Assembly (NCBI GenBank): GCA_020832445.1 | Contig: JAFIEO010000047.1 | Coordinates: 1-64,000, forward strand | Length of the DNA stretch: 64,000 bases | Reading direction: 5' to 3' | From: Paracoccaceae bacterium | GTDB lineage: Bacteria > Pseudomonadota > Alphaproteobacteria > Rhodobacterales > Rhodobacteraceae | Part shown: positions 1 through 64,000 of the stretch, piece by piece | Numbering within the stretch: the first letter of the stretch is position 1 | How the letters are laid out: the number at the start of each line of letters is the position of its first letter | Notes under the pieces: model-generated | Databases searched by the model: none | What the model was told of the DNA's origin: nothing | What the model saw: only the letters and a program-made list of their open reading frames with translations | Program-made: the position numbers and the translations under genes

Positions 1-162
1 CCGCGCCCGCTCCGCACACTGGCCGCCCCGCCCCCGCCCCGGGGCCCCGCCCAAAGCCGCACACGCTAACCCCCCCCCCCCTTTTGGCCCGTTCGCCCCC
101 CGCCCCCCCCCCCCCCCCCGCTTCGCCACTTGACGCAAACACGCCCGCGCCCTATACGCCAC
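1..162. other. C-rich low-complexity stretch, no gene seen
   Basis: No convincing gene is visible here. The plus strand is extremely rich in C and includes an uninterrupted run of 12 C at 70-81 and one of 17 C at 103-119, with a shorter C6 between them. Such runs are atypical for the rest of the window. They could be a slippage-prone tract, a collapsed assembly region or a sequencing artefact. In this order one would expect trmD upstream of rplS, but I cannot find its end here. Confidence 0.6.
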
Positions 163-198
163 AAGGTCTGCGGTCGGATTCGGCCAGCGGACCTTTTT
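163..198 (+). terminator. Strong intrinsic terminator upstream of rplS
   Basis: The arm AAGGTCTGC (163-171) pairs with GCGGACCTT (187-195). The stem continues inward as GGTC (172-175) with GGCC (182-185), with one bulged A at 186 and a six-base loop. A T-run (194-198) follows directly. This is a good Rho-independent terminator for plus-strand transcription coming from before the window, or an attenuator in a long rplS leader. It implies that rplS has its own promoter between about 199 and 366, or is controlled by read-through. Confidence 0.75.
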
Positions 199-366
199 CT
201 GTATGGGCGCATCTGCCAACTTCGGGCAGGTTTGGTTCAGCAGAAAGCGGCGAATGAAAAGCATGACTGACCTCTGGCGGGCACATTTGTGGACCCGGAC
301 GAAGACCAGAGCTATCAGCCAGCGTTACATCAGCGGGACAACCGCGCGATTTTGAAAGGGCGAGCG

Positions 367-747
367 ATGAACCTTATCGCACAGATCGAAGCCGAGCAGA
401 TTGCAGAGCTTGGCAAGGAAATTCCGGATTTCAAAGCGGGTGACACCATCCGCGTTGGCTACAAAGTGACCGAAGGCACACGCTCGCGCGTGCAGAACTT
501 CGAAGGTGTGTGCATTGCCCGTAAGGGTGGCGCAGGTATCGCTGCGTCCTTCACTGTGCGCAAGATTTCGTTTGGCGAGGGTGTGGAACGTGTATTCCCC
601 CTCTATTCCACGAATATCGACAGCATTGCCGTTGTGCGCCGTGGCCGTGTGCGCCGCGCCAAGCTGTATTATCTGCGTGACCGTCGCGGCAAATCGGCCC
701 GTATCGCAGAAAAGTCCAACTACCGTCCAATGGACGCAAAAGCTTAA
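367..747 (+). CDS. rplS: 50S ribosomal protein L19
   Basis: This 126-residue protein is L19 of the large ribosomal subunit, which sits at the 30S/50S interface. The full family pattern is visible: an N-terminal helix ([11 protein letters not shown]), the [22 protein letters not shown] core, the [20 protein letters not shown] segment and the basic C-terminal [14 protein letters not shown] motif. The length is normal. The frame stays open upstream to a GTG at 289, but homology starts only at the ATG at 367, which has a purine-rich GGGCGAGCG before it. rpmE follows 11 bases downstream, so the two ribosomal genes probably form one transcript. Confidence 0.97.
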
Positions 748-758
748 GGAGCGGGCGA

Positions 759-980
759 ATGAAAGCCGATACCCACCCCGAATATCACATGATCAATGTG
801 AAAATGACCGATGGCACCATCGTTCAGATGAAATCGACATGGGGCGCCGAAGGCGATACCCTGTCGCTGGATATCGACCCCTCCGTGCACCCCGCATGGA
901 CAGGTGGTTCGTCGCGTCTGATGGATGCCGGCGGCCGTGTGTCGAAGTTCAAGAACAAATATGCAGGTCTGGGTTTCTGA
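759..980 (+). CDS. rpmE: 50S ribosomal protein L31
   Basis: This 73-residue protein is L31, a small large-subunit protein at the subunit bridge. It begins [10 protein letters not shown], followed by a VKMTDGT-V segment and the SVHPAWTGG motif typical of L31. It lacks the zinc-binding CxxC pairs, so it belongs to the C-minus, zinc-independent type usual in alphaproteobacteria. An AAGGAG ribosome-binding site precedes the ATG. The gene is 11 bases after rplS and is followed by a strong terminator, so it ends the ribosomal transcription unit. Confidence 0.96.
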
Positions 981-1004
981 TACCTGCTGCAAGAATGTTT
1001 CGGG

Positions 1005-1028
1005 AAAAGGCGCGGTTTCGCGCCTTTT
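1005..1028 (+). terminator. Intrinsic terminator after rpmE
   Basis: AAAAGGCGCG (1005-1014) and CGCGCCTTTT (1019-1028) form a perfect 10-base-pair stem with the loop GTTT. A T-rich tail (TTCTTTTTT) follows to about 1037. It ends the rplS-rpmE transcript and separates it from mipZ. Confidence 0.93.
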
Positions 1029-1126
1029 TTCTTTTTTATCATATGGTTGATCTGCCGCGTCGCCTGCTTGCACATATTTGTTACCGCGCATAGAAGGTTC
1101 CAGAGGCAACGCATCAGGGCAATCGC

Positions 1127-1936
1127 ATGGCGCATATCATCGTGGTCGGAAACGAAAAGGGCGGGTCGGGGAAATCGACCGTCTCCATGCATGTTTCTGT
1201 GGCTTTGGCGCGTATGGGCAAGCAGGTCGGCGCAATGGATCTGGACCTGCGCCAGCTTAGTTTCGGGCGCTATATTGAAAACCGCCGCAATTTCATGGCC
1301 AAAAGCGGGATAGACCTGCCCATCCAGACTTTTCAGCCTTTGCCTGAAATTGATCCTGCCAGTCTGCCGGACGGGGCAAACCTGTCCGATGCGCGGATGT
1401 CCGCAGCGCTGGAGTTGCTGGAGAAAACCTGCGATTACATCGTCATCGACTGCCCCGGCGCACATACGCGTCCCAGCCAGTTTGCGCATTCCGTGGCCGA
1501 CACACTGATTACGCCCATCAATGACAGCTTCATTGATTTCGACCTGCTGGCCAGAACGGACCCCGACACGGGCAAGGTTCTGTCGCCGTCAATCTATTCG
1601 GAAATGGTGTGGAAAGCGCGCCAGACCCGCGCACAGGCCGGTTTGCGCCCGCTGGACTGGATTGTGTTGCGCAACCGTCTGGGCACTGTTGCCATGCACA
1701 ACAAGCGCAAGGTCGGTGATGCACTGCAAGAACTAAGCAAGCGCATCGGGTTTCGTGTGGCAGCAGGCTTCAGCGAGCGTGTTGTGTTCCGCGAATTGTT
1801 CCCGCGCGGGTTAACGCTGCTGGACCTGCCCGACATTGGCAATGAAACCATGACAATGTCGCATGTTGCGGCGCGTCAGGAAGTGCGTGATCTTCTGATC
1901 ACCCTTGATTTGCCGGATCTGCGCGTCAATGTCTGA
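1127..1936 (+). CDS. mipZ: Division-plane positioning ATPase MipZ
   Basis: This 269-residue P-loop ATPase of the ParA/MinD superfamily matches MipZ, which forms a gradient from the ParB-bound pole and inhibits FtsZ polymerisation away from midcell in alphaproteobacteria. The deviant Walker A (NEKGGSGKST, residues 8-17) is followed by a switch segment with MDLDLRQLSFGRY around residues 38-50. The Walker B-like YIVIDCPGA is near residues 105-113, and the C-terminal half carries the MipZ-type DWIVLRNRLG segment. The length is normal. It is preceded by the rpmE terminator and converges with a small ORF on the other strand, overlapping its end by 11 bases. Confidence 0.94.
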   Translation: MAHIIVVGNEKGGSGKSTVSMHVSVALARMGKQVGAMDLDLRQLSFGRYIENRRNFMAKSGIDLPIQTFQPLPEIDPASLPDGANLSDARMSAALELLEKTCDYIVIDCPGAHTRPSQFAHSVADTLITPINDSFIDFDLLARTDPDTGKVLSPSIYSEMVWKARQTRAQAGLRPLDWIVLRNRLGTVAMHNKRKVGDALQELSKRIGFRVAAGFSERVVFRELFPRGLTLLDLPDIGNETMTMSHVAARQEVRDLLITLDLPDLRVNV

Positions 1937-2102
1937 AACAGCCACGACATGGCAGGCGCGCCCCAAGGTCATTTGATACCCGGTCAAGGCGCGCATCGAC
2001 CTTGTCGAAGCCTTGTTCTGGTTCGGTCTGTCTGCTGCCACGCATCGCGGCAAGCACCGCGCCAATACGCGAATTGTCAGTCCCGTTTTGAAAAATGGCC
2101 AT
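1926..2102 (-). CDS. Small hypothetical protein (58 aa), overlaps mipZ end
   Basis: I do not recognise this ORF. It encodes 58 residues beginning MAIFQNGTDNSRIGAVLAAM and ending PCRGCFRH. The middle is charged and probably helical (around FDKVDARLDRVSNDLG), with two cysteines spaced CxxC near the C-terminus. The start ATG at 2102 has a good AAGGGTG ribosome-binding site about five bases upstream, and codon choice looks like that of real genes here. Its stop lies inside the last codons of mipZ on the opposite strand. There is no signal peptide or membrane segment. It could be a genuine microprotein or a chance frame; the ribosome-binding site is the main argument for it. Confidence 0.45.
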   Translation of the reverse strand: MAIFQNGTDNSRIGAVLAAMRGSRQTEPEQGFDKVDARLDRVSNDLGARLPCRGCFRH

Positions 2103-2244
2103 GGCATCACCCTTGAAATCCCTAACTGTGGGAAATCATGGTTAAGTGCTGTGGCAGGAATGTGGCACCCAAAGGGAGTCTCTACGGCAGCGCTTCAACA
2201 ATCCAAGGTTGTGCGTCGCGCAGTTTACGCGCAATTCGGGGTGG

Positions 2245-2270
2245 CCAAGGGCCGAGAAACCCGCCCTTGG
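2245..2270 (-). terminator. Possible terminator hairpin after the lipoprotein gene
   Basis: CCAAGGGC (2245-2252) and GCCCTTGG (2263-2270) form an 8-base-pair stem with a 10-base loop, about 25 bases past the stop of the minus-strand lipoprotein gene. There is no clear T-run on either side, so it may be a processing or stabilising hairpin rather than a true intrinsic terminator. Confidence 0.4.
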
Positions 2271-2295
2271 CACCATTTCGCAGCGCGTGGTCTGA

Positions 2296-2883
2296 TCAGC
2301 GTCTGCGACAGGACCGCAATTGCTGGTCATACATCTGTGCGCGTGACGCCACGCGGTCCGCGACGCCCAGCAACCATGGTTTGGAATTATAGGACCCGCG
2401 TGCAAAACCTGTGTGCCCTTCGTGATAGGCAAGATACAGGTTGCGCGCGTCGTTCAGGGCGATCCCGTTACGTTCCCGCGATTTGTTGGAATACCACCCC
2501 ACGAAATCGGTTGCATCGCGTATATTCGTGCGGGTTGCACGGCGATTGCCGGTTTCGCGCTGGTATTCCTCCCATGTGCCGTCAAGCGCCTGCGAATAGC
2601 CCAGCGCCGACGATTGCCGACCCATCGGGATAACGCCCAACGTATAGCGCACGGGTGTGCGTGCATCCCCGATAAAGCGGCTCTCGGCGTGGATGATGGC
2701 CATCTGAACGGGCACCGCAACGCCCCATCGGCGTTCCGATGCGCGCATCGCGGCGAAGTATTGCGGACGTTCTGTTGCCAGTGCGCAGGCGTTGTCCAGG
2801 TTGCGCGGTGCAGAAAATTCCTGCCTGCCACCGCAAGCGGCCAAAATGGCCACGACGAAAAGAAGTGCGTATGTTCTACTCAT
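2296..2883 (-). CDS. Lipoprotein with lytic-transglycosylase-like (SLT) domain
   Basis: This is a 195-residue predicted outer-membrane lipoprotein. Residues 1-17 form a short signal peptide ending in the lipobox LAAC. The mature part contains WGVAVPVQMAIIHAESRF, where the Glu of HAES fits the catalytic acid of a goose-lysozyme/SLT-type fold. ALGYSQALDGTWEEYQRETG follows, the usual G-x-Q/MQ-x-x-x-x-TW block. A late YLAYHEGHTGF segment is the Y-x-A-Y-x-x-G motif. The likely role is cleaving peptidoglycan in the periplasm. It stands alone on the minus strand, divergent from the flagellar operon, so a role in opening the wall for the flagellum or in division is possible but only inferred. Confidence 0.82.
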   Translation of the reverse strand: MSRTYALLFVVAILAACGGRQEFSAPRNLDNACALATERPQYFAAMRASERRWGVAVPVQMAIIHAESRFIGDARTPVRYTLGVIPMGRQSSALGYSQALDGTWEEYQRETGNRRATRTNIRDATDFVGWYSNKSRERNGIALNDARNLYLAYHEGHTGFARGSYNSKPWLLGVADRVASRAQMYDQQLRSCRRR

Positions 2884-3084
2884 GACTGCCTCGGATTTTT
2901 TCTTTTAGCATATCGGATTTTGCGTCAAATGAAAGCCTGCCATGGCATGAAGCACACCCTGATTCGGGCCATTTTCCCATATCTGGCGGGTTCGTGAACG
3001 CAATATTTCGCTAACTTGATGCTCTTAACGATATTTTCAAGAACTGCGCATATTCTGTATCACGGGTGAATATAGGTGGGTGTG

Positions 3085-3873
3085 ATGCAAAAAGCTGACA
3101 ATGTCAGGCCGATAATTATCAAGCGCAAGAAAGTAGTCAGTGGCGGCGGGCACCATGGCGGTGCGTGGAAAGTGGCCTATGCGGATTTTGTGACCGCGAT
3201 GATGGCGTTCTTCCTGATGCTCTGGTTGCTTGGGTCTGCTGATGATGAACAACGCAAGGGCATTGCCGATTATTTTGCGCCCACCCTCAGTTTCCAAAGC
3301 CGGTCTTCGGGGGGCGATGGTGTTCTTGGGGGCGATGCCATGTCCGAGCAAACCTCGCTGACCGATGATGTTGCCACGCGCAGCCAGATAGAAGGTGAAC
3401 AAGCCTTGCTTGAAGAACTGGCGGACACATTTCAGGCCCTTTCGGGGCAAAGCGCGCTTCATGAACAAGCGCTTCAGCATGTGAATATCAAGCTGACAGA
3501 TGAAGGGCTGGTCATAGAAATCTCTGACTTGCCGGATTCGCAGCTCTTTGATGCGCGCAGCGCGCAGGCCAACCCTGTGTTGATCGTTGTGCTGGACCTG
3601 CTGACAGAGGTGTTTGGCATGGTCACAAATCCGGTCGCCATCCACGCACATTCTGCGGCGTTTCCATCGGTTGTTTTGCAAAACCCGGTCTGGACGCTGA
3701 CAGTCGATCGCGCGCAGGCAGTGCGCGAATTGCTGACGGCTGGCGGGTTTCCAGAGCTGCGCATGAAGCGTGTCACCGGATATGCAGATCGCAACCTTGC
3801 CGTTCCCATGAACGCCATGGACCCGCGCAATAACCGCCTTGAGGTTATTTTGCTGCGCACGATGCGGCGCTAA
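3085..3873 (+). CDS. motB: Flagellar motor stator protein MotB
   Basis: This 262-residue protein is MotB, the peptidoglycan-anchored half of the proton-driven stator. The N-terminal cytoplasmic tail is basic and His/Gly-rich (VSGGGHHGGAWKVAYADF). The single membrane helix has the invariant proton-binding Asp in YADFVTAMMAFF, near residue 36. A linker and a C-terminal OmpA-like domain follow (residues 130-262), with NRLEVILLRT at the end. In-frame GTG codons at 3076 and 3082 are alternatives. I prefer the ATG at 3085 because AGGTGGG precedes it. It is the first gene of a tight flagellar block; its partner motA is not in the window. Confidence 0.93.
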   Translation: MQKADNVRPIIIKRKKVVSGGGHHGGAWKVAYADFVTAMMAFFLMLWLLGSADDEQRKGIADYFAPTLSFQSRSSGGDGVLGGDAMSEQTSLTDDVATRSQIEGEQALLEELADTFQALSGQSALHEQALQHVNIKLTDEGLVIEISDLPDSQLFDARSAQANPVLIVVLDLLTEVFGMVTNPVAIHAHSAAFPSVVLQNPVWTLTVDRAQAVRELLTAGGFPELRMKRVTGYADRNLAVPMNAMDPRNNRLEVILLRTMRR

Positions 3874-3882
3874 CCCGCAGGA

Positions 3883-3898
3883 TTAGCGTGTTATTAAC
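3883..3898 (+). promoter_or_regulatory. Candidate CtrA box upstream of flgE
   Basis: TTAG (3883-3886), seven bases, then TTAAC (3894-3898) matches the CtrA consensus TTAA-N7-TTAAC with one mismatch. It lies 50 bases before the flgE start. CtrA controls flagellar genes in Caulobacter and many Rhodobacterales. This is a single-site pattern match. Confidence 0.4.
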
Positions 3899-3947
3899 GC
3901 AGCCCATGCACAATGCAGATAAGAATCATGCTGTGGATGGAGCGAAT

Positions 3948-5261
3948 ATGAGCATTTCGTCGTCGATGAACGCGGGCATTGCAGGCTTGCGGGCCAACTC
4001 TACCCGATTGGGAACCATTTCGGACAATATCGCAAACTCGGCGACGCACGGATACCGGCGCTCGGAAACGGCGTTTCACTCCATGGTTGTCGGGTCGGGT
4101 GTCTCGGGGCAGGGGGCCTATTCCGCAGGGGGCGTGCGCTCATCAACCTTCCGTCAGGTGGATCAGGGCGGCTCGCTTATGGGCACGCAGAATTCAACGG
4201 ATCTGGCACTTTCCGGTCGCGGATTTTTCCCTGTCACAACCGAACTCGGGGCGCGGCTGAATGACGGGACATCCCCGTTATTGCTGTCGCCGACCGGCTC
4301 CTTCCGGCAAGACAGCACAGGTGTCATGCGCGATTCTGCCGGCAATGCGCTTCTGGGTTGGCCGGTCAATCCCGACGGGTCCATGCCGGTCTACCCGCGC
4401 GACAATATATCCGGCTTGCGTCCGGTCAGGGTCGAAGTGAACCAACAGGTTTCTGTCGCGACAAGCGTGGTCAATCTTGGGGTAAACCTTCCTGCATCCG
4501 CAACATTGCCGGATGCATCAGGTGACCCTCATCTGATGTCGATCGACTATTACAATGCGGTGGGGCTGGCGGGAAAACTCTCCCTTGAATTTACACCGCA
4601 AACGGACCCGCTTGGCGCCACGAATACATGGTCGCTTCAATTAACAGACCAAAGCAGCGGTGCGGCGCTTGGAACCTATACAGTGGAATTCAACGACGCA
4701 CCGGGAATTGGTGGAACGCTGCAATCGATCACCAGAACCAGTGTCGAAGGCGAAGATTACGACCCTGCCACAGGCTCTTTTGACATTGATGTGGGCGGGC
4801 AGCCCATCAGCTTCTTTGTCGGTTTCTATGGCGAATACGGCGGCATGGTCCAGCGCGGCGTGAACTTCTCACCGGTCGGGGTGGAACAGAACGGCTTTGG
4901 CTCCGGTAATCTGGTTGGCTTGATGGTTGATGCCGCCGGAAACCTTGAGGCGGTTTATGATCAAGGTTTTCGCAGGACATTGTTTCGTATTCCAATTGTG
5001 GATGTGCCCAATCCAAACGGCCTGACTGCATTAAACAATCAGACATTTCAGGTTTCGCGTGACAGCGGGCCGTTCTTCTTATGGGATGCAGGAACCGGCC
5101 CCGTTGGTGAGGTTGTGGGCTACGCGTTGCAGGAATCCGCGACCGATGTTGCTGCTGAACTGACTGCGTTGATCCAGACACAACGGGCGTATTCCTCGAA
5201 CGCAAAGGTCATTCAGACCGTTGATGAAATGTTCCAGGAAACCACAAACATCAAACGCTGA
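3948..5261 (+). CDS. flgE: Flagellar hook protein FlgE
   Basis: This 437-residue protein is the hook subunit, exported by the flagellar type III system and polymerised into the universal joint. The N-terminal D0 region (MSISSSMNAGIAGLRANS, then LGTISDNIANSATHGYRRSE) carries the rod/hook ANxxTxGY-like motif. TDLALSGRGFF is the next conserved block. The C-terminus (ELTALIQTQRAYSSNAKVIQTVDEMFQ) is the matching D0 helix. The frame is open upstream to 3888, but homology begins at the ATG at 3948 after a GGAGCGA site. It lies between motB and flgK in the order usual for Rhodobacterales. Confidence 0.94.
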   Translation: MSISSSMNAGIAGLRANSTRLGTISDNIANSATHGYRRSETAFHSMVVGSGVSGQGAYSAGGVRSSTFRQVDQGGSLMGTQNSTDLALSGRGFFPVTTELGARLNDGTSPLLLSPTGSFRQDSTGVMRDSAGNALLGWPVNPDGSMPVYPRDNISGLRPVRVEVNQQVSVATSVVNLGVNLPASATLPDASGDPHLMSIDYYNAVGLAGKLSLEFTPQTDPLGATNTWSLQLTDQSSGAALGTYTVEFNDAPGIGGTLQSITRTSVEGEDYDPATGSFDIDVGGQPISFFVGFYGEYGGMVQRGVNFSPVGVEQNGFGSGNLVGLMVDAAGNLEAVYDQGFRRTLFRIPIVDVPNPNGLTALNNQTFQVSRDSGPFFLWDAGTGPVGEVVGYALQESATDVAAELTALIQTQRAYSSNAKVIQTVDEMFQETTNIKR

Positions 5262-5294
5262 CGTTTTCGTTGAAAATTCGGAAGGTAATCTGCC

Positions 5295-6740
5295 ATGTCT
5301 TTGTCGACAGCGCTAAATTCTGCGGCCAGCGGGTTGCAACTGTCTTCGCGCGGCGCGCAGGTTGTGGCCGACAATATCGCCAATGCCAATACCGATGGAT
5401 TTGGCGTCCGGTCACTTACCCAGGCCTCTCGGGTTACGGGCAGCGCGGGAAGCGGGGTTGTCATGACCGGCATTACCCGCGATTCCGACCCGGCACTTCT
5501 GGCCGAAATTCGCGGGGCCGGTGCCGCGCAGTCCCACGCTGCAAACCTGCTGGATTTCTGGACCAGCCTTGAAGCGGGCATCGGCCTGCCCGGTGAGCCC
5601 GGCGCTCTTGGAACCCATATCACCACGCTGGAAGAGGCCCTGAAACAGGCATCTATACAGCCCGAATCCCAAGCCTCGTTACAAAAAGTGGCGCTGGCTG
5701 CGCAAGGGCTTGTTTCGAAAATCAATACTATCGACACCAGCTTGCAAACATCTCGCGACACCGCGGATGCAAGCATAAGTCAGGATGTGAACCGTCTGAA
5801 TTCCCTGTTCGAGCAGATAGATAAGCTGAATTCCGACATTGCGCGTCAAAAACTGTCGGGTGGGTTTCCGCATGCATTGGAAGATGCGCGCCAGAATCTG
5901 ATTGATCAGGCGTCTTCGATCATCCCCTTGAAAGAGGTTGCACGCCCCGATGGCAGAGTGATGGTTCTTGGCGCGGACGGGACGGTTTTCGTGGACCGGA
6001 ATGTCACGCGGCTGGAATTTCAGCGCACCCCGTCGCCCACCGCCGCGGAAAGCGTGGCAACTGGCGATCTGGGGCGGCTGGTTATCAACGGGCGCGACGT
6101 CAGCGCGACAAGCCCGTTGTTACAATCCGGCAGCATTGCAAGTGCCTTTCAGATCCGCGATGTTCTGGCGCCCCAGATGCAACAGCAACTGGATGAATTT
6201 TCGGCTGATATTGTAACCAGATTTTCAGACCCCGGGTTGGACCCTTCGATCCCCGCTGGCGGTTTCGGACTTTTTGCCGTCAGTGCAGCAACCACGCTGC
6301 CAGCGGATGTGACGGGGATTTCGGGCCGCATTTCTTTGAACGCTGCGATTTCCCCGCAAGATAGTGACACATTGTGGCGTGTCAGGGATGGTCTGTATGC
6401 CCCAGCAATGGGCGCAGTGTCAGAAAACGCAGTCATCGCCCGCATGAGTGATGCGCTCCTTGCTTTCACGCCCGCTGCGTCGGGATCGGGACCAAATGCG
6501 CAAGTCCATGGCCATGCGGCGACACTCCTGTCCCAGACGGCAACACAGCGGCTGAACGCTGAATCTGAGACAGCCTATACATCCAGCCGGACTGCGGCGT
6601 TGCAGGAATTGTTTGGCGCACGCGGTGTCGATACCGATGCGGAACTTCAGAAACTTCTTGTTCTGGAAAAAGCCTATGCTGCGAATGCACGCGTGATGGT
6701 GGCGGCTGACAGCATGTTGCGCACATTATTGGAGATGTAG
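5295..6740 (+). CDS. flgK: Flagellar hook-associated protein FlgK (HAP1)
   Basis: This 481-residue protein is the first hook-filament junction protein. The N-terminus (MSLSTALNSAASGLQLSSRG, then VVADNIANANTDGFGVRS) and the C-terminus (ELQKLLVLEKAYAANARVMVAADSMLRTLLEM) are the paired helices typical of FlgK. The middle has the NRLNSLFEQIDKLNSDIAR coiled-coil block. The length is a little shorter than the enterobacterial protein (about 550) but usual for alphaproteobacteria. It starts 33 bases after flgE, with GGAAG upstream, and ends two bases before flgL. Confidence 0.94.
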   Translation: MSLSTALNSAASGLQLSSRGAQVVADNIANANTDGFGVRSLTQASRVTGSAGSGVVMTGITRDSDPALLAEIRGAGAAQSHAANLLDFWTSLEAGIGLPGEPGALGTHITTLEEALKQASIQPESQASLQKVALAAQGLVSKINTIDTSLQTSRDTADASISQDVNRLNSLFEQIDKLNSDIARQKLSGGFPHALEDARQNLIDQASSIIPLKEVARPDGRVMVLGADGTVFVDRNVTRLEFQRTPSPTAAESVATGDLGRLVINGRDVSATSPLLQSGSIASAFQIRDVLAPQMQQQLDEFSADIVTRFSDPGLDPSIPAGGFGLFAVSAATTLPADVTGISGRISLNAAISPQDSDTLWRVRDGLYAPAMGAVSENAVIARMSDALLAFTPAASGSGPNAQVHGHAATLLSQTATQRLNAESETAYTSSRTAALQELFGARGVDTDAELQKLLVLEKAYAANARVMVAADSMLRTLLEM

Positions 6741-6742
6741 AC

Positions 6743-7747
6743 ATGAAACCGCTCGCACTTGGGGATATGGCGCGCAGTCATGCGCTGCGGCAAAACAGCA
6801 ATAGCGTAAAGCGCCAGATGACTTCGCTGCAGAACGAACTGATATCAGGGCAGGTCAATGACAAGCTGCGTCGCACGGGTGGCGAGGCCGCGCTATTGGG
6901 CAGTTTGCAGCGCTCGATGTCGATGTCGAAGGCAAACCAAACGAATGCTGTCACCATTTCAACCTTTCTGAACGCCCAGCAAGAGGCACTGAACAGTGTT
7001 TCTAACATTGCGAAAGACAAGGCAGCATACCTGATCAGGCCAGAGTTGTTTTCGACAGATGATCGTCTATCGGGCGCTGTTGATCGCGCGGATGCCGCGC
7101 TGCGCGATATCACAACACTTCTGAATTCCAGTCTGGGGGGCAAGAGTATCTTTGCAGGCAGCAATAGCGATAGCCCGGCCTTGCGCGATGTTGATGGCAT
7201 GATCAGCAGTATTGTCAGCATAATTCCAGCAGATGCGGATTATCAGACCATTGATCAGATTGTGTCTGACTGGTTCGCGCCGGGTGGCACTTTCGAACTT
7301 GAGGGATATATGGGCGGCCCGGAGAAAGCCGAAGCGCTTTCGCTTGGCGACGGGTACAACCTGCGCCTGGACCTGACCGCGAGTGATAGCGCAATTCGCA
7401 CCGTTCTTGCTGAATTGACAAAGGGTGCTGTTCTAAAACAAGGGCTTCTCTCTGATCAGCCGGACCAGCAACGCCTGCTTCTGCGCAATATTGGCGCAAA
7501 TCTGTTCTCTGCGGCCTCGGCGCTACAGCTTACGCAAGAGCGTCTTGGCATAAAGCAGTCATATGCCGAAGAGGCGCGCGCAGAAGCGGAGGCTTCCCAT
7601 ACATCTTCGCAGATTGCGTTGAATGAACTGCTCGCTGTTGATGAATATGATGTGGCATCGCGACTGCAGGATGCCATGGCGCGACTGGACAAGATTTATC
7701 TGATGACGGCGCGCTTGTCCCGGCTTTCTTTGAGTGAATATCTATGA
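6743..7747 (+). CDS. flgL: Flagellar hook-associated protein FlgL / flagellin-like HAP3
   Basis: This 334-residue protein resembles HAP3, which joins FlgK to the filament. Residues 1-60 (LGDMARSHALRQNSNSVKRQ, LQNELISGQVND) form the N-terminal flagellin-like helix. The conserved GGKSIFAGSNSDSPAL block sits near residue 133-148, and the C-terminus is a long helix ending in LSEYL. It is less conserved than flgE and flgK, but position and motif make the call secure. It overlaps flgI by four bases (ATGA), so the two are translationally coupled. Confidence 0.9.
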   Translation: MKPLALGDMARSHALRQNSNSVKRQMTSLQNELISGQVNDKLRRTGGEAALLGSLQRSMSMSKANQTNAVTISTFLNAQQEALNSVSNIAKDKAAYLIRPELFSTDDRLSGAVDRADAALRDITTLLNSSLGGKSIFAGSNSDSPALRDVDGMISSIVSIIPADADYQTIDQIVSDWFAPGGTFELEGYMGGPEKAEALSLGDGYNLRLDLTASDSAIRTVLAELTKGAVLKQGLLSDQPDQQRLLLRNIGANLFSAASALQLTQERLGIKQSYAEEARAEAEASHTSSQIALNELLAVDEYDVASRLQDAMARLDKIYLMTARLSRLSLSEYL

Positions 7748-8853
7748 CGAAATTGCTCGCTGTTTTTCTATGGTGTGTGATTGCGCTGTCTGCACTGACG
7801 CCTGCTGTCGCCCAGACAAGACTGAAGGATCTTGTGGAGTTTGATGGTGTGCGTGGCAATGATCTGGTCGGATACGGGCTGGTTGTTGGCCTGAACGGAA
7901 CCGGTGACGGGGTGCGCAACTCCCCTTTTACCGAAGAAATCATGGTAACGATTCTTGAACGGCTGGGCGTGAATGTCACGGGCGAGCAGTTCAGACCCCG
8001 CAACGTCGCGGCGGTTATTGTCACGGCGTCGCTGCCGCCCTTCGCCCGCGCAGGCTCACGTATAGACGTGTCAGTCTCGGCCATTGGTGATGCATCCAGT
8101 TTGCATGGCGGCACGCTTGTGATGACACCCCTTAACGGGGCGGATGGGAACATCTATGCCGTGGCACAAGGCAGCATTCTGTCAGGGGGGGTCAGCATCG
8201 CGGGCGAGGCCGCCGCTGAAATCCGCGGTGTGCCAACCTCGGGGGTGATACCGTTTGGTGCCCGTATCGAGCGCGAGGTCGAGTTCGCATTGTCTTCGCT
8301 GAGAACCTTGCGGTTGTCATTGAGAAACGCCGACTTTTCGACAGCCGAAACGATTGAGCGCGCGATAAACGCGCAGGTGCAGCGAAACATTGCGACGATG
8401 CTGGATTCTGGCACGGTTGAGATAGACGTGTCCCGTGCCAATGTTGCGTCGACGGCCCATTTGATCAGCCAGATTGAGAATATTCTGGTCGTCCCGCAAA
8501 CGCGTGCCCGCGTTGTGATGGATCAGCGATCCGGCACTGTCGTCATCGGCAGCGATGTTCAGATCAGCCATGTTGCGGTTTCGCAAGGAACCTTGACGTT
8601 GCGTGTCGAAGAAGCGCCGCTTGTTGTGCAGCCCAACCCCTTTACCGACGGGGAGGCCGTGGTGGTTCCAAGAACGCGGGTCGGGCTGGAGGATAATGAT
8701 GAACTCGCCTTGTTCGAGTTGCCGGCCGCGACAACACTTACCGATGTTGTCGAGGGGTTGACTGCGCTGGGCGTTGGGCCAAGGGAATTGATCGATTTGC
8801 TAAGCACCATCCATGCGGCGGGTGCGCTGCATGCCGATCTGCTTATTCGTTGA
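7744..8853 (+). CDS. flgI: Flagellar P-ring protein FlgI
   Basis: This 369-residue protein is the precursor of the periplasmic P-ring, the bushing around the rod in the peptidoglycan. A Sec signal peptide covers about residues 1-24 (ending TPAVAQ). It is followed by the highly conserved TRLKDLVEFDGVRGNDLVGYGLVVGLNGTGDG, here seen as consecutive shorter blocks. Further family blocks are FTEEIMVTILERLGVN, RPRNVAAVIVTASLPPFARAG and the C-terminal DVVEGLTALGVGPRELIDLL. The length is standard. It is the last gene of the motB-flgE-flgK-flgL-flgI run. Confidence 0.96.
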   Translation: MTKLLAVFLWCVIALSALTPAVAQTRLKDLVEFDGVRGNDLVGYGLVVGLNGTGDGVRNSPFTEEIMVTILERLGVNVTGEQFRPRNVAAVIVTASLPPFARAGSRIDVSVSAIGDASSLHGGTLVMTPLNGADGNIYAVAQGSILSGGVSIAGEAAAEIRGVPTSGVIPFGARIEREVEFALSSLRTLRLSLRNADFSTAETIERAINAQVQRNIATMLDSGTVEIDVSRANVASTAHLISQIENILVVPQTRARVVMDQRSGTVVIGSDVQISHVAVSQGTLTLRVEEAPLVVQPNPFTDGEAVVVPRTRVGLEDNDELALFELPAATTLTDVVEGLTALGVGPRELIDLLSTIHAAGALHADLLIR

Positions 8854-9236
8854 GAGGGGGGGCGAGTTCGCATCGTTTCGGGCTGGCCGTTCTTCCAGCG
8901 GTTTTGAGCGCCTGAAATACAAATGAAGGCATGGCTGTGTTCATGCGATCTACAGGCACTGGTTCGTTACGGCACATAGTGTCGAGGGGGTGAAGGTTCA
9001 CCTGCCCGGTCAAGGCAATGCCACGGGATGCCAAAACCTTGGCGGCGCAATGCGCGCGCGTCAGGTCGCAGGGCGGCCCCGTTCCCCCCTGCGCTGGGGC
9101 AGGAGGAGTGGATCGGGGCGGCGCGCATGGCCCCCAGTGCCTGACCGTGTTCGGCCTGCATTCAGGCGACAGGTTCCGGCCTGTTCACAACGCGTTCGAG
9201 GGGCCGAACACTGCTGCCCGTATTCCGCGATATACT
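8854..9236. other. 383-base gap between convergent flgI and hutC, no gene
   Basis: I find no supportable gene. A weak hairpin at 8881-8899 (GGCTGG with CCAGC, then GGTTTT) could terminate flgI transcription. Open frames exist on both strands, including a minus-strand stretch of about 63 codons from a TTG at 9034, but they lack ribosome-binding sites and family features. The sequence may be a decayed gene remnant. It does not resemble the palindromic repeat found at the other two convergent junctions. Confidence 0.5.
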
Positions 9237-9950
9237 TTATATGCCTGTTACCAACCGGTGGCCCTGTGCATGATACAGTTGCAACATCCCGATCAACCGC
9301 GCCTGCCGCCAGCTGGTTCGTGTGATCAGCAGCGTTGGCGTGTCGGGCGCGGCGTGCAGGGCATCGGATACAGGTGCGGGGGGGCGAACCGCTTCGATTG
9401 TGATTTGCGCACGGGTCAAGGGCACGTTCCGCAACAGCCATTCATCTGCGGGCGTTGTTTCCAGTATGTCGCGCGATAGTCCCTGAACGGTTGCAGGCAG
9501 CAACCAGCGATGTTCGACCTGATGGGGTATGCCGTCCGCCAGATGCACCGCCGCGATAAACAAAAGCGGCGTCCCCGCAGGCAGGCCCAGTTCTGGCGCA
9601 AGTGCAGGGTCGGGCAGCCGTTCGCCCGCGTCCAGCAGCTGATACCCTGCGACATGCCCCGCTTTGCGGATTGCTTCGGCGATGATGGGCACGTCAAGCG
9701 GGGCCTTGCGCACGGGATTGGCCGAAACGGTGGTCCCGCCCTTGCGCTTGCGGTCCAGAAATCCCGCTGTTGCCAGATCGCGCAAGGCACGCCCGACAGT
9801 GGAACGTGTGCAATCGTAATGCGCGGCCAGTTCCACTTCGCGTGGAATCTGGTCGCCGGGTTTCCAGACACCCGACTGGATGCGCCCCAGAAGGTCGCGG
9901 CGAATGGCCTTCCAGTCGGCTTTGCCAGAGGGGGCAGGGGGGGGTGTCAC
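9237..9950 (-). CDS. hutC: GntR/HutC-family repressor of histidine utilisation
   Basis: This 237-residue transcription factor has an N-terminal GntR winged helix-turn-helix (WKAIRRDLLGRIQSGVWKPGD, then EVELAAHYDCTRSTVGRALRDLATAGFLDRKRKGG, residues 13-75). A UTRA ligand-binding domain follows (about 90-232), ending in the family-typical LYHAQGHRLVTG. HutC proteins repress hut genes and are released by urocanate or formiminoglutamate. Its ATG overlaps the hutF stop by four bases, so hutF and hutC are co-transcribed and the repressor is probably autoregulated. Confidence 0.9.
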   Translation of the reverse strand: MTPPPAPSGKADWKAIRRDLLGRIQSGVWKPGDQIPREVELAAHYDCTRSTVGRALRDLATAGFLDRKRKGGTTVSANPVRKAPLDVPIIAEAIRKAGHVAGYQLLDAGERLPDPALAPELGLPAGTPLLFIAAVHLADGIPHQVEHRWLLPATVQGLSRDILETTPADEWLLRNVPLTRAQITIEAVRPPAPVSDALHAAPDTPTLLITRTSWRQARLIGMLQLYHAQGHRLVTGI

Positions 9951-11326
9951 ATCACATCTCTCAATCGTGCCAGAACGCGCCGGTAGTCGGTGGTGATCGA
10001 CGCCTTGTGGATATGCTCGCCCGCACGCACCACATGCCGACCCGCCGACCAGACATCAGCAATGCAGCGATTATCACCTGAAAAAATCACTGTATCAAGG
10101 ACCAGATCCCCGCAGCGCCCCTCTAGGTCAGTCTGGTGCCCGTCCAGCGCGACAAGATCTGCCCACAAGCCTGTCGCAATCGATCCGGCGGCGCGTCCGG
10201 CAGCCTTTGCCCCGCCGGATGCCGCACCCTGCCACAGAACCCGCCCGGTCGAGCATTCGCGGGTTGCCAGAACAGCGCGGCTGTGGTCGCGCAAACGCTG
10301 CGAATATTCCAGCCCGCGCAATTCTTCGGTCAGGGAAATGCGAATGTTTGAATCACTGCCAATGCCGAACCGCCCGCCATGTTCCAAAAACCGCGCACCG
10401 TCAAAAATGCCGTCCCCAAGGCTGGCTTCGGTTATCGGGCACAGCCCTGCAACCGCGTTTGATCCGGCCAGCGCGACAGTTTCCGCCGGGGTCATCTGGG
10501 TGCAGTGGATCAGGCACCAACGATCCGAAAGTGGCGCATTGTCCAGCAGCCATTCGACGGGCCGTGCGCCAAGTGCCGCGTGCACTTCGGTGACTTCTTC
10601 AACCTGTTCGGCCAGATGCATATGCACAACGCGCGGCCCCGCAAGTTCGGCGCAGAACGCCAGATCATCCGGTTGCACAGCGCGCAGCGAATGGGGCGCA
10701 ATGCCAAGGGCGCTGTCCGCAGGTAGGGTGGCAAGGGTTTTGTCCGTGGCGGCCACGAGTTGCGCAAACCGGTCGCGGGTATTGCCGAAACGCTGCTGAC
10801 CGGGTGCAAGGGGGCGGCGGTCGCACCCGCCAAACCGGTACAGAACCGGCAGCAATGTCAGGCCCATGCCAGTTTGTTCGGCGGCGGCACAAATACCGTC
10901 GGCCATTTCCGACAATTTGTCATAGGGGCGACCGTCAGGCTGGTGGTGCAGGTAATGAAATTCCGCCAGCGCACCGAACCCCGCCTGTAGCATTTCCATC
11001 TGCACCATGGCGGCAATCGCGCGGGCGTCATCGGGTGTCAGATGGTCCAGAAAGCGGAACATCAACCGCCGCCATGTCCAGAATGTGTCGCGCGGGTCGG
11101 GGCCGCGCGCTTCGGTCATGCCTGCCATGGCGCGCTGGAATGCGTGGCTGTGCAGGTTCACGGGCGCGGGCAAAAGCGTGTCCACGACATGCCCTTGCCG
11201 GGGTGCATCGGCGGTGACGGACGCAATCCGCCCCAGTGTGTCGACATGCACCAGCACATCATTCGCCCATCCGTTTGGCAGCAAGGCCTGCCGTGCCCAA
11301 ATCATCTGATCGTTTTTCATCTTCAT
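9947..11326 (-). CDS. hutF: Formimidoylglutamate deiminase HutF
   Basis: This is an amidohydrolase of about 459 residues that converts N-formimino-L-glutamate to N-formyl-L-glutamate and ammonia, a step of the five-step histidine pathway. Visible metal-site motifs are LPAPVNLHSHAFQRAMAG (HxH), ALAEFHYLHH, VHMHLAEQ, CLIHCTQ and IGSDSNIRISL, all in the expected order. The start is uncertain: in-frame ATGs lie at 11353, 11326, 11320 and 11305 and none has a clear ribosome-binding site. 11326 gives a family-typical length. It is transcribed away from hutG, and the small space between them probably holds the shared control site. Confidence 0.92.
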   Translation of the reverse strand: MKMKNDQMIWARQALLPNGWANDVLVHVDTLGRIASVTADAPRQGHVVDTLLPAPVNLHSHAFQRAMAGMTEARGPDPRDTFWTWRRLMFRFLDHLTPDDARAIAAMVQMEMLQAGFGALAEFHYLHHQPDGRPYDKLSEMADGICAAAEQTGMGLTLLPVLYRFGGCDRRPLAPGQQRFGNTRDRFAQLVAATDKTLATLPADSALGIAPHSLRAVQPDDLAFCAELAGPRVVHMHLAEQVEEVTEVHAALGARPVEWLLDNAPLSDRWCLIHCTQMTPAETVALAGSNAVAGLCPITEASLGDGIFDGARFLEHGGRFGIGSDSNIRISLTEELRGLEYSQRLRDHSRAVLATRECSTGRVLWQGAASGGAKAAGRAAGSIATGLWADLVALDGHQTDLEGRCGDLVLDTVIFSGDNRCIADVWSAGRHVVRAGEHIHKASITTDYRRVLARLRDVM

Positions 11327-11327
11327 A

Positions 11328-11358
11328 TTGACACTGTTATTATGCTTACGCATATTAA
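11328..11358 (+). promoter_or_regulatory. Divergent hutF/hutG promoter region with palindrome
   Basis: TTGACA at 11328-11333 is a consensus -35 for hutG. CATATT at 11351-11356, after a 17-base spacer, could serve as the -10. Inside the spacer and -10 lies the inverted repeat TATGC-TTAC-GCATA (11341-11354). Its position would let a bound repressor block both hutG and hutF, making it a candidate HutC operator. The palindrome is seen; the role is inferred. Confidence 0.45.
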
Positions 11359-11390
11359 TGGCACGAACTTTACGCGAAGGGAATAGCCCA

Positions 11391-12209
11391 GTGCAAGACA
11401 GTGCCGCAGCCAGCCCGAAGGGCCAGCCCTTCAGCGCCCGTCAGGGCGGCAGCCCGCTGGTTCTGGCGATCCCGCATGCGGGATCGCATATTCCTGATGA
11501 TGTGCGCGTGGCGCTGAACGACACGGGGCGCGCCCTGTCAGATACCGACTGGCATATGGACCGTGTCTATGACGGGTTGGTGGATGATGTAACTGTCGTG
11601 TCGGCGCGGTTTCACCGCTATGTCATTGACGCCAACCGCGATCCGTCCGGTGCCAGCCTGTATCCGGGGCAGAACACCACGGGGCTGGTGCCGCTGACGG
11701 ATTTTGACGGAAATCCCCTTTGGCAGAATGAACCGGATGCGGATGCGGCTGCGATCGAGGCGCGGCGCGCGCAGTTCCACGCGCCCTATCATGCGGCGCT
11801 GGCGGCGGAACTGGCGCGCGTCAAGGCGCTGCACGGCTTTGCCATCTTATATGATTGCCATTCCATCCGGTCCGACATTCCGTTTCTGTTTGACGGCACA
11901 TTGCCGGATTTCAATATCGGCACCAATCATGGTGTGACCTGTGCGCCAACCCTTCAGGCGGTGGCCTTGCGCCATTGCGCGGCGGCGGCGGGGTTTAGCC
12001 ATGTGGTGAATGGTCGCTTTGTGGGTGGCTGGACAACGCGCCATTATGGCCAGCCTGATCAGGGCATTCATGCCATCCAGATGGAACTGGCCCAATCCAC
12101 TTATATGCAGCAATCCCCGCCCTGGGCCTGGGATGATGACCGCGCCGCGCGTTTGCGCGCGGTTCTGGGACCAATGTTGCGCGACATCGCGGCACTGGAC
12201 CTGTCTTGA
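11391..12209 (+). CDS. hutG: N-formylglutamate deformylase HutG
   Basis: This is an N-formylglutamate amidohydrolase of about 272 residues that releases formate and L-glutamate, the last step after HutF. Family motifs are visible in order: LAIPHAGSHIPDDV, DWHMDRVYDG, VIDANRDPSG, ILYDCHSIRS, GRFVGGWTTRHYG and IQMELAQSTYM. I chose the GTG at 11391 because AAGGGA stands about ten bases upstream and homology starts shortly after. The frame is open back to 11328, but that part overlaps the promoter. It leads an apparent operon with a TAXI-TRAP transporter (34-base gap), which hints that the transporter feeds this pathway. Confidence 0.92.
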   Translation: MQDSAAASPKGQPFSARQGGSPLVLAIPHAGSHIPDDVRVALNDTGRALSDTDWHMDRVYDGLVDDVTVVSARFHRYVIDANRDPSGASLYPGQNTTGLVPLTDFDGNPLWQNEPDADAAAIEARRAQFHAPYHAALAAELARVKALHGFAILYDCHSIRSDIPFLFDGTLPDFNIGTNHGVTCAPTLQAVALRHCAAAAGFSHVVNGRFVGGWTTRHYGQPDQGIHAIQMELAQSTYMQQSPPWAWDDDRAARLRAVLGPMLRDIAALDLS

Positions 12210-12243
12210 ATACAACTGAAAAACCCCAACAAGGAGTGACACT

Positions 12244-13215
12244 ATGAAACATATCACCAGATCACTATGCGCGCTGACGCTGTCGGCGGTGGCACTTGGT
12301 GCGCCTGCAATGGCACAGGAACGCGTGTTTGTCGGCATCGCGACCGGCGGCACCGGCGGCACGTATTACCCGCTGGGCGGCATGCTGGCGCAGCTGATTT
12401 CCAACACCGCTGAACTGGAAGGCAAGCGTATTTCCGCAACTGCCGAAACCGGCAACGCGTCGGTGGCAAATGCCGGGCTGCTGGCACAGGGCGAGATTGA
12501 GACGGCCTTTATCGCCGCCGATATTCTGGATGCCGCCTATCGTGGTGCCAACCAGTTCGAAGGGAATGCTGCGGAAAATATCCGTGCGCTAGGCTCGCTT
12601 TATCCTGAAACCGTGCAGCTTGTGGCACGCGCGGGCGCCAATGTGACCAGCTTTGCCGATATGGCCGGAAAATCCGTATCGTCCGGGTCGCCGGGTTCGG
12701 GCCAGTGGCAGCTTCTGGGTGACCTGCTGGAAGCCCACGGTATGACCCGCGACGATGTGTCTGAAGATTATTCGTCCTTCGCGCAATCGGCGGACAAGCT
12801 GCGCGATGGCAATCTGGATGCGTCGCTGATCACGGCGGGTATTCCCACAGCGTCCATTACCGAACTGGCCAACGGCCATGACATCACTGTGGTGCCGCTG
12901 TCGGGTGCGGAAATTGCGGCGCTTCAGGAAGTGCAGCCTTATTATGCGTCGGTCACGCTGCCCGCAGGCACCTATCGCGGCATAGACGCCGATGTTGAAA
13001 CGCTGGCTGTGCGTGCGATCTGGGCCACGCATGCCGATCTGGACGATGATCTGGCCTATGCCATGGTCAAGGCGCTGTATGAAAACACCGAAACGCTGGC
13101 GCAGGTTCATGTCATGGGCGGCCAGATTTCGCTGGAAACCGCGCTGGAATCCGTCTCGGTGCCGCTGCACCCCGGTGCGGAACGCTTCTACCGTGAAATG
13201 GGCCTGATCGAGTGA
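12244..13215 (+). CDS. TAXI-family TRAP transporter solute-binding protein
   Basis: This is a 323-residue periplasmic binding protein of the TRAP-associated extracytoplasmic immunogenic (TAXI) family. A Sec signal peptide (residues 1-24, ending PAMAQE) is followed by the hallmark IATGGTGGTYYPLGG. Later come SVSSGSPGSGQW, LITAGIPTASI and the C-terminal HPGAERFYREMGL, all typical of TAXI proteins. The start ATG at 12244 has a strong AAGGAGTGAC site. Studied members bind glutamate/glutamine-like ligands. Placement directly behind hutG suggests a histidine-pathway compound or glutamate, as an inference from context. Confidence 0.92.
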   Translation: MKHITRSLCALTLSAVALGAPAMAQERVFVGIATGGTGGTYYPLGGMLAQLISNTAELEGKRISATAETGNASVANAGLLAQGEIETAFIAADILDAAYRGANQFEGNAAENIRALGSLYPETVQLVARAGANVTSFADMAGKSVSSGSPGSGQWQLLGDLLEAHGMTRDDVSEDYSSFAQSADKLRDGNLDASLITAGIPTASITELANGHDITVVPLSGAEIAALQEVQPYYASVTLPAGTYRGIDADVETLAVRAIWATHADLDDDLAYAMVKALYENTETLAQVHVMGGQISLETALESVSVPLHPGAERFYREMGLIE

Positions 13216-13685
13216 TTGGCTTTGGCAAGTGCCGCGCCTTTGCGCTTGCCACTGTGATTTTGGTCATGGGCGGCCCTGCTGCCGCCCATGACTGCATGCC
13301 GCTCGCGCTTGATGTGATCCATGTGCAAGATGGCACGACGCTGGCAAGTTTGCCCGCGCAACCCTTCACGCTGGTCTGGCGCAATTCCGTGACCCATAGC
13401 CTGGTTCAGGCCGATTATATCCTTGGCCCACAGGGGCAGATCATCCAGACCGCCGAACGCTTTGCGGCCCACGGCCCCGGCATGGCCCATGATGGCGCAG
13501 GCTGGCGGATCGAGGGCGGGCAGATGGTGATCGACCTGCACCGCGACGTCGGGCGGCTGATCCTGCGCAGTGCGCCCGCGCATGAAAACCGCCTGATCGC
13601 AGGCGACACGGTGATCGACCTGACCCAGTGGCCCGCCACCCCGCTTGAAATACGTTCGCCCGATTGCAAGGACCCCCCGCCATGA
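13212..13685 (+). CDS. DUF1850 protein of a TAXI-TRAP operon
   Basis: This is a 157-residue exported protein with an N-terminal hydrophobic signal segment (residues 9-25, ending AAAHD). It has the conserved FTLVWRNSVTHSLVQADY block and a late RSAPAHENRL segment, matching DUF1850. This family nearly always sits between TAXI binding proteins and fused TRAP permeases, as it does here; its biochemical role is not known. The start is a GTG at 13212 overlapping the stop of the preceding gene. The end overlaps the next ATG by four bases, so all three are translationally coupled. Confidence 0.82.
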   Translation: MIGFGKCRAFALATVILVMGGPAAAHDCMPLALDVIHVQDGTTLASLPAQPFTLVWRNSVTHSLVQADYILGPQGQIIQTAERFAAHGPGMAHDGAGWRIEGGQMVIDLHRDVGRLILRSAPAHENRLIAGDTVIDLTQWPATPLEIRSPDCKDPPP

Positions 13686-15910
13686 GCACATCTGCCCCCA
13701 AAAGCGATCTGACCGCCGCCGAAATGGAAGCGCTGGTTCGCAAATATGACAGCGAAACCAATTTTCGCCGCCTGACGGGTGTGACAGGGCTGGTGGTGAC
13801 GCTGGCCTGCATCGTGCTGAGTGTGTTTCACATCTACACATCGGGTTTCGGGCTGTTGAATGAAGTCATGCACAGATCTGTGCATATGAGTTTCATCATG
13901 CCGCTGGTGTTTTTGCTGTTTCCGCGCACGCGCGCGGAAAAACCGGCGCGCGCATGGGGGTTCGGGCTGGCATTCGCGGCGTTCTACGTCTTTTTGGGCG
14001 TGCAACTGGCCGATGCCCTAAGCGGGCGCATACCTGACATGGCGCGCTGGGGGCTGATTGGCGTCAGCTTCGCGCTGGCGCTGACCGCGCTGCCCATCAA
14101 TGCGCTGGGCGGGCAGGGCAACCGTGTGTCGGTGATGGACTGGCCGCTGGCGATCGCGGGTGGCGGGTCATCGCTGTATCTGATCGTATTTTTCGATTCG
14201 ATCTTCATTCAGAATGTCGGGTTCCCGCAGCCGCTGGATTATGTGATGGGCCTGCTGGCCATTATCATGGTGCTGGAAGCCGCACGCCGCACCATGGGCG
14301 AGGTGCTGCCCGTTATCGGCACATTGGCACTGCTTTATGCAATATTCGGCCCCTATCTGCCGGGTGATCTGGCGCATCGGGGCTATAATATCATCCGGCT
14401 GGTCAATCACCTGTATCTGGGCACCGAGGGGATTTACGGCATCGCCATCGGGGTGGTGGCGACATTCGTGTTTCATTTCGTGCTGTTCGGGGTTCTGGCG
14501 CAGAAATCGGGGCTGGGTCAGTTGTTCATTGATCTGGCCAGCATCGTCGCAGGCCGCTACGCGGGCGGCCCTGCCAAGGTGGCGGTGGTGTCATCGGGGT
14601 TTTTTGGCATGATCTCCGGCTCTCCGGTGGCGAATACGGTGACGACGGGTGCCTTCACGATTCCCATGATGAAATCCAAGGGGTTTTCAGGCCGGTTTGC
14701 CGCCGCGACCGAAGCCTCGGCCAGTTGTGGCGGGCAGGTGACCCCGCCCATCATGGGCGCGGCCGCGTTTGTGATGACCGAAATGCTGGGCGTGCCTTAT
14801 AACGAGTTGATCCTGATTGCCATTATTCCGGCCGCGTTTCATTATCTGTCCACGCTGTTCATGGTGCATCTGGAAGCGAAACGCCTGAATCTGGAAGGGA
14901 TCGCGCCCGACAAACTGCCGCAATTCATGGATGTTCTTGCGCGCTCGTGGCACCTGTTCATTCCGCTGATTGTCATGGTCACGCTGCTGTTGATGAAATT
15001 CACCCCGTTTCTTGCGGCCTTCTGGGGGATTATCCTGACGATCGTATGTTCCTTTATTCCGGTCACGCTGCAACTTGTGGGCTTGGGCCAACGCATGGAT
15101 GCCAGCAGCGCATTGACCCCGATGAAGTTGCAGGACGCGCTGAAAAGCGGCGCGCAGCAATCCATCGCCATCACGGCGGCCTGTGCTTGTGTGGGCTTTA
15201 TTCTGGGGGTCACAACGCTGACGGGTATGGGGTTCAAATTCTCTGGTGCGGTGATTGACGGTGCCGCATGGATGGGGGCCACGATTTCCGCACTGGACCC
15301 GCTGGGTTTCTTGTCGCAGAACGGCACAACGCTGTTTTTCGCGCTGATTTTTGTGGCGATTGCCTGCATCATCATGGGCGCGGGGATTCCCACAACGCCC
15401 ACCTATATCATCCTTGCCGCCATCGCAGCACCCGCCTTGCAGCAACTGGGCGTGCCGCTTCTGGCCACGCATTTCTTCGTGTTCTATTACGGGGTTCTGG
15501 CCGATATTACGCCGCCGGTGGCCTTGGCCGCCTATGCGGGTGCAGGGATTGCGAAATCCGACCCCATGAAAACCGGCATGACGGCGTTCCGCCTGTCGAT
15601 GGGCAAGGCGTTGGTTCCGATGATGTTCATCTATGCGCCCGCGCTGTTGTTCATTGATTTCACATGGTGGGATTTCATGCTGGCGCTGTCGTCAGGGGTG
15701 CTGTCCATTGTGGCGCTGTCGGTGGCCTATATCGGGTTTTTCAAGACAAGTGTGGAACGGTGGGAAAAATGGGTGCTTAGCCTTGCGGGGCTGGCCTTGG
15801 TCGCCCACGACCTGACGACGATTGTTCTAAGTGCAACGGTGGTGCTGGCGATCTTGTGGCGCAATAGCCGCAAGCCGCCCGATACAGGCGTGCCGCGCCC
15901 GCAAGACTGA
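13682..15910 (+). CDS. TRAP transporter fused permease (TAXI type, DctQ+DctM)
   Basis: This is a 742-residue inner-membrane permease in which the small four-helix (Q) and large (M) TRAP subunits are fused, the rule for TAXI systems. After a hydrophilic N-terminus come many hydrophobic helices. The M-domain blocks are GSPVANTVTTGAFTIPMMK, EASASCGGQVTPPIMGAAAF and MGAGIPTTPTYIILA; ADITPPVALAAYAGAGIA is the second half-site. It drives Na+ or H+-coupled uptake of the ligand delivered by the TAXI protein. The ATG at 13682 has AAGGA upstream; an earlier in-frame ATG at 13664 is less likely. Confidence 0.93.
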   Translation: MSTSAPKSDLTAAEMEALVRKYDSETNFRRLTGVTGLVVTLACIVLSVFHIYTSGFGLLNEVMHRSVHMSFIMPLVFLLFPRTRAEKPARAWGFGLAFAAFYVFLGVQLADALSGRIPDMARWGLIGVSFALALTALPINALGGQGNRVSVMDWPLAIAGGGSSLYLIVFFDSIFIQNVGFPQPLDYVMGLLAIIMVLEAARRTMGEVLPVIGTLALLYAIFGPYLPGDLAHRGYNIIRLVNHLYLGTEGIYGIAIGVVATFVFHFVLFGVLAQKSGLGQLFIDLASIVAGRYAGGPAKVAVVSSGFFGMISGSPVANTVTTGAFTIPMMKSKGFSGRFAAATEASASCGGQVTPPIMGAAAFVMTEMLGVPYNELILIAIIPAAFHYLSTLFMVHLEAKRLNLEGIAPDKLPQFMDVLARSWHLFIPLIVMVTLLLMKFTPFLAAFWGIILTIVCSFIPVTLQLVGLGQRMDASSALTPMKLQDALKSGAQQSIAITAACACVGFILGVTTLTGMGFKFSGAVIDGAAWMGATISALDPLGFLSQNGTTLFFALIFVAIACIIMGAGIPTTPTYIILAAIAAPALQQLGVPLLATHFFVFYYGVLADITPPVALAAYAGAGIAKSDPMKTGMTAFRLSMGKALVPMMFIYAPALLFIDFTWWDFMLALSSGVLSIVALSVAYIGFFKTSVERWEKWVLSLAGLALVAHDLTTIVLSATVVLAILWRNSRKPPDTGVPRPQD

Positions 15911-15927
15911 CGGTTTGCCCAAATGAC

Positions 15928-15960
15928 AAGGCCCGCAACTGAAACCGGTGCGGGCCTTTA
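15928..15960. terminator. Bidirectional terminator between TRAP permease and ridA-like gene
   Basis: AAGGCCCGCA (15928-15937) and TGCGGGCCTT (15949-15958) form a perfect 10-base-pair stem with an 11-base loop. It ends in TTTA on the plus strand and is flanked by A on the other side. It lies between two convergent genes and can stop both. Confidence 0.85.
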
Positions 15961-15981
15961 TCCTGGGTTATGGGTGTCGCA

Positions 15982-16470
15982 TCAGGGGCGCACGGCCACC
16001 ACTTCGATTTCAACCAGCCAATGCGGGTTTGCCAGACCGGCAACCTCAAACACCGAACGGGTGGGCAGGTTGGGTTGGTCTTCGGTGCCAAAGAACTGCA
16101 CATATCCATCCATGAAGCCGCCGAAATCCATCTGGCCGCTGTCATCGGCCACCAGATAGACCTGCATTTTCACGACATCCGACATCGTCAGGTCAAGATC
16201 TTCCAGCGTGCTGTTGATCCGGCCCAGAACGGAGATGGTCTGCGCTTCGGTGTCGCCGAATGCCGCTGCGGTATTGGGTTCCGCGTCCGTGTTTGTAACG
16301 CCGGGAACCGCGCCGCTAAGATAGACCAGTGTTGCATCTGCCGGAATTTCAACGGCGCGCAGGATTGGGAAATCTGATCCCGGATTTTTGTGGCGCACGA
16401 CTTCGGCCTGCGCGACACCGCCCAGCAAAAGGGATGCAGCAAGTGCCGGAAGAAGGGTTTTGTTCAACAT
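15982..16470 (-). CDS. Exported RidA/YjgF-family imine deaminase
   Basis: This is a 162-residue RidA-superfamily protein with a clear Sec signal peptide (MLNKTLLPALAASLLLGG, cleavage near AQA, residue 22). Typical RidA is about 130 residues and cytosolic. The RidA core is intact: LVYLSGAVPG, DVVKMQVYL, PTRSVFEVAGL with the catalytic Arg, and LVEIEVVAV with the catalytic Glu. RidA hydrolyses reactive imines/enamines to the carbonyl compound and ammonia. It follows an exported amine oxidase and a cytochrome c on the same strand, so it probably acts on the imine product in the periplasm (inference). The earlier in-frame start at 16542 would bury the signal peptide and is less likely. Confidence 0.85.
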   Translation of the reverse strand: MLNKTLLPALAASLLLGGVAQAEVVRHKNPGSDFPILRAVEIPADATLVYLSGAVPGVTNTDAEPNTAAAFGDTEAQTISVLGRINSTLEDLDLTMSDVVKMQVYLVADDSGQMDFGGFMDGYVQFFGTEDQPNLPTRSVFEVAGLANPHWLVEIEVVAVRP

Positions 16471-16499
16471 GTCTGGTTCCTTGGTGATGAAAGTGATTC

Positions 16500-16529
16500 T
16501 GGCGGCCAGCCACACGGGGCCGGCCGCCA
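16500..16529 (-). other. Intercistronic hairpin between cytochrome c and ridA-like genes
   Basis: TGGCGGCC (16500-16507) and GGCCGCCA (16522-16529) form a perfect 8-base-pair stem in the 92-base gap between the two genes. No T-run follows on the transcribed strand, so it is more likely a processing or stabilising hairpin than a terminator. Confidence 0.5.
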
Positions 16530-16562
16530 ATTTTGTCCGCAACGCGTGAAGGCGCGTGGTGG

Positions 16563-16964
16563 TCAGCGCGTCTGGGACACCATTTCAGGCGTTGCCGGAT
16601 CGTCGGGGTAATCGTTGCCAAAACTGGTTCGGATGTAATTGACCACTTCGGCAATCTGTTCGTCATCCAGCACGCCGCGCAGGGGCGGCATGGCCGCCTG
16701 ACCGTGCAGTGTCAGCATGACGGCATATTCCGGGTATTCCAGCGTCGGGTTGTCAGCCAGTGCGGGATAGCTGGCCGCGCCGGTTGCCCCTTGGCCATCC
16801 GGCATGTGACAGCTTGCGCAGACGGCCTTGTAGATTCCTTCGCCGGTTTGCTGTGTCAGCACATTGCGGCTTTCGAACCACGCGGCGCTGTCATCGGCGA
16901 TGGCGGGGACTGCCGCGATGCTTGCTGCGAACAGGGCGGGGGTGAATAGTTGGTGCATGCGCAT
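16563..16964 (-). CDS. Periplasmic class I c-type cytochrome
   Basis: This is a 133-residue monohaem cytochrome c. It has a Sec signal peptide (residues 1-23, ending PAIAD). The haem-attachment motif CASCH lies near residues 49-53 in GIYKAVCASCHMPDGQGATG. A Met-containing segment, AAMPPLRGVLDDEQIAEVVNYIR, provides the axial Met and the C-terminal helix. It starts three bases after the stop of the flavin amine oxidase gene, so it is the obvious electron acceptor for that enzyme. Amine oxidases of the NicA2 group are known to pass electrons to a neighbouring cytochrome c rather than to oxygen; this pair fits that arrangement. Confidence 0.93.
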   Translation of the reverse strand: MRMHQLFTPALFAASIAAVPAIADDSAAWFESRNVLTQQTGEGIYKAVCASCHMPDGQGATGAASYPALADNPTLEYPEYAVMLTLHGQAAMPPLRGVLDDEQIAEVVNYIRTSFGNDYPDDPATPEMVSQTR

Positions 16965-16967
16965 CGG

Positions 16968-18587
16968 TTATTCTCCTGCTGCGGCGATTGCGGTTTCGTT
17001 CAGGCGGCGGATGGCATCCAGCGACGACAGAACCGCCCCTTCCATCCATGCAGGCAGATAGGACAGATGCTCGCCCGCGCAGACAATCCGGCGGTCCATC
17101 GCCACCGCATCATCATATTGGGCCTCCTTGTCCTGCCATAGCCCGTAGCAGCCCAGTGTCCACGGCACACGGTGCCACGCCACAGAAACCCCTGCCTTGA
17201 ATTCTTCGGGCATTTGCGGGTGAATCTGGCTGCCCCATTCCACGGTGCGGCGCACGCGGTCTTCGGGTTCGATTGACGAATACTGATACGCCAGCGCCCC
17301 CCAGGAATAGGCCCCCAGAACAACGCCGGGTTTGTCCGACAGATAGTCATTCGACGGATAGGAGATTTGCGAGATGGGCAGGTCGGTATAGGTGGTCCCG
17401 CCGTAGATATGCTCGTCCTCTTCCCAAAAGCGGCGCTTGAATTCCAGCCCGACCTTGATTGATGCCGCGTAGTGCATGGTCTGGATCACATTCGCCAGCG
17501 GGCCAGAGAAGTCATGGTCAATCTGGCTCAGGATCGAGAAGGGAATCGTGCAGACGCAATAATCCGCGCTGGTCGTTCCTTCTGCGCCATCATTTTCCAA
17601 ATCCTCATAGGTGACCGACACACCATCATCATCCTGCCGGATCTGGGTGACGCGTTTGCGATAGCGCACCAGATCGCCAAGATTGTCGGCCATGGCGCGC
17701 GCAATCATGTCCATCCCGCCCTTGGGCTGGAAAATCGGCATGGAACCGTTCAATGCCTCGCTTGTGGCAAGGCGCGACCACAGGCCGGACTCCAGCAAGG
17801 TGGACAGGTCCAGAATTTCATTGGCAATGGGCGCGCCATCGACACCGCCACCGGGCGGGCGTTCATAGCCACGGCGCGAACTTGCGTCATTGCCGGACAC
17901 ATAGGCGTTGTCACTGTTCAGCGCGCCAAAGGTGCGCAGACCGGCCAGCAGGTTTTCCTTGTCTTCATCTGACAGCACCTGATCCAGCGCGCCCTGATCG
18001 GTGACTTTGGACAGCAGGTCGGAAATATGGCCGCGGAAATCGGCATTGATTTCGCGGTAGCGCACGGGCTTGCCGTCAAATGCGTCGACCGAATGCACAT
18101 AGGCATGGTTGTTGATCTGGATCAGCGGTTCCAGTTCAACACCCAGCCTGCGGCAATAGTCCAGAATGCCATAATGGTTATAGGGCACACGCCATGGACC
18201 GGGGTTGAAGTAATTGCCTTCGGCAAAATCCACGGTCTGGGTAAAGCCACCCAATTCTTCATAGGTGTCGCCCGCGCGCATGGTCCAGCAGCGCCCGCCC
18301 GCGATTTCGCGGAATTCCAGCACTTCGACATCATAGCCCGCATCGCGCAATTCCATCGCGGCGATCATACCGGCGATTCCAGCCCCAAGAACAAGCACTT
18401 TTGTCCCTTCGGGAGCACGTTCTAGTTGTATGCGCCCATCATAAGGTGACGCATGCGCGACCCCCATCATACCCATGGCCTGATACATTGCCGCGGCGCC
18501 ACCAGCGGCGCCGACCATCGTCAGGAATTCCCGTCTTGATGGATTAGGTGTTGAATTATCAGCTAAAATGGCCTCCTTTAGTTTCAT
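16968..18587 (-). CDS. Tat-exported FAD-dependent amine oxidase/dehydrogenase
   Basis: This is a flavin amine oxidase of about 539 residues. The N-terminus carries a twin-arginine motif (SRREFLTMVGAAGG) and the mature part starts near residue 45. The FAD-binding KVLVLGAGIAGMIAAMELRDAGYDVEVLE (seen as GAGIAG plus the following Glu) is followed by AGGRCWTMR. The C-terminal flavin block is CAGEHLSYLPAWMEGAV. It should oxidise an amine or amino acid to an imine in the periplasm, giving electrons to the adjacent cytochrome c. The substrate is unknown. The start is uncertain: ATGs at 18587 and 18599 lack a ribosome-binding site, while AAAGGAGG lies just inside the frame at 18571-18578. Confidence 0.88.
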   Translation of the reverse strand: MKLKEAILADNSTPNPSRREFLTMVGAAGGAAAMYQAMGMMGVAHASPYDGRIQLERAPEGTKVLVLGAGIAGMIAAMELRDAGYDVEVLEFREIAGGRCWTMRAGDTYEELGGFTQTVDFAEGNYFNPGPWRVPYNHYGILDYCRRLGVELEPLIQINNHAYVHSVDAFDGKPVRYREINADFRGHISDLLSKVTDQGALDQVLSDEDKENLLAGLRTFGALNSDNAYVSGNDASSRRGYERPPGGGVDGAPIANEILDLSTLLESGLWSRLATSEALNGSMPIFQPKGGMDMIARAMADNLGDLVRYRKRVTQIRQDDDGVSVTYEDLENDGAEGTTSADYCVCTIPFSILSQIDHDFSGPLANVIQTMHYAASIKVGLEFKRRFWEEDEHIYGGTTYTDLPISQISYPSNDYLSDKPGVVLGAYSWGALAYQYSSIEPEDRVRRTVEWGSQIHPQMPEEFKAGVSVAWHRVPWTLGCYGLWQDKEAQYDDAVAMDRRIVCAGEHLSYLPAWMEGAVLSSLDAIRRLNETAIAAAGE

Positions 18588-18600
18588 GTTCGGAAACATG
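18585..18600. promoter_or_regulatory. Palindrome at the amine oxidase start region
   Basis: CATGTT-CGGA-AACATG is a perfect 6-base inverted repeat with a four-base spacer, lying on the proposed start codons of the amine oxidase gene. It has the size and symmetry of a repressor operator, or could fold over the start in the mRNA. No regulator is assigned. Confidence 0.35.
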
Positions 18601-18819
18601 TTGTGACGGGTGCGACATTTTGTCAAGCAAAGCGCCCTGCTAATGCCGGCTGAAATCATTCCCTGACGGAATGAACCAACGCCAAACGGGCAATCAACCA
18701 TAGATTGATTTCCCGCATATGGCGGGCGTATTGCAATCTGCGGTTCAGATGATGACAGTTCGGGTCAGGCACATCGGGGAACGCCGCTATTTATGTGCCC
18801 TGCGGGCCGCGATGGTTGT

Positions 18820-19755
18820 CTAATCCCCAAGCGGCAGCGGAACCGTGCGCCCGTGATATGCTGTCAGCGAAGCGCGCACGCGGCGCAGATATTCGGAACT
18901 CAGTTCAGGGCGTTCGCGGGCCACGGACAAGGCCAGCGCGTCCAGCACAATCAGCAGCGAAAACCGGATGGCAGTTGGTTGGAAAATATCGGGATGTTCG
19001 GGAATCGCGAATGTGATCGGTATTGCCGCCAGTTGCGCCAACCGGCTGTTGGGGCTGGTGATGGCGATGGTGGTCGCGCCATAGCTGTTGGCAATTTTTG
19101 TCGCCGCAATCATGGCATCCACCTCGCCACTGGCGGAAAACACCATCAGCACATCTTCGGCCCCCAGTGTCGCGGCCTGCATTTGCGCCTGATAGCTGTC
19201 ATTGACATAGGATGCGGGAATCCCGATGCGGAACAGGCGGTTTGCCGTTTCCATGGCCATCATGGACGACCCGCCCCCGATCCCTGCTGCAAGCGTGCGC
19301 CGACCTGTGCTTAGCGCGTGTTTTGCGGCTTCCATCTGGGTGTGGTCCAGTTGGTGGCGCAACATGGCGGCTGCCGAATGGAATGCCGACAGCACATCAT
19401 CGACGGCGGTTTCTGTGCCGGTCGGGTGGTCGCCGGGGTCGGTGTCGAAATACTGCATGCTGACGGCAAGGTTCTGTGCCAGCCGCAGCTTGAATTCACG
19501 AAAGCCGTCACTGCCCAGCGACCGGCAAAACCGGACAACTGTGGGGGTGCTGACACCAGCGCCCGCCGCCAGTTCGGCAATGGTCATATTGCTGATCCGC
19601 ATCAGATTTGCCTTGACGTAATCGGCCACTTTCTGTTCGCGCGCAGCCAGCTTGCCATCCAGCCTGTCCAGGGCACTGATGACATCCACGACACCGATCT
19701 GCGCACGGTTTTGCAGTTTCACGTTGGCGGGCGGTGTCGGGTTGTCGGCTTTCAT
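18820..19755 (-). CDS. RpiR-family transcriptional regulator
   Basis: This is a 311-residue regulator with an N-terminal RpiR helix-turn-helix domain (residues 25-105; MTIAELAAGAGVSTPTVVRFCRSLGSDGFREFKLRLAQ). A C-terminal SIS phosphosugar-isomerase-like sensing domain follows (about 130-280; GIGGGSSMMAMETANRLFRIG, then LMVFSASGEVDAMIAATKIA). It is divergent from the MlrC-like operon, with about 200 bases between. That intergenic DNA contains TGTAA-type repeats also found before the downstream binding-protein gene, so it probably controls both. Many RpiR proteins act on amino-sugar or amino-acid catabolism; the effector here is unknown. Confidence 0.92.
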   Translation of the reverse strand: MKADNPTPPANVKLQNRAQIGVVDVISALDRLDGKLAAREQKVADYVKANLMRISNMTIAELAAGAGVSTPTVVRFCRSLGSDGFREFKLRLAQNLAVSMQYFDTDPGDHPTGTETAVDDVLSAFHSAAAMLRHQLDHTQMEAAKHALSTGRRTLAAGIGGGSSMMAMETANRLFRIGIPASYVNDSYQAQMQAATLGAEDVLMVFSASGEVDAMIAATKIANSYGATTIAITSPNSRLAQLAAIPITFAIPEHPDIFQPTAIRFSLLIVLDALALSVARERPELSSEYLRRVRASLTAYHGRTVPLPLGD

Positions 19756-19767
19756 AGCGGCTCCAAT

Positions 19768-19784
19768 ATGAAACTTAGCTTCAT
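19768..19784. promoter_or_regulatory. Inverted repeat just upstream of rpiR-type gene
   Basis: ATGAA-N7-TTCAT (19768-19772 and 19780-19784) is an inverted repeat 13 bases upstream of the RpiR start. It may be an autoregulatory operator. Its core GAAGCTAAG (reverse strand) recurs in the sequence before the peptide-binding protein gene near 26092. Confidence 0.3.
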
Positions 19785-19879
19785 TTCTATGGCGCTTTTG
19801 CGAAAATCTGCAATAAATTTGTCCCCAAAAGGAACTTTAGTTACAAATTACACTTGCTGGCCCGAATTTTGCTGATATA

Positions 19880-19894
19880 TGTAACGCAATTACA
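19880..19894. promoter_or_regulatory. Candidate RpiR operator before the mlrC-like operon
   Basis: TGTAA-CGCAA-TTACA is a perfect 5-base inverted repeat with a five-base spacer, followed by AA. It lies 59 bases before the MlrC-like start. Two more half-sites (TTACA) stand at 19841-19852. A matching element is found at 26031-26047 before the peptide-binding protein gene. The pattern resembles operators of other RpiR proteins such as HexR. Confidence 0.5.
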
Positions 19895-19952
19895 AATACG
19901 CAGCGCCGCATCATACCGCAGCGCTTGTGCAAGTCCGGAAGGGAACTGACTG

Positions 19953-21422
19953 ATGAAAGTGTTCTGTGCGTCCATAGCAACCGAGACGAACACATTCTCG
20001 CCCTTGCGCACAGACCTGTCGGATTTTCACGAAAGCTTCTATGCGCCCCCCGGCAAGCACCCTGAAACGCCGACATTATGTTCAGCCGTGTTTCCCGAAT
20101 TGCGGGCGCGCGCGCAGCGTGGCGAGATTGAGCTGGTAGAGGGGACCGCCACATGGGCCGAACCTGCCGGTCTGGTCAGCGCGCAGACATGGGCGCATTT
20201 GCGCGACGAAGTGCTGGGGCAGTTGCGCGCAGCCATGCCAGTGCAGGCCGTGGTCATGGGGCTGCATGGCGCGATGATTGCACAGGATTGCGTGGATTGC
20301 GAAGGCGAATTGCTGGCTGAAATCCGCAAGATTGTGGGGCCTGATGTCAAGATTGGCGCCAGTTTCGACCCGCACAGCCACCTGAGCGCCGCGCGCGTTG
20401 ACAATGCTGACATTATCACCGTGTTCAAGGAATTCCCGCATACGGATTTTGTCGAAGCAGGCGTGGCTTGTGTGGATTTGACGCTGCGCGCCGCGCGCGG
20501 GGAAATCCGGCCGGTGATTTCGGTGTTCGATGTGCGCATGATTGATGTGCTGCCCACCAGCCGTGCGCCGATGCGCGGTTTTGTGGACCGCATGCGCGCG
20601 CTGGAAGATGCAGGCGCGGCCCTGTCCATTTCTGTGATACACGGGTTCATGGCTGGCGATTCCCCTGATCTGGGGGTCAAGATGGTGGTCATTACCGATG
20701 ATGCGCAAGCGGCAGGTGATGCATTGGCGCGTAAACTGGGGCAGGAATTATTCACCTTTCGCGGGCGCGCGCGCCCCGATTTTCTGGACCCGCGCGCAGC
20801 GCTGGACAAGGTGGCGAAATCCGGCAGCGGGCCGGTGGTCGTTGCCGATGTCTGGGACAATCCCGGTGGCGGGGTGCCGGGCGATTCCACCATCATTCTG
20901 CGCCATGTGCTGGATATGGGGCTGCGCGATATTGCCTTTGGCACCATCTGGGACCCGATGGCCGTGCGCATATGTCATGCCGCAGGCGAAGGGGCGCTGT
21001 TGAAACTGCGTTTCGGCGGCAAGACATCTGATGTGGCGGGTGATCCGGTCGATGCGGTGGTGCGTGTTGTGCGCGTGCAGCGCGATGCGGTCCAAAGTTT
21101 CGGGGCTTCTGTCGTGCCGCTGGGCGATAGTGCCGTGATTGAATTTCAGGGCGTTCAGGTGGTTCTGAACTCCACCCGTTCACAAGCATTCTCGCCGGAT
21201 TTGTTCACCAATCTGGGGATTGATATTTCAGTCAAGCGCGCCTTGGTGGTGAAATCCACCAACCATTTCCACGGGGCTTTTGCGCCGGTTGCCGCAGAAA
21301 TTCTGTATTGCGCCGTTGACGGGCCGTATCCGAATGACCCGCGCCGCACGGAATACAAACACCTGACCCGCGCGATCTGGCCCATCGTGGCAGACCCGCA
21401 CGGCACAGACGGGGGCGGATGA
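19953..21422 (+). CDS. M81-family metallopeptidase (MlrC-like)
   Basis: This 489-residue protein resembles MlrC, the microcystinase that cleaves linear tetrapeptides from microcystin, and its wider M81 family. Family blocks are CASIATETNTFSP at the N-terminus and VVMGLHGAM, then GASFDPHSHLSAARV, which supplies likely metal-ligand Asp/His residues. Further on come SVIHGFMAGD, VVADVWDNPGGGVPGDST and VVKSTNHFHGAFAPVA. Most M81 members act on unknown peptides or amides; microcystin itself is unlikely here. It leads an operon with a D-amino-acid-type PLP enzyme and a RidA, overlapping the next start by four bases. AAGGGAA precedes the ATG. Confidence 0.88.
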   Translation: MKVFCASIATETNTFSPLRTDLSDFHESFYAPPGKHPETPTLCSAVFPELRARAQRGEIELVEGTATWAEPAGLVSAQTWAHLRDEVLGQLRAAMPVQAVVMGLHGAMIAQDCVDCEGELLAEIRKIVGPDVKIGASFDPHSHLSAARVDNADIITVFKEFPHTDFVEAGVACVDLTLRAARGEIRPVISVFDVRMIDVLPTSRAPMRGFVDRMRALEDAGAALSISVIHGFMAGDSPDLGVKMVVITDDAQAAGDALARKLGQELFTFRGRARPDFLDPRAALDKVAKSGSGPVVVADVWDNPGGGVPGDSTIILRHVLDMGLRDIAFGTIWDPMAVRICHAAGEGALLKLRFGGKTSDVAGDPVDAVVRVVRVQRDAVQSFGASVVPLGDSAVIEFQGVQVVLNSTRSQAFSPDLFTNLGIDISVKRALVVKSTNHFHGAFAPVAAEILYCAVDGPYPNDPRRTEYKHLTRAIWPIVADPHGTDGGG

Positions 21423-22474
21423 TGTTTGCACAGATTGCAACCCCCGCCGTGCTGGTCGATCTGGATATTGCGCAAGCAAATATCGACAGGTTTCAGGCGC
21501 ACGCCACGCGTGCCGGTGTGGCGGTGCGCCCGCATATAAAGACGCATAAGCTGCCAATGCTGGCCCATGCCCAGATCAGGGCGGGTGCGGTCGGGATAAC
21601 ATGCCAAAAGCTGTCCGAAGCCCGCGCAATGATGTCGCAAGGCGGGATCGCGGATATCCTGATCACCTATAATATTGTCGGCGACGGCAAGCTGTCAGAA
21701 CTGCGCGCATTGGCCCGGAAGGTGCGCGTGCGTGTCACCGCTGACAGTCATGATGTGGTCGCGGGCCTGTCGCGGGCTTTTGCGGATGCGCCGCAGCCGC
21801 TGGATGTGCTGGTCGAATGTGACACGGGTGCGGGGCGCTGCGGGGTTCTGACGCCGGATGCGGCCTGCGCGCTGGCGCAAACCATTGCACAGGCACCCGG
21901 TTTGCGCTTTGGCGGGCTGATGACCTATCCGCCTGCGAATGCGGTGCGCGATGTGTCCGACTGGCTGACGCGGGCCGCGCAGCGTTGCGAAGGGGCGGGC
22001 CTGTCTGTGCCGGTCATTTCAACCGGCGGGTCACCCGATATGTGGGCGGTGCAGGCCCTGCCATGGCCTACGGAATACCGCGCAGGAACATATGTTTATA
22101 ATGACCGTTCGCTGGTGGCGCGCGGGGTGTGCGACTGGGGTGCCTGCGCGCTGACAGTGCTGGCAACGGTTGTGTCCGTGCCCGCCCCCGACCGCGCGGT
22201 GATAGATGCGGGCAGCAAGGTGTTGTCATCCGATTTGCTGGGCCTGACGGGGCATGGTCATGTTCTGGGCCGGTCCGACATTTCCATCGCCGCACTGTCT
22301 GAGGAACATGGCATTCTGCATGCCGACACCATCGCGCTGAAGGTGGGTGAGCGCGTGCGCATTGTTCCCAATCACGCCTGCGTGGTGGCAAACCTGCTGG
22401 ACCGCGTGCATCTGCTGCGCGCAGGCGTTCCGCAGGGCGAAACGCAGGTGACAGCACGGGGGCAAGTCTGGTGA
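21419..22474 (+). CDS. Fold-type III PLP enzyme: D-serine dehydratase/D-threonine aldolase-like
   Basis: This 351-residue protein belongs to the alanine-racemase-fold family that acts on D-amino acids (D-threonine aldolase, D-serine dehydratase, D-3-hydroxyaspartate dehydratase). The PLP lysine lies in VRPHIKTHKLPML (about residue 42). GALMTYP-like substrate and phosphate sites appear as FGGLMTYPPA and ISTGGSPDM. The C-terminal PNHACVVANL gives the His-x-Cys metal-binding pair of the D-serine dehydratase group. The expected reaction is lyase or dehydratase chemistry on a D-hydroxy-amino acid. It overlaps the MlrC-like gene and is 59 bases before a RidA, which fits release of an enamine product. 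Confidence 0.85.
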   Translation: MMFAQIATPAVLVDLDIAQANIDRFQAHATRAGVAVRPHIKTHKLPMLAHAQIRAGAVGITCQKLSEARAMMSQGGIADILITYNIVGDGKLSELRALARKVRVRVTADSHDVVAGLSRAFADAPQPLDVLVECDTGAGRCGVLTPDAACALAQTIAQAPGLRFGGLMTYPPANAVRDVSDWLTRAAQRCEGAGLSVPVISTGGSPDMWAVQALPWPTEYRAGTYVYNDRSLVARGVCDWGACALTVLATVVSVPAPDRAVIDAGSKVLSSDLLGLTGHGHVLGRSDISIAALSEEHGILHADTIALKVGERVRIVPNHACVVANLLDRVHLLRAGVPQGETQVTARGQVW

Positions 22475-22533
22475 ATGGCCCGACTGATGAAAGCCGCAAC
22501 AATTCTGACAAAACCACAAACAGGAGTGACAAG

Positions 22534-22926
22534 ATGACACTGGAACGCATCGGCGTATCGCGCACAGGCGCAGGTGGCCAATCCTTGCCGTTTTCACCGG
22601 CAGTTCGGGCGGGGGATATGATATATGTCTCCGGTCAGGTCGCCATGAAAGAGAATGGCGAGATTGAACCGGGCGGCATCGAGGCGCAGACGCGGCGCAC
22701 CATGGAAAACCTGAAAGCGGTGCTGGAACTGGCAGGATGCAGTTTTGATGATGTCGTCAAGGCGAATTGCTGGCTGGACGATCCGCGCGATTTCTGGACG
22801 TTCAACCGCGTTTATGCCGAATATTTCCCGAATGGCGGCCCTGCGCGTTCAACCGTACAGGCCACGCTGATGGTCGATGCCAAGGTCGAGGTTGATGTGA
22901 TCGTCTACAAACCGCAGGCGAAATAG
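22534..22926 (+). CDS. RidA-family 2-iminobutanoate/2-iminopropanoate deaminase
   Basis: This is a standard-length cytosolic RidA protein of 130 residues. It hydrolyses 2-aminoacrylate and related enamines/imines to 2-oxo acids and ammonia, preventing damage to PLP enzymes. The blocks LPFSPAVRAGDMIYVSGQV, MENLKAVLELAGCSFDDVVK, the catalytic Arg in GPARSTVQAT and the Glu in VEVDVIVY are all present. There is no signal peptide, unlike the second RidA at 15982. AGGAG lies before the ATG at 22534. It sits between the D-amino-acid PLP enzyme and a peptide ABC transporter. Confidence 0.93.
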   Translation: MTLERIGVSRTGAGGQSLPFSPAVRAGDMIYVSGQVAMKENGEIEPGGIEAQTRRTMENLKAVLELAGCSFDDVVKANCWLDDPRDFWTFNRVYAEYFPNGGPARSTVQATLMVDAKVEVDVIVYKPQAK

Positions 22927-22971
22927 CAGCAGGCCGGTACAGGTGGCAGGCTGATGGTGGGGGCGCATCCT

Positions 22972-24045
22972 ATGACAGAAGATTTGGACATGCCGGTGGA
23001 TGAGGGCGCGCTGTTGCGCATATCCGGTTTGAAAAAGCATTTCCCGATAACATCGGGTGTGTTGCAGCGCATAACCGGCCATGTGCGCGCGGTCGAGGAT
23101 GTTACCCTTTCCATCCAGTCGGGCGAAACGCTGGCGCTGGTCGGTGAATCGGGCTGCGGCAAAAGCAAGGCGGGCCGGTTGATCCTGCGGCTGATCGAAG
23201 CCACATCAGGCAGCGTTACCTTTCAGGGGCGCGATGTGCGCAGCCTGGACAGTCGCGCCCTGCGCGCCTTGCGGCGCGACATGCAGATCATTTTCCAAGA
23301 TCCGTTTTCGTCACTGAACCCGCGCATGCGGGTGCGCGATCTGATTGCCGAACCGATTGTGTTTCACAAACTGGTGCACGGGCGTGCGCAGGTTGATGCC
23401 CGTGTTGACGAACTGATGCAGATTGTCGGACTGTCGCCTGCCCATCGCAATAAATTCCCGCATGAATTCAGCGGTGGCCAGCGCCAGCGTATCGGGATCG
23501 CGCGGGCCTTGGCGGTGCAGCCCAAATTCATTGTTTGCGATGAACCGATTTCGGCGCTGGATGTGTCCATTCAGGCGCAGGTGCTGAACCTGTTATCGCA
23601 GTTGTAACGGGATTTCGGCCTGACATATCTGTTCATTTCGCATGACCTTAGTGTTGTGCGCTATGTCAGTGACCGCGTGGCGGTCATGTATCTGGGCCGG
23701 ATTGTGGAACTGGCCGACACGGCGGCCCTGTTTGAGGAACCCCGCCATCCTTATACGGCGGCGCTGCTGTCTGCCATTCCCGTGCCCGACCCCACCTTGA
23801 AGCGCGACGGGCGTGTGATCCTGTCAGGCGATGTGCCAAGCCCGTCCGATCCGCCGCAGGGCTGCCCCTTTCACCCGCGCTGCACCTATGCGCAGGATAT
23901 TTGTCGCACCGCAGTGCCGGAGTTGCGCGCCGTGGCGCGCGCATCCGGCAGGCAGGGTGCCGTTGCCTGCCATCTGGCTGATGATCTGGCACTTGCCGGT
24001 ATTCCGACACCTGCACCGCAACCCGCAACAGGGGGGATGACATGA
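22972..24045 (+). pseudogene. Dipeptide/oligopeptide ABC ATPase (DppF-like), broken by an in-frame stop
   Basis: The reading frame encodes an ABC ATPase of about 357 residues: Walker [11 protein letters not shown]-loop region IIFQDPFSSLNPRMRV, signature EFSGGQRQRIGIARAL, Walker B FIVCDEPISALDVS. After the D-loop, the codon at 23605-23607 is TAA. The same frame then continues without shift as [22 protein letters not shown] (H-loop) and the C-terminal [14 protein letters not shown] oligopeptide-transporter domain. CAA (Gln) is the residue expected there, so a single C-to-T change would explain it. The truncated product would lack the H-loop. This is either a true nonsense mutation or a sequence error. 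Confidence 0.85.
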
Positions 24046-24946
24046 CTTCGCTTGACCCCAATTCCGCACGCCAAGGTGACCCGATGACGTCACAACCGCC
24101 TGAAACCGGAAATAGTGGCGCGCCCGCGTGGCTGATGCGCCTGAACGGGCGCATTCTGTTTGGCGGCGCTTTGGTGTTGTTGATTGTCATAATCGCTGTG
24201 GCCGCGCCGCTGCTGGCGACCCATGATCCGCTGCGCGTGCGCATGTCGGGGCGGTTGCTGCCACCGGGGGCCGAACACTGGCTGGGCACCGACAATAACG
24301 GCCGCGATATTTACAGCCGCATATTATATGGCGCGCGCGTGTCGGTGCTGGTGGGCGGGCCGTGGTGGTTCTGTCCACGCTGATCGGGGCGTTTATCGGG
24401 CTGGTGTCCGGCTATTTCCGCCGCCTTGACGGGGTATTCATGCGCTTCATGGATGCGCTGATGACATTCCCGTCCATCCTGCTGGCGATAGCGATTGTGG
24501 CCGCATTGGGGGCCAGCACCCAGAATGTCGTGATTGCGCTGACCATCAGTTTTATCCCGCATACGGCGCGCGTGGTGCGCGGCAAGGTGTTAAGTGTGCG
24601 CGAGGAAACCTATGTCGAATCCGCGCGCGCGGTGGGATTGGGCGACTGGCTGATTATCCGGCGCTACATCCTGCCCAATGTCATGGCGCCGCTGATGGTG
24701 CAGGCCACCTTTATTCTGGCGCTGGCCATTATTGCAGAAGCGGGCCTTAGTTATGTTGGCGCGGGCACGCCGCCGCCACAGCCCAGTTGGGGCAATATTC
24801 TGGCTGACGGGCGGTCCTACCTGCACAACGCGTGGTGGATGACCACCTTTCCGGGGCTGTTCATCATGGTGTCGGTGCTGGGCCTGAATATTATGGGCGA
24901 CGGCCTGCGCGATATGCTTGACCCCCGCATGGAGGCCGGAAAATGA
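24042..24946 (+). pseudogene. Dipeptide ABC permease (DppC-like), broken by a frameshift
   Basis: The first part reads as a DppC-type N-terminus: cytoplasmic tail, one membrane helix near residues 38-58, then LGTDNNGRDIYSRILYGARVSVLVGG. In that frame it soon ends (24383). From about 24362 the continuation is in another frame: VVLSTLIGAFIGLVSGYFRR and the permease EAA-loop region ESARAVGLGDWLIIRRYILPN to NIMGDGLRDMLDPRM. One missing base in the GGCGGGCC run near 24357-24363 restores a single ORF. It overlaps the broken ATPase and the intact ATPase by four bases each, so the operon was compact before the lesion. Confidence 0.85.
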
Positions 24947-25980
24947 TTGCAGCTGCATCAAAGCAAGGTGAACAACCCGCCCCCAACGTATTGGAGGTTG
25001 AAGACCTGCAAACCCATTTCCGCGCAAAAGGCAGGGTGTTGAAAGCGGTGGATGGTGTCAGTTTCTCGATTGCGGCGGGGGAAACTGTGGCCTTGGTCGG
25101 TGAATCCGGTTGCGGCAAAAGCGTCACCGCGCTGTCATTGCTGCGCCTGATATCCGAACCGCCGGGCCGGATTGTGGGCGGGGCTGTCCGGCTGGATGGC
25201 GAGGATTTGCTGACAAAAACCCAGACCCAGATCGAGGATATCCGCGGCAACCGCGCCGCGATGATCTTTCAGGAACCGCTGACTGCATTAAATCCCATCC
25301 TGCGTGTGGGGCACCAACTGGCCGAGGTTATCCGCCGCCACCATCCGCACCGCAAATCGCAAGCGCGCGATGATGTGCTGGACATGTTGCGCAAGGTCGG
25401 AATTTCGGACCCGAAGGGGCGGCTGAATGCCTATCCGCATCAGTTAAGCGGCGGTATGCGGCAACGTGTGATGATCGCAATGGCACTGTTGTCGAACCCG
25501 CGCCTGCTGATTGCGGATGAACCGACCACCGCGCTGGATGTCACCATTCAGGCGCAAATTCTGGACCTGATGCGCGATTTGCGCGACCAGTTGGGCACGG
25601 CGATGTTGTTGATTACCCATGATCTGGGCGTGGTGGCGGAAATGGCCGACCGTGTGGTTGTGATGTATGCGGGGCGGGTGGTTGAACAGGCCCCCGTGCG
25701 CGAATTATTCGCCAACCCCGCACACCCCTACACGCTTGGCCTGATGCGCTCGACCCCGAACCTGACAACGCAGCGCGGCCAATTGGCAGCGATCCCGGGG
25801 CTGGTGCCTACGCTGGCCGATATGGGCGGCATAGTTGGGTGCAAATTCGCCGACCGATGCAGTTTTGCGACCCAGCAATGTCATGCGTCCGACCCGCCAT
25901 TGGAGGGGGCGGGAAGCGGCCGTCAGGTCCGGTGCTGGCATTCGGCGCAAGTCCTGCAACAGACGGAAACACAGGGTTAG
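24943..25980 (+). CDS. Dipeptide/oligopeptide ABC transporter ATPase (DppD-like)
   Basis: This is an intact 345-residue ATPase. Walker [11 protein letters not shown] (near residue 53), Q-loop [15 protein letters not shown], signature [16 protein letters not shown], Walker [15 protein letters not shown] and the H-loop [14 protein letters not shown] are all present. The C-terminal oligopeptide-transporter domain has the cysteine motif [14 protein letters not shown], normal for DppD/OppD. It overlaps the damaged permease by four bases. On its own it would need the partner DppF-like ATPase and DppC, both broken here. Confidence 0.92.
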
Positions 25981-26028
25981 GAACAGATTGTCGGGGCCGC
26001 AGACGGCAATCGGGGAATGACAGGCATA

Positions 26029-26047
26029 TTTGTAATTAAAATACAAA
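26029..26047. promoter_or_regulatory. Candidate RpiR operator before peptide-binding protein gene
   Basis: TTTGTA-N7-TACAAA is a perfect 6-base inverted repeat. It shares TGTAA-N5-(T/A)TACAAA with the site at 19880-19896. It lies 78 bases before the binding-protein start, in an AT-rich promoter region. A further GTACAAA half-site stands at 26093-26099. Confidence 0.5.
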
Positions 26048-26124
26048 AAAATGTTGATCTGCCCCAAGTATCTGCGAAAATGTGAAGCTAAGGTACAAAA
26101 TAAACATCAACGGGAGAGAATGAC

Positions 26125-27687
26125 ATGAGAAAGCTTTTGAGTTCGACAAGCGCCATCGTTCTGACAGGCGGTATTGCCTTTGCAGGTGCGGCCCATGCCG
26201 CATGCGACGGCACTTATGGCGGGGTGCTGAATATCGCAGGGCCGCTGCCACTGGTGACGCTGGATCACATGATGATCACACAAGAACCGACGGCCCCCAG
26301 AAATGCCGTCTATGAACAGCTTGTCGCACTGGACGCCAATCTTGCACCACAGCCCGCGCTGGCAACCGAATGGCAGGTCAGTGATGATGGCCTGACATGG
26401 ACATTCACATTGCGCGAAGGGGTGCAGTTCCATAACGGCAAAACACTGGACGCCGAAGATGTTGTCGCATCTTGGGAACGCTACAGCGAAGTCGGGTCGC
26501 GCCGGTTCGAGTTGGCCGATGTGGACCGCGTTGAAGCTGTGGACGCACTGACCGTCGCGGTGCATCTGTCGCAGCCATATGGGGCCTTGCTGGAATCCAT
26601 TTCGGCCATGTCCGGGGCATGGGCCATCATGCCCGCAGAAATCGCGCGCGAACTGGGCAGCAACCGCGCGGACCGTGCGGAACATGTGGTTGGCACAGGG
26701 CCGTATATGGTCAAGGAAATCGTACCGGAAATACGCACCACGCTGGAACGGTTCGACGCCTATACCCGCCATGACGGCGAGGCGAGCTATAACGCCGGCC
26801 CGCGCTGCGCCTATTTTGACGAGGTGAATTTTGTCCATATCGCGGACCCGTCCACCCGCGTTTCAGCCCTGCTGACCGGCGAAGTTGATCTGGCAATTCA
26901 GGTTCCCGGTGATGAAGCCGACCGCCTGATCGCCGCAGAAAACACGCAAGTCATCCCCACCAGCCCCGGCGCGCGCGTGTATTTCAAGTTCAATGTCGCC
27001 GGCGGCGTTTTCGCGGATTATCCGCTGTTGCGCGATGCCGTGCGCGCGGGTCTGGACACTGAAGAACTGATGTGGGGGTTTGGCCCGTCCGATTATTGGC
27101 GCGTGAACAACACCCCGCGTTTTCAGGAACCCCAATGGCCATGGATTGACCAGTCCCACCATTTCCCCAACGATATGGAACTTGCGCAGCAACTGGTCGA
27201 GGAGTCAGGCTATCAGGGCGAGGAAATCCGCTTTCTGGTGGTTCCGGGTGGCGCAACCGGCTGGGAAAAAGCCCCTGCCATGGATCAGTATTTGCGCGAT
27301 CTGGGCCTGAATGTGCGCATGGAAAATCTGGACTCGGCGACGTTTGGCACCGTGCGGCGCGATCTGGACGCATGGGAGTTGAAAGGCGCAGGCGGCGGGT
27401 CGCTTGTGGGCCTGCGGTATCTGGATTCCAGTGGCGTGGACCGCAACGGTGACCCATGGCCGAACCTGCCAGATGGCTGGTATGATGTGCTGGACCGCGC
27501 CATCAACGGCGAAGATCAGGACGCCCGCGCGCAGGCCGCGCAGGAGTTCTATGAGCTTCAGGCCGAATTCAACAACGAGATGTGGACAGGTGATATCTTT
27601 GTTATCATGGGCGCAAACAGCAACCTGCGTCACATATCCGAGAATGACAGCACCGCGTCTTTCTGGAATATCTGGCGCGAGGAATAA
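26125..27687 (+). CDS. Peptide-type ABC transporter solute-binding protein (SBP_bac_5)
   Basis: This is a 520-residue periplasmic binding protein of the DppA/OppA family. A Sec signal peptide covers residues 1-27 (ending GAAHA). Family features follow: YEQLVALDANLAPQPALATEWQVSDDGLTWTF, with the adjacent FHNGKTLDAEDVVASWERY block, VVGTGPYMVKEI and a late TGDIFVIMGAN segment. It is separated from the other transporter genes by its own promoter region with a palindromic operator. A perfect hairpin follows it, before the permease gene. Possible ligands are D-amino-acid-containing dipeptides or opines, judging from the upstream enzymes (inference). Confidence 0.9.
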   Translation: MRKLLSSTSAIVLTGGIAFAGAAHAACDGTYGGVLNIAGPLPLVTLDHMMITQEPTAPRNAVYEQLVALDANLAPQPALATEWQVSDDGLTWTFTLREGVQFHNGKTLDAEDVVASWERYSEVGSRRFELADVDRVEAVDALTVAVHLSQPYGALLESISAMSGAWAIMPAEIARELGSNRADRAEHVVGTGPYMVKEIVPEIRTTLERFDAYTRHDGEASYNAGPRCAYFDEVNFVHIADPSTRVSALLTGEVDLAIQVPGDEADRLIAAENTQVIPTSPGARVYFKFNVAGGVFADYPLLRDAVRAGLDTEELMWGFGPSDYWRVNNTPRFQEPQWPWIDQSHHFPNDMELAQQLVEESGYQGEEIRFLVVPGGATGWEKAPAMDQYLRDLGLNVRMENLDSATFGTVRRDLDAWELKGAGGGSLVGLRYLDSSGVDRNGDPWPNLPDGWYDVLDRAINGEDQDARAQAAQEFYELQAEFNNEMWTGDIFVIMGANSNLRHISENDSTASFWNIWREE

Positions 27688-27704
27688 GCGCCAGCCACGC
27701 GATT

Positions 27705-27731
27705 GGCCTGCCGGTAGACCACCGGCAGGCC
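27705..27731 (+). other. Intercistronic hairpin between binding protein and permease genes
   Basis: GGCCTGCCGGT (27705-27715) and ACCGGCAGGCC (27721-27731) form a perfect 11-base-pair stem with a five-base loop. No U-tract follows. Such a structure after a binding-protein gene commonly protects the upstream mRNA from 3' decay and lowers permease expression. Confidence 0.75.
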
Positions 27732-27753
27732 GCCCCCTTAGGAGCGCGCCCCA

Positions 27754-28692
27754 ATGACCGCATATATCCTGCGCCGATTGCTGGGAACAATTCCCATCAT
27801 CCTGATTGTCGGTGTGATTACCTTTTTTCTGGTCCAGCTGTCGCCCGGTGATCCGGCGATGTTCTATGTCTCGCCGGATGCGCCCCCAGATGAGGTGGAC
27901 CGCGTCCGCGAAAGGCTGGGTCTGGACCAGCCCATCATGACGCGCTTCACCTTCTGGCTGGGAGAGGTGTTTCAGGGCAATCTGGGCGTGTCCTTTCATC
28001 AAAACCGGCCCGTGCTGGACGCTTTCATGGATGCGCTGCCGGTAACCTTGTGGCTGGCGGGGTTGTCCATGATCATCGCGCTGGTCGTGGGCATTCCGGT
28101 CGGGCTGCTGTCGGCGCTGCACCCCAATGGCGCGGTTGACCGTTTCAGCACGATTTTCGTGTTCATCGGCGTGTCGATGCCCAATTTCTGGCTGGGCATG
28201 CTGCTGGTGCTGCTGTTTTCGGTGACGCTTGGCCTGTTGCCTGCGCAGGGGTTCAACACAACCAGTGCATGGGGCGGGTTTCGCAGCCTGCTGTTGCCCG
28301 CGATTACGCTGGGCTATTCCCAAGCGGCGCTGATCGCGCGCATGACACGTTCCAGCATGCTGGAGGTGATGCGTCAGGATTATGTCCAGACCGCCCGCGC
28401 CAAAGGGCTGCGCGGGCATGTTGTGCTGGGCAAACATGCCTTTGGCAACGCGCTGAACCCGATTGTCACCGTGATCGGGCTGGCCATCGGGTCACTTGTC
28501 GCGGGGTCCGCCGTGGTGGAAGTGGTGTTCAACCTGCCGGGGATTGGCCGTCTGGTGGTCGATTCAGTCATGCGGCGCGATTATCCGATGATTCAGGGAA
28601 TATTGCTGCTGACTGCGGGGATGATCATTCTGGTCAATCTGCTGACGGATTTGCTGTATGCGCTTGTGGACCCGCGCATCAGGTATGACTGA
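27754..28692 (+). CDS. Dipeptide-type ABC transporter permease (DppB-like)
   Basis: This is a 312-residue inner-membrane permease. The N-terminus MTAYILRRLLGTIPIILIVG is typical of DppB/OppB. It is followed by a large periplasmic loop with SPGDPA and YVSPDAPPDEVDRVRERLGLD, and then five further helices. The EAA motif region is DYVQTARAKGLRGHVVLGKHAFGNALNPIV. It pairs with the damaged DppC-like permease. An unusual point is its place after the binding protein, apart from its partner permease and ATPases about 3 kb upstream. Confidence 0.93.
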   Translation: MTAYILRRLLGTIPIILIVGVITFFLVQLSPGDPAMFYVSPDAPPDEVDRVRERLGLDQPIMTRFTFWLGEVFQGNLGVSFHQNRPVLDAFMDALPVTLWLAGLSMIIALVVGIPVGLLSALHPNGAVDRFSTIFVFIGVSMPNFWLGMLLVLLFSVTLGLLPAQGFNTTSAWGGFRSLLLPAITLGYSQAALIARMTRSSMLEVMRQDYVQTARAKGLRGHVVLGKHAFGNALNPIVTVIGLAIGSLVAGSAVVEVVFNLPGIGRLVVDSVMRRDYPMIQGILLLTAGMIILVNLLTDLLYALVDPRIRYD

Positions 28693-28713
28693 CCTGCGGG
28701 TATGACCAAGGTT

Positions 28714-28746
28714 TTGGGGGGCTGCCATGTGCTGCCCCCTTTTTTA
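28714..28746 (+). terminator. Probable terminator after dppB-like gene
   Basis: A run of six G (28715-28720 region) can pair with CCCCC near 28735-28740 across a 13-14 base loop, and is followed by TTTTTT. The stem is short but all G-C, and the T-run is good. It is placed just after the permease stop. Confidence 0.55.
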
Positions 28747-28846
28747 TGTCCGGCGGCGGTGTGGGGTGCGGTTATTCTTGGGCTTGCATTCATTCTGTTC
28801 TGCGCGCATTCAGATAAGCGTGACCCAGCATTCTGAACCAGCATCA

Positions 28847-29854
28847 ATGTCATTTGCGGCCCTTGGATGGTCGGCGTTTTTTGATGATCAGGTGCAATCC
28901 GATGAAATGCCTTTGGCGCGCATGCGGATCGCCACAGTGCACCGTGCCAGAATGACAGCCATTTCGCAGCATGGGCCAGTCCGGCTGACCCTGCCTGCAC
29001 GCGCCAACACCGCTGATTTTGCCGTGGGTGACTGGGTGCTGGTCGATGCGGACACAAGCATGGTGGTGCGCAGGCTGGACCGGATGGCGCTGCTGCGCAG
29101 GCGGGTCGAAGGCGGGCGGATGCCGCAGCTGATTGCGGCCAATGTTGACACGCTGTTCATCACCACATCATGCAATGACGACCTGAACCCCGCACGGCTG
29201 GAACGCTATCTGGCCCTTGCGAATGAAGCGGGCACCAATCCCGTGATTGTGCTGACCAAGGCCGATCAGGTTGCTGACGTTGAACCCTTCATGGCGCAGG
29301 TCGCAGGGCTGCAACGCGGGCTGGCGGTTGTGGCCCTGAATGCAACCGCGCCGGATGCGGCCACGGCGCTTGCGCCATGGTGCGGCGCGGGGCAGACGGT
29401 TGCATTGGTGGGGTCATCCGGTGTGGGCAAGTCGTCCTTGCTGAACACCCTTGCGGGCAAGTCGGGCGATGATGCGCAACTGACCGGCAGCATTCGCGAA
29501 GCCGATGCCAAGGGCCGCCACACAACCACATCACGGTCGCTGCATCCGGTTGTGGGCGGCGGCTGGGTGATCGACACGCCCGGTATGCGCACATTGCACA
29601 TGGGGGACAGTCTGGCCGGACTGGACCAGTTGTTTGCGGAAATCACCGAACTTGCGCCCCAGTGCCGCTTTCGCGACTGCACCCATGACCACGAACCCGG
29701 ATGCGCCGTTCAGGCGGCTGTCGCCTCGGGCGTGCTGGACGGCGCGCGCGTGGGGCGGTGGCGCAAACTTCAGGATGAAAACCGCATGAACACCCCTGTG
29801 CAAACCGGCCCGCGCGGCAACAAGACCACCAAACCCGGCGGCAAGCGGCGCTAG
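28847..29854 (+). CDS. rsgA: Ribosome small-subunit GTPase RsgA
   Basis: This circularly permuted GTPase of about 335 residues assists 30S maturation. An N-terminal OB-fold region opens with AALGWSAFF. The G4 motif (VLTKAD) precedes G1 ([15 protein letters not shown]) and G3 (VIDTPGMR), the permuted order that defines the family. G2 appears as [10 protein letters not shown]-terminal zinc knuckle has [18 protein letters not shown] at 28820 is an alternative start adding nine residues. It is a single gene with no functional link to its neighbours. Confidence 0.94.
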
Positions 29855-29997
29855 GGCCGCATATCGCGTTCAGACCAGCCGCACAGCTGACGCAGCGTGA
29901 GGGGCTTTTGCGCTGGAACTGCCCGTATTTGACCCCATATGCGATGAAGCGGGCGGCACCCTTGCGGTCACTCATATTAAAATTCGGAGAGATGTTG

Positions 29998-30456
29998 ATG
30001 CAGCTTCAGGTGAACGGGACAACCCATTATCTGGATGTCGAAGGGGACATGCCACTTCTGTGGGTGCTGCGCGATGTGTTGAATATCACAGGCCCGAAAT
30101 ACGGCTGCGGGATCGCGCAATGCGGGGCCTGCACCGTGCATGTGGGTGGCGAAGCGGTGCGGTCGTGCCAACTGCCCGTGTCCGATGTCTGGGGGGATGT
30201 GACCACAATCGAAGGGCTGGCGGCGGGGGGCACGCTTCATCCGGTTCAGGCCGCGTGGATTGCCCATCAGGTCGCGCAATGCGGCTATTGCCAGTCCGGC
30301 CAGATCATGCAGGCCATCGACCTGCTGGCGCGCAACCCCGCCCCGTCCGATGCAGATATTGATGATGCCATGTCGGGCAATCTGTGCCGTTGCGCCACCT
30401 ATCCGCGCATTCGCGCCGCCATCCATGATGCCGCCGCCACGATGCAGGAGGGCTAG
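29998..30456 (+). CDS. Small [2Fe-2S] subunit of a molybdenum hydroxylase (IorA-like)
   Basis: This 152-residue iron-sulphur subunit resembles isoquinoline 1-oxidoreductase alpha (IorA). The plant-type ferredoxin cysteines are in [16 protein letters not shown] and SCQ. The second cluster domain has [11 protein letters not shown] and [13 protein letters not shown]. It transfers electrons from the molybdopterin subunit. I prefer the ATG at 29998 because GGAGAG stands six bases upstream; the ATG at 29992 is too close to it. There is no FAD subunit, so electrons likely pass to a cytochrome or another carrier. Confidence 0.93.
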
Positions 30457-30459
30457 ATC

Positions 30460-32703
30460 ATGGGCCGCGCAAAAACCATTGCCCGCCGCACATTTCTGAT
30501 CGGGTCTGCGGCCATTGCGGGGGGTGTCGCGTTCGGGGCCTATACTGTTGCGCGCCCCATCCCGAACCCGCTGCTGGACCGCATCGGCGAAGGAGAGGCC
30601 GCGCTGACGCCTTTTGTCATAATCACCGGTGATGGGATTACATTGATTGTGCCCCGCGCCGATATTGGCCAGGGCATTGAATCGCTGCAAGCGCATCTGA
30701 TCGCGGAAGAGCTGGACATAGACCCGCATTCCGCAACGCTGGACCCCGGTCAACCCCATGCCGCCTATCATAATTCCGCGCTGGCCGCTGATGGCGTGCC
30801 GTTTCCGCATTACCATGACGGGGCCATTGCGCGTATCGCGCGGGCCGGCGCGGCGGCTGGTGCGCGGGTCATGGGGTTGCAGTTCACGGGCGGGTCGACA
30901 TCAACCGCCGATCTGCATGTGGCCTTGCGTCAGGCAGGGGCAAATGCACGCGAAACCCTGAAACAGGCCGCGGCCAACCGCACCGGACTGACACGCAGCG
31001 ATCTGCGCACGAATGATGGCGCGGTCATCCTGCCCGATGACACGCGCATTCCCTATACCGACCTTGCCGCAGATGCCGCCGCGATAGATTTGATCGAAGA
31101 TGTGCCCCTGCGCATGCCCGCGCAATGGCGCTTGCTGGGCAAACCGGTGCAGCGCACGGATAGTGTCGCGAAATCCACAGGGGCCATGACTTACGGCATT
31201 GATGTGCGTCTGCCCGATATGCTGTTTGCCACGATCCGGCGTAACCCCGGCATTGGCGGGGCCGTTCTGTCGGTGGATGATACAGCCGCGCGGGCCATGG
31301 CTGGTGTGCGCGCTGTGGTGCCGGTGTCGGGCGGCATTGGTGTGATTGCCGACAATACATGGCGTGCGTTCAATGCCGCGCAGGCCGTCACTGTCACATG
31401 GGGTGCGCCAGACTATCCCGCCACTTCGGCAGAGATGTGGCGCGTGCTGGAAGGGGCGGGAACCCGCGCCAACCGCAACAGCCGCCTGCGCAATGATGGC
31501 AAGGTTGATGACGCGCTGGCGCAATCGCAGGTGCTAAGCGCGCAATATCGCGCACCCTTTCTGGCCCATGCCGCGCTGGAGCCGTTAAGCGCAACGGTGC
31601 TGTATACCCCCCAACGGCTGGAAATCTGGACCGCAACGCAGGTGCCAGCCGTGCTGCGCGACAAGGCGGCCGAACTGGCAGGACTGCCGCGCGATGCGGT
31701 GACGCTGCACCTGTTGCATGCCGGTGGCAGTTTCGGGCGGCGGCTGGATATCGACTATGTCCTGCCCGCGATTGAACTTGCAATGATAGTGCCGGGCACC
31801 CCCGTTCAGACCACCCTGACCCGTGAAGAGGATATGACCCATGATTTCCCGCGCCCGATGCATCTGGCGCGGATGCGCGGGGCGGTGCAGGACGGGCGCG
31901 TTCGTGCCTTTGATATGGATGCCATCAGCCCGTCTGTGGTGGACAGCTGGTTCGGGCGTATCATGTTCGCGCCCCCCGGCCCTGATGCGCTGATTGTGCT
32001 GGGGGCCTATGACCAGCCCTTCGCCATTCCGAACTACCGTGTGACCGGATACAAGGCGCCGCCGCTGGTGCCGGTGGGGTCATGGCGCGCGCCAGGTGCC
32101 TGTGCCAATACGTTTTTCCATGACTGTTTTCTGGATGAGTTGATCCACGCGGCAGGGGCCGACCCGCTGGAAGAACGGCTGCGCCTGATCACGCACGCCG
32201 AGTCCCGGCGCGTGCTGGAAGCGGTGGGAGAGATGTCGGGCTGGTCGGGGCCGCAGTTGGGCCAGGGGCGCGGGCGCGGGGTGGCCTATGCCTATGCGCA
32301 TGGTGTGCCCATTGCCGCTGTCGTCGATGTTGCCATGACGGATGCAGGCATCAGGATCGAGCGGGCATGGATCGCGGGGGAATGCGGCACGGTCTACGAT
32401 CCCGTCAACGCCGAAGCGCAGGTTACAGGCAGCTTTCTATGGGGGTTGGGCCATGCGATGGATGCGGAACTGACCTATGAAGATCATGCGCCGGTGCAGA
32501 CGAATTTTGACCGGTTTCGCGGCTTGCAAATGTATCAGACGCCGCGCCTTGAGGTTCGTTTGCTGGGGCAGGCAGATCATGTGCGGGGCTTGGGCGAACC
32601 TGCAACCTGCGCGGCCGCCCCCGCGCTTGGCAATGCGATATTTGCTGCGACCGGCACGCGCTTGCGCGAAATGCCCTTCAGCAAGGGAATGCAGTTTGCC
32701 TGA
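30460..32703 (+). CDS. Large molybdopterin-binding subunit (IorB-like aldehyde/N-heterocycle oxidoreductase)
   Basis: This 747-residue subunit belongs to the xanthine dehydrogenase superfamily, IorB type. The N-terminus has a twin-arginine signal (IARRTFLIGSAAIAGG), so the complex is probably exported folded with IorA. IorB-type blocks are RADIGQGIESLQ, EELDID, VQRTDSVAKSTGAMTYGIDV and LHLLHAGGSFGRRLDIDY. A late GSWRAPGACANTFFHDCFLDE follows, and GLGEPATCAAAPALGNAI carries the family's catalytic Glu near the C-terminus. It probably hydroxylates an aldehyde or N-heterocycle. It starts three bases after the small subunit. Confidence 0.92.
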   Translation: MGRAKTIARRTFLIGSAAIAGGVAFGAYTVARPIPNPLLDRIGEGEAALTPFVIITGDGITLIVPRADIGQGIESLQAHLIAEELDIDPHSATLDPGQPHAAYHNSALAADGVPFPHYHDGAIARIARAGAAAGARVMGLQFTGGSTSTADLHVALRQAGANARETLKQAAANRTGLTRSDLRTNDGAVILPDDTRIPYTDLAADAAAIDLIEDVPLRMPAQWRLLGKPVQRTDSVAKSTGAMTYGIDVRLPDMLFATIRRNPGIGGAVLSVDDTAARAMAGVRAVVPVSGGIGVIADNTWRAFNAAQAVTVTWGAPDYPATSAEMWRVLEGAGTRANRNSRLRNDGKVDDALAQSQVLSAQYRAPFLAHAALEPLSATVLYTPQRLEIWTATQVPAVLRDKAAELAGLPRDAVTLHLLHAGGSFGRRLDIDYVLPAIELAMIVPGTPVQTTLTREEDMTHDFPRPMHLARMRGAVQDGRVRAFDMDAISPSVVDSWFGRIMFAPPGPDALIVLGAYDQPFAIPNYRVTGYKAPPLVPVGSWRAPGACANTFFHDCFLDELIHAAGADPLEERLRLITHAESRRVLEAVGEMSGWSGPQLGQGRGRGVAYAYAHGVPIAAVVDVAMTDAGIRIERAWIAGECGTVYDPVNAEAQVTGSFLWGLGHAMDAELTYEDHAPVQTNFDRFRGLQMYQTPRLEVRLLGQADHVRGLGEPATCAAAPALGNAIFAATGTRLREMPFSKGMQFA

Positions 32704-32732
32704 TTTCCGGCTGCTGGCGTGATGCGGGTTTT

Positions 32733-32812
32733 GGGCTATGGATAAAGCCCGCGCTATCGGTGGGCCGGGGACTGCCCGCCGATGGCGCGGCGGCCTTTGT
32801 TCCGCGCTTTTG
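32733..32812. repeat. REP-like palindromic repeat, copy A
   Basis: The core ATCGGTGGGC (32755-32764) pairs with GCCCGCCGAT (32773-32782). The stem extends outward with CCGCGCT and GGCGCGG, giving about 17 base pairs around an 8-base loop. The sequence from CTATGGAT to TTCCGCGCTTTTGG recurs at 44421-44612. It lies between the convergent ends of iorB-like and dnaE2, so it may work as a two-way terminator. A small frame starting ATGGATAAAG runs through it but looks fortuitous. Confidence 0.7.
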
Positions 32813-32844
32813 GATATACTATCGTCTGCTCTACGCCGAAACGA

Positions 32845-35800
32845 TCAATGAAAATCACGGCTTGGGAACAGGCGCTTGGCCTGTTCGCGTGGGTGGTGTG
32901 CGCGCGGCGGGTAGCGCGGCGGGCGCGGGGCGTCATCGGCTTGCGGTGCGGTAAGGCCGATGTCGTGGTCCATCGGGTGGCCAAGCTCGGACAGGCGATG
33001 TGACAGATCATCGATCTGGTCGGCAATCAGATGTGCGACACGCCCTTCACGTTCCAGCCGCCCTGTCACCCGCAGCAGCCGCCCGCCCATGACAACCCGC
33101 CGGAAGCGCGCATAGGTTTTCGGCCAGACAACCACGTTGCACACGCCGGTTTCATCCTCCAGCGTCAGGAAAATAACGCCTGATGCCGTGCCGGGGCGCT
33201 GGCGGGTGATGACCAGACCGCAGACCGACATGCGCCCAAGGGGGGCGGTGACAAGCTGGTCATGCGGGGTCAGGCCGGGGGTGGCGGGGCGCAGCAGTTC
33301 CATCGGATGGGCGCGCAGGCTTAGGCGCAGGGCGATGTAATCTTCGACCATCTCCTCGCCCAGATGCATGGCGGGCAGGGAAACGGGCGGCTCGCGCAGC
33401 CCCTCGCCATCAATCGGGTCGGCAAAAAGCGGCAGGGGCGCGGGCGCGCGAATGGCACGCACCGCCCAAAGGGCCGCGCGCCGTGTCAGGCCCTGACCCA
33501 TGAAAGCATCGGATTCCGCCAGACGTTCCAGCACGGCAGGTGCCACACCGGCGCGCAACCACAGGCTTTCTGGGTCGGGATAGCCATTGCCGCGCGCAGC
33601 AACGATCCAGTCCGCATCGTCCTTGCGGAACCCCTTGATCTGGCGAAACCCCAGCCGCAGCGCCAGCGCGCCATCGCCGCGCCGTTCCAGAAGATTGTCC
33701 CATCCCGAATGGTTCACGCAGACCGGGCGCACATCCACACCATGTTCGCGCGCATCGCGCACAATCTGGGCGGGGGCGTAAAACCCCATCGGCTGGCTGT
33801 TCAGCAGCGCACAGGCAAAAACCGCCGGATGGTGGCATTTCAACCAAGATGACACATAGGTCAGCATGGCAAAGGCGGCTGCATGGCTTTCGGGAAAGCC
33901 GTAATCGGCAAACCCTTCGATCTGGGCAAAACAGGCGTCGGCCACATCGCGGGCGTAGCCGTTTGCTAGCATGCCTTGAACAAAACGCTCCCGATGCGCG
34001 CCAATCGTGCCCATTCGCCGGAAGGACGCCAGCGACCGGCGCAGGTGGTCGGCTTCTTCTGCGGTGTAGCCTGCGCCCACAACGGCAATCTGCATGGCCT
34101 GTTCCTGAAACAGCGGCACGCCCAGCGTTTTGCGCGTGACCTGTTCCAGCGCGGGGCCAAAGGGTTCGGGGGATTCCAGCCCCTGACGGCGGCGGATATA
34201 GGGTTTGACCATGCCGCCCTGAATGGGTCCGGGGCGCACAATGGCCACTTCGATCACAAGATCATAGAATTCGCGCGGCCGCATGCGGGGCAGGAAATTC
34301 ATCTGCGCGCGGCTTTCCACCTGAAATACGCCCACCGCATCAGCCCGGCACAGCATGTCATAGGTGGCGCTGTCTGCCTGTGGCACGGTGTCCAGCGTCA
34401 GGCTGGTGTGTTCATGGGTTTGCAGCAGATCAAACGCCTTGCGAATGCAGGTCAGCATGCCCAGCGACAGGATATCAACCTTCAGGATACCCAGCGCGTC
34501 AATATCATCCTTGTCCCATTCGATGACGGTGCGCCCCTCCATCGCGGCGTTCTCAATAGGGCATAATTCGTCCAGTCGCCCTTTGGTAATGACGAACCCG
34601 CCGACATGCTGGCTAAGATGGCGCGGAAATCCGATAATTTCCCCGATCAGGCGCAGGGTCAGGGACAGGTTTCTGTCGCGCGGGTCCAGCCCCAGTTCGC
34701 GCAGGCGCGCGGGGTCCGCGCCGCTGTTGGAATGGCCCCAGATCTGGCCCGACAGCGCGGTGGTGACATCGGCACTTAGCCCCATGACCTTGCCCACCTC
34801 GCGGATGGCGGCGCGGGTGCGGAAATGGATGACCGTGGCGCACAGCCCGGCGCGGTCGCGTGTGTAGCGGTCATATATCCACTGGATCACCTCCTCCCGG
34901 CGTTCATGTTCGAAATCCACGTCAATATCGGGCGGTTCGGCGCGGTGGCGTGAAATAAAACGTTCGACCACCATGCCAATCATGTCGGGGCTGACATCGG
35001 TGATGCCCAGCAGATAGCACAGGATGGAATTTGCCGCAGACCCGCGCCCCTGACACAGGATGCCGCGCGACCGCGCGTGCGCCACAATATCATGCACTGT
35101 CAGGAAATAGGCGGCGTAGTTCAGGTCCGCCACCAGCGCCAGTTCCTTGTCCATCAGCCCCTGCACCCGCGCAGATGCACCCTGTGGGTAGCGCCGCGCC
35201 ATACCTTCGCGGGCCAGCCGTTCCAGCCGCGCTTGCGGGGCTTCGCCCTGTGCCACCTCATCAGGGTAGTCATAGCTTAGCTGCCCCAGATCGAAGGCGC
35301 AGCGCGCCGCAATGTCCAGCGTGCGCCGCAGCGCGGCAGGGTGGTTGCGATACAGGCGCGTCATATCGGCATGGCCCTTCAGGCGGCGTTCCGCATTGGG
35401 CAGGGCGCGGGTGCCGATCCGGTCGATGGTGATCCCTTCGCGCAGGCAGGTCAGCACATCGGCCAGCGGCCTGCGCGCGGCGCGGTGCATCAGCACATCG
35501 CCCACCGCCACCATGGGGGTGCTGGCGCGCAAGGCCATCCGCGCGCAGGCATCAAACCACGCCTGATCGCTGCCATCATAACGCGGGGGCGCGCCCAGAA
35601 ACACCTGACCGGGATAGCGCGATTGCAGGGCCTTCAGTGGGGCTGTGGCGTTTGCCAGTTCCACGGGGGGCAGGGCAATCAGGATCATGCCCTGACAGCC
35701 GGTTTCAAGGTCGCGCAATGTCAGGTGGCACCCCCCCTTGGGCGCGCGGCGCTTGCCCTGTGTCAGCAACCGCGCCAGCCGGTGATAGGCCGCGCGGTCG

Positions 35801-36150
35801 GTGGGCAGGGCAATCCAGTGCACTGCGCAATCATCCAGCACCAGCCGCGCGCCCACAATCAGCTTGGGCAAAACCGGCAGGTCGGCATGGGGCAATTCAT
35901 GCGCCGAAACCTGCTGGCGTGATGACGCGTCCATGCGTGTGGCGGACCGCACCGGCAGGCCCTTGCCCGCATCCGTCCGCAGGGTTTTCAGGGCCGACCA
36001 TGCACGCACCACACCCGCCAGTGAATTGCGGTCCGTGATGGCAATGGCCGCCAGCCCCAGTTCGGCGGCGCGCAAAACCAGTTCTTCGGGATGCGATGCG
36101 CCCGTCAGAAAGGTGAAATTCGATGTGACGCATAATTCGGCATAGCTCAT
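32845..36150 (-). CDS. dnaE2: Error-prone DNA polymerase DnaE2 (ImuC)
   Basis: This 1101-residue C-family polymerase, together with ImuA and ImuB, does SOS-induced mutagenic translesion synthesis. It has an N-terminal PHP domain (MSYAELCVTSNFTFLTGASHP) and then ILCQGRGSAANSILCY. The polymerase catalytic acids lie in PPDIDVDFEHERREEVIQW. The helix-hairpin region and a C-terminal OB domain follow (SVCGLVITRQRPGTASGVIFL and the neighbouring DETGVCNVVVWPK). It lacks the C-terminal clamp-binding tail of replicative DnaE1. It overlaps the imuB stop by four bases (ATGA). Upstream in-frame codons to 36234 fall in imuB and are not used. Confidence 0.95.
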   Translation of the reverse strand: MSYAELCVTSNFTFLTGASHPEELVLRAAELGLAAIAITDRNSLAGVVRAWSALKTLRTDAGKGLPVRSATRMDASSRQQVSAHELPHADLPVLPKLIVGARLVLDDCAVHWIALPTDRAAYHRLARLLTQGKRRAPKGGCHLTLRDLETGCQGMILIALPPVELANATAPLKALQSRYPGQVFLGAPPRYDGSDQAWFDACARMALRASTPMVAVGDVLMHRAARRPLADVLTCLREGITIDRIGTRALPNAERRLKGHADMTRLYRNHPAALRRTLDIAARCAFDLGQLSYDYPDEVAQGEAPQARLERLAREGMARRYPQGASARVQGLMDKELALVADLNYAAYFLTVHDIVAHARSRGILCQGRGSAANSILCYLLGITDVSPDMIGMVVERFISRHRAEPPDIDVDFEHERREEVIQWIYDRYTRDRAGLCATVIHFRTRAAIREVGKVMGLSADVTTALSGQIWGHSNSGADPARLRELGLDPRDRNLSLTLRLIGEIIGFPRHLSQHVGGFVITKGRLDELCPIENAAMEGRTVIEWDKDDIDALGILKVDILSLGMLTCIRKAFDLLQTHEHTSLTLDTVPQADSATYDMLCRADAVGVFQVESRAQMNFLPRMRPREFYDLVIEVAIVRPGPIQGGMVKPYIRRRQGLESPEPFGPALEQVTRKTLGVPLFQEQAMQIAVVGAGYTAEEADHLRRSLASFRRMGTIGAHRERFVQGMLANGYARDVADACFAQIEGFADYGFPESHAAAFAMLTYVSSWLKCHHPAVFACALLNSQPMGFYAPAQIVRDAREHGVDVRPVCVNHSGWDNLLERRGDGALALRLGFRQIKGFRKDDADWIVAARGNGYPDPESLWLRAGVAPAVLERLAESDAFMGQGLTRRAALWAVRAIRAPAPLPLFADPIDGEGLREPPVSLPAMHLGEEMVEDYIALRLSLRAHPMELLRPATPGLTPHDQLVTAPLGRMSVCGLVITRQRPGTASGVIFLTLEDETGVCNVVVWPKTYARFRRVVMGGRLLRVTGRLEREGRVAHLIADQIDDLSHRLSELGHPMDHDIGLTAPQADDAPRPPRYPPRAHHPREQAKRLFPSRDFH

Positions 36151-37610
36151 GCGAATTCGCCCTGCACATACCAGCCGGGGGTTTGGGGCGTGTGAAACAG
36201 CCACAGCCTGCGGCCTTGGCGGGTGTGAATGCACCAGTAATCGCGCATCCCTGTGCGCCAGTTCGGGTCATCAAACCACCATTCCGGCGCAATGCGTTCC
36301 GGCCCGATGGCGCGCGCGGTGTGCAGGTGCATGCGCCGCCAGCGAAACCGCGCGGGCGGTGTGGGGCCTGTGGCTGCGATGGATTCTGGCGCAAACAGGT
36401 GCAGGGGGCGGGGCTGGCCACTGCGCCAGCCGGTTGCAGGCGCGCTATGGGCTGCGGGCGCAATCAGGAAGCTACGTTCAGGAATGTGGCTGTCTGCGGG
36501 CAGAAACCGCCGCACATTTTCCAGCCCGATGCGGGTGCCGATGCGGGTGACCAGATCGGCCAGCCGGTCGGGCGCCTTTGATGCGGCGCCTAGCCCGGAT
36601 TGTTGCGCGGCCAACGGTTCTGTCAGTGTGGCCTCCAGCCGCAACTGGTCAATGCCGAAACCGGCCTCGATCGTTGCGACACCGCGTTCGAACAAGGGCA
36701 GGATGCGGGCTGCGTCACGCATGGCGGCGGCCAGGCGCAATTCCACTTGCTGGCTGCCCTGATCCACCCGCCGCAATGTCAGCACCAATGCGCGTGCGCC
36801 TGTCCCCTGCGCGTGCAGTTTGGCACATAGCGCGTCCAGCAGGCGGCCGGTGGCGGCCATGACATCGCTGACCAGACCAATCGGGTCAGGCAGGGTCAGG
36901 CGCACACCGTAATGTGGCGGGTCCAGCGCGGGGGTGACAGGTTCGGGCATATGGCCCAGCGCCTGATCCAGCCGCATCATCAGGGCGGGGCCAAAGCGGC
37001 GGGCCAGCGGTGCGCGTGCTGTGTCCGACAATTCGCGGATGGTGCGCAGCCCCAGCCGTTGTAGCGCGGTGCAGGTTGCATCATCCAGCCGCAGCGCGGC
37101 CACCGGCAATGTGTCCAGCGGTTGTTCTGCCTGCGTGCCATAATGCGCCCGCGCCCATGCCGCGCCGCGCGTGCAGCCCAGCCCCAGCCGCACCTCCAGC
37201 CCTGCCGTGCCCAGCCGCGCACGGATATTTGCCAAAAGCGCCCCTTCGCCCCCCCACAGATGGGCCGATCCGCTGATATCCAGCACCAGCCCGTCCGTGC
37301 CGTCATACCCCACCCAAGGACACCAGCGCATGGCCCAGCGGCGCAGTGCCACCAAGAATCGGGCATCCAGATCAGGCCGCGCGGGGTGGCACACGATGTC
37401 GGTGCAAAAGGCGCGCGCATCGGCCAGCGACATGCCGCAGTGCAACCCCGCCTGTTCGGCATGGCTGTTCAGGCAATACAGCCGTTCGCTGTTGTCCTGC
37501 CGCAGGGTTAGCGCAAAAGGCCCATCAACCGGATGCACCCGCAAAACCCGATCTGTCGCCAGTCGGGGGAACCATATGCAAATGACGCGTTTCTGAATCC
37601 CATCGAACAT
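36147..37610 (-). CDS. imuB: ImuB, catalytically inactive Y-family polymerase homologue
   Basis: This 487-residue protein resembles Y-family polymerases but lacks the acidic catalytic residues. Where active enzymes have a DMDAFYASVE-like segment, this protein reads VICIWFPRLATDRVLR. ImuB is known as the hub that binds the beta clamp and brings DnaE2 to lesions. Little-finger and C-terminal blocks are present (RLGLGCTRGAAWARAHYG, then LRLDDATCTALQRLGLRTI). It overlaps imuA by 86 bases at its start and dnaE2 by four at its end. An SOS box lies 15-29 bases upstream of its start, within imuA. Confidence 0.93.
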   Translation of the reverse strand: MFDGIQKRVICIWFPRLATDRVLRVHPVDGPFALTLRQDNSERLYCLNSHAEQAGLHCGMSLADARAFCTDIVCHPARPDLDARFLVALRRWAMRWCPWVGYDGTDGLVLDISGSAHLWGGEGALLANIRARLGTAGLEVRLGLGCTRGAAWARAHYGTQAEQPLDTLPVAALRLDDATCTALQRLGLRTIRELSDTARAPLARRFGPALMMRLDQALGHMPEPVTPALDPPHYGVRLTLPDPIGLVSDVMAATGRLLDALCAKLHAQGTGARALVLTLRRVDQGSQQVELRLAAAMRDAARILPLFERGVATIEAGFGIDQLRLEATLTEPLAAQQSGLGAASKAPDRLADLVTRIGTRIGLENVRRFLPADSHIPERSFLIAPAAHSAPATGWRSGQPRPLHLFAPESIAATGPTPPARFRWRRMHLHTARAIGPERIAPEWWFDDPNWRTGMRDYWCIHTRQGRRLWLFHTPQTPGWYVQGEFA

Positions 37611-38112
37611 GCCAGGCCCCAGTTGTTCCTGATTTGTTCTTAATAATTTCCCAGCGCATCAGAGTCGAGTCGCTTCTGTTCACATCCAGCACAGGGGCGG
37701 CGTGCCAGCGTGTTTCAGCGGCATTGGACCCCATTCCTTCGGGGATGATACACAATCCGGTGGTGTTTCCTGCACGGGCGGCTAGTTGCAGCCTGCGCCC
37801 CTCGCGCAGATCCAGCGCGCGGGTGATCACGATCACGACCAAGGGCACTGCCCCGTCCTTCAGCGCTTCCTCTGCCACGGCCAGCGTGTCGGTCTGGGTG
37901 TTGGTGTTGGCCAGCAGCAGCCGCGCAGGGTCCATCATGGCGGCCAGACCGGGCGGGTGCAGCGCATCTGCCTGCCAGCTTTCGCACACCCACAGCACCG
38001 CGCCGTCCATCCTTGCTGCAAGGATGGTCGCAAAAGCCGTGGCGCCCGCGCCAAATACTTCATGGACACGGGCGGCGCGCAACAGGAATGACGGGGCCGG
38101 ATCACTGGACAT
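37525..38112 (-). CDS. imuA: ImuA, SOS mutasome accessory protein
   Basis: This 195-residue protein has the RecA-like core of ImuA: VHEVFGAGATAFATILAARM, VLWVCESW, LLLANTNTQTDTLAVAEEALKDG and VVIVITRALDLREGRRLQLAARAG. ImuA works with ImuB and DnaE2 in damage-induced mutagenesis; its mechanism is unclear. The start ATG is probably at 38112 (MSSDPAPSFL); one at 38130 adds six residues. It is the first gene of imuA-imuB-dnaE2. I find no GTTC-N7-GTTC box before it, unlike imuB. Confidence 0.9.
   Translation of the reverse strand: MSSDPAPSFLLRAARVHEVFGAGATAFATILAARMDGAVLWVCESWQADALHPPGLAAMMDPARLLLANTNTQTDTLAVAEEALKDGAVPLVVIVITRALDLREGRRLQLAARAGNTTGLCIIPEGMGSNAAETRWHAAPVLDVNRSDSTLMRWEIIKNKSGTTGAWHVRWDSETRHLHMVPPTGDRSGFAGASG
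37625..37639. promoter_or_regulatory. SOS (LexA) box inside imuA, upstream of imuB
   Basis: GTTC-CTGATTT-GTTC is an exact match to the alphaproteobacterial LexA consensus GTTC-N7-GTTC. It lies within the 3' part of imuA and ends 15 bases from the imuB start, suggesting a separate damage-inducible promoter for imuB-dnaE2. Confidence 0.7.
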
Positions 38113-38228
38113 GTGATCAATATATGCCACGGGTGCAGGTGTTTCAAACCGCCAGATTGCCAGATTGCCACCAGTATCACTCTGGCACCCGACAAGAAAC
38201 TGTTACAAACCCCTGCTATCGCGCAGTC

Positions 38229-39302
38229 ATGATGTCACATATGCCAGATACAGGTCGCTTGGCCTTGCGTGCCACGGATATTGCCAAATCTTTTGGTGAT
38301 ACACAGGTGTTGCGCAATATTGCCCTTGATCTTGCCCCCGGCGAAGTGGTCGCACTGCTTGGCCCTTCGGGCTGCGGCAAGACCACATTGCTGCGCATCG
38401 CCGCAGGATTGTTAAGCGCCAGTTCCGGCCAGATGCAGATTGCCGGCACGCGCGTGGTAGATGGCAGCCGGTTCAACGCCCCGCCGGAAACACGCGGCAT
38501 CGGCATGGTGTTTCAGGATTACGCAATCTGGCCGCATCTGAGTGTGCTGGACAATGTGGCCTTTCCGTTGCGTATGCGCAAACTGGGCCGCACAGCCCGC
38601 GCAGACCGCGCAAAGCGCGCGCTGGACCGTGTGGGGCTGTTGCATCTTGCAGACCGTTTCCCCGGAACATTGTCAGGGGGCCAACAGCAGCGCGTGGCAC
38701 TGGCCCGCGCGATTGTGGCCGAACCGCCGCTGGTGTTATTTGATGAACCGCTGTCCAATCTGGACCGCGAATTGCGCGAAGGGCTGGCACTGGAGATGGG
38801 CGCATTGCTGCGCGATCTGGGCTTGTCTGCCATCTATGTCACGCATGACCAATCCGAGGCCTTCACCATTGCCGACCGTGTTGCCGTCATGCTGGGTGGT
38901 GAAATCGCGCAGATCGACACGCCAGAGCAGCTTTTTGCCGCCCCTTCATCGGTAGAGGTGGCGCAGTTTCTGAACATCGGCGCCCTGATCGAAGGGCGGG
39001 TGTGCAGCGCGCGCGGCTTTACCTGCAACCGCGACAGGCTAAGCGTGCCTGTGCGTGTCGGGTCCGCACCCGAAGGGCCAGCGCGCATCTTGATCCCGCG
39101 CACCGCCATTCGACCGGATGCGCAGGGCGCGCTGATGGCGCAGGTGCTGCGCTGCCAGTTTCAGGGGGACCGTTATCTTCTGCATCTGGGTCTTGAGGGC
39201 GATACGACAAACCTTGTCTGCCCGGCCGACCACGCTGTGGCTGTCCACAGTATGATCCCGCTTGCGATTGATGCCGATCGCCTGCGCCTTTTCCCGCATT
39301 AA
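38229..39302 (+). CDS. Fe3+/phosphonate-type ABC transporter ATPase (FbpC/PotA family)
   Basis: This ATPase has about 357 residues. Motifs are Walker A LLGPSGCGKTTLLRI, Q-loop GMVFQDYAIWPHLSV, signature TLSGGQQQRVALARAI, Walker B LVLFDEPLSNLDREL and H-loop YVTHDQSEAFTIAD. A C-terminal TOBE domain follows (about 250-357). The start is one of three close in-frame ATGs (38229, 38232, 38241), none with a good ribosome-binding site. It is followed by its binding protein and a double permease in one operon. It is divergent from imuA, with 116 bases between. Confidence 0.92.
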   Translation: MMSHMPDTGRLALRATDIAKSFGDTQVLRNIALDLAPGEVVALLGPSGCGKTTLLRIAAGLLSASSGQMQIAGTRVVDGSRFNAPPETRGIGMVFQDYAIWPHLSVLDNVAFPLRMRKLGRTARADRAKRALDRVGLLHLADRFPGTLSGGQQQRVALARAIVAEPPLVLFDEPLSNLDRELREGLALEMGALLRDLGLSAIYVTHDQSEAFTIADRVAVMLGGEIAQIDTPEQLFAAPSSVEVAQFLNIGALIEGRVCSARGFTCNRDRLSVPVRVGSAPEGPARILIPRTAIRPDAQGALMAQVLRCQFQGDRYLLHLGLEGDTTNLVCPADHAVAVHSMIPLAIDADRLRLFPH

Positions 39303-39327
39303 CTATCTTCACAAAGGACTGCTTTTC

Positions 39328-40287
39328 ATGCTTCGCACAACTGCAATCGTCGCCTCAATCGGCCTTTTGGGCACCATGGCCCATGCCGATACACTGACCT
39401 TCTACACCGCTGGCCCCGGCGGGCTGGCCGATGCGCTGGCCGAAGCCTTCGAGGCTGAAACGGGAATTACCGTGAATGTGTTTCAGGGCAGCACTGGTCA
39501 GGTCATGGCACGACTGGAAGCCGAAGAGGCCAACCCGCAGGCCGATGTCGTTGTGTCGGCAAGCTGGGGGTCTGCGGAAGATATGCATGCACGCGGCCTG
39601 TTGATGGAATACACATCTGCACATGCACAAACGGTTCCTGATTTCCTGAAGCACAGCCATTACGCCGCGCAGGGCGTTTCCGCGCTGGCGATGGTCTGGA
39701 ACAGCCAAAGCGACGTTCCGCGCCCAGAAGAATGGTCCGACCTGACCGATGAGGTGTATCGCGACCTGATCACCATGCCGGACCCGTCGCAATCGGGCGC
39801 GGCCTTTGATCTGGTTGCGGGCCTTGAGGCCGCGATGGGGGACGACGCATGGAACCTGCTGGCCGCGCTGGCCGATAACGACATGATCGTGCCCGGCCCC
39901 AATGCGGCAGCGCTTAATCCGGTATTGCAAGGGGCCAAGGCCGTTGTTTTCGGGGCGGTGGATTACATCAGCTACGGGCAGGCTGAATCAGGCGAGTCGA
40001 TAGAAGTTATCTCGCCCGCCAGCGGCACCGTGATCGCGCCGCGCCCGATGATGATCCTTGAATCGAGCGCGAATGCGGACAGCGCCAAAGCATTTGTCGA
40101 TTTCGTGCTGTCAGATGCCGGGCAGGCCCTTGTCGCGCAAACATATCTGATGCCCGCGCGCACAGATGTTGAAGGGCTGCGTCCGGGTATCAGTGACCTG
40201 ACGATTATTGATGTCGATGCGGATGCCGCCACCGCACGCCGCGACGAAATTATCGCGCGCTTCAACGAAACCGTGATCAACCGCTGA
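39328..40287 (+). CDS. Fe3+/2-aminoethylphosphonate-type ABC solute-binding protein
   Basis: This is a 319-residue periplasmic binding protein of the FbpA/AfuA/PhnS group. A signal peptide covers residues 1-21 (ending AHA). The mature part begins DTLTFYTAGPGGLADALAEA, with QADVVVSASWGSAEDM and LITMPDPSQSGAAFDLVAGL further on, typical of type II iron and phosphonate binders. Iron-binding members use Tyr pairs, which I cannot assign here, so a phosphonate or phosphorylated organic ligand is equally possible. AAAGGA precedes the ATG at 39328. A hairpin follows the gene. Confidence 0.87.
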   Translation: MLRTTAIVASIGLLGTMAHADTLTFYTAGPGGLADALAEAFEAETGITVNVFQGSTGQVMARLEAEEANPQADVVVSASWGSAEDMHARGLLMEYTSAHAQTVPDFLKHSHYAAQGVSALAMVWNSQSDVPRPEEWSDLTDEVYRDLITMPDPSQSGAAFDLVAGLEAAMGDDAWNLLAALADNDMIVPGPNAAALNPVLQGAKAVVFGAVDYISYGQAESGESIEVISPASGTVIAPRPMMILESSANADSAKAFVDFVLSDAGQALVAQTYLMPARTDVEGLRPGISDLTIIDVDADAATARRDEIIARFNETVINR

Positions 40288-40306
40288 TCTGACAAGATTG
40301 CGGCGT

Positions 40307-40333
40307 ATGGCCCCTGCCGTGTTCGGGGGCCAT
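40307..40333 (+). other. Intercistronic hairpin between binding protein and permease genes
   Basis: ATGGCCCC (40307-40314) and GGGGCCAT (40326-40333) form a perfect 8-base-pair stem with an 11-base loop and no following U-tract. It ends two bases before the GTG start of the permease, so it could also limit its translation. Confidence 0.65.
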
Positions 40334-40335
40334 GC

Positions 40336-42033
40336 GTGTTCAAGCGAAAGCCCTTGCCCATGTTGCGCGCGCAATCTGTTCTGACCACGCTGGCCGCAGT
40401 TGCGCTGCTGGTCCTTGTGGGCCTGCCGGTGGTGTTTATCCTGCTGCAAGCCGTGTTTCCCGATTTTGCGCGCGGATCATTCGCGGGGGCGTTTTCCAAA
40501 CTTGCCATTCTGACCGAAAATGACCGCCTGCTGATGCAGGCGCGCAATACGCTGATGCTGGCCTTTTCGGTGATGTTCGGCTGTCTGGTCTTTGGTCTGC
40601 CTGTTGGTGTGCTGCGCGGGCTGTTTCATGTGCCGGGCGCGCGCATCTGGGATGTGGTGTTTCTGATCCCGTTTCTGATTCCGCCCTTCATTGCGGCCAT
40701 CGCGTGGATGATGACGCTGCAACCGCGCGGCTATTTGTTCCAGTTGCTGGGGTTTGATCTGGGGGGCTTTTTGTTCAGCTTTGCCGGTGTCGCATTCGTC
40801 ATGACACTGAACCTGTTTCCACTGGTCTATTTTGCGGTGTCGCGCGCGCTGGAAATGGTGGGCGGGCGTTTTGCATCTGCCGCGCGGGTGCATGGCGCGC
40901 GGCCGGTTCAGGCGTTTTTCCTGATTACGCTGCCCCTGTCGATACCGGCGATTGCCGCCAGCCTGCTGATCGTTTTCGCCATGTCGATCGAGGAATTCGG
41001 AACCCCCGCCGCACTGGCCGCGCGCACAGGGTTTGATGTGCTGGTTACGGGCATTTATACGCGGCTGTCGGACTGGCCCATCGACATGTCAGGTGCAGCA
41101 CTTGGGTCAACCATGCTGATGGCCATGGTTCTGGCGGCGTTTGCCTTGCAGAACTGGATTGCAACACGCCGGTCCTATATCAGCCAGATGGGCAAACCTG
41201 CCGATCTGGAAAAAATTGATCTGGGGGCCTGGCGCTGGCCGGTGATTGGGGTGTTTTCACTGGTGGCGCTGATTGGCGTGGTGATCCCGCTGGCGGCAAT
41301 TGCTGTGACGTCACTTACCGGCACAATTTCGGGGGGGCTTGCGTGGTCCAACCTTGATACGCGCCATTATGTACCCCTTTTCCAGAAAGGCAGCCGCGCC
41401 ACACAGGCCCTGATGACAAGCGGCTGGCTGGCCGTGGTGACCGCATTTGCCACTGCGGTGATTGGCGGGTTGGTTGCGTATATCGTGGTGCGCGGCACCG
41501 GGCGGGGACGGGCCGTCATGGACGGGCTGTCGGTCCTGCCCAATGCAATCCCTGCGATTGTGCTGGCGGTGGGGATCATCCTTGCATGGAATTCGCCGTT
41601 TCTGCCGCTTACGCTGTATGGCACGGCGGGCATTTTGCTGATTGCCTATATCGGCATCCTGCTGCCCTATCCGATCCGCTATGCGGTGGCGCGGTTGCGC
41701 CAGATTTCAGGCTCGCTTGATGATGCGGCGCGTGTGGCAGGCGCAACGCAGATGGGCAGTTTGCGCCACATCACCCTGCCGCTTATGGCACCATCCCTGA
41801 TTGCGGCGATGATGCTTGTCTTTGCCATTGCATCGCGTGAATTGGTGGCGTCTATCATGCTGGCACCGGCGGGGCTGCGCACTGTGGGAACTTTTGTCTT
41901 CTCGCAGTTCGAGCAAGGCTCTGTTCAGACGGGCATGGCGATGAGCATGGTTGCGATCACCATCACCTCGGGTATCTTGCTGGTGGTCAACCTGTGGCTT
42001 GCGCGACAGGGAAGCAGCGCATTTTCCGGCTGA
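40336..42033 (+). CDS. Fe3+/phosphonate-type ABC permease, two fused permease domains
   Basis: This 565-residue inner-membrane protein contains two BPD_transp_1 domains in tandem. The first EAA-like loop is near GGRFASAARVHGARPVQAFFLITLP and the second near GSLDDAARVAGATQMGSLRHITLP. About twelve helices are expected. Such FbpB-type fusions form the whole channel. The start is either the GTG at 40336, which is directly behind a hairpin, or the ATG at 40360 (MLRAQSVLTTL), which has GAAAG upstream. It completes the ATPase, binding protein, permease operon. Confidence 0.92.
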   Translation: MFKRKPLPMLRAQSVLTTLAAVALLVLVGLPVVFILLQAVFPDFARGSFAGAFSKLAILTENDRLLMQARNTLMLAFSVMFGCLVFGLPVGVLRGLFHVPGARIWDVVFLIPFLIPPFIAAIAWMMTLQPRGYLFQLLGFDLGGFLFSFAGVAFVMTLNLFPLVYFAVSRALEMVGGRFASAARVHGARPVQAFFLITLPLSIPAIAASLLIVFAMSIEEFGTPAALAARTGFDVLVTGIYTRLSDWPIDMSGAALGSTMLMAMVLAAFALQNWIATRRSYISQMGKPADLEKIDLGAWRWPVIGVFSLVALIGVVIPLAAIAVTSLTGTISGGLAWSNLDTRHYVPLFQKGSRATQALMTSGWLAVVTAFATAVIGGLVAYIVVRGTGRGRAVMDGLSVLPNAIPAIVLAVGIILAWNSPFLPLTLYGTAGILLIAYIGILLPYPIRYAVARLRQISGSLDDAARVAGATQMGSLRHITLPLMAPSLIAAMMLVFAIASRELVASIMLAPAGLRTVGTFVFSQFEQGSVQTGMAMSMVAITITSGILLVVNLWLARQGSSAFSG

Positions 42034-42196
42034 AGGTCTGCGCGCGCCCTCGCATGTGGGGCATTTGAAAAAGAGGATAGACTTGTCCGGTCCAAAATTG
42101 CAATAAATGCAAAATCATACAGCTTTTCAATATGTCAGCGCGCGGCTGAAACGCCGCAGACATGTTGTTCAGGCGACAGATGAAAGGACAACCGGC

Positions 42197-43684
42197 ATGG
42201 GCTATATACTGGCGCTTGATCAGGGCACGACATCCAGCCGCGGCATCGTGTTTGATACGCAAATGCGGATTGCGGCCATCGCGCAGGAAGAATTCCCGCA
42301 GCATTACCCCGCATCCGGCTGGGTGGAACACGACCCGTCGGATCTGTGGGCGACCACTGCGGCAACGGCCCGTTCGGCGATTGAAAAGGCGGGATTGCAT
42401 GCCATTGATATTGCCGCCATCGGCATCACCAACCAGCGCGAAACGACCCTGATCTGGGATCGCAAGACCGGCAAGCCCATTCACAACGCCATTGTCTGGC
42501 AGGACCGCCGCACCGCCGATTTCTGTGCGCAACTGCGCGCAGACGGGCATGAGCAGATGATCACGGCCCGCACGGGGCTGCTGGCCGACCCCTATTTTTC
42601 TGCAACCAAGGTCAAGTATATCCTTGATCAAGTTGACGGGTCGCGCGAACGCGCACGCAAGGGCGAGCTGGCATTTGGCACCGTGGACAGCTGGCTGATC
42701 TGGAACTTGACCGGCGGGCGCGTGCATGCGACCGACGCCACGAATGCCGCGCGCACCATGCTCTATGATATCCACAAGGGCCGCTGGAGCCGCACCATCT
42801 GCGACCTGCTGGATATTCCTATGGAATTGCTGCCCGATGTGCGCGATTGCGCGGCGGATTTCGGCACCACGCGCGCCGATCTGTTCGGGCGCGAGATTCC
42901 CATTCTGGGGGTTGCGGGTGACCAGCAGGCCGCGACAATCGGGCAGGCGTGTTTCAGCCCCGGCATGCTGAAATCGACCTATGGCACGGGCTGCTTTGCG
43001 GTGCTGAATACAGGCAAAACGCCGGTGGCGTCCAGCAACAAATTGCTGACGACCATTGCCTACCAACTGGACGGCAAACCCACCTACGCGCTGGAAGGGT
43101 CCATTTTCATTGCGGGTGCTGTGGTGCAATGGCTGCGCGACGGGATCAAGATTATCCGCGCGGCCCCGGAAACCCAAGCCCTGGCCGAGCAGGCAGACCC
43201 AAGCCAGGACCTGATCCTTGTCCCCGCCTTCGTGGGGCTTGGTGCACCCTACTGGAAGCCCGAAGTGCGCGGGGCCATATTCGGCCTGACGCGCAATTCC
43301 GGCCCTGCGGAATTTGCCCGCGCGGCGCTGGAATCGGTGGGCTACCAGACCCGCGATTTGCTGGAAGCGATGCAGGCCGATTGGGCGCGCGACGGCGCGC
43401 AGCCGGTTTTGCGCGTGGATGGTGGTATGGCTGCGAATGATTATGCCATGCAGTTCCTGTCCGATATTATCGGCGCACCCGTTGACCGGCCGCAGGTGCT
43501 GGAAACCACAGCGCTGGGGGCCGCGTGGCTGGCGGGCATGCGCGCGGGCGTCTGGCCCGATATGGATGAATTTGCCAAGGGCTGGGCGGTAGAACGCCAG
43601 TTCGCCCCGCAGATGAATGAGGGGCCGCGCAACGCACGCTATGACCGCTGGACACGGTCGGTCAATGCTGTGTTGGGGGTGTGA
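42197..43684 (+). CDS. glpK: Glycerol kinase
   Basis: This 495-residue FGGY kinase phosphorylates glycerol to sn-glycerol 3-phosphate. The N-terminal [18 protein letters not shown] phosphate loop is followed by [16 protein letters not shown], the AIVWQDRRT substrate block, [10 protein letters not shown] and a C-terminal [17 protein letters not shown]. The length matches the family. The ATG at 42197 follows AAAGGA; the frame is open to 42107 but without homology. No glpD, glpF or glp regulator is adjacent. It sits alone between an ABC operon and a VOC gene. Confidence 0.96.
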
Positions 43685-43716
43685 CAGCGCCCGCGCGCAT
43701 GCAAAAACGTGACAGG

Positions 43717-43770
43717 GGGGCGTTTCCTGCTAGGTTTGCGTCATGACAAGACAGATCACAGGAAACCCCC
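43717..43770 (+). promoter_or_regulatory. Inverted repeat that can sequester the VOC gene ribosome-binding site
   Basis: GTTTCCTG (43722-43729) pairs with CAGGAAAC (43759-43766), and GGGG (43717-43720) with CCCC (43767-43770), leaving a bulged C and a 29-base loop. The downstream arm contains the AGGAAA ribosome-binding site of the gene starting at 43771, so folding would hide it. Confidence 0.4.
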
Positions 43771-44364
43771 ATGCGAAAACTGCAATCCCAAGGCGTCCAT
43801 CACATCACCATCATCGGGGCCGACCGGCAGACATCAATTGATTTCTGGGAAGGCGTGTTGGGGATGCCGTTTGTGTTCGACCAGCCCAACCTTGATGCGC
43901 CGAATGAGGGGCATTTGTATTTTGACCCCGGCGACGGGCGTTTGATCACCATCTTCACCAACGAGTCCCGCAAACCCGACCCGACACGCACCCCCACAGG
44001 TATTGGCTGTGTGCATCATCTGGCCTTTGCCGTGTCCAAGGCCACGTTCAGTCAGGCCGTCGCGCGGCTGGATGAACGCGGCATAACCCATAGTGGTGTG
44101 AAGGATCGCGGGTTCATGGATTCCATCTATTTCAAGGACCCGCTGGGTCTGTTGATCGAACTGGCCAGCTACCGCTTTGAACCGCCACATGGTTTCACCC
44201 ACGCCCAGGTGTTGCTGGAAGCGCATAAGATCAGGGTGGCGCGTGGCGAATATAATATTGCCGAAATCCATCTGGCGGATGCGATAGAAAATCTGGCCAC
44301 ATATGGGCGCGAGTCGCTGTCGCAGGATCGCAGTGCGAAAGACCCGTATCGCTCTGGAATATGA
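43771..44364 (+). CDS. VOC-family (glyoxalase/ring-cleavage dioxygenase-like) protein
   Basis: This 197-residue vicinal-oxygen-chelate protein has two beta-alpha-beta-beta-beta modules. The first begins GVHHITIIGADRQTSIDFWEGVLGM. The second has CVHHLAFAV, ARLDERGI and SIYFKDPLGLLIELA. The His of GVHH, the His of CVHH and the Glu of LIELA fit a metal triad. A C-terminal tail of about 50 residues follows the domain. The substrate is unknown. AGGAAA six bases upstream of the ATG lies in the downstream arm of an inverted repeat that could mask it. Confidence 0.85.
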   Translation: MRKLQSQGVHHITIIGADRQTSIDFWEGVLGMPFVFDQPNLDAPNEGHLYFDPGDGRLITIFTNESRKPDPTRTPTGIGCVHHLAFAVSKATFSQAVARLDERGITHSGVKDRGFMDSIYFKDPLGLLIELASYRFEPPHGFTHAQVLLEAHKIRVARGEYNIAEIHLADAIENLATYGRESLSQDRSAKDPYRSGI

Positions 44365-44665
44365 CCGGATAAGGTGAACTGGTCTGGTGGGGTGATTGTT
44401 GAGCTATTACTGACATTGAGGCCATGGATGAAGCCCGCGCCAGCGGTGGGCCGGGGTCTGCCGATCCGGCGTTGGTGAAGTTCACTTTATACAGGCTGCA
44501 TACTCCTGTGTTCAAAGGCTTGGCGTGTCGCTGGCCAAATCGGCAGGCCGCGGGACGGCCAGACCTATGGCGCGGCGGGCTGCGCCCTTGATTCCGCGCC
44601 TTGGGCATTCCACATGACCGCATAAGGCCAAAATCAGCCGTAGATTTTGCGCCGCGCAGGTGCAG
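44365..44665. repeat. REP-like palindromic repeat, copy B, split by about 100 bases
   Basis: From 44421 (GCCATGGAT) to about 44467 the DNA matches copy A, including AAGCCCGCGC and CGGTGGGCCGGGG. The second half, ATGGCGCGGCGGGC to TTCCGCGCCTT, resumes at about 44567. The roughly 100 bases between are absent from copy A. The element lies between the convergent VOC and GNAT genes. A 55-codon frame (44424-44591) runs through it but looks like a by-product of the repeat. No other gene is seen in this gap. Confidence 0.65.
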
Positions 44666-45178
44666 TCACCCAGCCGGATGCCGCCAGATATCCAGCGGGC
44701 CGAAATGCGGGTGCGGGTGCGTTCCGTCCGGTGTGCAACCCAATCGTTGCGCAAGCGCGCGGGATCGCAGGTTGTCTGGCGCGATCAGGCTGACGGCGGT
44801 TGTCCAGCCCAGATCGTCATAGGCATGTGCGCGGGTGGCACACGCGGCCTCAACGGCGAACCCGTGCCCCTCAGTGGTGCCATCCCATAGCTGCCACGCG
44901 ATTTCAGGTTCTGGCCAGCCTTCGGGGTAAAATGGCCCCGCCGCCCCGATCACCGCGCCGGTATCGCGCCGGACCATCACAAACACCCCGTAGCCCCGCA
45001 TATGCCAGTGGCCCAGCGTTATGCAAAAGCGGTTCCATGCCAGTATGCGGTCGGGTTGCCCGCCGGTGAACCGCGCGCGGTCCGACATGAAATAGGCCGC
45101 AAACGCCGGAAAGTCCTGCGCACAGGGCGCGCGCAGGATCAGGCGTTCGGTTTCCAGTTGCGGGGTGCCCGTCAGCAT
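44666..45178 (-). CDS. GNAT-family N-acetyltransferase
   Basis: This 170-residue protein resembles RimJ/RimL-type acetyltransferases. It starts with LETERLILRAP, typical of the family. The beta-4/acetyl-CoA region is VMVRRDTGAVIGAAGPF and PEIAWQLWDGTTEGHGFAVEA, and SLIAPDNLRSRALAQRLG is the C-terminal motif. The target could be a ribosomal protein N-terminus, an antibiotic or a small amine. It starts five bases after an aldehyde dehydrogenase stop, so it is probably co-transcribed but not necessarily part of the pathway. Confidence 0.9.
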   Translation of the reverse strand: MLTGTPQLETERLILRAPCAQDFPAFAAYFMSDRARFTGGQPDRILAWNRFCITLGHWHMRGYGVFVMVRRDTGAVIGAAGPFYPEGWPEPEIAWQLWDGTTEGHGFAVEAACATRAHAYDDLGWTTAVSLIAPDNLRSRALAQRLGCTPDGTHPHPHFGPLDIWRHPAG

Positions 45179-45183
45179 TGGCC

Positions 45184-46647
45184 CTAGCCTGCCATATGCA
45201 CGGTTTTGACTTCCAGATAATTCTCCAGCCCTTCCGGCCCGCCTTCGCGGCCCATACCGGATTCGCGGTATCCGCCAAACGGGTGTTTGGGGTCCACGAT
45301 CAACCCGTTCACGGTCAGCCCACCCGTGCGCATGCGCCGCGCGAAGGCAAAGCCGCGTTCGGGGTCGCCCGAATAGACCGCGCCGTTCAAGCCGTAGGGC
45401 GTGGCATTGGCCTTGCGCGCGGCGTCATCTTCATCACTATAGCCGATGACGGACACGACAGGCCCGAAGATTTCTTCCTGCGCGATCGCCATGTCGGGCG
45501 TCACATCGGTGAACACGGTGGGTTCGACATAGAACCCTTTGTCAAACCCGCGCGGACGCCCGCCGCCACAGGCCAATGTTGCCCCGCCTGCGCGCCCCGC
45601 GGCAATATACCCCTCGACCCGTTCGCGTTGCCGGCCCATGGCCAGCGGTCCCATCTGGGTTGCAGGGTCGGCAGGGTCGCCCAGTTTCAGCGCCTGAACT
45701 GCGGGCAGGAACATGTCCAGAAATTCGCGCTTGCGCGCTTCCGGAACCAGAAGGCGTGTCAGCGAAAAGCAGACCTGCCCTGTGATGGGCATGGAATAGA
45801 CCATCAGACTGGGCATTGCCTTGGCGAAATCGGCATCGGGCAACAGCACGGCAGCGGATTTGCCGCCAAGTTCCAGCGACACCCGCGCCAGCCGGTCTGA
45901 ACACACCCGCATGATATGCTTGCCCACGGCCGTTGATCCGGTAAACGCCACCTTTTCGACATCACGGTGGCGGATCAGGTGGTCGCCTGCCTCTCGCCCC
46001 GCAGGCACCAGATTGAACACCCCGCGCGGCAGGCCCGCCTGTTCAATGCATTCGGCCAGAATATAGGCTTCCAGCGGGGTTTCCGGCGACGGTTTGGCCA
46101 CCATGGTGCAGCCAGCGGCCAGCCCTGCGGCAATTTTGTAAGACAAAAGCACCATCGGCGCATTCCAAGGTGAAATGGCCGCGCAAACGCCCACAGGTTC
46201 ACGCAATACGCGCACTTCGCCCCCGTCATCGCGGTGGCGGATATCGGTGAAGGCGTAGCTTTCGATCAGGTCCGCGTAATGGTTGAACAGTGTTGCATTC
46301 TGCGGCACCAGTTTGCGCGTCAGGCTGATGGGCGCGCCGACCTGCGTGGTCCAGGCCCATGCAATTTCATCCAGCCGCGCGGTGATCAGGCTGCCCACGC
46401 GGCGCAAATAGCTTGCGCGTTCCTGCGCGGGCATGCGCGGCCACGGCCCGTCATCGAAGGCATGGCGCGCGGCGGCAACCGCGTGGTCCATGTCTGCGGC
46501 ACCGGCTTCGGGGTAGCTGAACAGCAGTTCCTCGGTGACGGGCGAGATGACATCAAGCCTGCGGTCACCTTGCGGGGCGGTCCATTCGCCATTGATGAAA
46601 AAGCTGTCCGGCGCTTTCACAATGCGCCCTTTGTCCAGTTTAACCAT
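45184..46647 (-). CDS. NAD(P)-dependent aldehyde dehydrogenase
   Basis: This is a 487-residue ALDH-superfamily enzyme that oxidises an aldehyde to the acid. It has the cofactor segment AISPWNAPMVLLSYKIA and then VAKPSPETP. KVAFTGSTAVGK and the catalytic Glu in LELGGKSA follow, and the catalytic Cys in TGQVCFSLTR. A C-terminal GPVVSVIGY and GGYRESGMGREGG complete the pattern. The substrate is unknown. It lies 56 bases after the MetF-like gene in the same direction, so the two may share a promoter. Confidence 0.92.
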   Translation of the reverse strand: MVKLDKGRIVKAPDSFFINGEWTAPQGDRRLDVISPVTEELLFSYPEAGAADMDHAVAAARHAFDDGPWPRMPAQERASYLRRVGSLITARLDEIAWAWTTQVGAPISLTRKLVPQNATLFNHYADLIESYAFTDIRHRDDGGEVRVLREPVGVCAAISPWNAPMVLLSYKIAAGLAAGCTMVAKPSPETPLEAYILAECIEQAGLPRGVFNLVPAGREAGDHLIRHRDVEKVAFTGSTAVGKHIMRVCSDRLARVSLELGGKSAAVLLPDADFAKAMPSLMVYSMPITGQVCFSLTRLLVPEARKREFLDMFLPAVQALKLGDPADPATQMGPLAMGRQRERVEGYIAAGRAGGATLACGGGRPRGFDKGFYVEPTVFTDVTPDMAIAQEEIFGPVVSVIGYSDEDDAARKANATPYGLNGAVYSGDPERGFAFARRMRTGGLTVNGLIVDPKHPFGGYRESGMGREGGPEGLENYLEVKTVHMAG

Positions 46648-46703
46648 CGGCTATTCCCCCCCCGTGTGGTGCTGTTCTATTGGCTGGACATTTTGCGCGT
46701 TGC

Positions 46704-47597
46704 CTATCCTACAACGCGGCGCAACCGTCCGGCATTTTGCTGTTGCGCCCATTCCGCGCAAGCCTTGATACCCCCCAGCGGGAAGAAATGCACCTGATCG
46801 GGCGTGTTTTCTGGTTGGCTGGCCTGCGCATCGCGCAATTCCTGCAACATCTGGTCGGGCGTGTAGGGCACCAACAGCTTGCTCAGGTCGCGGGCGCGTT
46901 TTTTCAGCACATTCAGCGACGGGCCAACACCGCAGGCAATGGCAAATTTGATCAGGGTCTGCAATTTCGCGGGTCCGGCAAGGCCCACATGAACGGGCAG
47001 GGTGATGTCTTGTGCGCGCAGACGCGCGATCCAGTCAAAGACGGGCTGCCCTTCAAACGCGAACTGGGTGATGATGGCCATGTCCACGCCAGTGTCGCGG
47101 GCATAGTGCTGTTTCCAGCGCAGGGCTGCATCGGTTTCGGCATGCCCTCCATCCACATCAATGTCGCGGTTGCCTTCGGGGTGGCCTGCGACATGCAGAC
47201 GGGTGTAGCCCGCATCCTGAAATGCGCCGGTTTGCAGCAGGTCCATGGACGATTCGAATGCGCCCGCAGGTTTGGGAATGCCGCCTGCCAGCACCAGCGC
47301 CTGATCAACCCCCGCATCAGAGCGGTAGCGGTCAATCCAGTCCTTCAGCGTGGCCAGATCAGGGATGGAGCGCGCGGGAAAATGCGGCATGACAGCAAAA
47401 CCTTCGTCATGCAGGCGGCGGGCGGTGTCGACCATTTCCTGAATGGGGGTGCCGTCAATATGCGCGATATAAACGCGTGTGCCTGCGGGCAGAAGGGCGC
47501 GGAAATCGGGCACTTTGGCGGCGGTGCGTGGCATCACCTCTATTGACCATCCCGCCAGAAGATCATCCGGCAGGCCTGTTGTCTGGTTGGTATTCAC
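46704..47597 (-). CDS. Methylenetetrahydrofolate reductase-like protein (MetF family)
   Basis: This 297-residue TIM-barrel protein belongs to the MetF superfamily, which interconverts 5,10-methylene- and 5-methyl-tetrahydrofolate using FAD. VAGHPEGNRDID and MAIITQFAFEGQPVFDWI match conserved MetF blocks, as does LPVHVGLAGPAKLQTLIKFA. The start is the GTG at 47597, preceded by GGGGAGGG. The sequence is divergent from biosynthetic MetF, and it sits with catabolic genes rather than with methionine genes. A role in returning methyl-THF from demethylation of a methylated substrate is therefore likely, as an inference. Confidence 0.82.
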   Translation of the reverse strand: MNTNQTTGLPDDLLAGWSIEVMPRTAAKVPDFRALLPAGTRVYIAHIDGTPIQEMVDTARRLHDEGFAVMPHFPARSIPDLATLKDWIDRYRSDAGVDQALVLAGGIPKPAGAFESSMDLLQTGAFQDAGYTRLHVAGHPEGNRDIDVDGGHAETDAALRWKQHYARDTGVDMAIITQFAFEGQPVFDWIARLRAQDITLPVHVGLAGPAKLQTLIKFAIACGVGPSLNVLKKRARDLSKLLVPYTPDQMLQELRDAQASQPENTPDQVHFFPLGGIKACAEWAQQQNAGRLRRVVG

Positions 47598-47688
47598 TAT
47601 CGTTCCCTCCCCGCGATATATGCTTGATGAATACATACGTGCAGAAAAATAGCAACAAAAATCAATTTTTGGCTATATAAATAAGTAT

Positions 47689-47700
47689 CATGTATACATG
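47689..47700. promoter_or_regulatory. Candidate GntR/FCD operator before the metF-like gene
   Basis: CATGTATACATG is a perfect 12-base palindrome between the GntR gene and the MetF-like gene, 92 bases before the latter's start. Its core TGTATACA recurs before livK (57472-57479) and, with one change, before dctP (60495-60502). FCD-type GntR proteins commonly bind such TNGTATACNA sequences. Confidence 0.55.
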
Positions 47701-47705
47701 GACTA

Positions 47706-48455
47706 CTACCCGATAACCAATCCCAACGCTGCCATCTGGGCCCCTTGTGCGGGGTGGGCTGCGAAAATCTGCTGGACATTGGCGCGCGCAGCACCTGTGT
47801 GTTCGCGCGCAAGCGCTTCGGCGCGCGCCCCCTGACGCGCGGTGATTGCGTCAATCATGGCGTGATGCTGCGCATGCGCAGGCGCAAGGGTTGATACCAG
47901 TGCTTCTATCTGCGTCTTGTAGGGCAGAAATGCCGAAGGGGCGGCGAAGGGCAGGCGCACCACCCGCGCGATTTCTTCTTCAAGCACCTTGCTGCCTGCC
48001 AGTCTGGCCAGTGCCTGATGAAAGGCGTCGTTCAATTGCGAGTAGCGGTCAAGATCGGTGTCATCCGGTCTGGTGCCGAAACACGAATCCAGTTGCGCAA
48101 GAATACAACGGATTGCGGCCATCCGTTCCGGGCAAACGCCGCGTTCTGCGGCCAGCCGCGCGGCAGTTCCTTCCAGCACGCCGCGCAATTCGATCATGTC
48201 CAGCACATCGGCGACCGCGAAGCTGCGCACGACGAACCCGCCCGCGCGGGTGCGCACCAACAGCCCTTCTTCGGCCAGTCGTGACAGGGCTTCGCGCACG
48301 GGGGTGCGTGAAATGGCAAGTTCTTCGGCCAGTGACACTTCATAAAGGCGCGTTCCGCCGGGATAATCACCGTTCAGAATGCGCTGGCGCAGGGCGATTT
48401 GTGCACGCAACGCGTGGGTGCGTGCGCCTTGGCGGTTTGTGGCTGCTCCGTCCAT
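47706..48455 (-). CDS. GntR-family regulator, FCD subgroup
   Basis: This 249-residue regulator has a winged-helix domain (HALRAQIALRQRILNGDYPGG, then YEVSLAEELAISRTPVREALSRLAEEGLLVRTRAGGFVV, residues 15-80). An all-helical FCD ligand domain follows (about 90-235; DMIELRGVLEGTAARLAAERG, LNDAFHQALARLAGS). FCD regulators sense small organic acids and bind palindromes of the GTATAC kind. The likely start is the ATG at 48455 with GGGGGG upstream. Its own 3' side holds a TGTATACA palindrome before the MetF-like gene, the best candidate target. Confidence 0.9.
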   Translation of the reverse strand: MDGAATNRQGARTHALRAQIALRQRILNGDYPGGTRLYEVSLAEELAISRTPVREALSRLAEEGLLVRTRAGGFVVRSFAVADVLDMIELRGVLEGTAARLAAERGVCPERMAAIRCILAQLDSCFGTRPDDTDLDRYSQLNDAFHQALARLAGSKVLEEEIARVVRLPFAAPSAFLPYKTQIEALVSTLAPAHAQHHAMIDAITARQGARAEALAREHTGAARANVQQIFAAHPAQGAQMAALGLVIG

Positions 48456-48483
48456 GATTCCCCCCCTTTCAGCCATCAGGTTC

Positions 48484-50028
48484 CTAGTCGTCGCTGTCGC
48501 GCCGCCGCCTGCGTGTGTCATCATAGCGAATGTCATCATGCACCCGTTCCAGCAGACGGTTCAGCCCCGGTGCGTGGACGGTTTGTTCCAGAACCGATTC
48601 CAGCGCTTGCAGGATGGCCCCGCGTGACCCTTCGACGCTGCCCACTTGCGTGACGTTGATGTTGCCGATCTTTTCGGCGGGTTTGACCATTTCGGCCACG
48701 ATCTTGGGCATGGCTTCCAGTCGCGCCATTTCGGCTTCATGGGCCAGTGCTTCGGGCGAGCGGCTGTTTTCAGCCTTGATATGTGCCTCCAGCGCGGTGG
48801 TTTCGGCGTGGCGTTGTTTCAGATGGGCCTGCGCGTCCAGATCAGCGGTTTCCAAACGGTCTGCCGCGGTCTTGCGGTTCGTAGCAGCGGCAATTTCGCT
48901 ACGGCGCGCGGCGGCTTCGGCATCTGCCTCGGCGGCGATCAGCGACAGGGCGCGGCGGCGCTGGGCCTCGGCCTCGGCGCGGGCGGTTTCCACGGCTTCA
49001 TGTGCACGCACTGCATCGGCGCGGGCCAGATCGGCCTCTGCCATGGCGCGGCTTTCTTCCTGACTTTTGTTGGCCACCATTACCGCGCGGTCCTGTTCGG
49101 CGATTTCCAATGCGCGGGCACGGGTGATCTCCGCCTCTCGGATGGCCTGTTCGCGGGCAATGTCGGCGGTGCGAATGCCCTGCTCCATGCCAATGCGTGC
49201 TTCGGCGGCGGCGCGTTCGGCGTCGGCCTTGGAACGGGCGACTTCGGCAATCTGCGCTGACATCAGCGCCTCGACCTGTTGGGCCTGCGCAATTTCGGCG
49301 CGGCGTTCTTCCAGATCGATATCCAGCTGGCGGCGCGCGGCTTCCATTGCGGCGCGGCGCACGCTGACCTGTGTTTCGCCCTCAATCTCGGCACGGTCGC
49401 GTTTGGATTGCGCGATCACCTGCGTCAGTTTGCGTAACCCTTCGGCGTTGAACGCGTTGTTTTCGTCCAGCGCGGCAAAGGGTGTCTGGTCCAGCGCGGT
49501 CAGCGCAACCGCATCCAGTTGCAGACCATAGCGGGTGACATGCGGGGCAATGGCATCGCGGATGGCGCTGGCAAATTCCGCGCGCGCTTCGTGCAGGTCA
49601 TCCATGCTGGAACGCGCGGCGACTGCGCGCATGGCATCAATGAACATCCCTTCGACAAGCGCGCGCAATTCTTCGGGCTGGAAACTGCGGCGGCCAAGGG
49701 CCTGGGCCGCGCGTGCCACAGCCGCATCTTCGGGGGGCACCGACAGATAGAATTCCGCGCCCACATCAATGCGCAGCCTGTCGCGTGTAATCAGGGCATG
49801 TTCCCCTGCACGCTGCACATCCAGCCGGATGGATTGCATGTTGACGCGCGCCACTTCGTGAAACCACGGCAGCGACAGAACGCCGCCTTCGATTACAACG
49901 CGCCGCCCGCCAATGCCGGTGCGCACCAGACTGACCGCGTTGCTGGCGCGTTCATAGAAGGCAGCGGCCAGCGCAACCAGCGCGGCCAGTACCACGATCA
50001 GTACGATGATCCAGAAAATAGTTGTCAT
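48484..50028 (-). CDS. Flotillin/SPFH-domain membrane protein (YqiK-like)
   Basis: This 514-residue protein has one N-terminal membrane helix (residues 4-24). An SPFH/band-7 domain follows (about 30-200; GGRRVVIEGGVLSLPWFHEV, RDRLRIDVGAEFYLSV). Then comes a long Ala/Glu/Arg-rich coiled coil (about 210-440). The C-terminal domain has IGNINVTQVG and an Arg/Asp-rich tail (RRRRRDSDD). Flotillins organise membrane microdomains and oligomerise. Its place directly behind the transporter and dehydrogenase genes (33-base gap) is unusual, and it might scaffold the uptake system, though this is only contextual. Confidence 0.9.
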   Translation of the reverse strand: MTTIFWIIVLIVVLAALVALAAAFYERASNAVSLVRTGIGGRRVVIEGGVLSLPWFHEVARVNMQSIRLDVQRAGEHALITRDRLRIDVGAEFYLSVPPEDAAVARAAQALGRRSFQPEELRALVEGMFIDAMRAVAARSSMDDLHEARAEFASAIRDAIAPHVTRYGLQLDAVALTALDQTPFAALDENNAFNAEGLRKLTQVIAQSKRDRAEIEGETQVSVRRAAMEAARRQLDIDLEERRAEIAQAQQVEALMSAQIAEVARSKADAERAAAEARIGMEQGIRTADIAREQAIREAEITRARALEIAEQDRAVMVANKSQEESRAMAEADLARADAVRAHEAVETARAEAEAQRRRALSLIAAEADAEAAARRSEIAAATNRKTAADRLETADLDAQAHLKQRHAETTALEAHIKAENSRSPEALAHEAEMARLEAMPKIVAEMVKPAEKIGNINVTQVGSVEGSRGAILQALESVLEQTVHAPGLNRLLERVHDDIRYDDTRRRRRDSDD

Positions 50029-50061
50029 CCTCTTGGTCCTCTCTCGCCAGCGTCGCTTATG

Positions 50062-50853
50062 TCAAAGCCCGTCCAGGCTGGTCATTATTCGGGCACAAAG
50101 CCCCCCGTCTGCGGCCAGATTGGCCCCCGTCAGACCCTGTGACAGGTCCGACAGTAGAAACAGTGCCGCGCGGGCGGCGGTTTCGGTGCCCGATGCGGCA
50201 TCCCGCCCGCTGGCGGCCACGATGTCGGGCGGCAAGCGTCCGTCATGGCTGGCAGGGGTCAGGGCGTTCAGGCGAATGGCGCGGTCTGCCCAGCGGTTGC
50301 AGTGCGCCATGACCCAAGCCTGCATGGCCCAGCCTGCGGTGCGCGGTGCGCGGTCCGGTTCGGCGGCAAGCCCCCAGCGTGTGACGAACGCGTCCAGATC
50401 ATCCCAGCGCAGCGCCGCCGCCGCGCGGGTTTCGCCAAGCTGCGTTTGCCATGTGGCATGCGGGGGGCCCGCGCGGGCCAGAACTGCCGCACCATGGGCC
50501 AGCTTCGGCAAAAGCGCCTGCGCCAGATGGCGCGGGGCCAGAAGCGCACGGGCAAGTGTGTGTTCCGGCCCGCCGGTGGCAGCGTCAGGCAGCAGGGCCA
50601 AACCGTCAATGCCATCCGGTAGGGCATGCGCGGCGGCATCAAGCGCGGCAGGGTCGCATACATCCGTGTGATAAAGTGCCGCCAGCCCGTCAAATACCTT
50701 GCGGTCGTCCACGCCCAGCACTTCGGCACCGGCAGCTTGCGCATAGCGCGCCACTGCCTGCCCCAAGCCGCTGCCGGACCCCAGCACAACGACCCGCTTG
50801 CCCGCAAGCAGCAGGGGCGGGACATTCGCAAGGGGGGGCAACGCGGCGGCCAT
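50062..50853 (-). CDS. Degenerate short-chain dehydrogenase/reductase (SDR) homologue
   Basis: This 263-residue protein has an SDR-like Rossmann start (GKRVVVLGSGSGLGQAVARYA) and an SDR-like end (LSDLSQGLTGANLAADGGL). At the catalytic position, where SDRs have Tyr-x-x-x-Lys, it reads RTAGWAMQAWVMAH, so neither the Tyr nor the Lys is present. The following ADRAIRLNALTPAS aligns with the usual GIRVNAIAPG. It may be a binding or regulatory protein, a dehydrogenase with other residues, or a decaying enzyme. The start ATG overlaps the end of the aldehyde dehydrogenase gene region by one base spacing, indicating coupling. Confidence 0.8.
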   Translation of the reverse strand: MAAALPPLANVPPLLLAGKRVVVLGSGSGLGQAVARYAQAAGAEVLGVDDRKVFDGLAALYHTDVCDPAALDAAAHALPDGIDGLALLPDAATGGPEHTLARALLAPRHLAQALLPKLAHGAAVLARAGPPHATWQTQLGETRAAAALRWDDLDAFVTRWGLAAEPDRAPRTAGWAMQAWVMAHCNRWADRAIRLNALTPASHDGRLPPDIVAASGRDAASGTETAARAALFLLSDLSQGLTGANLAADGGLCARIMTSLDGL

Positions 50854-50854
50854 A

Positions 50855-52327
50855 TCAGAACACCGGCGGGAACGGGCGGCCGCCACGGTCCAGCGTGATC
50901 CAGCGCGTTTCAGTGAATGTTTCCACCGACCAGCGCCCGCCATGCCGCCCCAGACCCGACGCCTTGGACCCGCCAAAGGGCACGTGCGGTTCATCATTCA
51001 CGGATGAGCAATTTACATGGCACATGCCGGTTTCCAGCCGCCGCGCAATGGACAAGGCGCGGGCTTCATCGCGGGTCATGACACCGGCGGACAGGCCGTA
51101 TTCGGTGTCATTATTGATGGCGATGGCTTCTTCATCGGTGCGAAACGGGATGACAGGCACAACCGGGCCGAAGGTTTCATCCTGATAGATCAGCATGTCA
51201 GGCGTTACGCCCGTCAGGATGGTGGGTTCGACAAAGCGGCCATTCACGCCGCCGCCCACAACAACCTGCGCGCCCTTGGCAATGGCATCTTCAAGCTGTT
51301 CCTTGACGCGGGCTACCTGCCGGTCATTGATCAACGGTCCGATGATGTTGGCCTTGTCGGCGGTATCGCCCACTTTCAGCTTGGCCGCGCGCGCTGCGAA
51401 TTTTTCCAGAAATTCGGCGAAAATGCTTTCATGCACCAGCACCTTTTCAACGCTCATGCAGATCTGGCCCTGATGCATGAAGCTGCCGAAATTGGCGGCC
51501 TGCGTGGCGCGTTCCATATCGGCATCTTCCAGCACGATCAGGCTGTCCTTGCCGCCCAGTTCCACGCAGCATTTTTTCAGATGCGCGCCGCATTTCGCGG
51601 CAATCGCGCGACCCACAGGTGTGGAGCCGGTGAAGGACACGCCCTTGACGCGCGGGTTCTCAATCATCTCGTCGCCCATTTCTGCGACTGTGTCGCGCGA
51701 ACAGGTGATGACATTGAACACGCCTGCGGGAATGCCGGCTTCTTCCAGCACTTCGGCAAAGAAGATACCGCCCAGATAAGGCGTATCTTCGGACGGTTTC
51801 AGGACAATCGTGTTGCCGGATGCAAGCGCGAAGGCAAAGCCGCGCGCGGTCAGAATGCCGGGGAAGTTCCACGGGCTGATTACGGAAATCACGCCCATTG
51901 GAAAACGCTGCGCGGTGGACAGTTTGCCATATTCGCTGGGCATAATTTCGCCCGATGCGGCATAAAGGATCGCGCCCGCCGAACGGAACACTTCGGGGAT
52001 GTAATGCGCTTCAAATGCGCCTTTGCCATACCAGCCGCCGCCTTCGGCCTGAATGGCGGCAATGAAATCAGGTGCGCGGCGTTCAAACACATCGGCAATG
52101 CGGTGCATCAGTTTGGCGCGTTCGGTGTATTTGGTCGCGGCCCAGTCGGGAAATGCCTGATGTGCGGCGTCAATCGCTGCACGCGCATCGGCGCGCGTGC
52201 CGTCGGGCGCTTCGGCCCAAAGGCTGCCGTCATTGGGGTTCAGGTCGGCAAAATTGCGCGCGGCCTTGACCCATTGGCCGCCAATATACATGCCGCGCAG
52301 GGTTTTGGGGTGTTTTGCATCCAGCAT
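50855..52327 (-). CDS. Aldehyde dehydrogenase, vanillin/benzaldehyde dehydrogenase-like
   Basis: This 490-residue ALDH has ISVISPWNFPGILTARGFAFAL and IVLKPSEDTPY for cofactor binding. GVSFTGSTPVGR, the catalytic Glu in CVELGGKDS and the catalytic Cys in MHQGQICMSVEKVLV follow. HVPFGGSKASGLGRHGG is near the C-terminus. The wording of these blocks, especially HQGQICMS and YGKLSTAQRFPMGVISVI, resembles aromatic-aldehyde dehydrogenases. It starts one base after the livF stop, so it is part of the transporter operon and probably acts on the imported compound or its product. Confidence 0.9.
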   Translation of the reverse strand: MLDAKHPKTLRGMYIGGQWVKAARNFADLNPNDGSLWAEAPDGTRADARAAIDAAHQAFPDWAATKYTERAKLMHRIADVFERRAPDFIAAIQAEGGGWYGKGAFEAHYIPEVFRSAGAILYAASGEIMPSEYGKLSTAQRFPMGVISVISPWNFPGILTARGFAFALASGNTIVLKPSEDTPYLGGIFFAEVLEEAGIPAGVFNVITCSRDTVAEMGDEMIENPRVKGVSFTGSTPVGRAIAAKCGAHLKKCCVELGGKDSLIVLEDADMERATQAANFGSFMHQGQICMSVEKVLVHESIFAEFLEKFAARAAKLKVGDTADKANIIGPLINDRQVARVKEQLEDAIAKGAQVVVGGGVNGRFVEPTILTGVTPDMLIYQDETFGPVVPVIPFRTDEEAIAINNDTEYGLSAGVMTRDEARALSIARRLETGMCHVNCSSVNDEPHVPFGGSKASGLGRHGGRWSVETFTETRWITLDRGGRPFPPVF

Positions 52328-52328
52328 T

Positions 52329-53549
52329 CTATCTCTCCGTGCGGTCGAATTGCGTTGATCCGGGGCGGCGGCGGTAGATTTCTACCTTGCCGCCCGACAG
52401 GGGGGCGGTTTGGTCCGGGGGTGCATCGCCCGTGCGCGGTTCTGCCGCGGTCGCGTGCGGTGCTATTGCCAGACGCGATGCAGGGCGCAGGGGCGGCAGG
52501 GACGCATTGGGGCTGGTGGTGGGGTTGCATGCCGCGCGGGCAGCATCCTCCATCTCGGCCAGTATTTTGCGCAAGGGGTCCGATGTGGCGGGTTTATCGG
52601 CCCTTTTTTGCGACGATGACGGCGCGGCCGGAATATGCGACGGGATCACGGATGCATTGCGCGGCGGGTGCGATTGTTGCGCGGCCCGCGACACCAGCGC
52701 GTTGATGTCCAGCCCCGACACTGCCGCGGCAGATTGCGTGCTTGTCGCTTTTTGCCGGACTTGCATCGCAGGCGGTGTCGCAGGCTGGGCAGGGGGCGCC
52801 GGTTTTATGGATTGCGCAGGTGCTGATTTCGCCGCCCCCGCACCCAGATAGGCGGCCTGAACCGCAGGGTCGTTGCGCAGCACATCGGCGCGTTCTTCAC
52901 GCAGGATTTCGCCGTTTTCCAGCAGGTAGCCCCGGTCCGCAATCCCAAGGCTAAGGCGCGCGTTCTGTTCTACCAGCAAAATGCCAAGCCCCGCTTCGCG
53001 CACGGCCTTCAGGTTCTGGAACAATTCCTTGGACAAAAGCGGCGACAACCCAAGCGAGGGTTCGTCCAGCATCAGGATTGTCGGGTTCGACATCATCGCG
53101 CGGCCAATAGCGACCATCTGCTGCTCGCCGCCCGACATGGTGCGCACGGTCTGGTTTGCGCGTTCGGCCAGTTTGGGGAACAGGTCGATCAGGCGGTCGT
53201 AATTGGCCTGCGCATCCTCGCGGGCGCGGTCGGGGTTGGCGCCCAGCATCAGGTTTTCGCGCACGCTCAGGTCACCAAACACGCCGCGCCCTTCGGGCAC
53301 CAGCGCCACGCCGCGTTCCACCACCTTATGCGGCGGCAGGCCCAGCAGGTTTTCGCCATTCATGGTCATGGCGCCCGTCACCTGACCTTCGCAAATGCCG
53401 GAAATTGATTTCAGCACCGTGGATTTGCCCGCACCATTCGCGCCCAGAATGACAACAATTTCGCCCGGTTTCGTGGTCAGGCTGACCCCGTCCAGCGCGC
53501 GGTGTTTGCCATAGCTGACACTTAGGCCATGCAGTTCAAGCATCTTCAT
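52329..53549 (-). CDS. livF: Branched-chain amino acid-type ABC ATPase LivF with a long C-terminal extension
   Basis: This protein has about 406 residues, against a family norm of about 235-240. The first 240 are a normal LivF: Walker A ILGANGAGKSTVLKS, signature RTMSGGEQQMVAIGRAM, Walker B ILMLDEPSLGLSPLL and H-loop LVEQNARLSLGIADRG. About 165 extra residues follow, rich in Ala, Pro, Ser and Gln (AAKSAPAQSIKPAPPAQPA) and predicted disordered. They contain a short helical patch (LRKILAEMEDAARAA) and end GGKVEIYRRRPGSTQF. The start at 53549 (or 53543) overlaps livG. The extension could dock another protein. Confidence 0.88.
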   Translation of the reverse strand: MKMLELHGLSVSYGKHRALDGVSLTTKPGEIVVILGANGAGKSTVLKSISGICEGQVTGAMTMNGENLLGLPPHKVVERGVALVPEGRGVFGDLSVRENLMLGANPDRAREDAQANYDRLIDLFPKLAERANQTVRTMSGGEQQMVAIGRAMMSNPTILMLDEPSLGLSPLLSKELFQNLKAVREAGLGILLVEQNARLSLGIADRGYLLENGEILREERADVLRNDPAVQAAYLGAGAAKSAPAQSIKPAPPAQPATPPAMQVRQKATSTQSAAAVSGLDINALVSRAAQQSHPPRNASVIPSHIPAAPSSSQKRADKPATSDPLRKILAEMEDAARAACNPTTSPNASLPPLRPASRLAIAPHATAAEPRTGDAPPDQTAPLSGGKVEIYRRRPGSTQFDRTER

Positions 53550-54270
53550 CAGCCCCCAGATATGCACGGATGACTTCGGCATCTGACAAGACATCGGCGG
53601 GTGTGCCTTCGGCAATCTTGGTGCCCGATGACATGACCACGCAGCGGTCGCACAGGCTGCGGATGGCATCCATCACATGTTCCACCAGTATAACCGTGCG
53701 CCCTTCTTCGCGCAGCGAGCGGATCAATTCGATCCCGGTTTGCAATTCCGTGGGGTTCAGTCCTGCCAGCCATTCGTCCAGCAACAACACTTCCGGTTCG
53801 CAGGCCAGCGCGCGCGCCAGTTCCACCCGTTTGGTGTTGATATAGGTCAGCGATGACACGGGCACGGTCATGACAGCACCAAGGCCCACGCGTTCCAGCA
53901 GCGATTCTGCATAGCGTTCTGCCTCGGCCTTCCAGCGGCGGCGGTGGCCGAAGGCGGCACCCGCCACAACATTTTCAATCACACTCAGTTCCGGCAGCAG
54001 CCGCACCAGTTGGAATGTACGCGCAACCCCCATCTGCGCGATGCGATGCGCGGGCTTGCCCGCCACATCCTGTCCGTTCAGCCGTATCATGCCCGCACTT
54101 GGCGGGAACGTTCCCGAGATCATGTTGATCATCGTGGATTTGCCGGACCCGTTGGGACCGATGATGCCCAGAACTTCATGCTCAGTGACATCGAAACTCA
54201 TGTCATTCACGGCAACCAGCCCGCCGAAGCGTTTGGTCACATTGCGCACTTCCAGAACAACGCGTGCCAT
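53536..54270 (-). CDS. livG: Branched-chain amino acid-type ABC ATPase LivG
   Basis: This is a 244-residue ATPase of the high-affinity branched-chain amino acid/amide/aromatic acid family. Walker A IIGPNGSGKSTMINMI, signature-region SSLTYINTKRVELARAL, Walker B LLLDEWLAGLNPTEL and the H-loop ILVEHVMDAI are visible. The signature LSYGxQ is changed to LTYINTKR, a noticeable departure, and Walker B has W after DE where P is usual (DEWLAGLNP). It starts immediately after livM and overlaps livF, forming one operon. Confidence 0.9.
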   Translation of the reverse strand: MARVVLEVRNVTKRFGGLVAVNDMSFDVTEHEVLGIIGPNGSGKSTMINMISGTFPPSAGMIRLNGQDVAGKPAHRIAQMGVARTFQLVRLLPELSVIENVVAGAAFGHRRRWKAEAERYAESLLERVGLGAVMTVPVSSLTYINTKRVELARALACEPEVLLLDEWLAGLNPTELQTGIELIRSLREEGRTVILVEHVMDAIRSLCDRCVVMSSGTKIAEGTPADVLSDAEVIRAYLGADEDA

Positions 54271-55197
54271 TCAGTGCCCCCCTTGCCCGAAACGGCGTTT
54301 CAACCGCGCCTGAAGCCCGACAACCCCGCCCGGCAACACATAAACGATCAGCAAAAATGCCAGACCCAGCAGCAAAAGCGTTTGGTTGGGGGCATGGCGC
54401 GAAATAAATTCCCACAGCAGTGTGAACGGGATGACCCCTGCAAGCGGACCCCACAAACGCCCCGTTCCGCCCAACAGTGCCATGATCACCACCTGAAAGG
54501 ACAGAAGCGGCGCGAATGCGGTTGACGGTTCAATATAGATGTAGCGCGGTGCCAGCATGGCCCCCACTGTGGCCGCCGCAGCCCCTGACACCATGAACAA
54601 AAGCACCTTGGCCAGTGCCGTGTTGATGCCCGAATGTTTGGCCACGGTTTCGTCATTGCCGATGATGCGCAGCGCAAACCCCAGCCGCGAGCGCCCGATC
54701 AGCCAGCCCACCAGAAACACCAGCGCCGCCATGCCCAGCAACTGCCAGTAGATGTGGCTTTCAGTGATGGAGGTCAGAACATACATGCCGCGCTGGCCTG
54801 TGCGGTTTTGCACCCATGTCACCAACTGGCGCACCAGTTCGGCAAGGCCCAGTGTGAAGATGACAAAATACACCCCTGACAGGCGCAGCGTGACCATGCC
54901 CACCAGCCCCGCCAGCCCCGCGCCCAGCACAGCCGCGATCAAAGGCAGCGACCAATACGGCATTGTCTGAAACCCGTAGCCGGTAACGAAGGTGCCAAGC
55001 CCGAAAAACGCCGCCGTCGCCAGAGAGATGTAATGCGTAGGCCCCGAAAACAACGCCCAGCTTGTGGCCAGCACCGTAAACATGGCCATGGTCGTGGCGA
55101 TCGACAGAATATAGCCGGTGTCATAAAATGGCAGCAATGCCACCACCCCGAAGGCCAGCGCGGACAGGATCAGGTTTCGGATATCGCGCGTGCTCAT
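54271..55197 (-). CDS. livM: Branched-chain amino acid-type ABC permease LivM
   Basis: This is a 308-residue inner-membrane permease with about eight to ten helices. Family blocks are GPTHYISLATAAFFGLGTFVT, GMVTLRLSGVYFVIFTLGLAEL and the C-terminal FQVVIMALLGGTGRLWGPLAGVI; then LGLAFLLIVYVLPGGVVGL. It overlaps livH by four bases and abuts livG, so it is translated in a coupled series. It forms the channel with LivH. Confidence 0.93.
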   Translation of the reverse strand: MSTRDIRNLILSALAFGVVALLPFYDTGYILSIATTMAMFTVLATSWALFSGPTHYISLATAAFFGLGTFVTGYGFQTMPYWSLPLIAAVLGAGLAGLVGMVTLRLSGVYFVIFTLGLAELVRQLVTWVQNRTGQRGMYVLTSITESHIYWQLLGMAALVFLVGWLIGRSRLGFALRIIGNDETVAKHSGINTALAKVLLFMVSGAAAATVGAMLAPRYIYIEPSTAFAPLLSFQVVIMALLGGTGRLWGPLAGVIPFTLLWEFISRHAPNQTLLLLGLAFLLIVYVLPGGVVGLQARLKRRFGQGGH

Positions 55198-56063
55198 GTT
55201 GGTTTCTTTCCGAACAGACCTTGGGGGCGGAACAGCAAGATGCCCAGAAACAGCACATAAGCCGCCGCCAGCGTCAGGCCGGGGTCGATGACCCGCGCCA
55301 CGAAGGTTTCCGCGATCCCCAGAATAAGTGCGGCCACGATTGTGCCGCGAATATCGCCCACGCCGCCCATGATGACGATGATCAGCGCCTTCATGGTGAA
55401 CAGCACCCCCACGGACGCATCCAGCGTGAAGAACATGGAAATAAGTGCCCCGCCCGTTGCGGTGACCGCCCCGCCCAGACCGAAAGCCAGCGCGGATACG
55501 GCTGTTACATCAATGCCAACCAGCCGCGCGGATTCGGGGCTGACGGCCACCGCGCGCATGCGCAGACCGGCGCGCGTATAGCTTAACCACAGCCACAGCC
55601 CCGCCGCGATAAGGGATGCAATGCTAAAGGCCACAACGCGGTTCTGCCCGTAGGATGACCCGAAAATATCGACACGCTGCGCAAGGTAGGAATAGTTGAA
55701 ATACCCGCCGCCGAACATCCAGCTCATGATGCCGACCAGCGCGAAGGACAGCCCGAACGTGGCCAGAATGCTGTCCACTTCCAGCGCGCCGCGTGATTTC
55801 GCACGTTTGACCAGCGGGCGCAGCATGATCCGGTAAATCAGCCAGTTCACCATAAACGCCAGGGGTGCCACCACAATAAGCGCGGCAATCGGACTGACCT
55901 GACCGGCGGTATAGACCCAGAACGCGGCAAACCCGCCGGCAACCAGCATTTCGCCATTGGCCAGGTTCATGATGCGGGCAACGCCATATTGCAGGTTCAG
56001 CCCCATCGCAATCAATGCGTAGGTTCCGCCCAGCAACAGGCCGGTTATCAGGATGAAAAACAT
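55194..56063 (-). CDS. livH: Branched-chain amino acid-type ABC permease LivH
   Basis: This is a 289-residue inner-membrane permease. It starts GLLLGGTYALIAMGLNLQYG and has IMNLANGEMLVAGGFAAFW, the family's N-terminal signature. The cytoplasmic loop TRAGLRMRAVAVSPESARLVGIDV and the late VLFTMKALIIVIMGGVGDIRGTI are also typical. It follows the binding-protein gene after 71 bases that include a strong hairpin. It probably carries amino acids, amides or aromatic acids, as related Liv systems do. Confidence 0.93.
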   Translation of the reverse strand: MFFILITGLLLGGTYALIAMGLNLQYGVARIMNLANGEMLVAGGFAAFWVYTAGQVSPIAALIVVAPLAFMVNWLIYRIMLRPLVKRAKSRGALEVDSILATFGLSFALVGIMSWMFGGGYFNYSYLAQRVDIFGSSYGQNRVVAFSIASLIAAGLWLWLSYTRAGLRMRAVAVSPESARLVGIDVTAVSALAFGLGGAVTATGGALISMFFTLDASVGVLFTMKALIIVIMGGVGDIRGTIVAALILGIAETFVARVIDPGLTLAAAYVLFLGILLFRPQGLFGKKPT

Positions 56064-56094
56064 TCTTGTTCCATTCGCGCCGTGGTCGATGCCA

Positions 56095-56126
56095 CTTGCG
56101 GCAGGGCGGTTTGACCCTGCCGCAAG
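56095..56126 (-). other. Intercistronic hairpin between livK-like and livH
   Basis: CTTGCGGCAGGG (56095-56106) and CCCTGCCGCAAG (56115-56126) form a perfect 12-base-pair stem with an 8-base loop. It begins nine bases after the binding-protein stop. No U-run follows, so it probably stabilises the upstream message and lowers permease levels. Confidence 0.75.
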
Positions 56127-56134
56127 CCTGTGTA

Positions 56135-57343
56135 TCAGTCCCAGCCGTCCTTCAGGACGACATCGGAAACACCATCACGCCCCCGTGCGGCAACGCCACG
56201 GAATACGCCGTCCTGCCACTGGCCAACGGTCCAGTAGCGTTCATTGTCGTTCATATCGTTGAACTGGACTGGCCCAAGCACGGTTTCATAGCTGTTGGAA
56301 CTGTCTTGCAGGTATTCCATGACCACAGCGCGATCCCTGGACCCGGTGGCTTCAATCGCCTGACCAAGAATTTCCAGCGTGGCATAGGTGGATGCAGACG
56401 CCCAGAAATCTGGCCCTTGGCCGCTAAGCTCTTCATGCGCGCTGGCAAATGCCTGAAATGCGGGGTCGTCGGGATTTACGCCGCCCATGCCCATCACGCC
56501 TTCGGCCTGTTGCCCGAAGCGCCCGTAATAAGACGGGAACGCAGTCGCCACAGCGGTAAAGAAGACTGATGGCGAAAAGTCCTGCACGATGGCCTGATCC
56601 GTCAGCGCAAATGTATCGCCCGGATAGGACCACGCGATAAAGGCATCAGGGTTCGCGGCCTTGGCCCCGTCGATGATGGGCGCGATGTCCTGTGTGCCCA
56701 GCGGATAAGATGTCTGGTAGACAATTTCGAACCCGTTTTCTTCCAGCACGGCGCGCGAAATGCCTGCCATCTCAATGCCGAAAGCATCGGCAACATTGAC
56801 CAATGCGACACGGTTGCCAATGTCACCGGATTCGCGCAGGTCTACCAGAACCTGTGCGGTATCTTCGGCCATGACACTGGTGCGGCCCAGCACAAAGAAC
56901 ATGCCCGGAAACTGCGCCGACAGTTCGGGTTGTTGGTTGGTGACGTTAGACCCCGTGATCTGCGGATAGCCAAGCTGGCTGAAGATGGGGGCGGCCGCAA
57001 GGTTCAGGCCGGTCGAATAGGGCGCAACCATAAAATCCACACGGTCTTGCGTGGCCATGCGCTGGGCTGCCTGAATGGCCTGCTGCGGGTTTGTCTGGTC
57101 GTCATACTCGATCAGTTCAATCAGCGCAGGCCCATCGGCAAGCTGCAACCCGCCTGCTGCGTTCGTCTGTTCCACCCAAAGCCGCACAGCGGGCCAATGC
57201 GTGACATCTGCGCCGCCTGCAAGCGGGCCGGTTTTGGGCGCTGCGGCCCCGAATTTAAGAACATCCTGGGCTGATGCGGCCCCAAGGCTTCCCATCATCA
57301 CCGCCAAAGCGGCAACAGTTGTCATCAGTGATCTGCGTTTCAT
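56135..57343 (-). CDS. Branched-chain amino acid-type ABC solute-binding protein (LivK-like)
   Basis: This is a 402-residue periplasmic binding protein, peripla_BP_6 type. A Sec signal peptide covers residues 1-25 (ending ASAQD). The fold blocks are KFGAAAPKTGPLAGGADVTHWP, GLQLADGPALIELIEYDDQTNPQQAIQAAQRM (seen as successive short motifs) and the C-terminal EYLQDSSNSYETVLGPVQF. It leads the operon livK-H-M-G-F-ALDH-SDR. A TGTATACA site stands 129 bases upstream of its start. The ligand is unknown; aromatic acids are plausible given the dehydrogenase behind it. Confidence 0.9.
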   Translation of the reverse strand: MKRRSLMTTVAALAVMMGSLGAASAQDVLKFGAAAPKTGPLAGGADVTHWPAVRLWVEQTNAAGGLQLADGPALIELIEYDDQTNPQQAIQAAQRMATQDRVDFMVAPYSTGLNLAAAPIFSQLGYPQITGSNVTNQQPELSAQFPGMFFVLGRTSVMAEDTAQVLVDLRESGDIGNRVALVNVADAFGIEMAGISRAVLEENGFEIVYQTSYPLGTQDIAPIIDGAKAANPDAFIAWSYPGDTFALTDQAIVQDFSPSVFFTAVATAFPSYYGRFGQQAEGVMGMGGVNPDDPAFQAFASAHEELSGQGPDFWASASTYATLEILGQAIEATGSRDRAVVMEYLQDSSNSYETVLGPVQFNDMNDNERYWTVGQWQDGVFRGVAARGRDGVSDVVLKDGWD

Positions 57344-57471
57344 GTTTTCTCCTCCCTAAAACACGGAAATTCAATCTTCACGTTGTCGCTGGCCTGTTTT
57401 CCCCTGCGCTGTAGCCCCCCTTTGGTCTGCACTGCGGGCCGGTAAGTTCTGAACCGCCTCAAGTTCAAATA

Positions 57472-57479
57472 TGTATACA
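57472..57479. promoter_or_regulatory. Candidate GntR/FCD operator before livK-like gene
   Basis: TGTATACA is identical to the core of the palindrome before the MetF-like gene (47691-47698). It lies in the AT-rich region between dctM and the livK-like gene. Confidence 0.4.
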
Positions 57480-57568
57480 AGATGCACTATTGGTCAGCGC
57501 AATCAAGCCCGAAACAAAAGAATATCAAAGCACAATGTACACAAATTTACCCCTTGTCTGTTGATGGG

Positions 57569-58879
57569 TCAGCCGCGACCCATCATCGTGTTCGGCAGAT
57601 ATAGCGCGATGTCCGGGAACAGGATCAACAAGAACACACAGACCGCCATTGCAATCCAGAACGGGATGATCCCGCGATAGATCTTGCCCAATGGCACATG
57701 CTGTGCAACGCCCTTGACGACAAACACATTCATCCCCACCGGCGGGCTGATCAGCCCCATTTCCACAACCACCACCATGATGATGCCGAACCAGATCGGG
57801 TCATAGCCCAGCGTTGTTATGATCGGCAGCACGATGGGCACGGTCAGCACCAGCATGGCAAACCCTTCCATGAACGTGCCCAGCACAATGTAGACGGCAA
57901 TGATGATCAGCAAGATTGCCAGCGCAGGCACCGCCAGTTCCCCGATGGATGTTGCAAGGTTCATCGGAATGCGGGTCAGCGCCAGAAAGGGTGCAAATAA
58001 ATGCGCGCCAATCAGGATGAAGAACACCATTGCCGTGGTGCGGATGGTGTCCAGCAACGCCGAAAAGAAACGCTTGATTGACAGGTTACCGGACCAAAGT
58101 GCGTGCAGGAACGTCAGAAATGCGCCGACAGATGCGGCCTCGGCCACCGTGAAGACGCCTGTATAAATGCCGCCGATCACGATTGTCACGATGAACAAAA
58201 GCGCGCCGGAATTCAGCAGCACCGAAAAGCGTTCGCGCATGGGCGTTCTGGGGCCTGTGGGGCCAGCGTCGGGGTTCAGGCGGGTCACGACAAATACTGT
58301 TGCAACGAACAGCAGTGTCAGCAACAGACCCGGCAGAAACCCTGCCAGAAACAGCCTGCCCACGGATTGTTCGGTCAGCAGGGCGTAAACGATCAGCACG
58401 GTCGATGGCGGGATCAGAATGCCCAATGTGCCACCTGCCGCGATGGAGCCTGTGGCAAGGCCCGCGTCATATTTGTAACGTTCCATTTCCGGCAGGGACA
58501 CTTTGCCCATTGTCGCCGCCGCCGCAATGGACGACCCCGACAGTGCGGCAAACCCCGCGCAGGACAGGATTGTGGCGGATGCCAGCCCGCCGCGCCTGTG
58601 CCCGACCCATGAATACGCGGTTTTGTATAACCCCGTGCCCATGCCCGACACTGTCGCAAATGCGCCCATCAGCACGAATAACGGCACCACACTAAGGCTG
58701 AACACCGCAGAATAGGAATAAGGAAACGCGCCAAGCACATTCATGGCCGCGGCAGGTGAATTCAGAACAGCAATGCCGCCCGCGCCCACAAGCATCATTG
58801 CAAGCCCGATGGGCATGCGCAGGGCAAGCAGCGCGAAAAGCGCGGCAAAGCCGATCAAACCGGCCATCAAGGGTGTCAT
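57569..58879 (-). CDS. dctM: TRAP transporter large permease DctM
   Basis: This is a 436-residue membrane protein with about 12 helices, forming the cation-coupled transport channel of a DctP-type TRAP system. It starts MTPLMAGLIGFAALFALLAL. Family motifs are LSGSSIAAAATMGKVSLPEM, AAGGTLGILIPPSTVLIVYA and the second half-site GLISPPVGMNVFVVKG. The length is normal. It overlaps dctQ by four bases (ATGA). It is the last gene of dctP-dctQ-dctM. Confidence 0.94.
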   Translation of the reverse strand: MTPLMAGLIGFAALFALLALRMPIGLAMMLVGAGGIAVLNSPAAAMNVLGAFPYSYSAVFSLSVVPLFVLMGAFATVSGMGTGLYKTAYSWVGHRRGGLASATILSCAGFAALSGSSIAAAATMGKVSLPEMERYKYDAGLATGSIAAGGTLGILIPPSTVLIVYALLTEQSVGRLFLAGFLPGLLLTLLFVATVFVVTRLNPDAGPTGPRTPMRERFSVLLNSGALLFIVTIVIGGIYTGVFTVAEAASVGAFLTFLHALWSGNLSIKRFFSALLDTIRTTAMVFFILIGAHLFAPFLALTRIPMNLATSIGELAVPALAILLIIIAVYIVLGTFMEGFAMLVLTVPIVLPIITTLGYDPIWFGIIMVVVVEMGLISPPVGMNVFVVKGVAQHVPLGKIYRGIIPFWIAMAVCVFLLILFPDIALYLPNTMMGRG

Positions 58880-59382
58880 TTGGTGTCCTGTCTGTCTTTT
58901 TCAGGTCCGGCCAGCGCTTTTGCCGCTTCCAGCAGCAGCACCATGGCGAACAGTCCGGCAGAAATTGCGACCGCGAACTGGAACGGGTGTTTGGGAATGC
59001 GCATCATATTTGTGATGTCGCCCCAGCGCAGGCTGCCCGCCGCATAAAGATAGGCCCGCCACGCAACGAACCCCAAAAGGGCGGCCCCCGTCAGATGCAC
59101 CAGCACTGTCAGCCAGCGCATTGACGGGTGGTCCAGCCAGCGCGCGAAAATATCGACCGAGACATGCCCGCGCACAATGGCCGTGTAGGGCAGGCCAAAG
59201 GCCACGATCAGCGACATGGCAAGTTCGGTCAGTTCATAGCCGCCCCGAAAGGGGCGACCAAAGAAGTAGCGCATGGTGATTTCATAAATCACCAGAAACA
59301 TAAGCCCGACCAGCACCAGACCGCCCGCATACGCGATAAGCCGCAATAGCCGTTCGAACCAGCGTTCGATCTGTGCCAGCAT
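58876..59382 (-). CDS. dctQ: TRAP transporter small permease DctQ
   Basis: This is a 168-residue protein with four predicted membrane helices, at about 15-35, 50-70, 90-110 and 130-150. The family block VIYEITMRYFFGRPFRGGYELTELAMSLIVAFGLPY is recognisable by YEITMRYFFGRP and ELTELAM. It supports DctM and docks the binding protein. It starts nine bases after dctP and overlaps dctM. Confidence 0.92.
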   Translation of the reverse strand: MLAQIERWFERLLRLIAYAGGLVLVGLMFLVIYEITMRYFFGRPFRGGYELTELAMSLIVAFGLPYTAIVRGHVSVDIFARWLDHPSMRWLTVLVHLTGAALLGFVAWRAYLYAAGSLRWGDITNMMRIPKHPFQFAVAISAGLFAMVLLLEAAKALAGPEKDRQDTK

Positions 59383-59391
59383 GACCCTGCC

Positions 59392-60432
59392 TTAGTCTAC
59401 TTCGACGCCGGCAACTGCCAGCAATGCGCGCCCGTCAATTCCCTGCGCGTCCATTTCCGCGACCCATTCTGCATAGATCGGGGACAGGGTTTCAAGGATG
59501 CGCGCCTGTTCCTCTTCGGACAGTTCGATCACTTCTTTGTTCGGGTCGTTGCGCACGAATTCCACACTTTCATCAGCGCGGTCCAGATATGCTTGTGTTG
59601 CCTTCTGGCTAAGTTCAATGCCGGTCAGGCGGTCAAGCAGGGCCTGATGTTCTTCGCTCAGGTTGTGGTAGCTGCCTTCATTCATGACCACAGTGAACTG
59701 CGAGCGCCCGAAGATCGGGCCGGGAATAGTGTAGTAATTCGCAACTTCATGCATGCGGAAATCAAGGATCGTGGTGAAAGGCACCATCGCCCCGTCAATC
59801 ACGCCGCGTTCCAGTTGCGGATAAAGTTCGGTGATCGGCATGGCGACAGGGGTGCCGCCCATCTTTTCAATCTGGCCCGCTTGTGCCGCCGAAGGCGACC
59901 GCAGGATCATGCCTGCGATATCGTCCAGATTGCGGATGGGCTTGTCGCGTGTGTAAATGCCCGCGTCATCTGCCGCCCAGAGTGCCAGCACCTTCAGCCC
60001 GTCAAATTCGGGGTCCAGATAGCCGTTATCCAGCAGATTCCACATCAATTCCGTGGTTTCGATGCCATCACTGGACAGGCCGGGCAGTTCGATCATCTGC
60101 GTGCGCGGAAACTGTGGCGATGTGTAGCCCGGCAGGCTGAACACCATATCTACAGTGCCTTCCTGCGCCTGACGGATCAGTTCCGGCGCGCCGCCGCCAA
60201 GCTGCATGGACGGATACAGGGTCAGTGTCAGTTCCCCGTTTGATTCTGCCTCGATCTCGGCGGCAAGGGGTTCCAGAATGTTGGTATAGATAATGTGGCT
60301 TGGCCCGACAAATGTATGCAAACGCAATTCTGTTTGCGCCAAGGCCGGAAGCGCTGCAAAAAGCCCGACACCAAGTGCCAGACCCGCAGTCGTAGCGCGC
60401 AAGGCGCCCTTAAGACGATAAGTGGTGTTCAT
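59392..60432 (-). CDS. dctP: TRAP transporter solute-binding protein DctP
   Basis: This 346-residue periplasmic binding protein has a Sec signal peptide (residues 1-33, ending PALAQ). Typical DctP blocks are HTFVGPSHIIYTNILEPLAAEI, LTLYPSMQLGGGAPELIRQAQEG and the TRAP ligand-arginine region DDIAGMILRSPSAAQAG; then LERGVIDGAMVPFTTIL. The Arg in MILRSP should bind the carboxylate of the ligand. The ATG at 60432 has GAGGGAGG upstream. The ligand is an organic acid of unknown kind. Confidence 0.93.
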   Translation of the reverse strand: MNTTYRLKGALRATTAGLALGVGLFAALPALAQTELRLHTFVGPSHIIYTNILEPLAAEIEAESNGELTLTLYPSMQLGGGAPELIRQAQEGTVDMVFSLPGYTSPQFPRTQMIELPGLSSDGIETTELMWNLLDNGYLDPEFDGLKVLALWAADDAGIYTRDKPIRNLDDIAGMILRSPSAAQAGQIEKMGGTPVAMPITELYPQLERGVIDGAMVPFTTILDFRMHEVANYYTIPGPIFGRSQFTVVMNEGSYHNLSEEHQALLDRLTGIELSQKATQAYLDRADESVEFVRNDPNKEVIELSEEEQARILETLSPIYAEWVAEMDAQGIDGRALLAVAGVEVD

Positions 60433-60494
60433 GATTTCCTCCCTCTGTAGCGGCGATACCCGATAAGTTATCTGAGCCACGGCGCTGTAGTCAA

Positions 60495-60504
60495 TGTATG
60501 CATA
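60495..60504. promoter_or_regulatory. TGTATGCATA element before dctP
   Basis: TGTATGCATA includes TGTATGCA, one base different from the TGTATACA sites before the MetF-like and livK-like genes, and the palindrome TATGCATA. It lies 63 bases upstream of the dctP start, in a promoter-like AT-rich region. Confidence 0.35.
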
Positions 60505-60582
60505 TGTTAAAGTAGATTTCAAATATAGCGAGCGTCAAGGGTCATTGATTTCGCAATACAGTCATAACGTCACTGCAATTGC

Positions 60583-61845
60583 CTATCTTTGTTGTGTTTT
60601 GAGCAGTGCGGATGATTCCGCAAGAAATTCAAGAAAATTCCGTTGCAACCGGTTGGGCAGGGCTGAACTTAGTGATGTTATTCCAATGACCCGGTGCGCA
60701 TCCTCCAGCGCGAAATCCAGCGGCACCAGCAAGCCCTGCGTGTATTCATATTCGATCTGGCTAAGGGAAATCAGTGTCAGCGCGTCAGAGTCCATAAGCA
60801 AGCCGCGCACAACCACAAGCGAGCCTGTCTCGACATGGCCCCGCGCGGGGTCTTCCAGCCCGTGCTGTGCTGAAAGCCGTTCAAAAACATGGCGGGCGGG
60901 TGCATCGCGTCGCGGCAGTATCCATGGAAAGCGCGCCAGATCGGCGCCCTGAACCTTGCACCCCGCCAGCGGATGCCCTGCACGGGCCACGATGCACAGC
61001 GAATCCTTGAACAGCGGGCGTTCTTCAAGCCCCTTGGCCCGATCGGCCCCGCGCAATGCGCCGATGATGAAGTCGCACGCGCCAAGTCGCATTTGCTGAA
61101 CCAGCGCATCATACGCGCCATCAATAATTTCGATGCGGGCGGCAGGGTGGCGGGCCATCAGGTTCACCACCGCGCGCGGAACAAGCTGCGTGCGCGCAAG
61201 CGGCAGGGCCCCGATCACCAGATGGCTGTCAAACACGCCTGCACGTTCGCGCAGTTCCGCCTGTGCCAGCGTTATTTCATTCAGCGCAAGGCTTGATTGT
61301 TCGGCCAGCCGTTGCCCTGCCGCCGTCAGGGTGCGTTTTCGTTGCCCGCCCTCAAACAGGGGCTGGCCTACAATACGTTCAATGTCGCGGCATGCGCGCT
61401 GCACCGACGATTCAGCCTGTCCCAGCTTTCGGGCGGCCGCCGCAAAACTGCCTGATGTGGCGAATGCGGACACCGCCCTGAGTTGCGCCGTGCTGGCAAA
61501 GCGCACCAGCATGTCCCCCGCCTGCGCGCGGTCGGTCGCCTTGCGCCCCTTCAGCGCGGGTCCGGTGGCGCGCAGATGCTCCAGCGCCCGGCGGGCACGT
61601 TTGACGACAATTTCGCCTTCTGGTGTGGCGGTGACATTGTTCCCCGACCGCTCTATCAGCCGCGCACCGAACACGTCTGACAGTTTCGCGACGGCCTGCG
61701 ATGCTGCGGGTTGCGATATATGCACCTTGTTGGCCGCAGCGGTCAAAGAACTGTCGCTGACAGCCACATCAAGAAGCCGCAGGTGCCGCAGGTTGGGCAG
61801 TATGATTGCAGATGCGTCCTCGACAACACCATCGCGCGCTTTCAT
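60583..61845 (-). CDS. LysR-type regulator with two N-terminal helix-turn-helix domains
   Basis: This is a regulator of about 420 residues, well over the usual 300. It carries two successive LysR DNA-binding domains. The first (about 17-85) is LPNLRHLRLLDVAVSDSSLT, AAANKVHISQPAASQAVAKL, GARLIERS. The second (about 110-175) is FASTAQLRAVSAFATSGSF, AAARKLGQAESSVQRACRDI, GQPLFEGG. One LysR substrate-binding domain follows (190-410; HLVIGALPLARTQLVPRAV). The likely start is the ATG at 61845. It is divergent from the TauE/AEC genes and lies behind dctP, so either may be its target. Confidence 0.88.
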   Translation of the reverse strand: MKARDGVVEDASAIILPNLRHLRLLDVAVSDSSLTAAANKVHISQPAASQAVAKLSDVFGARLIERSGNNVTATPEGEIVVKRARRALEHLRATGPALKGRKATDRAQAGDMLVRFASTAQLRAVSAFATSGSFAAAARKLGQAESSVQRACRDIERIVGQPLFEGGQRKRTLTAAGQRLAEQSSLALNEITLAQAELRERAGVFDSHLVIGALPLARTQLVPRAVVNLMARHPAARIEIIDGAYDALVQQMRLGACDFIIGALRGADRAKGLEERPLFKDSLCIVARAGHPLAGCKVQGADLARFPWILPRRDAPARHVFERLSAQHGLEDPARGHVETGSLVVVRGLLMDSDALTLISLSQIEYEYTQGLLVPLDFALEDAHRVIGITSLSSALPNRLQRNFLEFLAESSALLKTQQR

Positions 61846-61965
61846 CCTGCCCCCCTCGTCTTGCAGAAACCAGATCTTGCATGAACCAGACATTGCAAAA
61901 TTCAAACCTGCACCCAGGCATAAGAAAAATGCAATGATAACTTGTTCTGCTTCCTTTTCGGAATG

Positions 61966-61985
61966 ATTATCCTATTGTATATAAT
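61966..61985. promoter_or_regulatory. Inverted repeat in the divergent LysR/TauE promoter
   Basis: ATTAT-N10-ATAAT is an inverted repeat in a very AT-rich stretch between the LysR gene and the permease gene. It has the dyad form often used by LysR proteins but is not the strict T-N11-A pattern. Confidence 0.3.
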
Positions 61986-62103
61986 AAAAATAATCTTGCG
62001 CATATCATAGAATAAAAGCGGGTTATTCGTGCGTCATGCAGGCTTGCAATCCCTGCGCGGGCATATGATCCTGTGCCCACATCATGCCATTGGGGGGGAG
62101 TTT

Positions 62104-62838
62104 GTGTTAAGTATCGTGCTGGCGATCCTGGCTGTCGCCTTGGGTGGCATCATGAAGGGTGCAATCGGGGCAGGTGTTCCCATTATTGCGGCACCCGCCC
62201 TGACAATGGTGTTCGGGGTGCAAACCGCCGTGGCGATTCTGGTTGTCCCCAATTTGCTAAGCAATGTCTGGCAGGCATGGGCTTATCGCGACAAGGCCCT
62301 GTCGCGGCGCTTTCTGGTTCTGTTTGCGGGCGGTGGAATGGTTGGTGTCGTTTTGGGGACATACTTGCTGGCGTCATTGCCACAGGAAACATTGTCATTG
62401 CTGGTCGCATTTTCGGTGCTGGGATATATCGCGCTACGGCTGGCAAAACCGGGCTGGGTTCTGGGGCGTGCGACTGCGGACCGTTTCAGCGGTGTTGCGG
62501 GAACATTGGGTGGCCTGTTGCAAGGGGCCACCGGAATTTCCGCACCGGCATCGATTACCTATCTGAATGCCATGCGCCTGCCGAGAGAGGCATTTATCGG
62601 AACTGTATCGATCTTCTTTGTTGCCATGACAGCGGCCCAGATTCCCGCACTCTGGAGTGTGGGCATATTGACGGGCGAACGGCTGGCCATGGGGTTTGTG
62701 GCGCTGGGCGTCGTCTTTGTGTTCATGCCGCTGGGCACATGGCTGGGGCGCAGAACATCGCCCAAGGTGTTTGACATCACCATGTTGGTTGTTCTGGGTG
62801 TGATTGCGGCGAAAATACTGATTGAAACCCTGATCTGA
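62104..62838 (+). CDS. TauE/SafE-family sulfite/organosulfonate exporter-like permease
   Basis: This is a 244-residue membrane protein with about eight helices. The first repeat has ALGGIMKGAIGAGVPIIAAPAL and VPNLLSNVWQAW. The second has FSGVAGTLGGLLQGATGISAPA and LGTWLGRRTSPK. These G-x-x-G-x-G and P-rich motifs define TauE/SafE proteins, which carry sulfite, sulfoacetate or other small anions. The start is the GTG at 62104 after GGGGGGAG. It is followed 24 bases later by an AEC carrier. Confidence 0.9.
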   Translation: MLSIVLAILAVALGGIMKGAIGAGVPIIAAPALTMVFGVQTAVAILVVPNLLSNVWQAWAYRDKALSRRFLVLFAGGGMVGVVLGTYLLASLPQETLSLLVAFSVLGYIALRLAKPGWVLGRATADRFSGVAGTLGGLLQGATGISAPASITYLNAMRLPREAFIGTVSIFFVAMTAAQIPALWSVGILTGERLAMGFVALGVVFVFMPLGTWLGRRTSPKVFDITMLVVLGVIAAKILIETLI

Positions 62839-62862
62839 CCCAATCAACTGGATAGCCCGGCA

Positions 62863-63792
62863 ATGACCCTGATTGAGATATTCCTGCCTGTTTTTGCGGT
62901 GATTGGATTGGGGTTCGTGGCCATACGCACCCGCTATCTTGATCCCGCTACGGTGCAGCCTTTGGGCACTGTGGTCATCCGTATCGCGCTGCCCGCGTTG
63001 ATTTTGCTGGCACTGGCCGGAACACCCGCACAAGGCGCGCTGAACACGGGGTTCTTGCTGGCATATGCGGCGGGATCGCTGGTAACGATGCTGATCTGCA
63101 TGGCGATTGCGCGGTATGTTCTGGGGTTGTCACGGATTGTGACTGCGGTTGTGGGGTTGGCCGTGTCCATGGCCAATAGCGGCTTCATGGGATTGCCCAT
63201 CGGACAGGCCCTGATGGGCGCGGAGCTGGCCACATTGATTCTGGCGCATTGCATGATTGTCGAGAATGTCCTGATTCTGCCGCTGGCGCTTTTGCTGATT
63301 GCGCTGGCCGCACAGGGTGATGTGCAGCAGACGCGGCGCAAGATTATATCGGATCTGCTGCGCAACCCGCTGCTGATCGCATTGCTTGTCGGGTTGGCAA
63401 TATCGTTTGCGGGCATTGAACTGCCGGAACTTGCCCGTGACACGCTGGCATTTCTGGCGCGTATTTCCGGCCCGCTGGCACTGCTGGTTATCGGGGGAAT
63501 GCTGGCAAGCCTGCCCGCGCAGGGGCGGGTTGCGGTGGTGGGGCTTATGGTTGCAGGCAAGCTGGTATTGCACCCGTTGACGGTATGGGGGGCGACGGGT
63601 CTTGTTTCCGGCATTGGCGGGGTGATGGCGATGGGGGCGGTGTTGTTCGCGGCCATGCCGATGATCACAATCTTCCCGCTTTTGGGCGCAAAAGCGGGGC
63701 AGGGGCAGTTGAGTGCATATGGCTTGCTGGTAGCCACGCTGTGCAGTTTTGCGACACTGCCTGTCGTGGTGTATTTGCTGGGCATCGCCTGA
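62863..63792 (+). CDS. AEC-family (auxin efflux carrier-type) transporter
   Basis: This is a 309-residue membrane protein with ten predicted helices in two halves. The N-terminus IEIFLPVFAVIGLGFVAIRT is typical, with SMANSGFMGLPIGQALMG carrying the conserved N-x-G-x-x-G/P-loop of AEC proteins. GAVLFAAMPMITIFPLLGAK matches the second half. Bacterial members transport malate, malonate or other organic acids. It lies between a TauE-like permease and a ThDP enzyme on the same strand, so it may move the substrate or product of that enzyme. Confidence 0.92.
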   Translation: MTLIEIFLPVFAVIGLGFVAIRTRYLDPATVQPLGTVVIRIALPALILLALAGTPAQGALNTGFLLAYAAGSLVTMLICMAIARYVLGLSRIVTAVVGLAVSMANSGFMGLPIGQALMGAELATLILAHCMIVENVLILPLALLLIALAAQGDVQQTRRKIISDLLRNPLLIALLVGLAISFAGIELPELARDTLAFLARISGPLALLVIGGMLASLPAQGRVAVVGLMVAGKLVLHPLTVWGATGLVSGIGGVMAMGAVLFAAMPMITIFPLLGAKAGQGQLSAYGLLVATLCSFATLPVVVYLLGIA

Positions 63793-63863
63793 GTTTGGGA
63801 TGTCCGGATCAAGCGGGGCGAACGCGCGTTGCGCGCGGCCCCGCATAACAAAGGGAGAATGTC

Positions 63864-64000
63864 ATGGACAAGCCGCAAGTTTCGGCAGGGGCTGCGCTGC
63901 TGGCGCGGCTGAAATCCGTGGGCGTCGATTATATCTTTGCAAATTCCGGCACGGATTTCCCGCCCATCATCGAGGGGCTGGCAGAAGCCACTGCCAAGGA
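63864..64000 (+). CDS. ThDP-dependent enzyme, N-terminal part (cut by window end)
   Basis: Only the first 45 codons are inside the window. The start ATG at 63864 has AAGGGAGA upstream. The residues LLARLKSVGVDYIFANSGTD and then FPPIIEGLAEATAK match the N-terminal pyrimidine-binding domain of ThDP enzymes such as acetolactate synthase, benzoylformate decarboxylase and relatives. The exact reaction cannot be told from this fragment. The catalytic Glu expected near residue 50 lies beyond the window. Confidence 0.8.
   Translation, partial: MDKPQVSAGAALLARLKSVGVDYIFANSGTDFPPIIEGLAEATAK

Follow-up and report, generated by a model that had tools for sequence, protein, structure and literature searches.

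An L-amino-acid-oxidase-type flavoprotein, a cytochrome c and a signal-bearing Rid protein form a lao-cccA-ridA-like gene trio in a Paracoccaceae bacterium

The window analysed in this study is a stretch of 64,000 nucleotides from a Paracoccaceae bacterium (assembly GCA_020832445.1, contig JAFIEO010000047.1, positions 1 to 64,000). It contains three consecutive open reading frames on the minus strand, which encode, in this order, an FAD flavoprotein, a cytochrome c and a RidA-family protein (Table 1). The coordinates of a preliminary description of this DNA were confirmed, and so were the twin-arginine (Tat) signal of the flavoprotein, the CASCH motif of the cytochrome and the signal-bearing N-terminus of the RidA. 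Only three bases separate the stop codon of the flavoprotein gene from the start of the cytochrome c gene. The Pfam domains were recognized with E-values of 6e-61 (Amino_oxidase, flavoprotein), 2e-15 (Cytochrome_CBB3, cytochrome) and 6e-16 (Ribonuc_L-PSP, RidA).

Table 1. Features of the three-gene locus (positions in the window).
Feature	Position	Strand	Characteristics
L-amino-acid-oxidase-type FAD flavoprotein	18587-16968	(-)	539 aa, twin-arginine signal SRREFLTMVG..., Amino_oxidase
Small cytochrome c, CASCH, Sec-type signal	16964-16563	(-)	133 aa, Cytochrome_CBB3
Rid-family (Rid3-like) protein, N-terminal signal	16470-15982	(-)	162 aa, Ribonuc_L-PSP, R138 and E154
92-base gap between the cytochrome and RidA genes	16562-16471	(-)	strong GC hairpin (folding)

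The ATG at position 18587 is regarded as a candidate start of the flavoprotein gene only, because all four relatives of the genus that carry this gene (4/4) possess a TTG after GGAGG where the present genome reads TTA. For RidA, the start is most likely the ATG at 16470, which yields the N-terminus MLNKTLLPALAASLLLGGVAQAE.. with a Sec-type signal; a longer open reading frame beginning with TTG was disfavoured. No terminator-like match was detected inside the gap between the cytochrome and RidA genes, and matches to consensus promoters and terminators were no more numerous than the shuffled expectation. Histidine/formylglutamate genes as well as TRAP and ABC-transport genes are neighbours of the trio in the window. 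A plasmid search yielded no record reaching 80% query coverage, and the 10 matches listed out of 17 cover 1-2% each.

The flavoprotein had been described as a NicA2-type amine oxidase, an assignment which its nearest solved relatives do not support. When it was compared to solved structures with phmmer, the L-amino acid oxidase (LAAO) of R. opacus (2jae, 2e-86, residues 63-533) was the best match and far ahead of the monoamine oxidases. A profile of 25 members also matched 2jae (4e-120), and 15 of the best 16 profile matches are named LAAO or L-glutamate oxidase, the remaining one being an 'Amine oxidase' (5ts5). Among the best 60 solved matches (of 109 and of 88), none bears the name NicA2. 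The similarity to solved LAAOs extends over the full length and exceeds that to other amine oxidases. In addition, R133 aligns with the Arg of the GATRIP motif in 2jae and is invariant in the relatives of both alignments (12/12 in A1 and 25/25 in A2). The equivalent residue of LAAOs is presumably the active-site Arg that binds the alpha-carboxylate of the substrate; a report on this Arg in the R. opacus enzyme was not found in the openly licensed literature. Judged by its solved-structure matches, the flavoprotein belongs with the L-amino acid oxidases and is not NicA2-like. Because LAAOs lead the solved matches and the Arg aligned with GATRIP is invariant, L-amino acids are most likely its substrate class, and not a nicotine-like amine. 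An AlphaFold model (mean pLDDT 80.6, pTM 0.80) has a confident core and low confidence in residues 1-45, the signal region.

To judge the signals, we used a simple Sec rule of our own and not SignalP. This rule is passed by the cytochrome c and by RidA. It is not passed by the flavoprotein, the signal of which (..NPSRREFLTMVGAAGGAAAMYQAMGMMGVAHA.., followed by GAGIAG) was called Tat from its SRREFL motif and a hydrophobic stretch. By these predictions, all three proteins look exported, as had been proposed. The analysis was extended to 80 named LAAO loci, which are the best 80 of at least 223 relatives ranked by similarity and hence not a random sample. A loose twin-arginine pattern (RR or KR), run without a control set, is present in 79 of the 80 LAAO relatives, and the 80th begins at a contig end; a narrower Tat pattern, which was judged too narrow, is present in 61/80. 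A related cytochrome c lies at most 500 bases away on the same strand in 78/80 loci. Most of the cytochrome matches pass the signal rule (69/79), and 7 of the 10 that fail are longer cytochromes from Psychrobacter. It is probable from this arrangement that the cytochrome c serves as the electron acceptor of the flavoprotein.

A Tat-type signal on the flavoprotein together with an adjacent Sec-type cytochrome c (CytC) are published predictors of CytC-using dehydrogenases (PMC12224317). Both features were found here by motif and simple rule and, since a CytC also adjoins in 78/80 loci, the flavoprotein is most likely an L-amino-acid dehydrogenase. Of the periplasmic amine dehydrogenase originally suggested, the compartment and the partnership with the cytochrome are thus retained, and the enzyme class is replaced by the LAAO type.

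Among solved structures, the RidA is closest to two Rid3 proteins, PSPTO3006 and PFL1385 (PDB 9bka, 2e-31, and 9bkc, 1e-25; next best match 5e-8), and from these solved-structure matches the protein appears to be Rid3-like. Both proteins deaminate iminoarginine as well as imines that arise from the action of a venom L-amino acid oxidase (PMC5619798). A conserved Arg (R105 of RidA) and a Glu mark the imine-hydrolysing Rid group, which comprises RidA and Rid1-3 (PMC4433059). Both catalytic residues were reported to be intact and are indeed present as R138 and E154; they are kept in 79/79 aligned sequences, an alignment that left out named-locus matches scoring ≤150, which are mostly fragments or other Rid types. 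Among the RidA matches in the loci surveyed, fragments and other Rid types included, 52/56 pass the signal rule. Nine RidA-family places occur in the genome of this bacterium; none of the other distinct genes that could be scored passes the rule (0/7), and the eighth had no locus. The window itself also encodes a RidA of cytosolic type (22471-22926).

Here the LAAO, cytochrome c and RidA genes adjoin on one strand, as in clusters of the lao-cccA-ridA kind. A search for the same set in other genomes, which had been suggested earlier, showed that it recurs: both partners (cytochrome ≤500 bases, RidA ≤1 kb, same strand) accompany the LAAO in 37 of the 80 named loci if any LAAO per locus is taken, and in 35 if only the best one is considered. 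Examples of the full trio are loci of Limimaricola, Paracoccus, Xanthomonas, Bradyrhizobium, Gluconacetobacter, Komagataeibacter and Methylobacterium. In 41/80 loci the cytochrome is present, but no RidA gene was located on that strand at a distance of up to 1 kb. Of 35 relatives searched within the genus, four carry an LAAO of the trio type (86-99% identity), with the three genes together in all four. In three of these four congeners, the genes that flank the trio in the window were not recovered next to it, so that the conserved unit consists of the three genes. Other congeners possess an LAAO with about 48% identity; a cytochrome was matched in each of the four loci examined, a RidA in none of them.

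The association of RidA with the flavoprotein was followed in broader genome samples (cut-offs E ≤ 1e-15 for the RidA type and E ≤ 1e-40 for the LAAO type). Among 398 genomes sampled across the phylum, the RidA type is present in 24 and the LAAO type in 27, and all 24 are among these 27. The gap to the nearest LAAO gene is ≤3.5 kb in the 24 RidA genomes and <0.75 kb in 22 of them. Three of the 27 LAAO genomes have no RidA; together with the 41/80 named loci this indicates that RidA is not needed everywhere. When the phylum sample (24/398), a class sample (10/385) and a sample of a Pseudomonas-like family (17/178) were pooled, 43 different RidA genomes were obtained. An LAAO is present in 41 of them, at a distance of ≤3.5 kb in all 41 and ≤0.75 kb in 37; in the two others (G182 and G784) none was found at the 1e-40 cut-off, and weaker relatives are possible there. 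The claimed connection of RidA with the flavoprotein thus holds well beyond the window, and the RidA and LAAO genes are tightly linked in the sampled Pseudomonadota.

Of the RidAs in the 41 pairs, 36 score as signal-bearing with the home-made Sec rule, and a 37th (G134), missed by the rule, carries a hydrophobic anchor at its N-terminus. Predicted export is therefore general for the paired RidA type among the sampled pairs. The four RidAs without a signal (G730, G678, G886 and G900) open with the domain itself and share 85-88% identity with PSPTO3006; in both trees they constitute a single Pseudomonas-like clade (support 100/100 and 100/99). Their LAAO partners have kept the twin arginine, and the core of the signal in these LAAOs is charged (Glu, Lys, Asp). 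The loss of LAAO export in this clade was judged by eye from these charges, because the hydrophobicity of the cores (0.82-1.18) overlaps that of exported LAAOs (down to 0.92). This pattern fits a common change of compartment of RidA and oxidase, which counts as one event since it comprises only four genomes of one clade in both trees.

The four genomes are part of a branch of 17 RidA-LAAO pairs, none of which has a cytochrome match nearby, and 13 of these 17 still have an exported-type RidA. Since RidA-LAAO pairs occur with no cytochrome match in the vicinity, the link between RidA and LAAO is independent of the cytochrome. This agrees with an action of RidA on the product rather than in electron transfer. 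On these sequence patterns, a dedicated exported RidA appears considerably more likely than it did from the window alone.

The gene order, the protein families, the signal-like N-termini, the conservation of catalytic residues and the linkage in the sampled Pseudomonadota are direct observations. The locus is probably a module of the lao-cccA-ridA kind, in which a periplasmic L-amino-acid:cytochrome c dehydrogenase would work next to an imino-acid hydrolase that removes its product on site; here we infer the substrate class, the electron acceptor and the RidA step in vivo. The flavoprotein would fold with FAD in the cytosol, be exported by the Tat system and oxidise L-amino acids to alpha-imino acids. 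The adjacent c-type cytochrome, and not oxygen, would take up the electrons and deliver them to the respiratory chain. The imino acid set free would be hydrolysed in the periplasm too, by the Sec-exported RidA, yielding the keto acid and ammonium.

The most serious alternative is a true periplasmic LAAO which reduces oxygen to H2O2, the cytochrome being a peroxide scavenger or an unrelated neighbour. LAAOs have been described as H2O2-producing (PMC5053998), Tat flavoproteins without CytC are mostly oxidases (PMC12224317), and some related pairs of Tat LAAO and RidA lack a cytochrome match in their vicinity. However, 78/80 named relatives have a cytochrome c at most 500 bases away, the distance being three bases here, and in G. 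diazotrophicus the pathway is blocked in ccm mutants (PMC5053998), so that we regard a true oxidase as unlikely. A NicA2-like dehydrogenase for an amine other than an amino acid would share the architecture of a Tat flavoprotein of the amine-oxidase superfamily and a Sec cytochrome c (PMC12224317). This reading is very improbable in view of the grouping with LAAOs, the invariant Arg aligned with GATRIP and, as judged from solved-structure matches, the lack of a named NicA2 entry among the best 60.

The trio might also serve specifically the production of indole-3-acetic acid (IAA) from tryptophan, as in G. diazotrophicus, where the cluster is of the same type and lao::Tn5 mutants lose IAA (PMC5053998). 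Nevertheless, the LAAO of this study is only 50% identical to that of the G. asukensis locus L071, the data do not fix the substrate, and the neighbours (histidine/formylglutamate, TRAP and ABC-transport genes) were not detected next to the trio in 3/4 congeners; a role restricted to IAA is doubtful and quite unlikely. Several observations also count against the cytochrome c dehydrogenase module itself: the H2O2-producing LAAOs (PMC5053998), the derivation of the predictors from NicA2 relatives (PMC12224317), the LAAO-cytochrome loci without RidA, the paralogue of about 48% identity without RidA, the 17-member branch with no cytochrome match in the vicinity and the 10/79 cytochromes that fail the signal rule.

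Work on RidA has mainly concerned its cytosolic role of protecting PLP enzymes from damage, and the periplasm is not expected to hold such PLP-enzyme targets. A branch of exported RidAs that, among the sampled genomes, is nearly always encoded beside an amino-acid oxidase suggests a second role, namely to speed up product hydrolysis for a respiratory enzyme. The Rid3-like branch may ancestrally have been an exported, dedicated partner of LAAO-type flavoenzymes. On this view it is an imino-acid hydrolase matched in compartment to its oxidase, having left the cytosol with that enzyme and, in one clade, returned with it. Many Pseudomonadota would then possess a two-step deamination line in the periplasm, separate from cytosolic RidA and, in the branch with a cytochrome, connected to respiration. 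We consider the chances of this wider hypothesis to be even. The exported RidA and its oxidase are a clean natural pair for asking whether Rid proteins are dedicated partners, and they extend the question 'dehydrogenase, not oxidase' to the LAAO branch.

The preliminary description had regarded the trio as a system not described before. Its anatomy is already known, because PMC5053998 (2016), PMC4433059 (2015) and PMC10805672 describe it or its parts. In G. diazotrophicus PAL5, lao, cccA and ridA form a cluster (GDI2456-2455-2454), and insertion of Tn5 into lao abolishes the formation of IAA from tryptophan, with a low level of indole-3-pyruvate remaining, and lowers the transcripts of cccA and ridA (PMC5053998). 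Mutants in ccm, which are unable to mature cytochrome c, form only 5% of the IAA. A Tat signal is described for the LAAO of this organism, and the R. opacus LAAO model served for comparison, characterised LAAOs being described as H2O2-producing oxidases; a cooperation of the three products was proposed with reference to a periplasmic LAAO/RidA complex of Chlamydomonas (Vallon 1993) (PMC5053998). In 2015, RidA and sometimes Rid3 genes were reported to cluster with FAD amine oxidases (PMC4433059).

Beyond these three articles, no report of an explicitly exported bacterial RidA or of an operon of RidA, amine oxidase and cytochrome was recognized in the openly licensed literature. Neither an L-amino acid dehydrogenase with the features of the trio or dehydrogenase kinetics for the LAAO branch, nor a general bacterial export of the RidA branch with near-obligate LAAO linkage, was found there. 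The accessible text of PMC12224317 contains no match for 'L-amino acid', 'LAAO', Rid or RidA. Two further pathways were rejected as precedents: that of chitin oxidation (PMC9537276), with the 127-aa OngD, is placed in the cytoplasm, and the Rid protein of nicotine degradation (PMC7688666) is a Rid6. The export of the RidA itself may still be a new detail for bacteria, because PMC5053998, in its accessible parts, was found to make no mention of a signal on, or an export of, the G. diazotrophicus RidA.

Among known systems, the cluster of G. diazotrophicus (PMC5053998) is the nearest counterpart, with the same three genes and a Tat LAAO. The published qPCR primers fall on locus L071 of G. asukensis with 1-5 mismatches and give amplicons of exactly the published sizes (152, 220 and 214), so that this locus can stand for the G. 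diazotrophicus cluster; it has the order LAAO-cytochrome-RidA, and its RidA also has a signal. The LAAOs are only about 50% identical. In Chlamydomonas, LAO1 and LAO2/RIDA are likewise located in the (algal) periplasm, and an exported LAAO and a RidA act jointly on extracellular L-amino acids (PMC10805672). Unlike the trio of this study, that system is eukaryotic, LAO1 produces H2O2, and the accessible text mentions no cytochrome c partner. With NicA2/Pnao and CycN (PMC9396064) and other CytC-using amine dehydrogenases (PMC12224317), the trio shares the Tat flavoprotein and the adjacent Sec cytochrome c, whereas its flavoprotein is nearest to LAAOs by sequence. The Rid3 proteins PSPTO_3006 and PFL_1385 (9bka, 9bkc) are the nearest solved relatives of its RidA; relatives 85-88% identical to PSPTO_3006 carry no signal, unlike the RidA of this study, and PFL_1385 is 71% identical to signal-bearing relatives. 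The trio is a new example of the lao-cccA-ridA cluster rather than a new system.

The LAAO (L-amino acid oxidase) gene, which is the flavoprotein gene of the trio, may start in the window at the ATG at 18587, which has no clear ribosome site, or at an ATT at 18569. At 18566-18564 on the minus strand the codon is TTA, and all four congeners carrying this LAAO gene have at this position a TTG preceded by GGAGG. In one of them (L179) an in-frame stop codon lies just 5' of this TTG.

Neighbouring features in the window
Feature	Position	Strand	Remark
HutF-type and formylglutamate-amidohydrolase-type genes, then TRAP-type transporter	9947-15910		
RpiR-type regulator	18820-19755	-	upstream of LAAO gene, same strand
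Alanine-racemase/D-serine-dehydratase-type gene	21419-22474		directly before second RidA
Second RidA	22471-22926	+	no signal by the simple home-made Sec-signal rule

Among the four congeners, an RpiR-type regulator was found near the LAAO gene only in L177, a near-identical relative, which also retains the genes of the 9947-15910 stretch from 11328 on; the latter were not found in the other three (L178-L180). The transporter genes adjoining the trio encode an NMT1-like binding protein, a DUF1850 protein and DctM.

At other LAAO loci, a second, longer cytochrome-c-like ORF lies upstream of the flavoprotein gene (Psychrobacter L069, L075, L077, L085, L086, L088 and L092; likewise L107, L113 and L118), and no RidA match was found in any of these loci. 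In L084, two frames share one RidA match (7597-8579), possibly due to a frameshift or an assembly error.

The second RidA gene of the window also directly follows an M81 MlrC-type gene, and an ABC transporter gene adjoins this group. This arrangement resembles that of an ordinary RidA of the cytosol, encoded next to a PLP enzyme.
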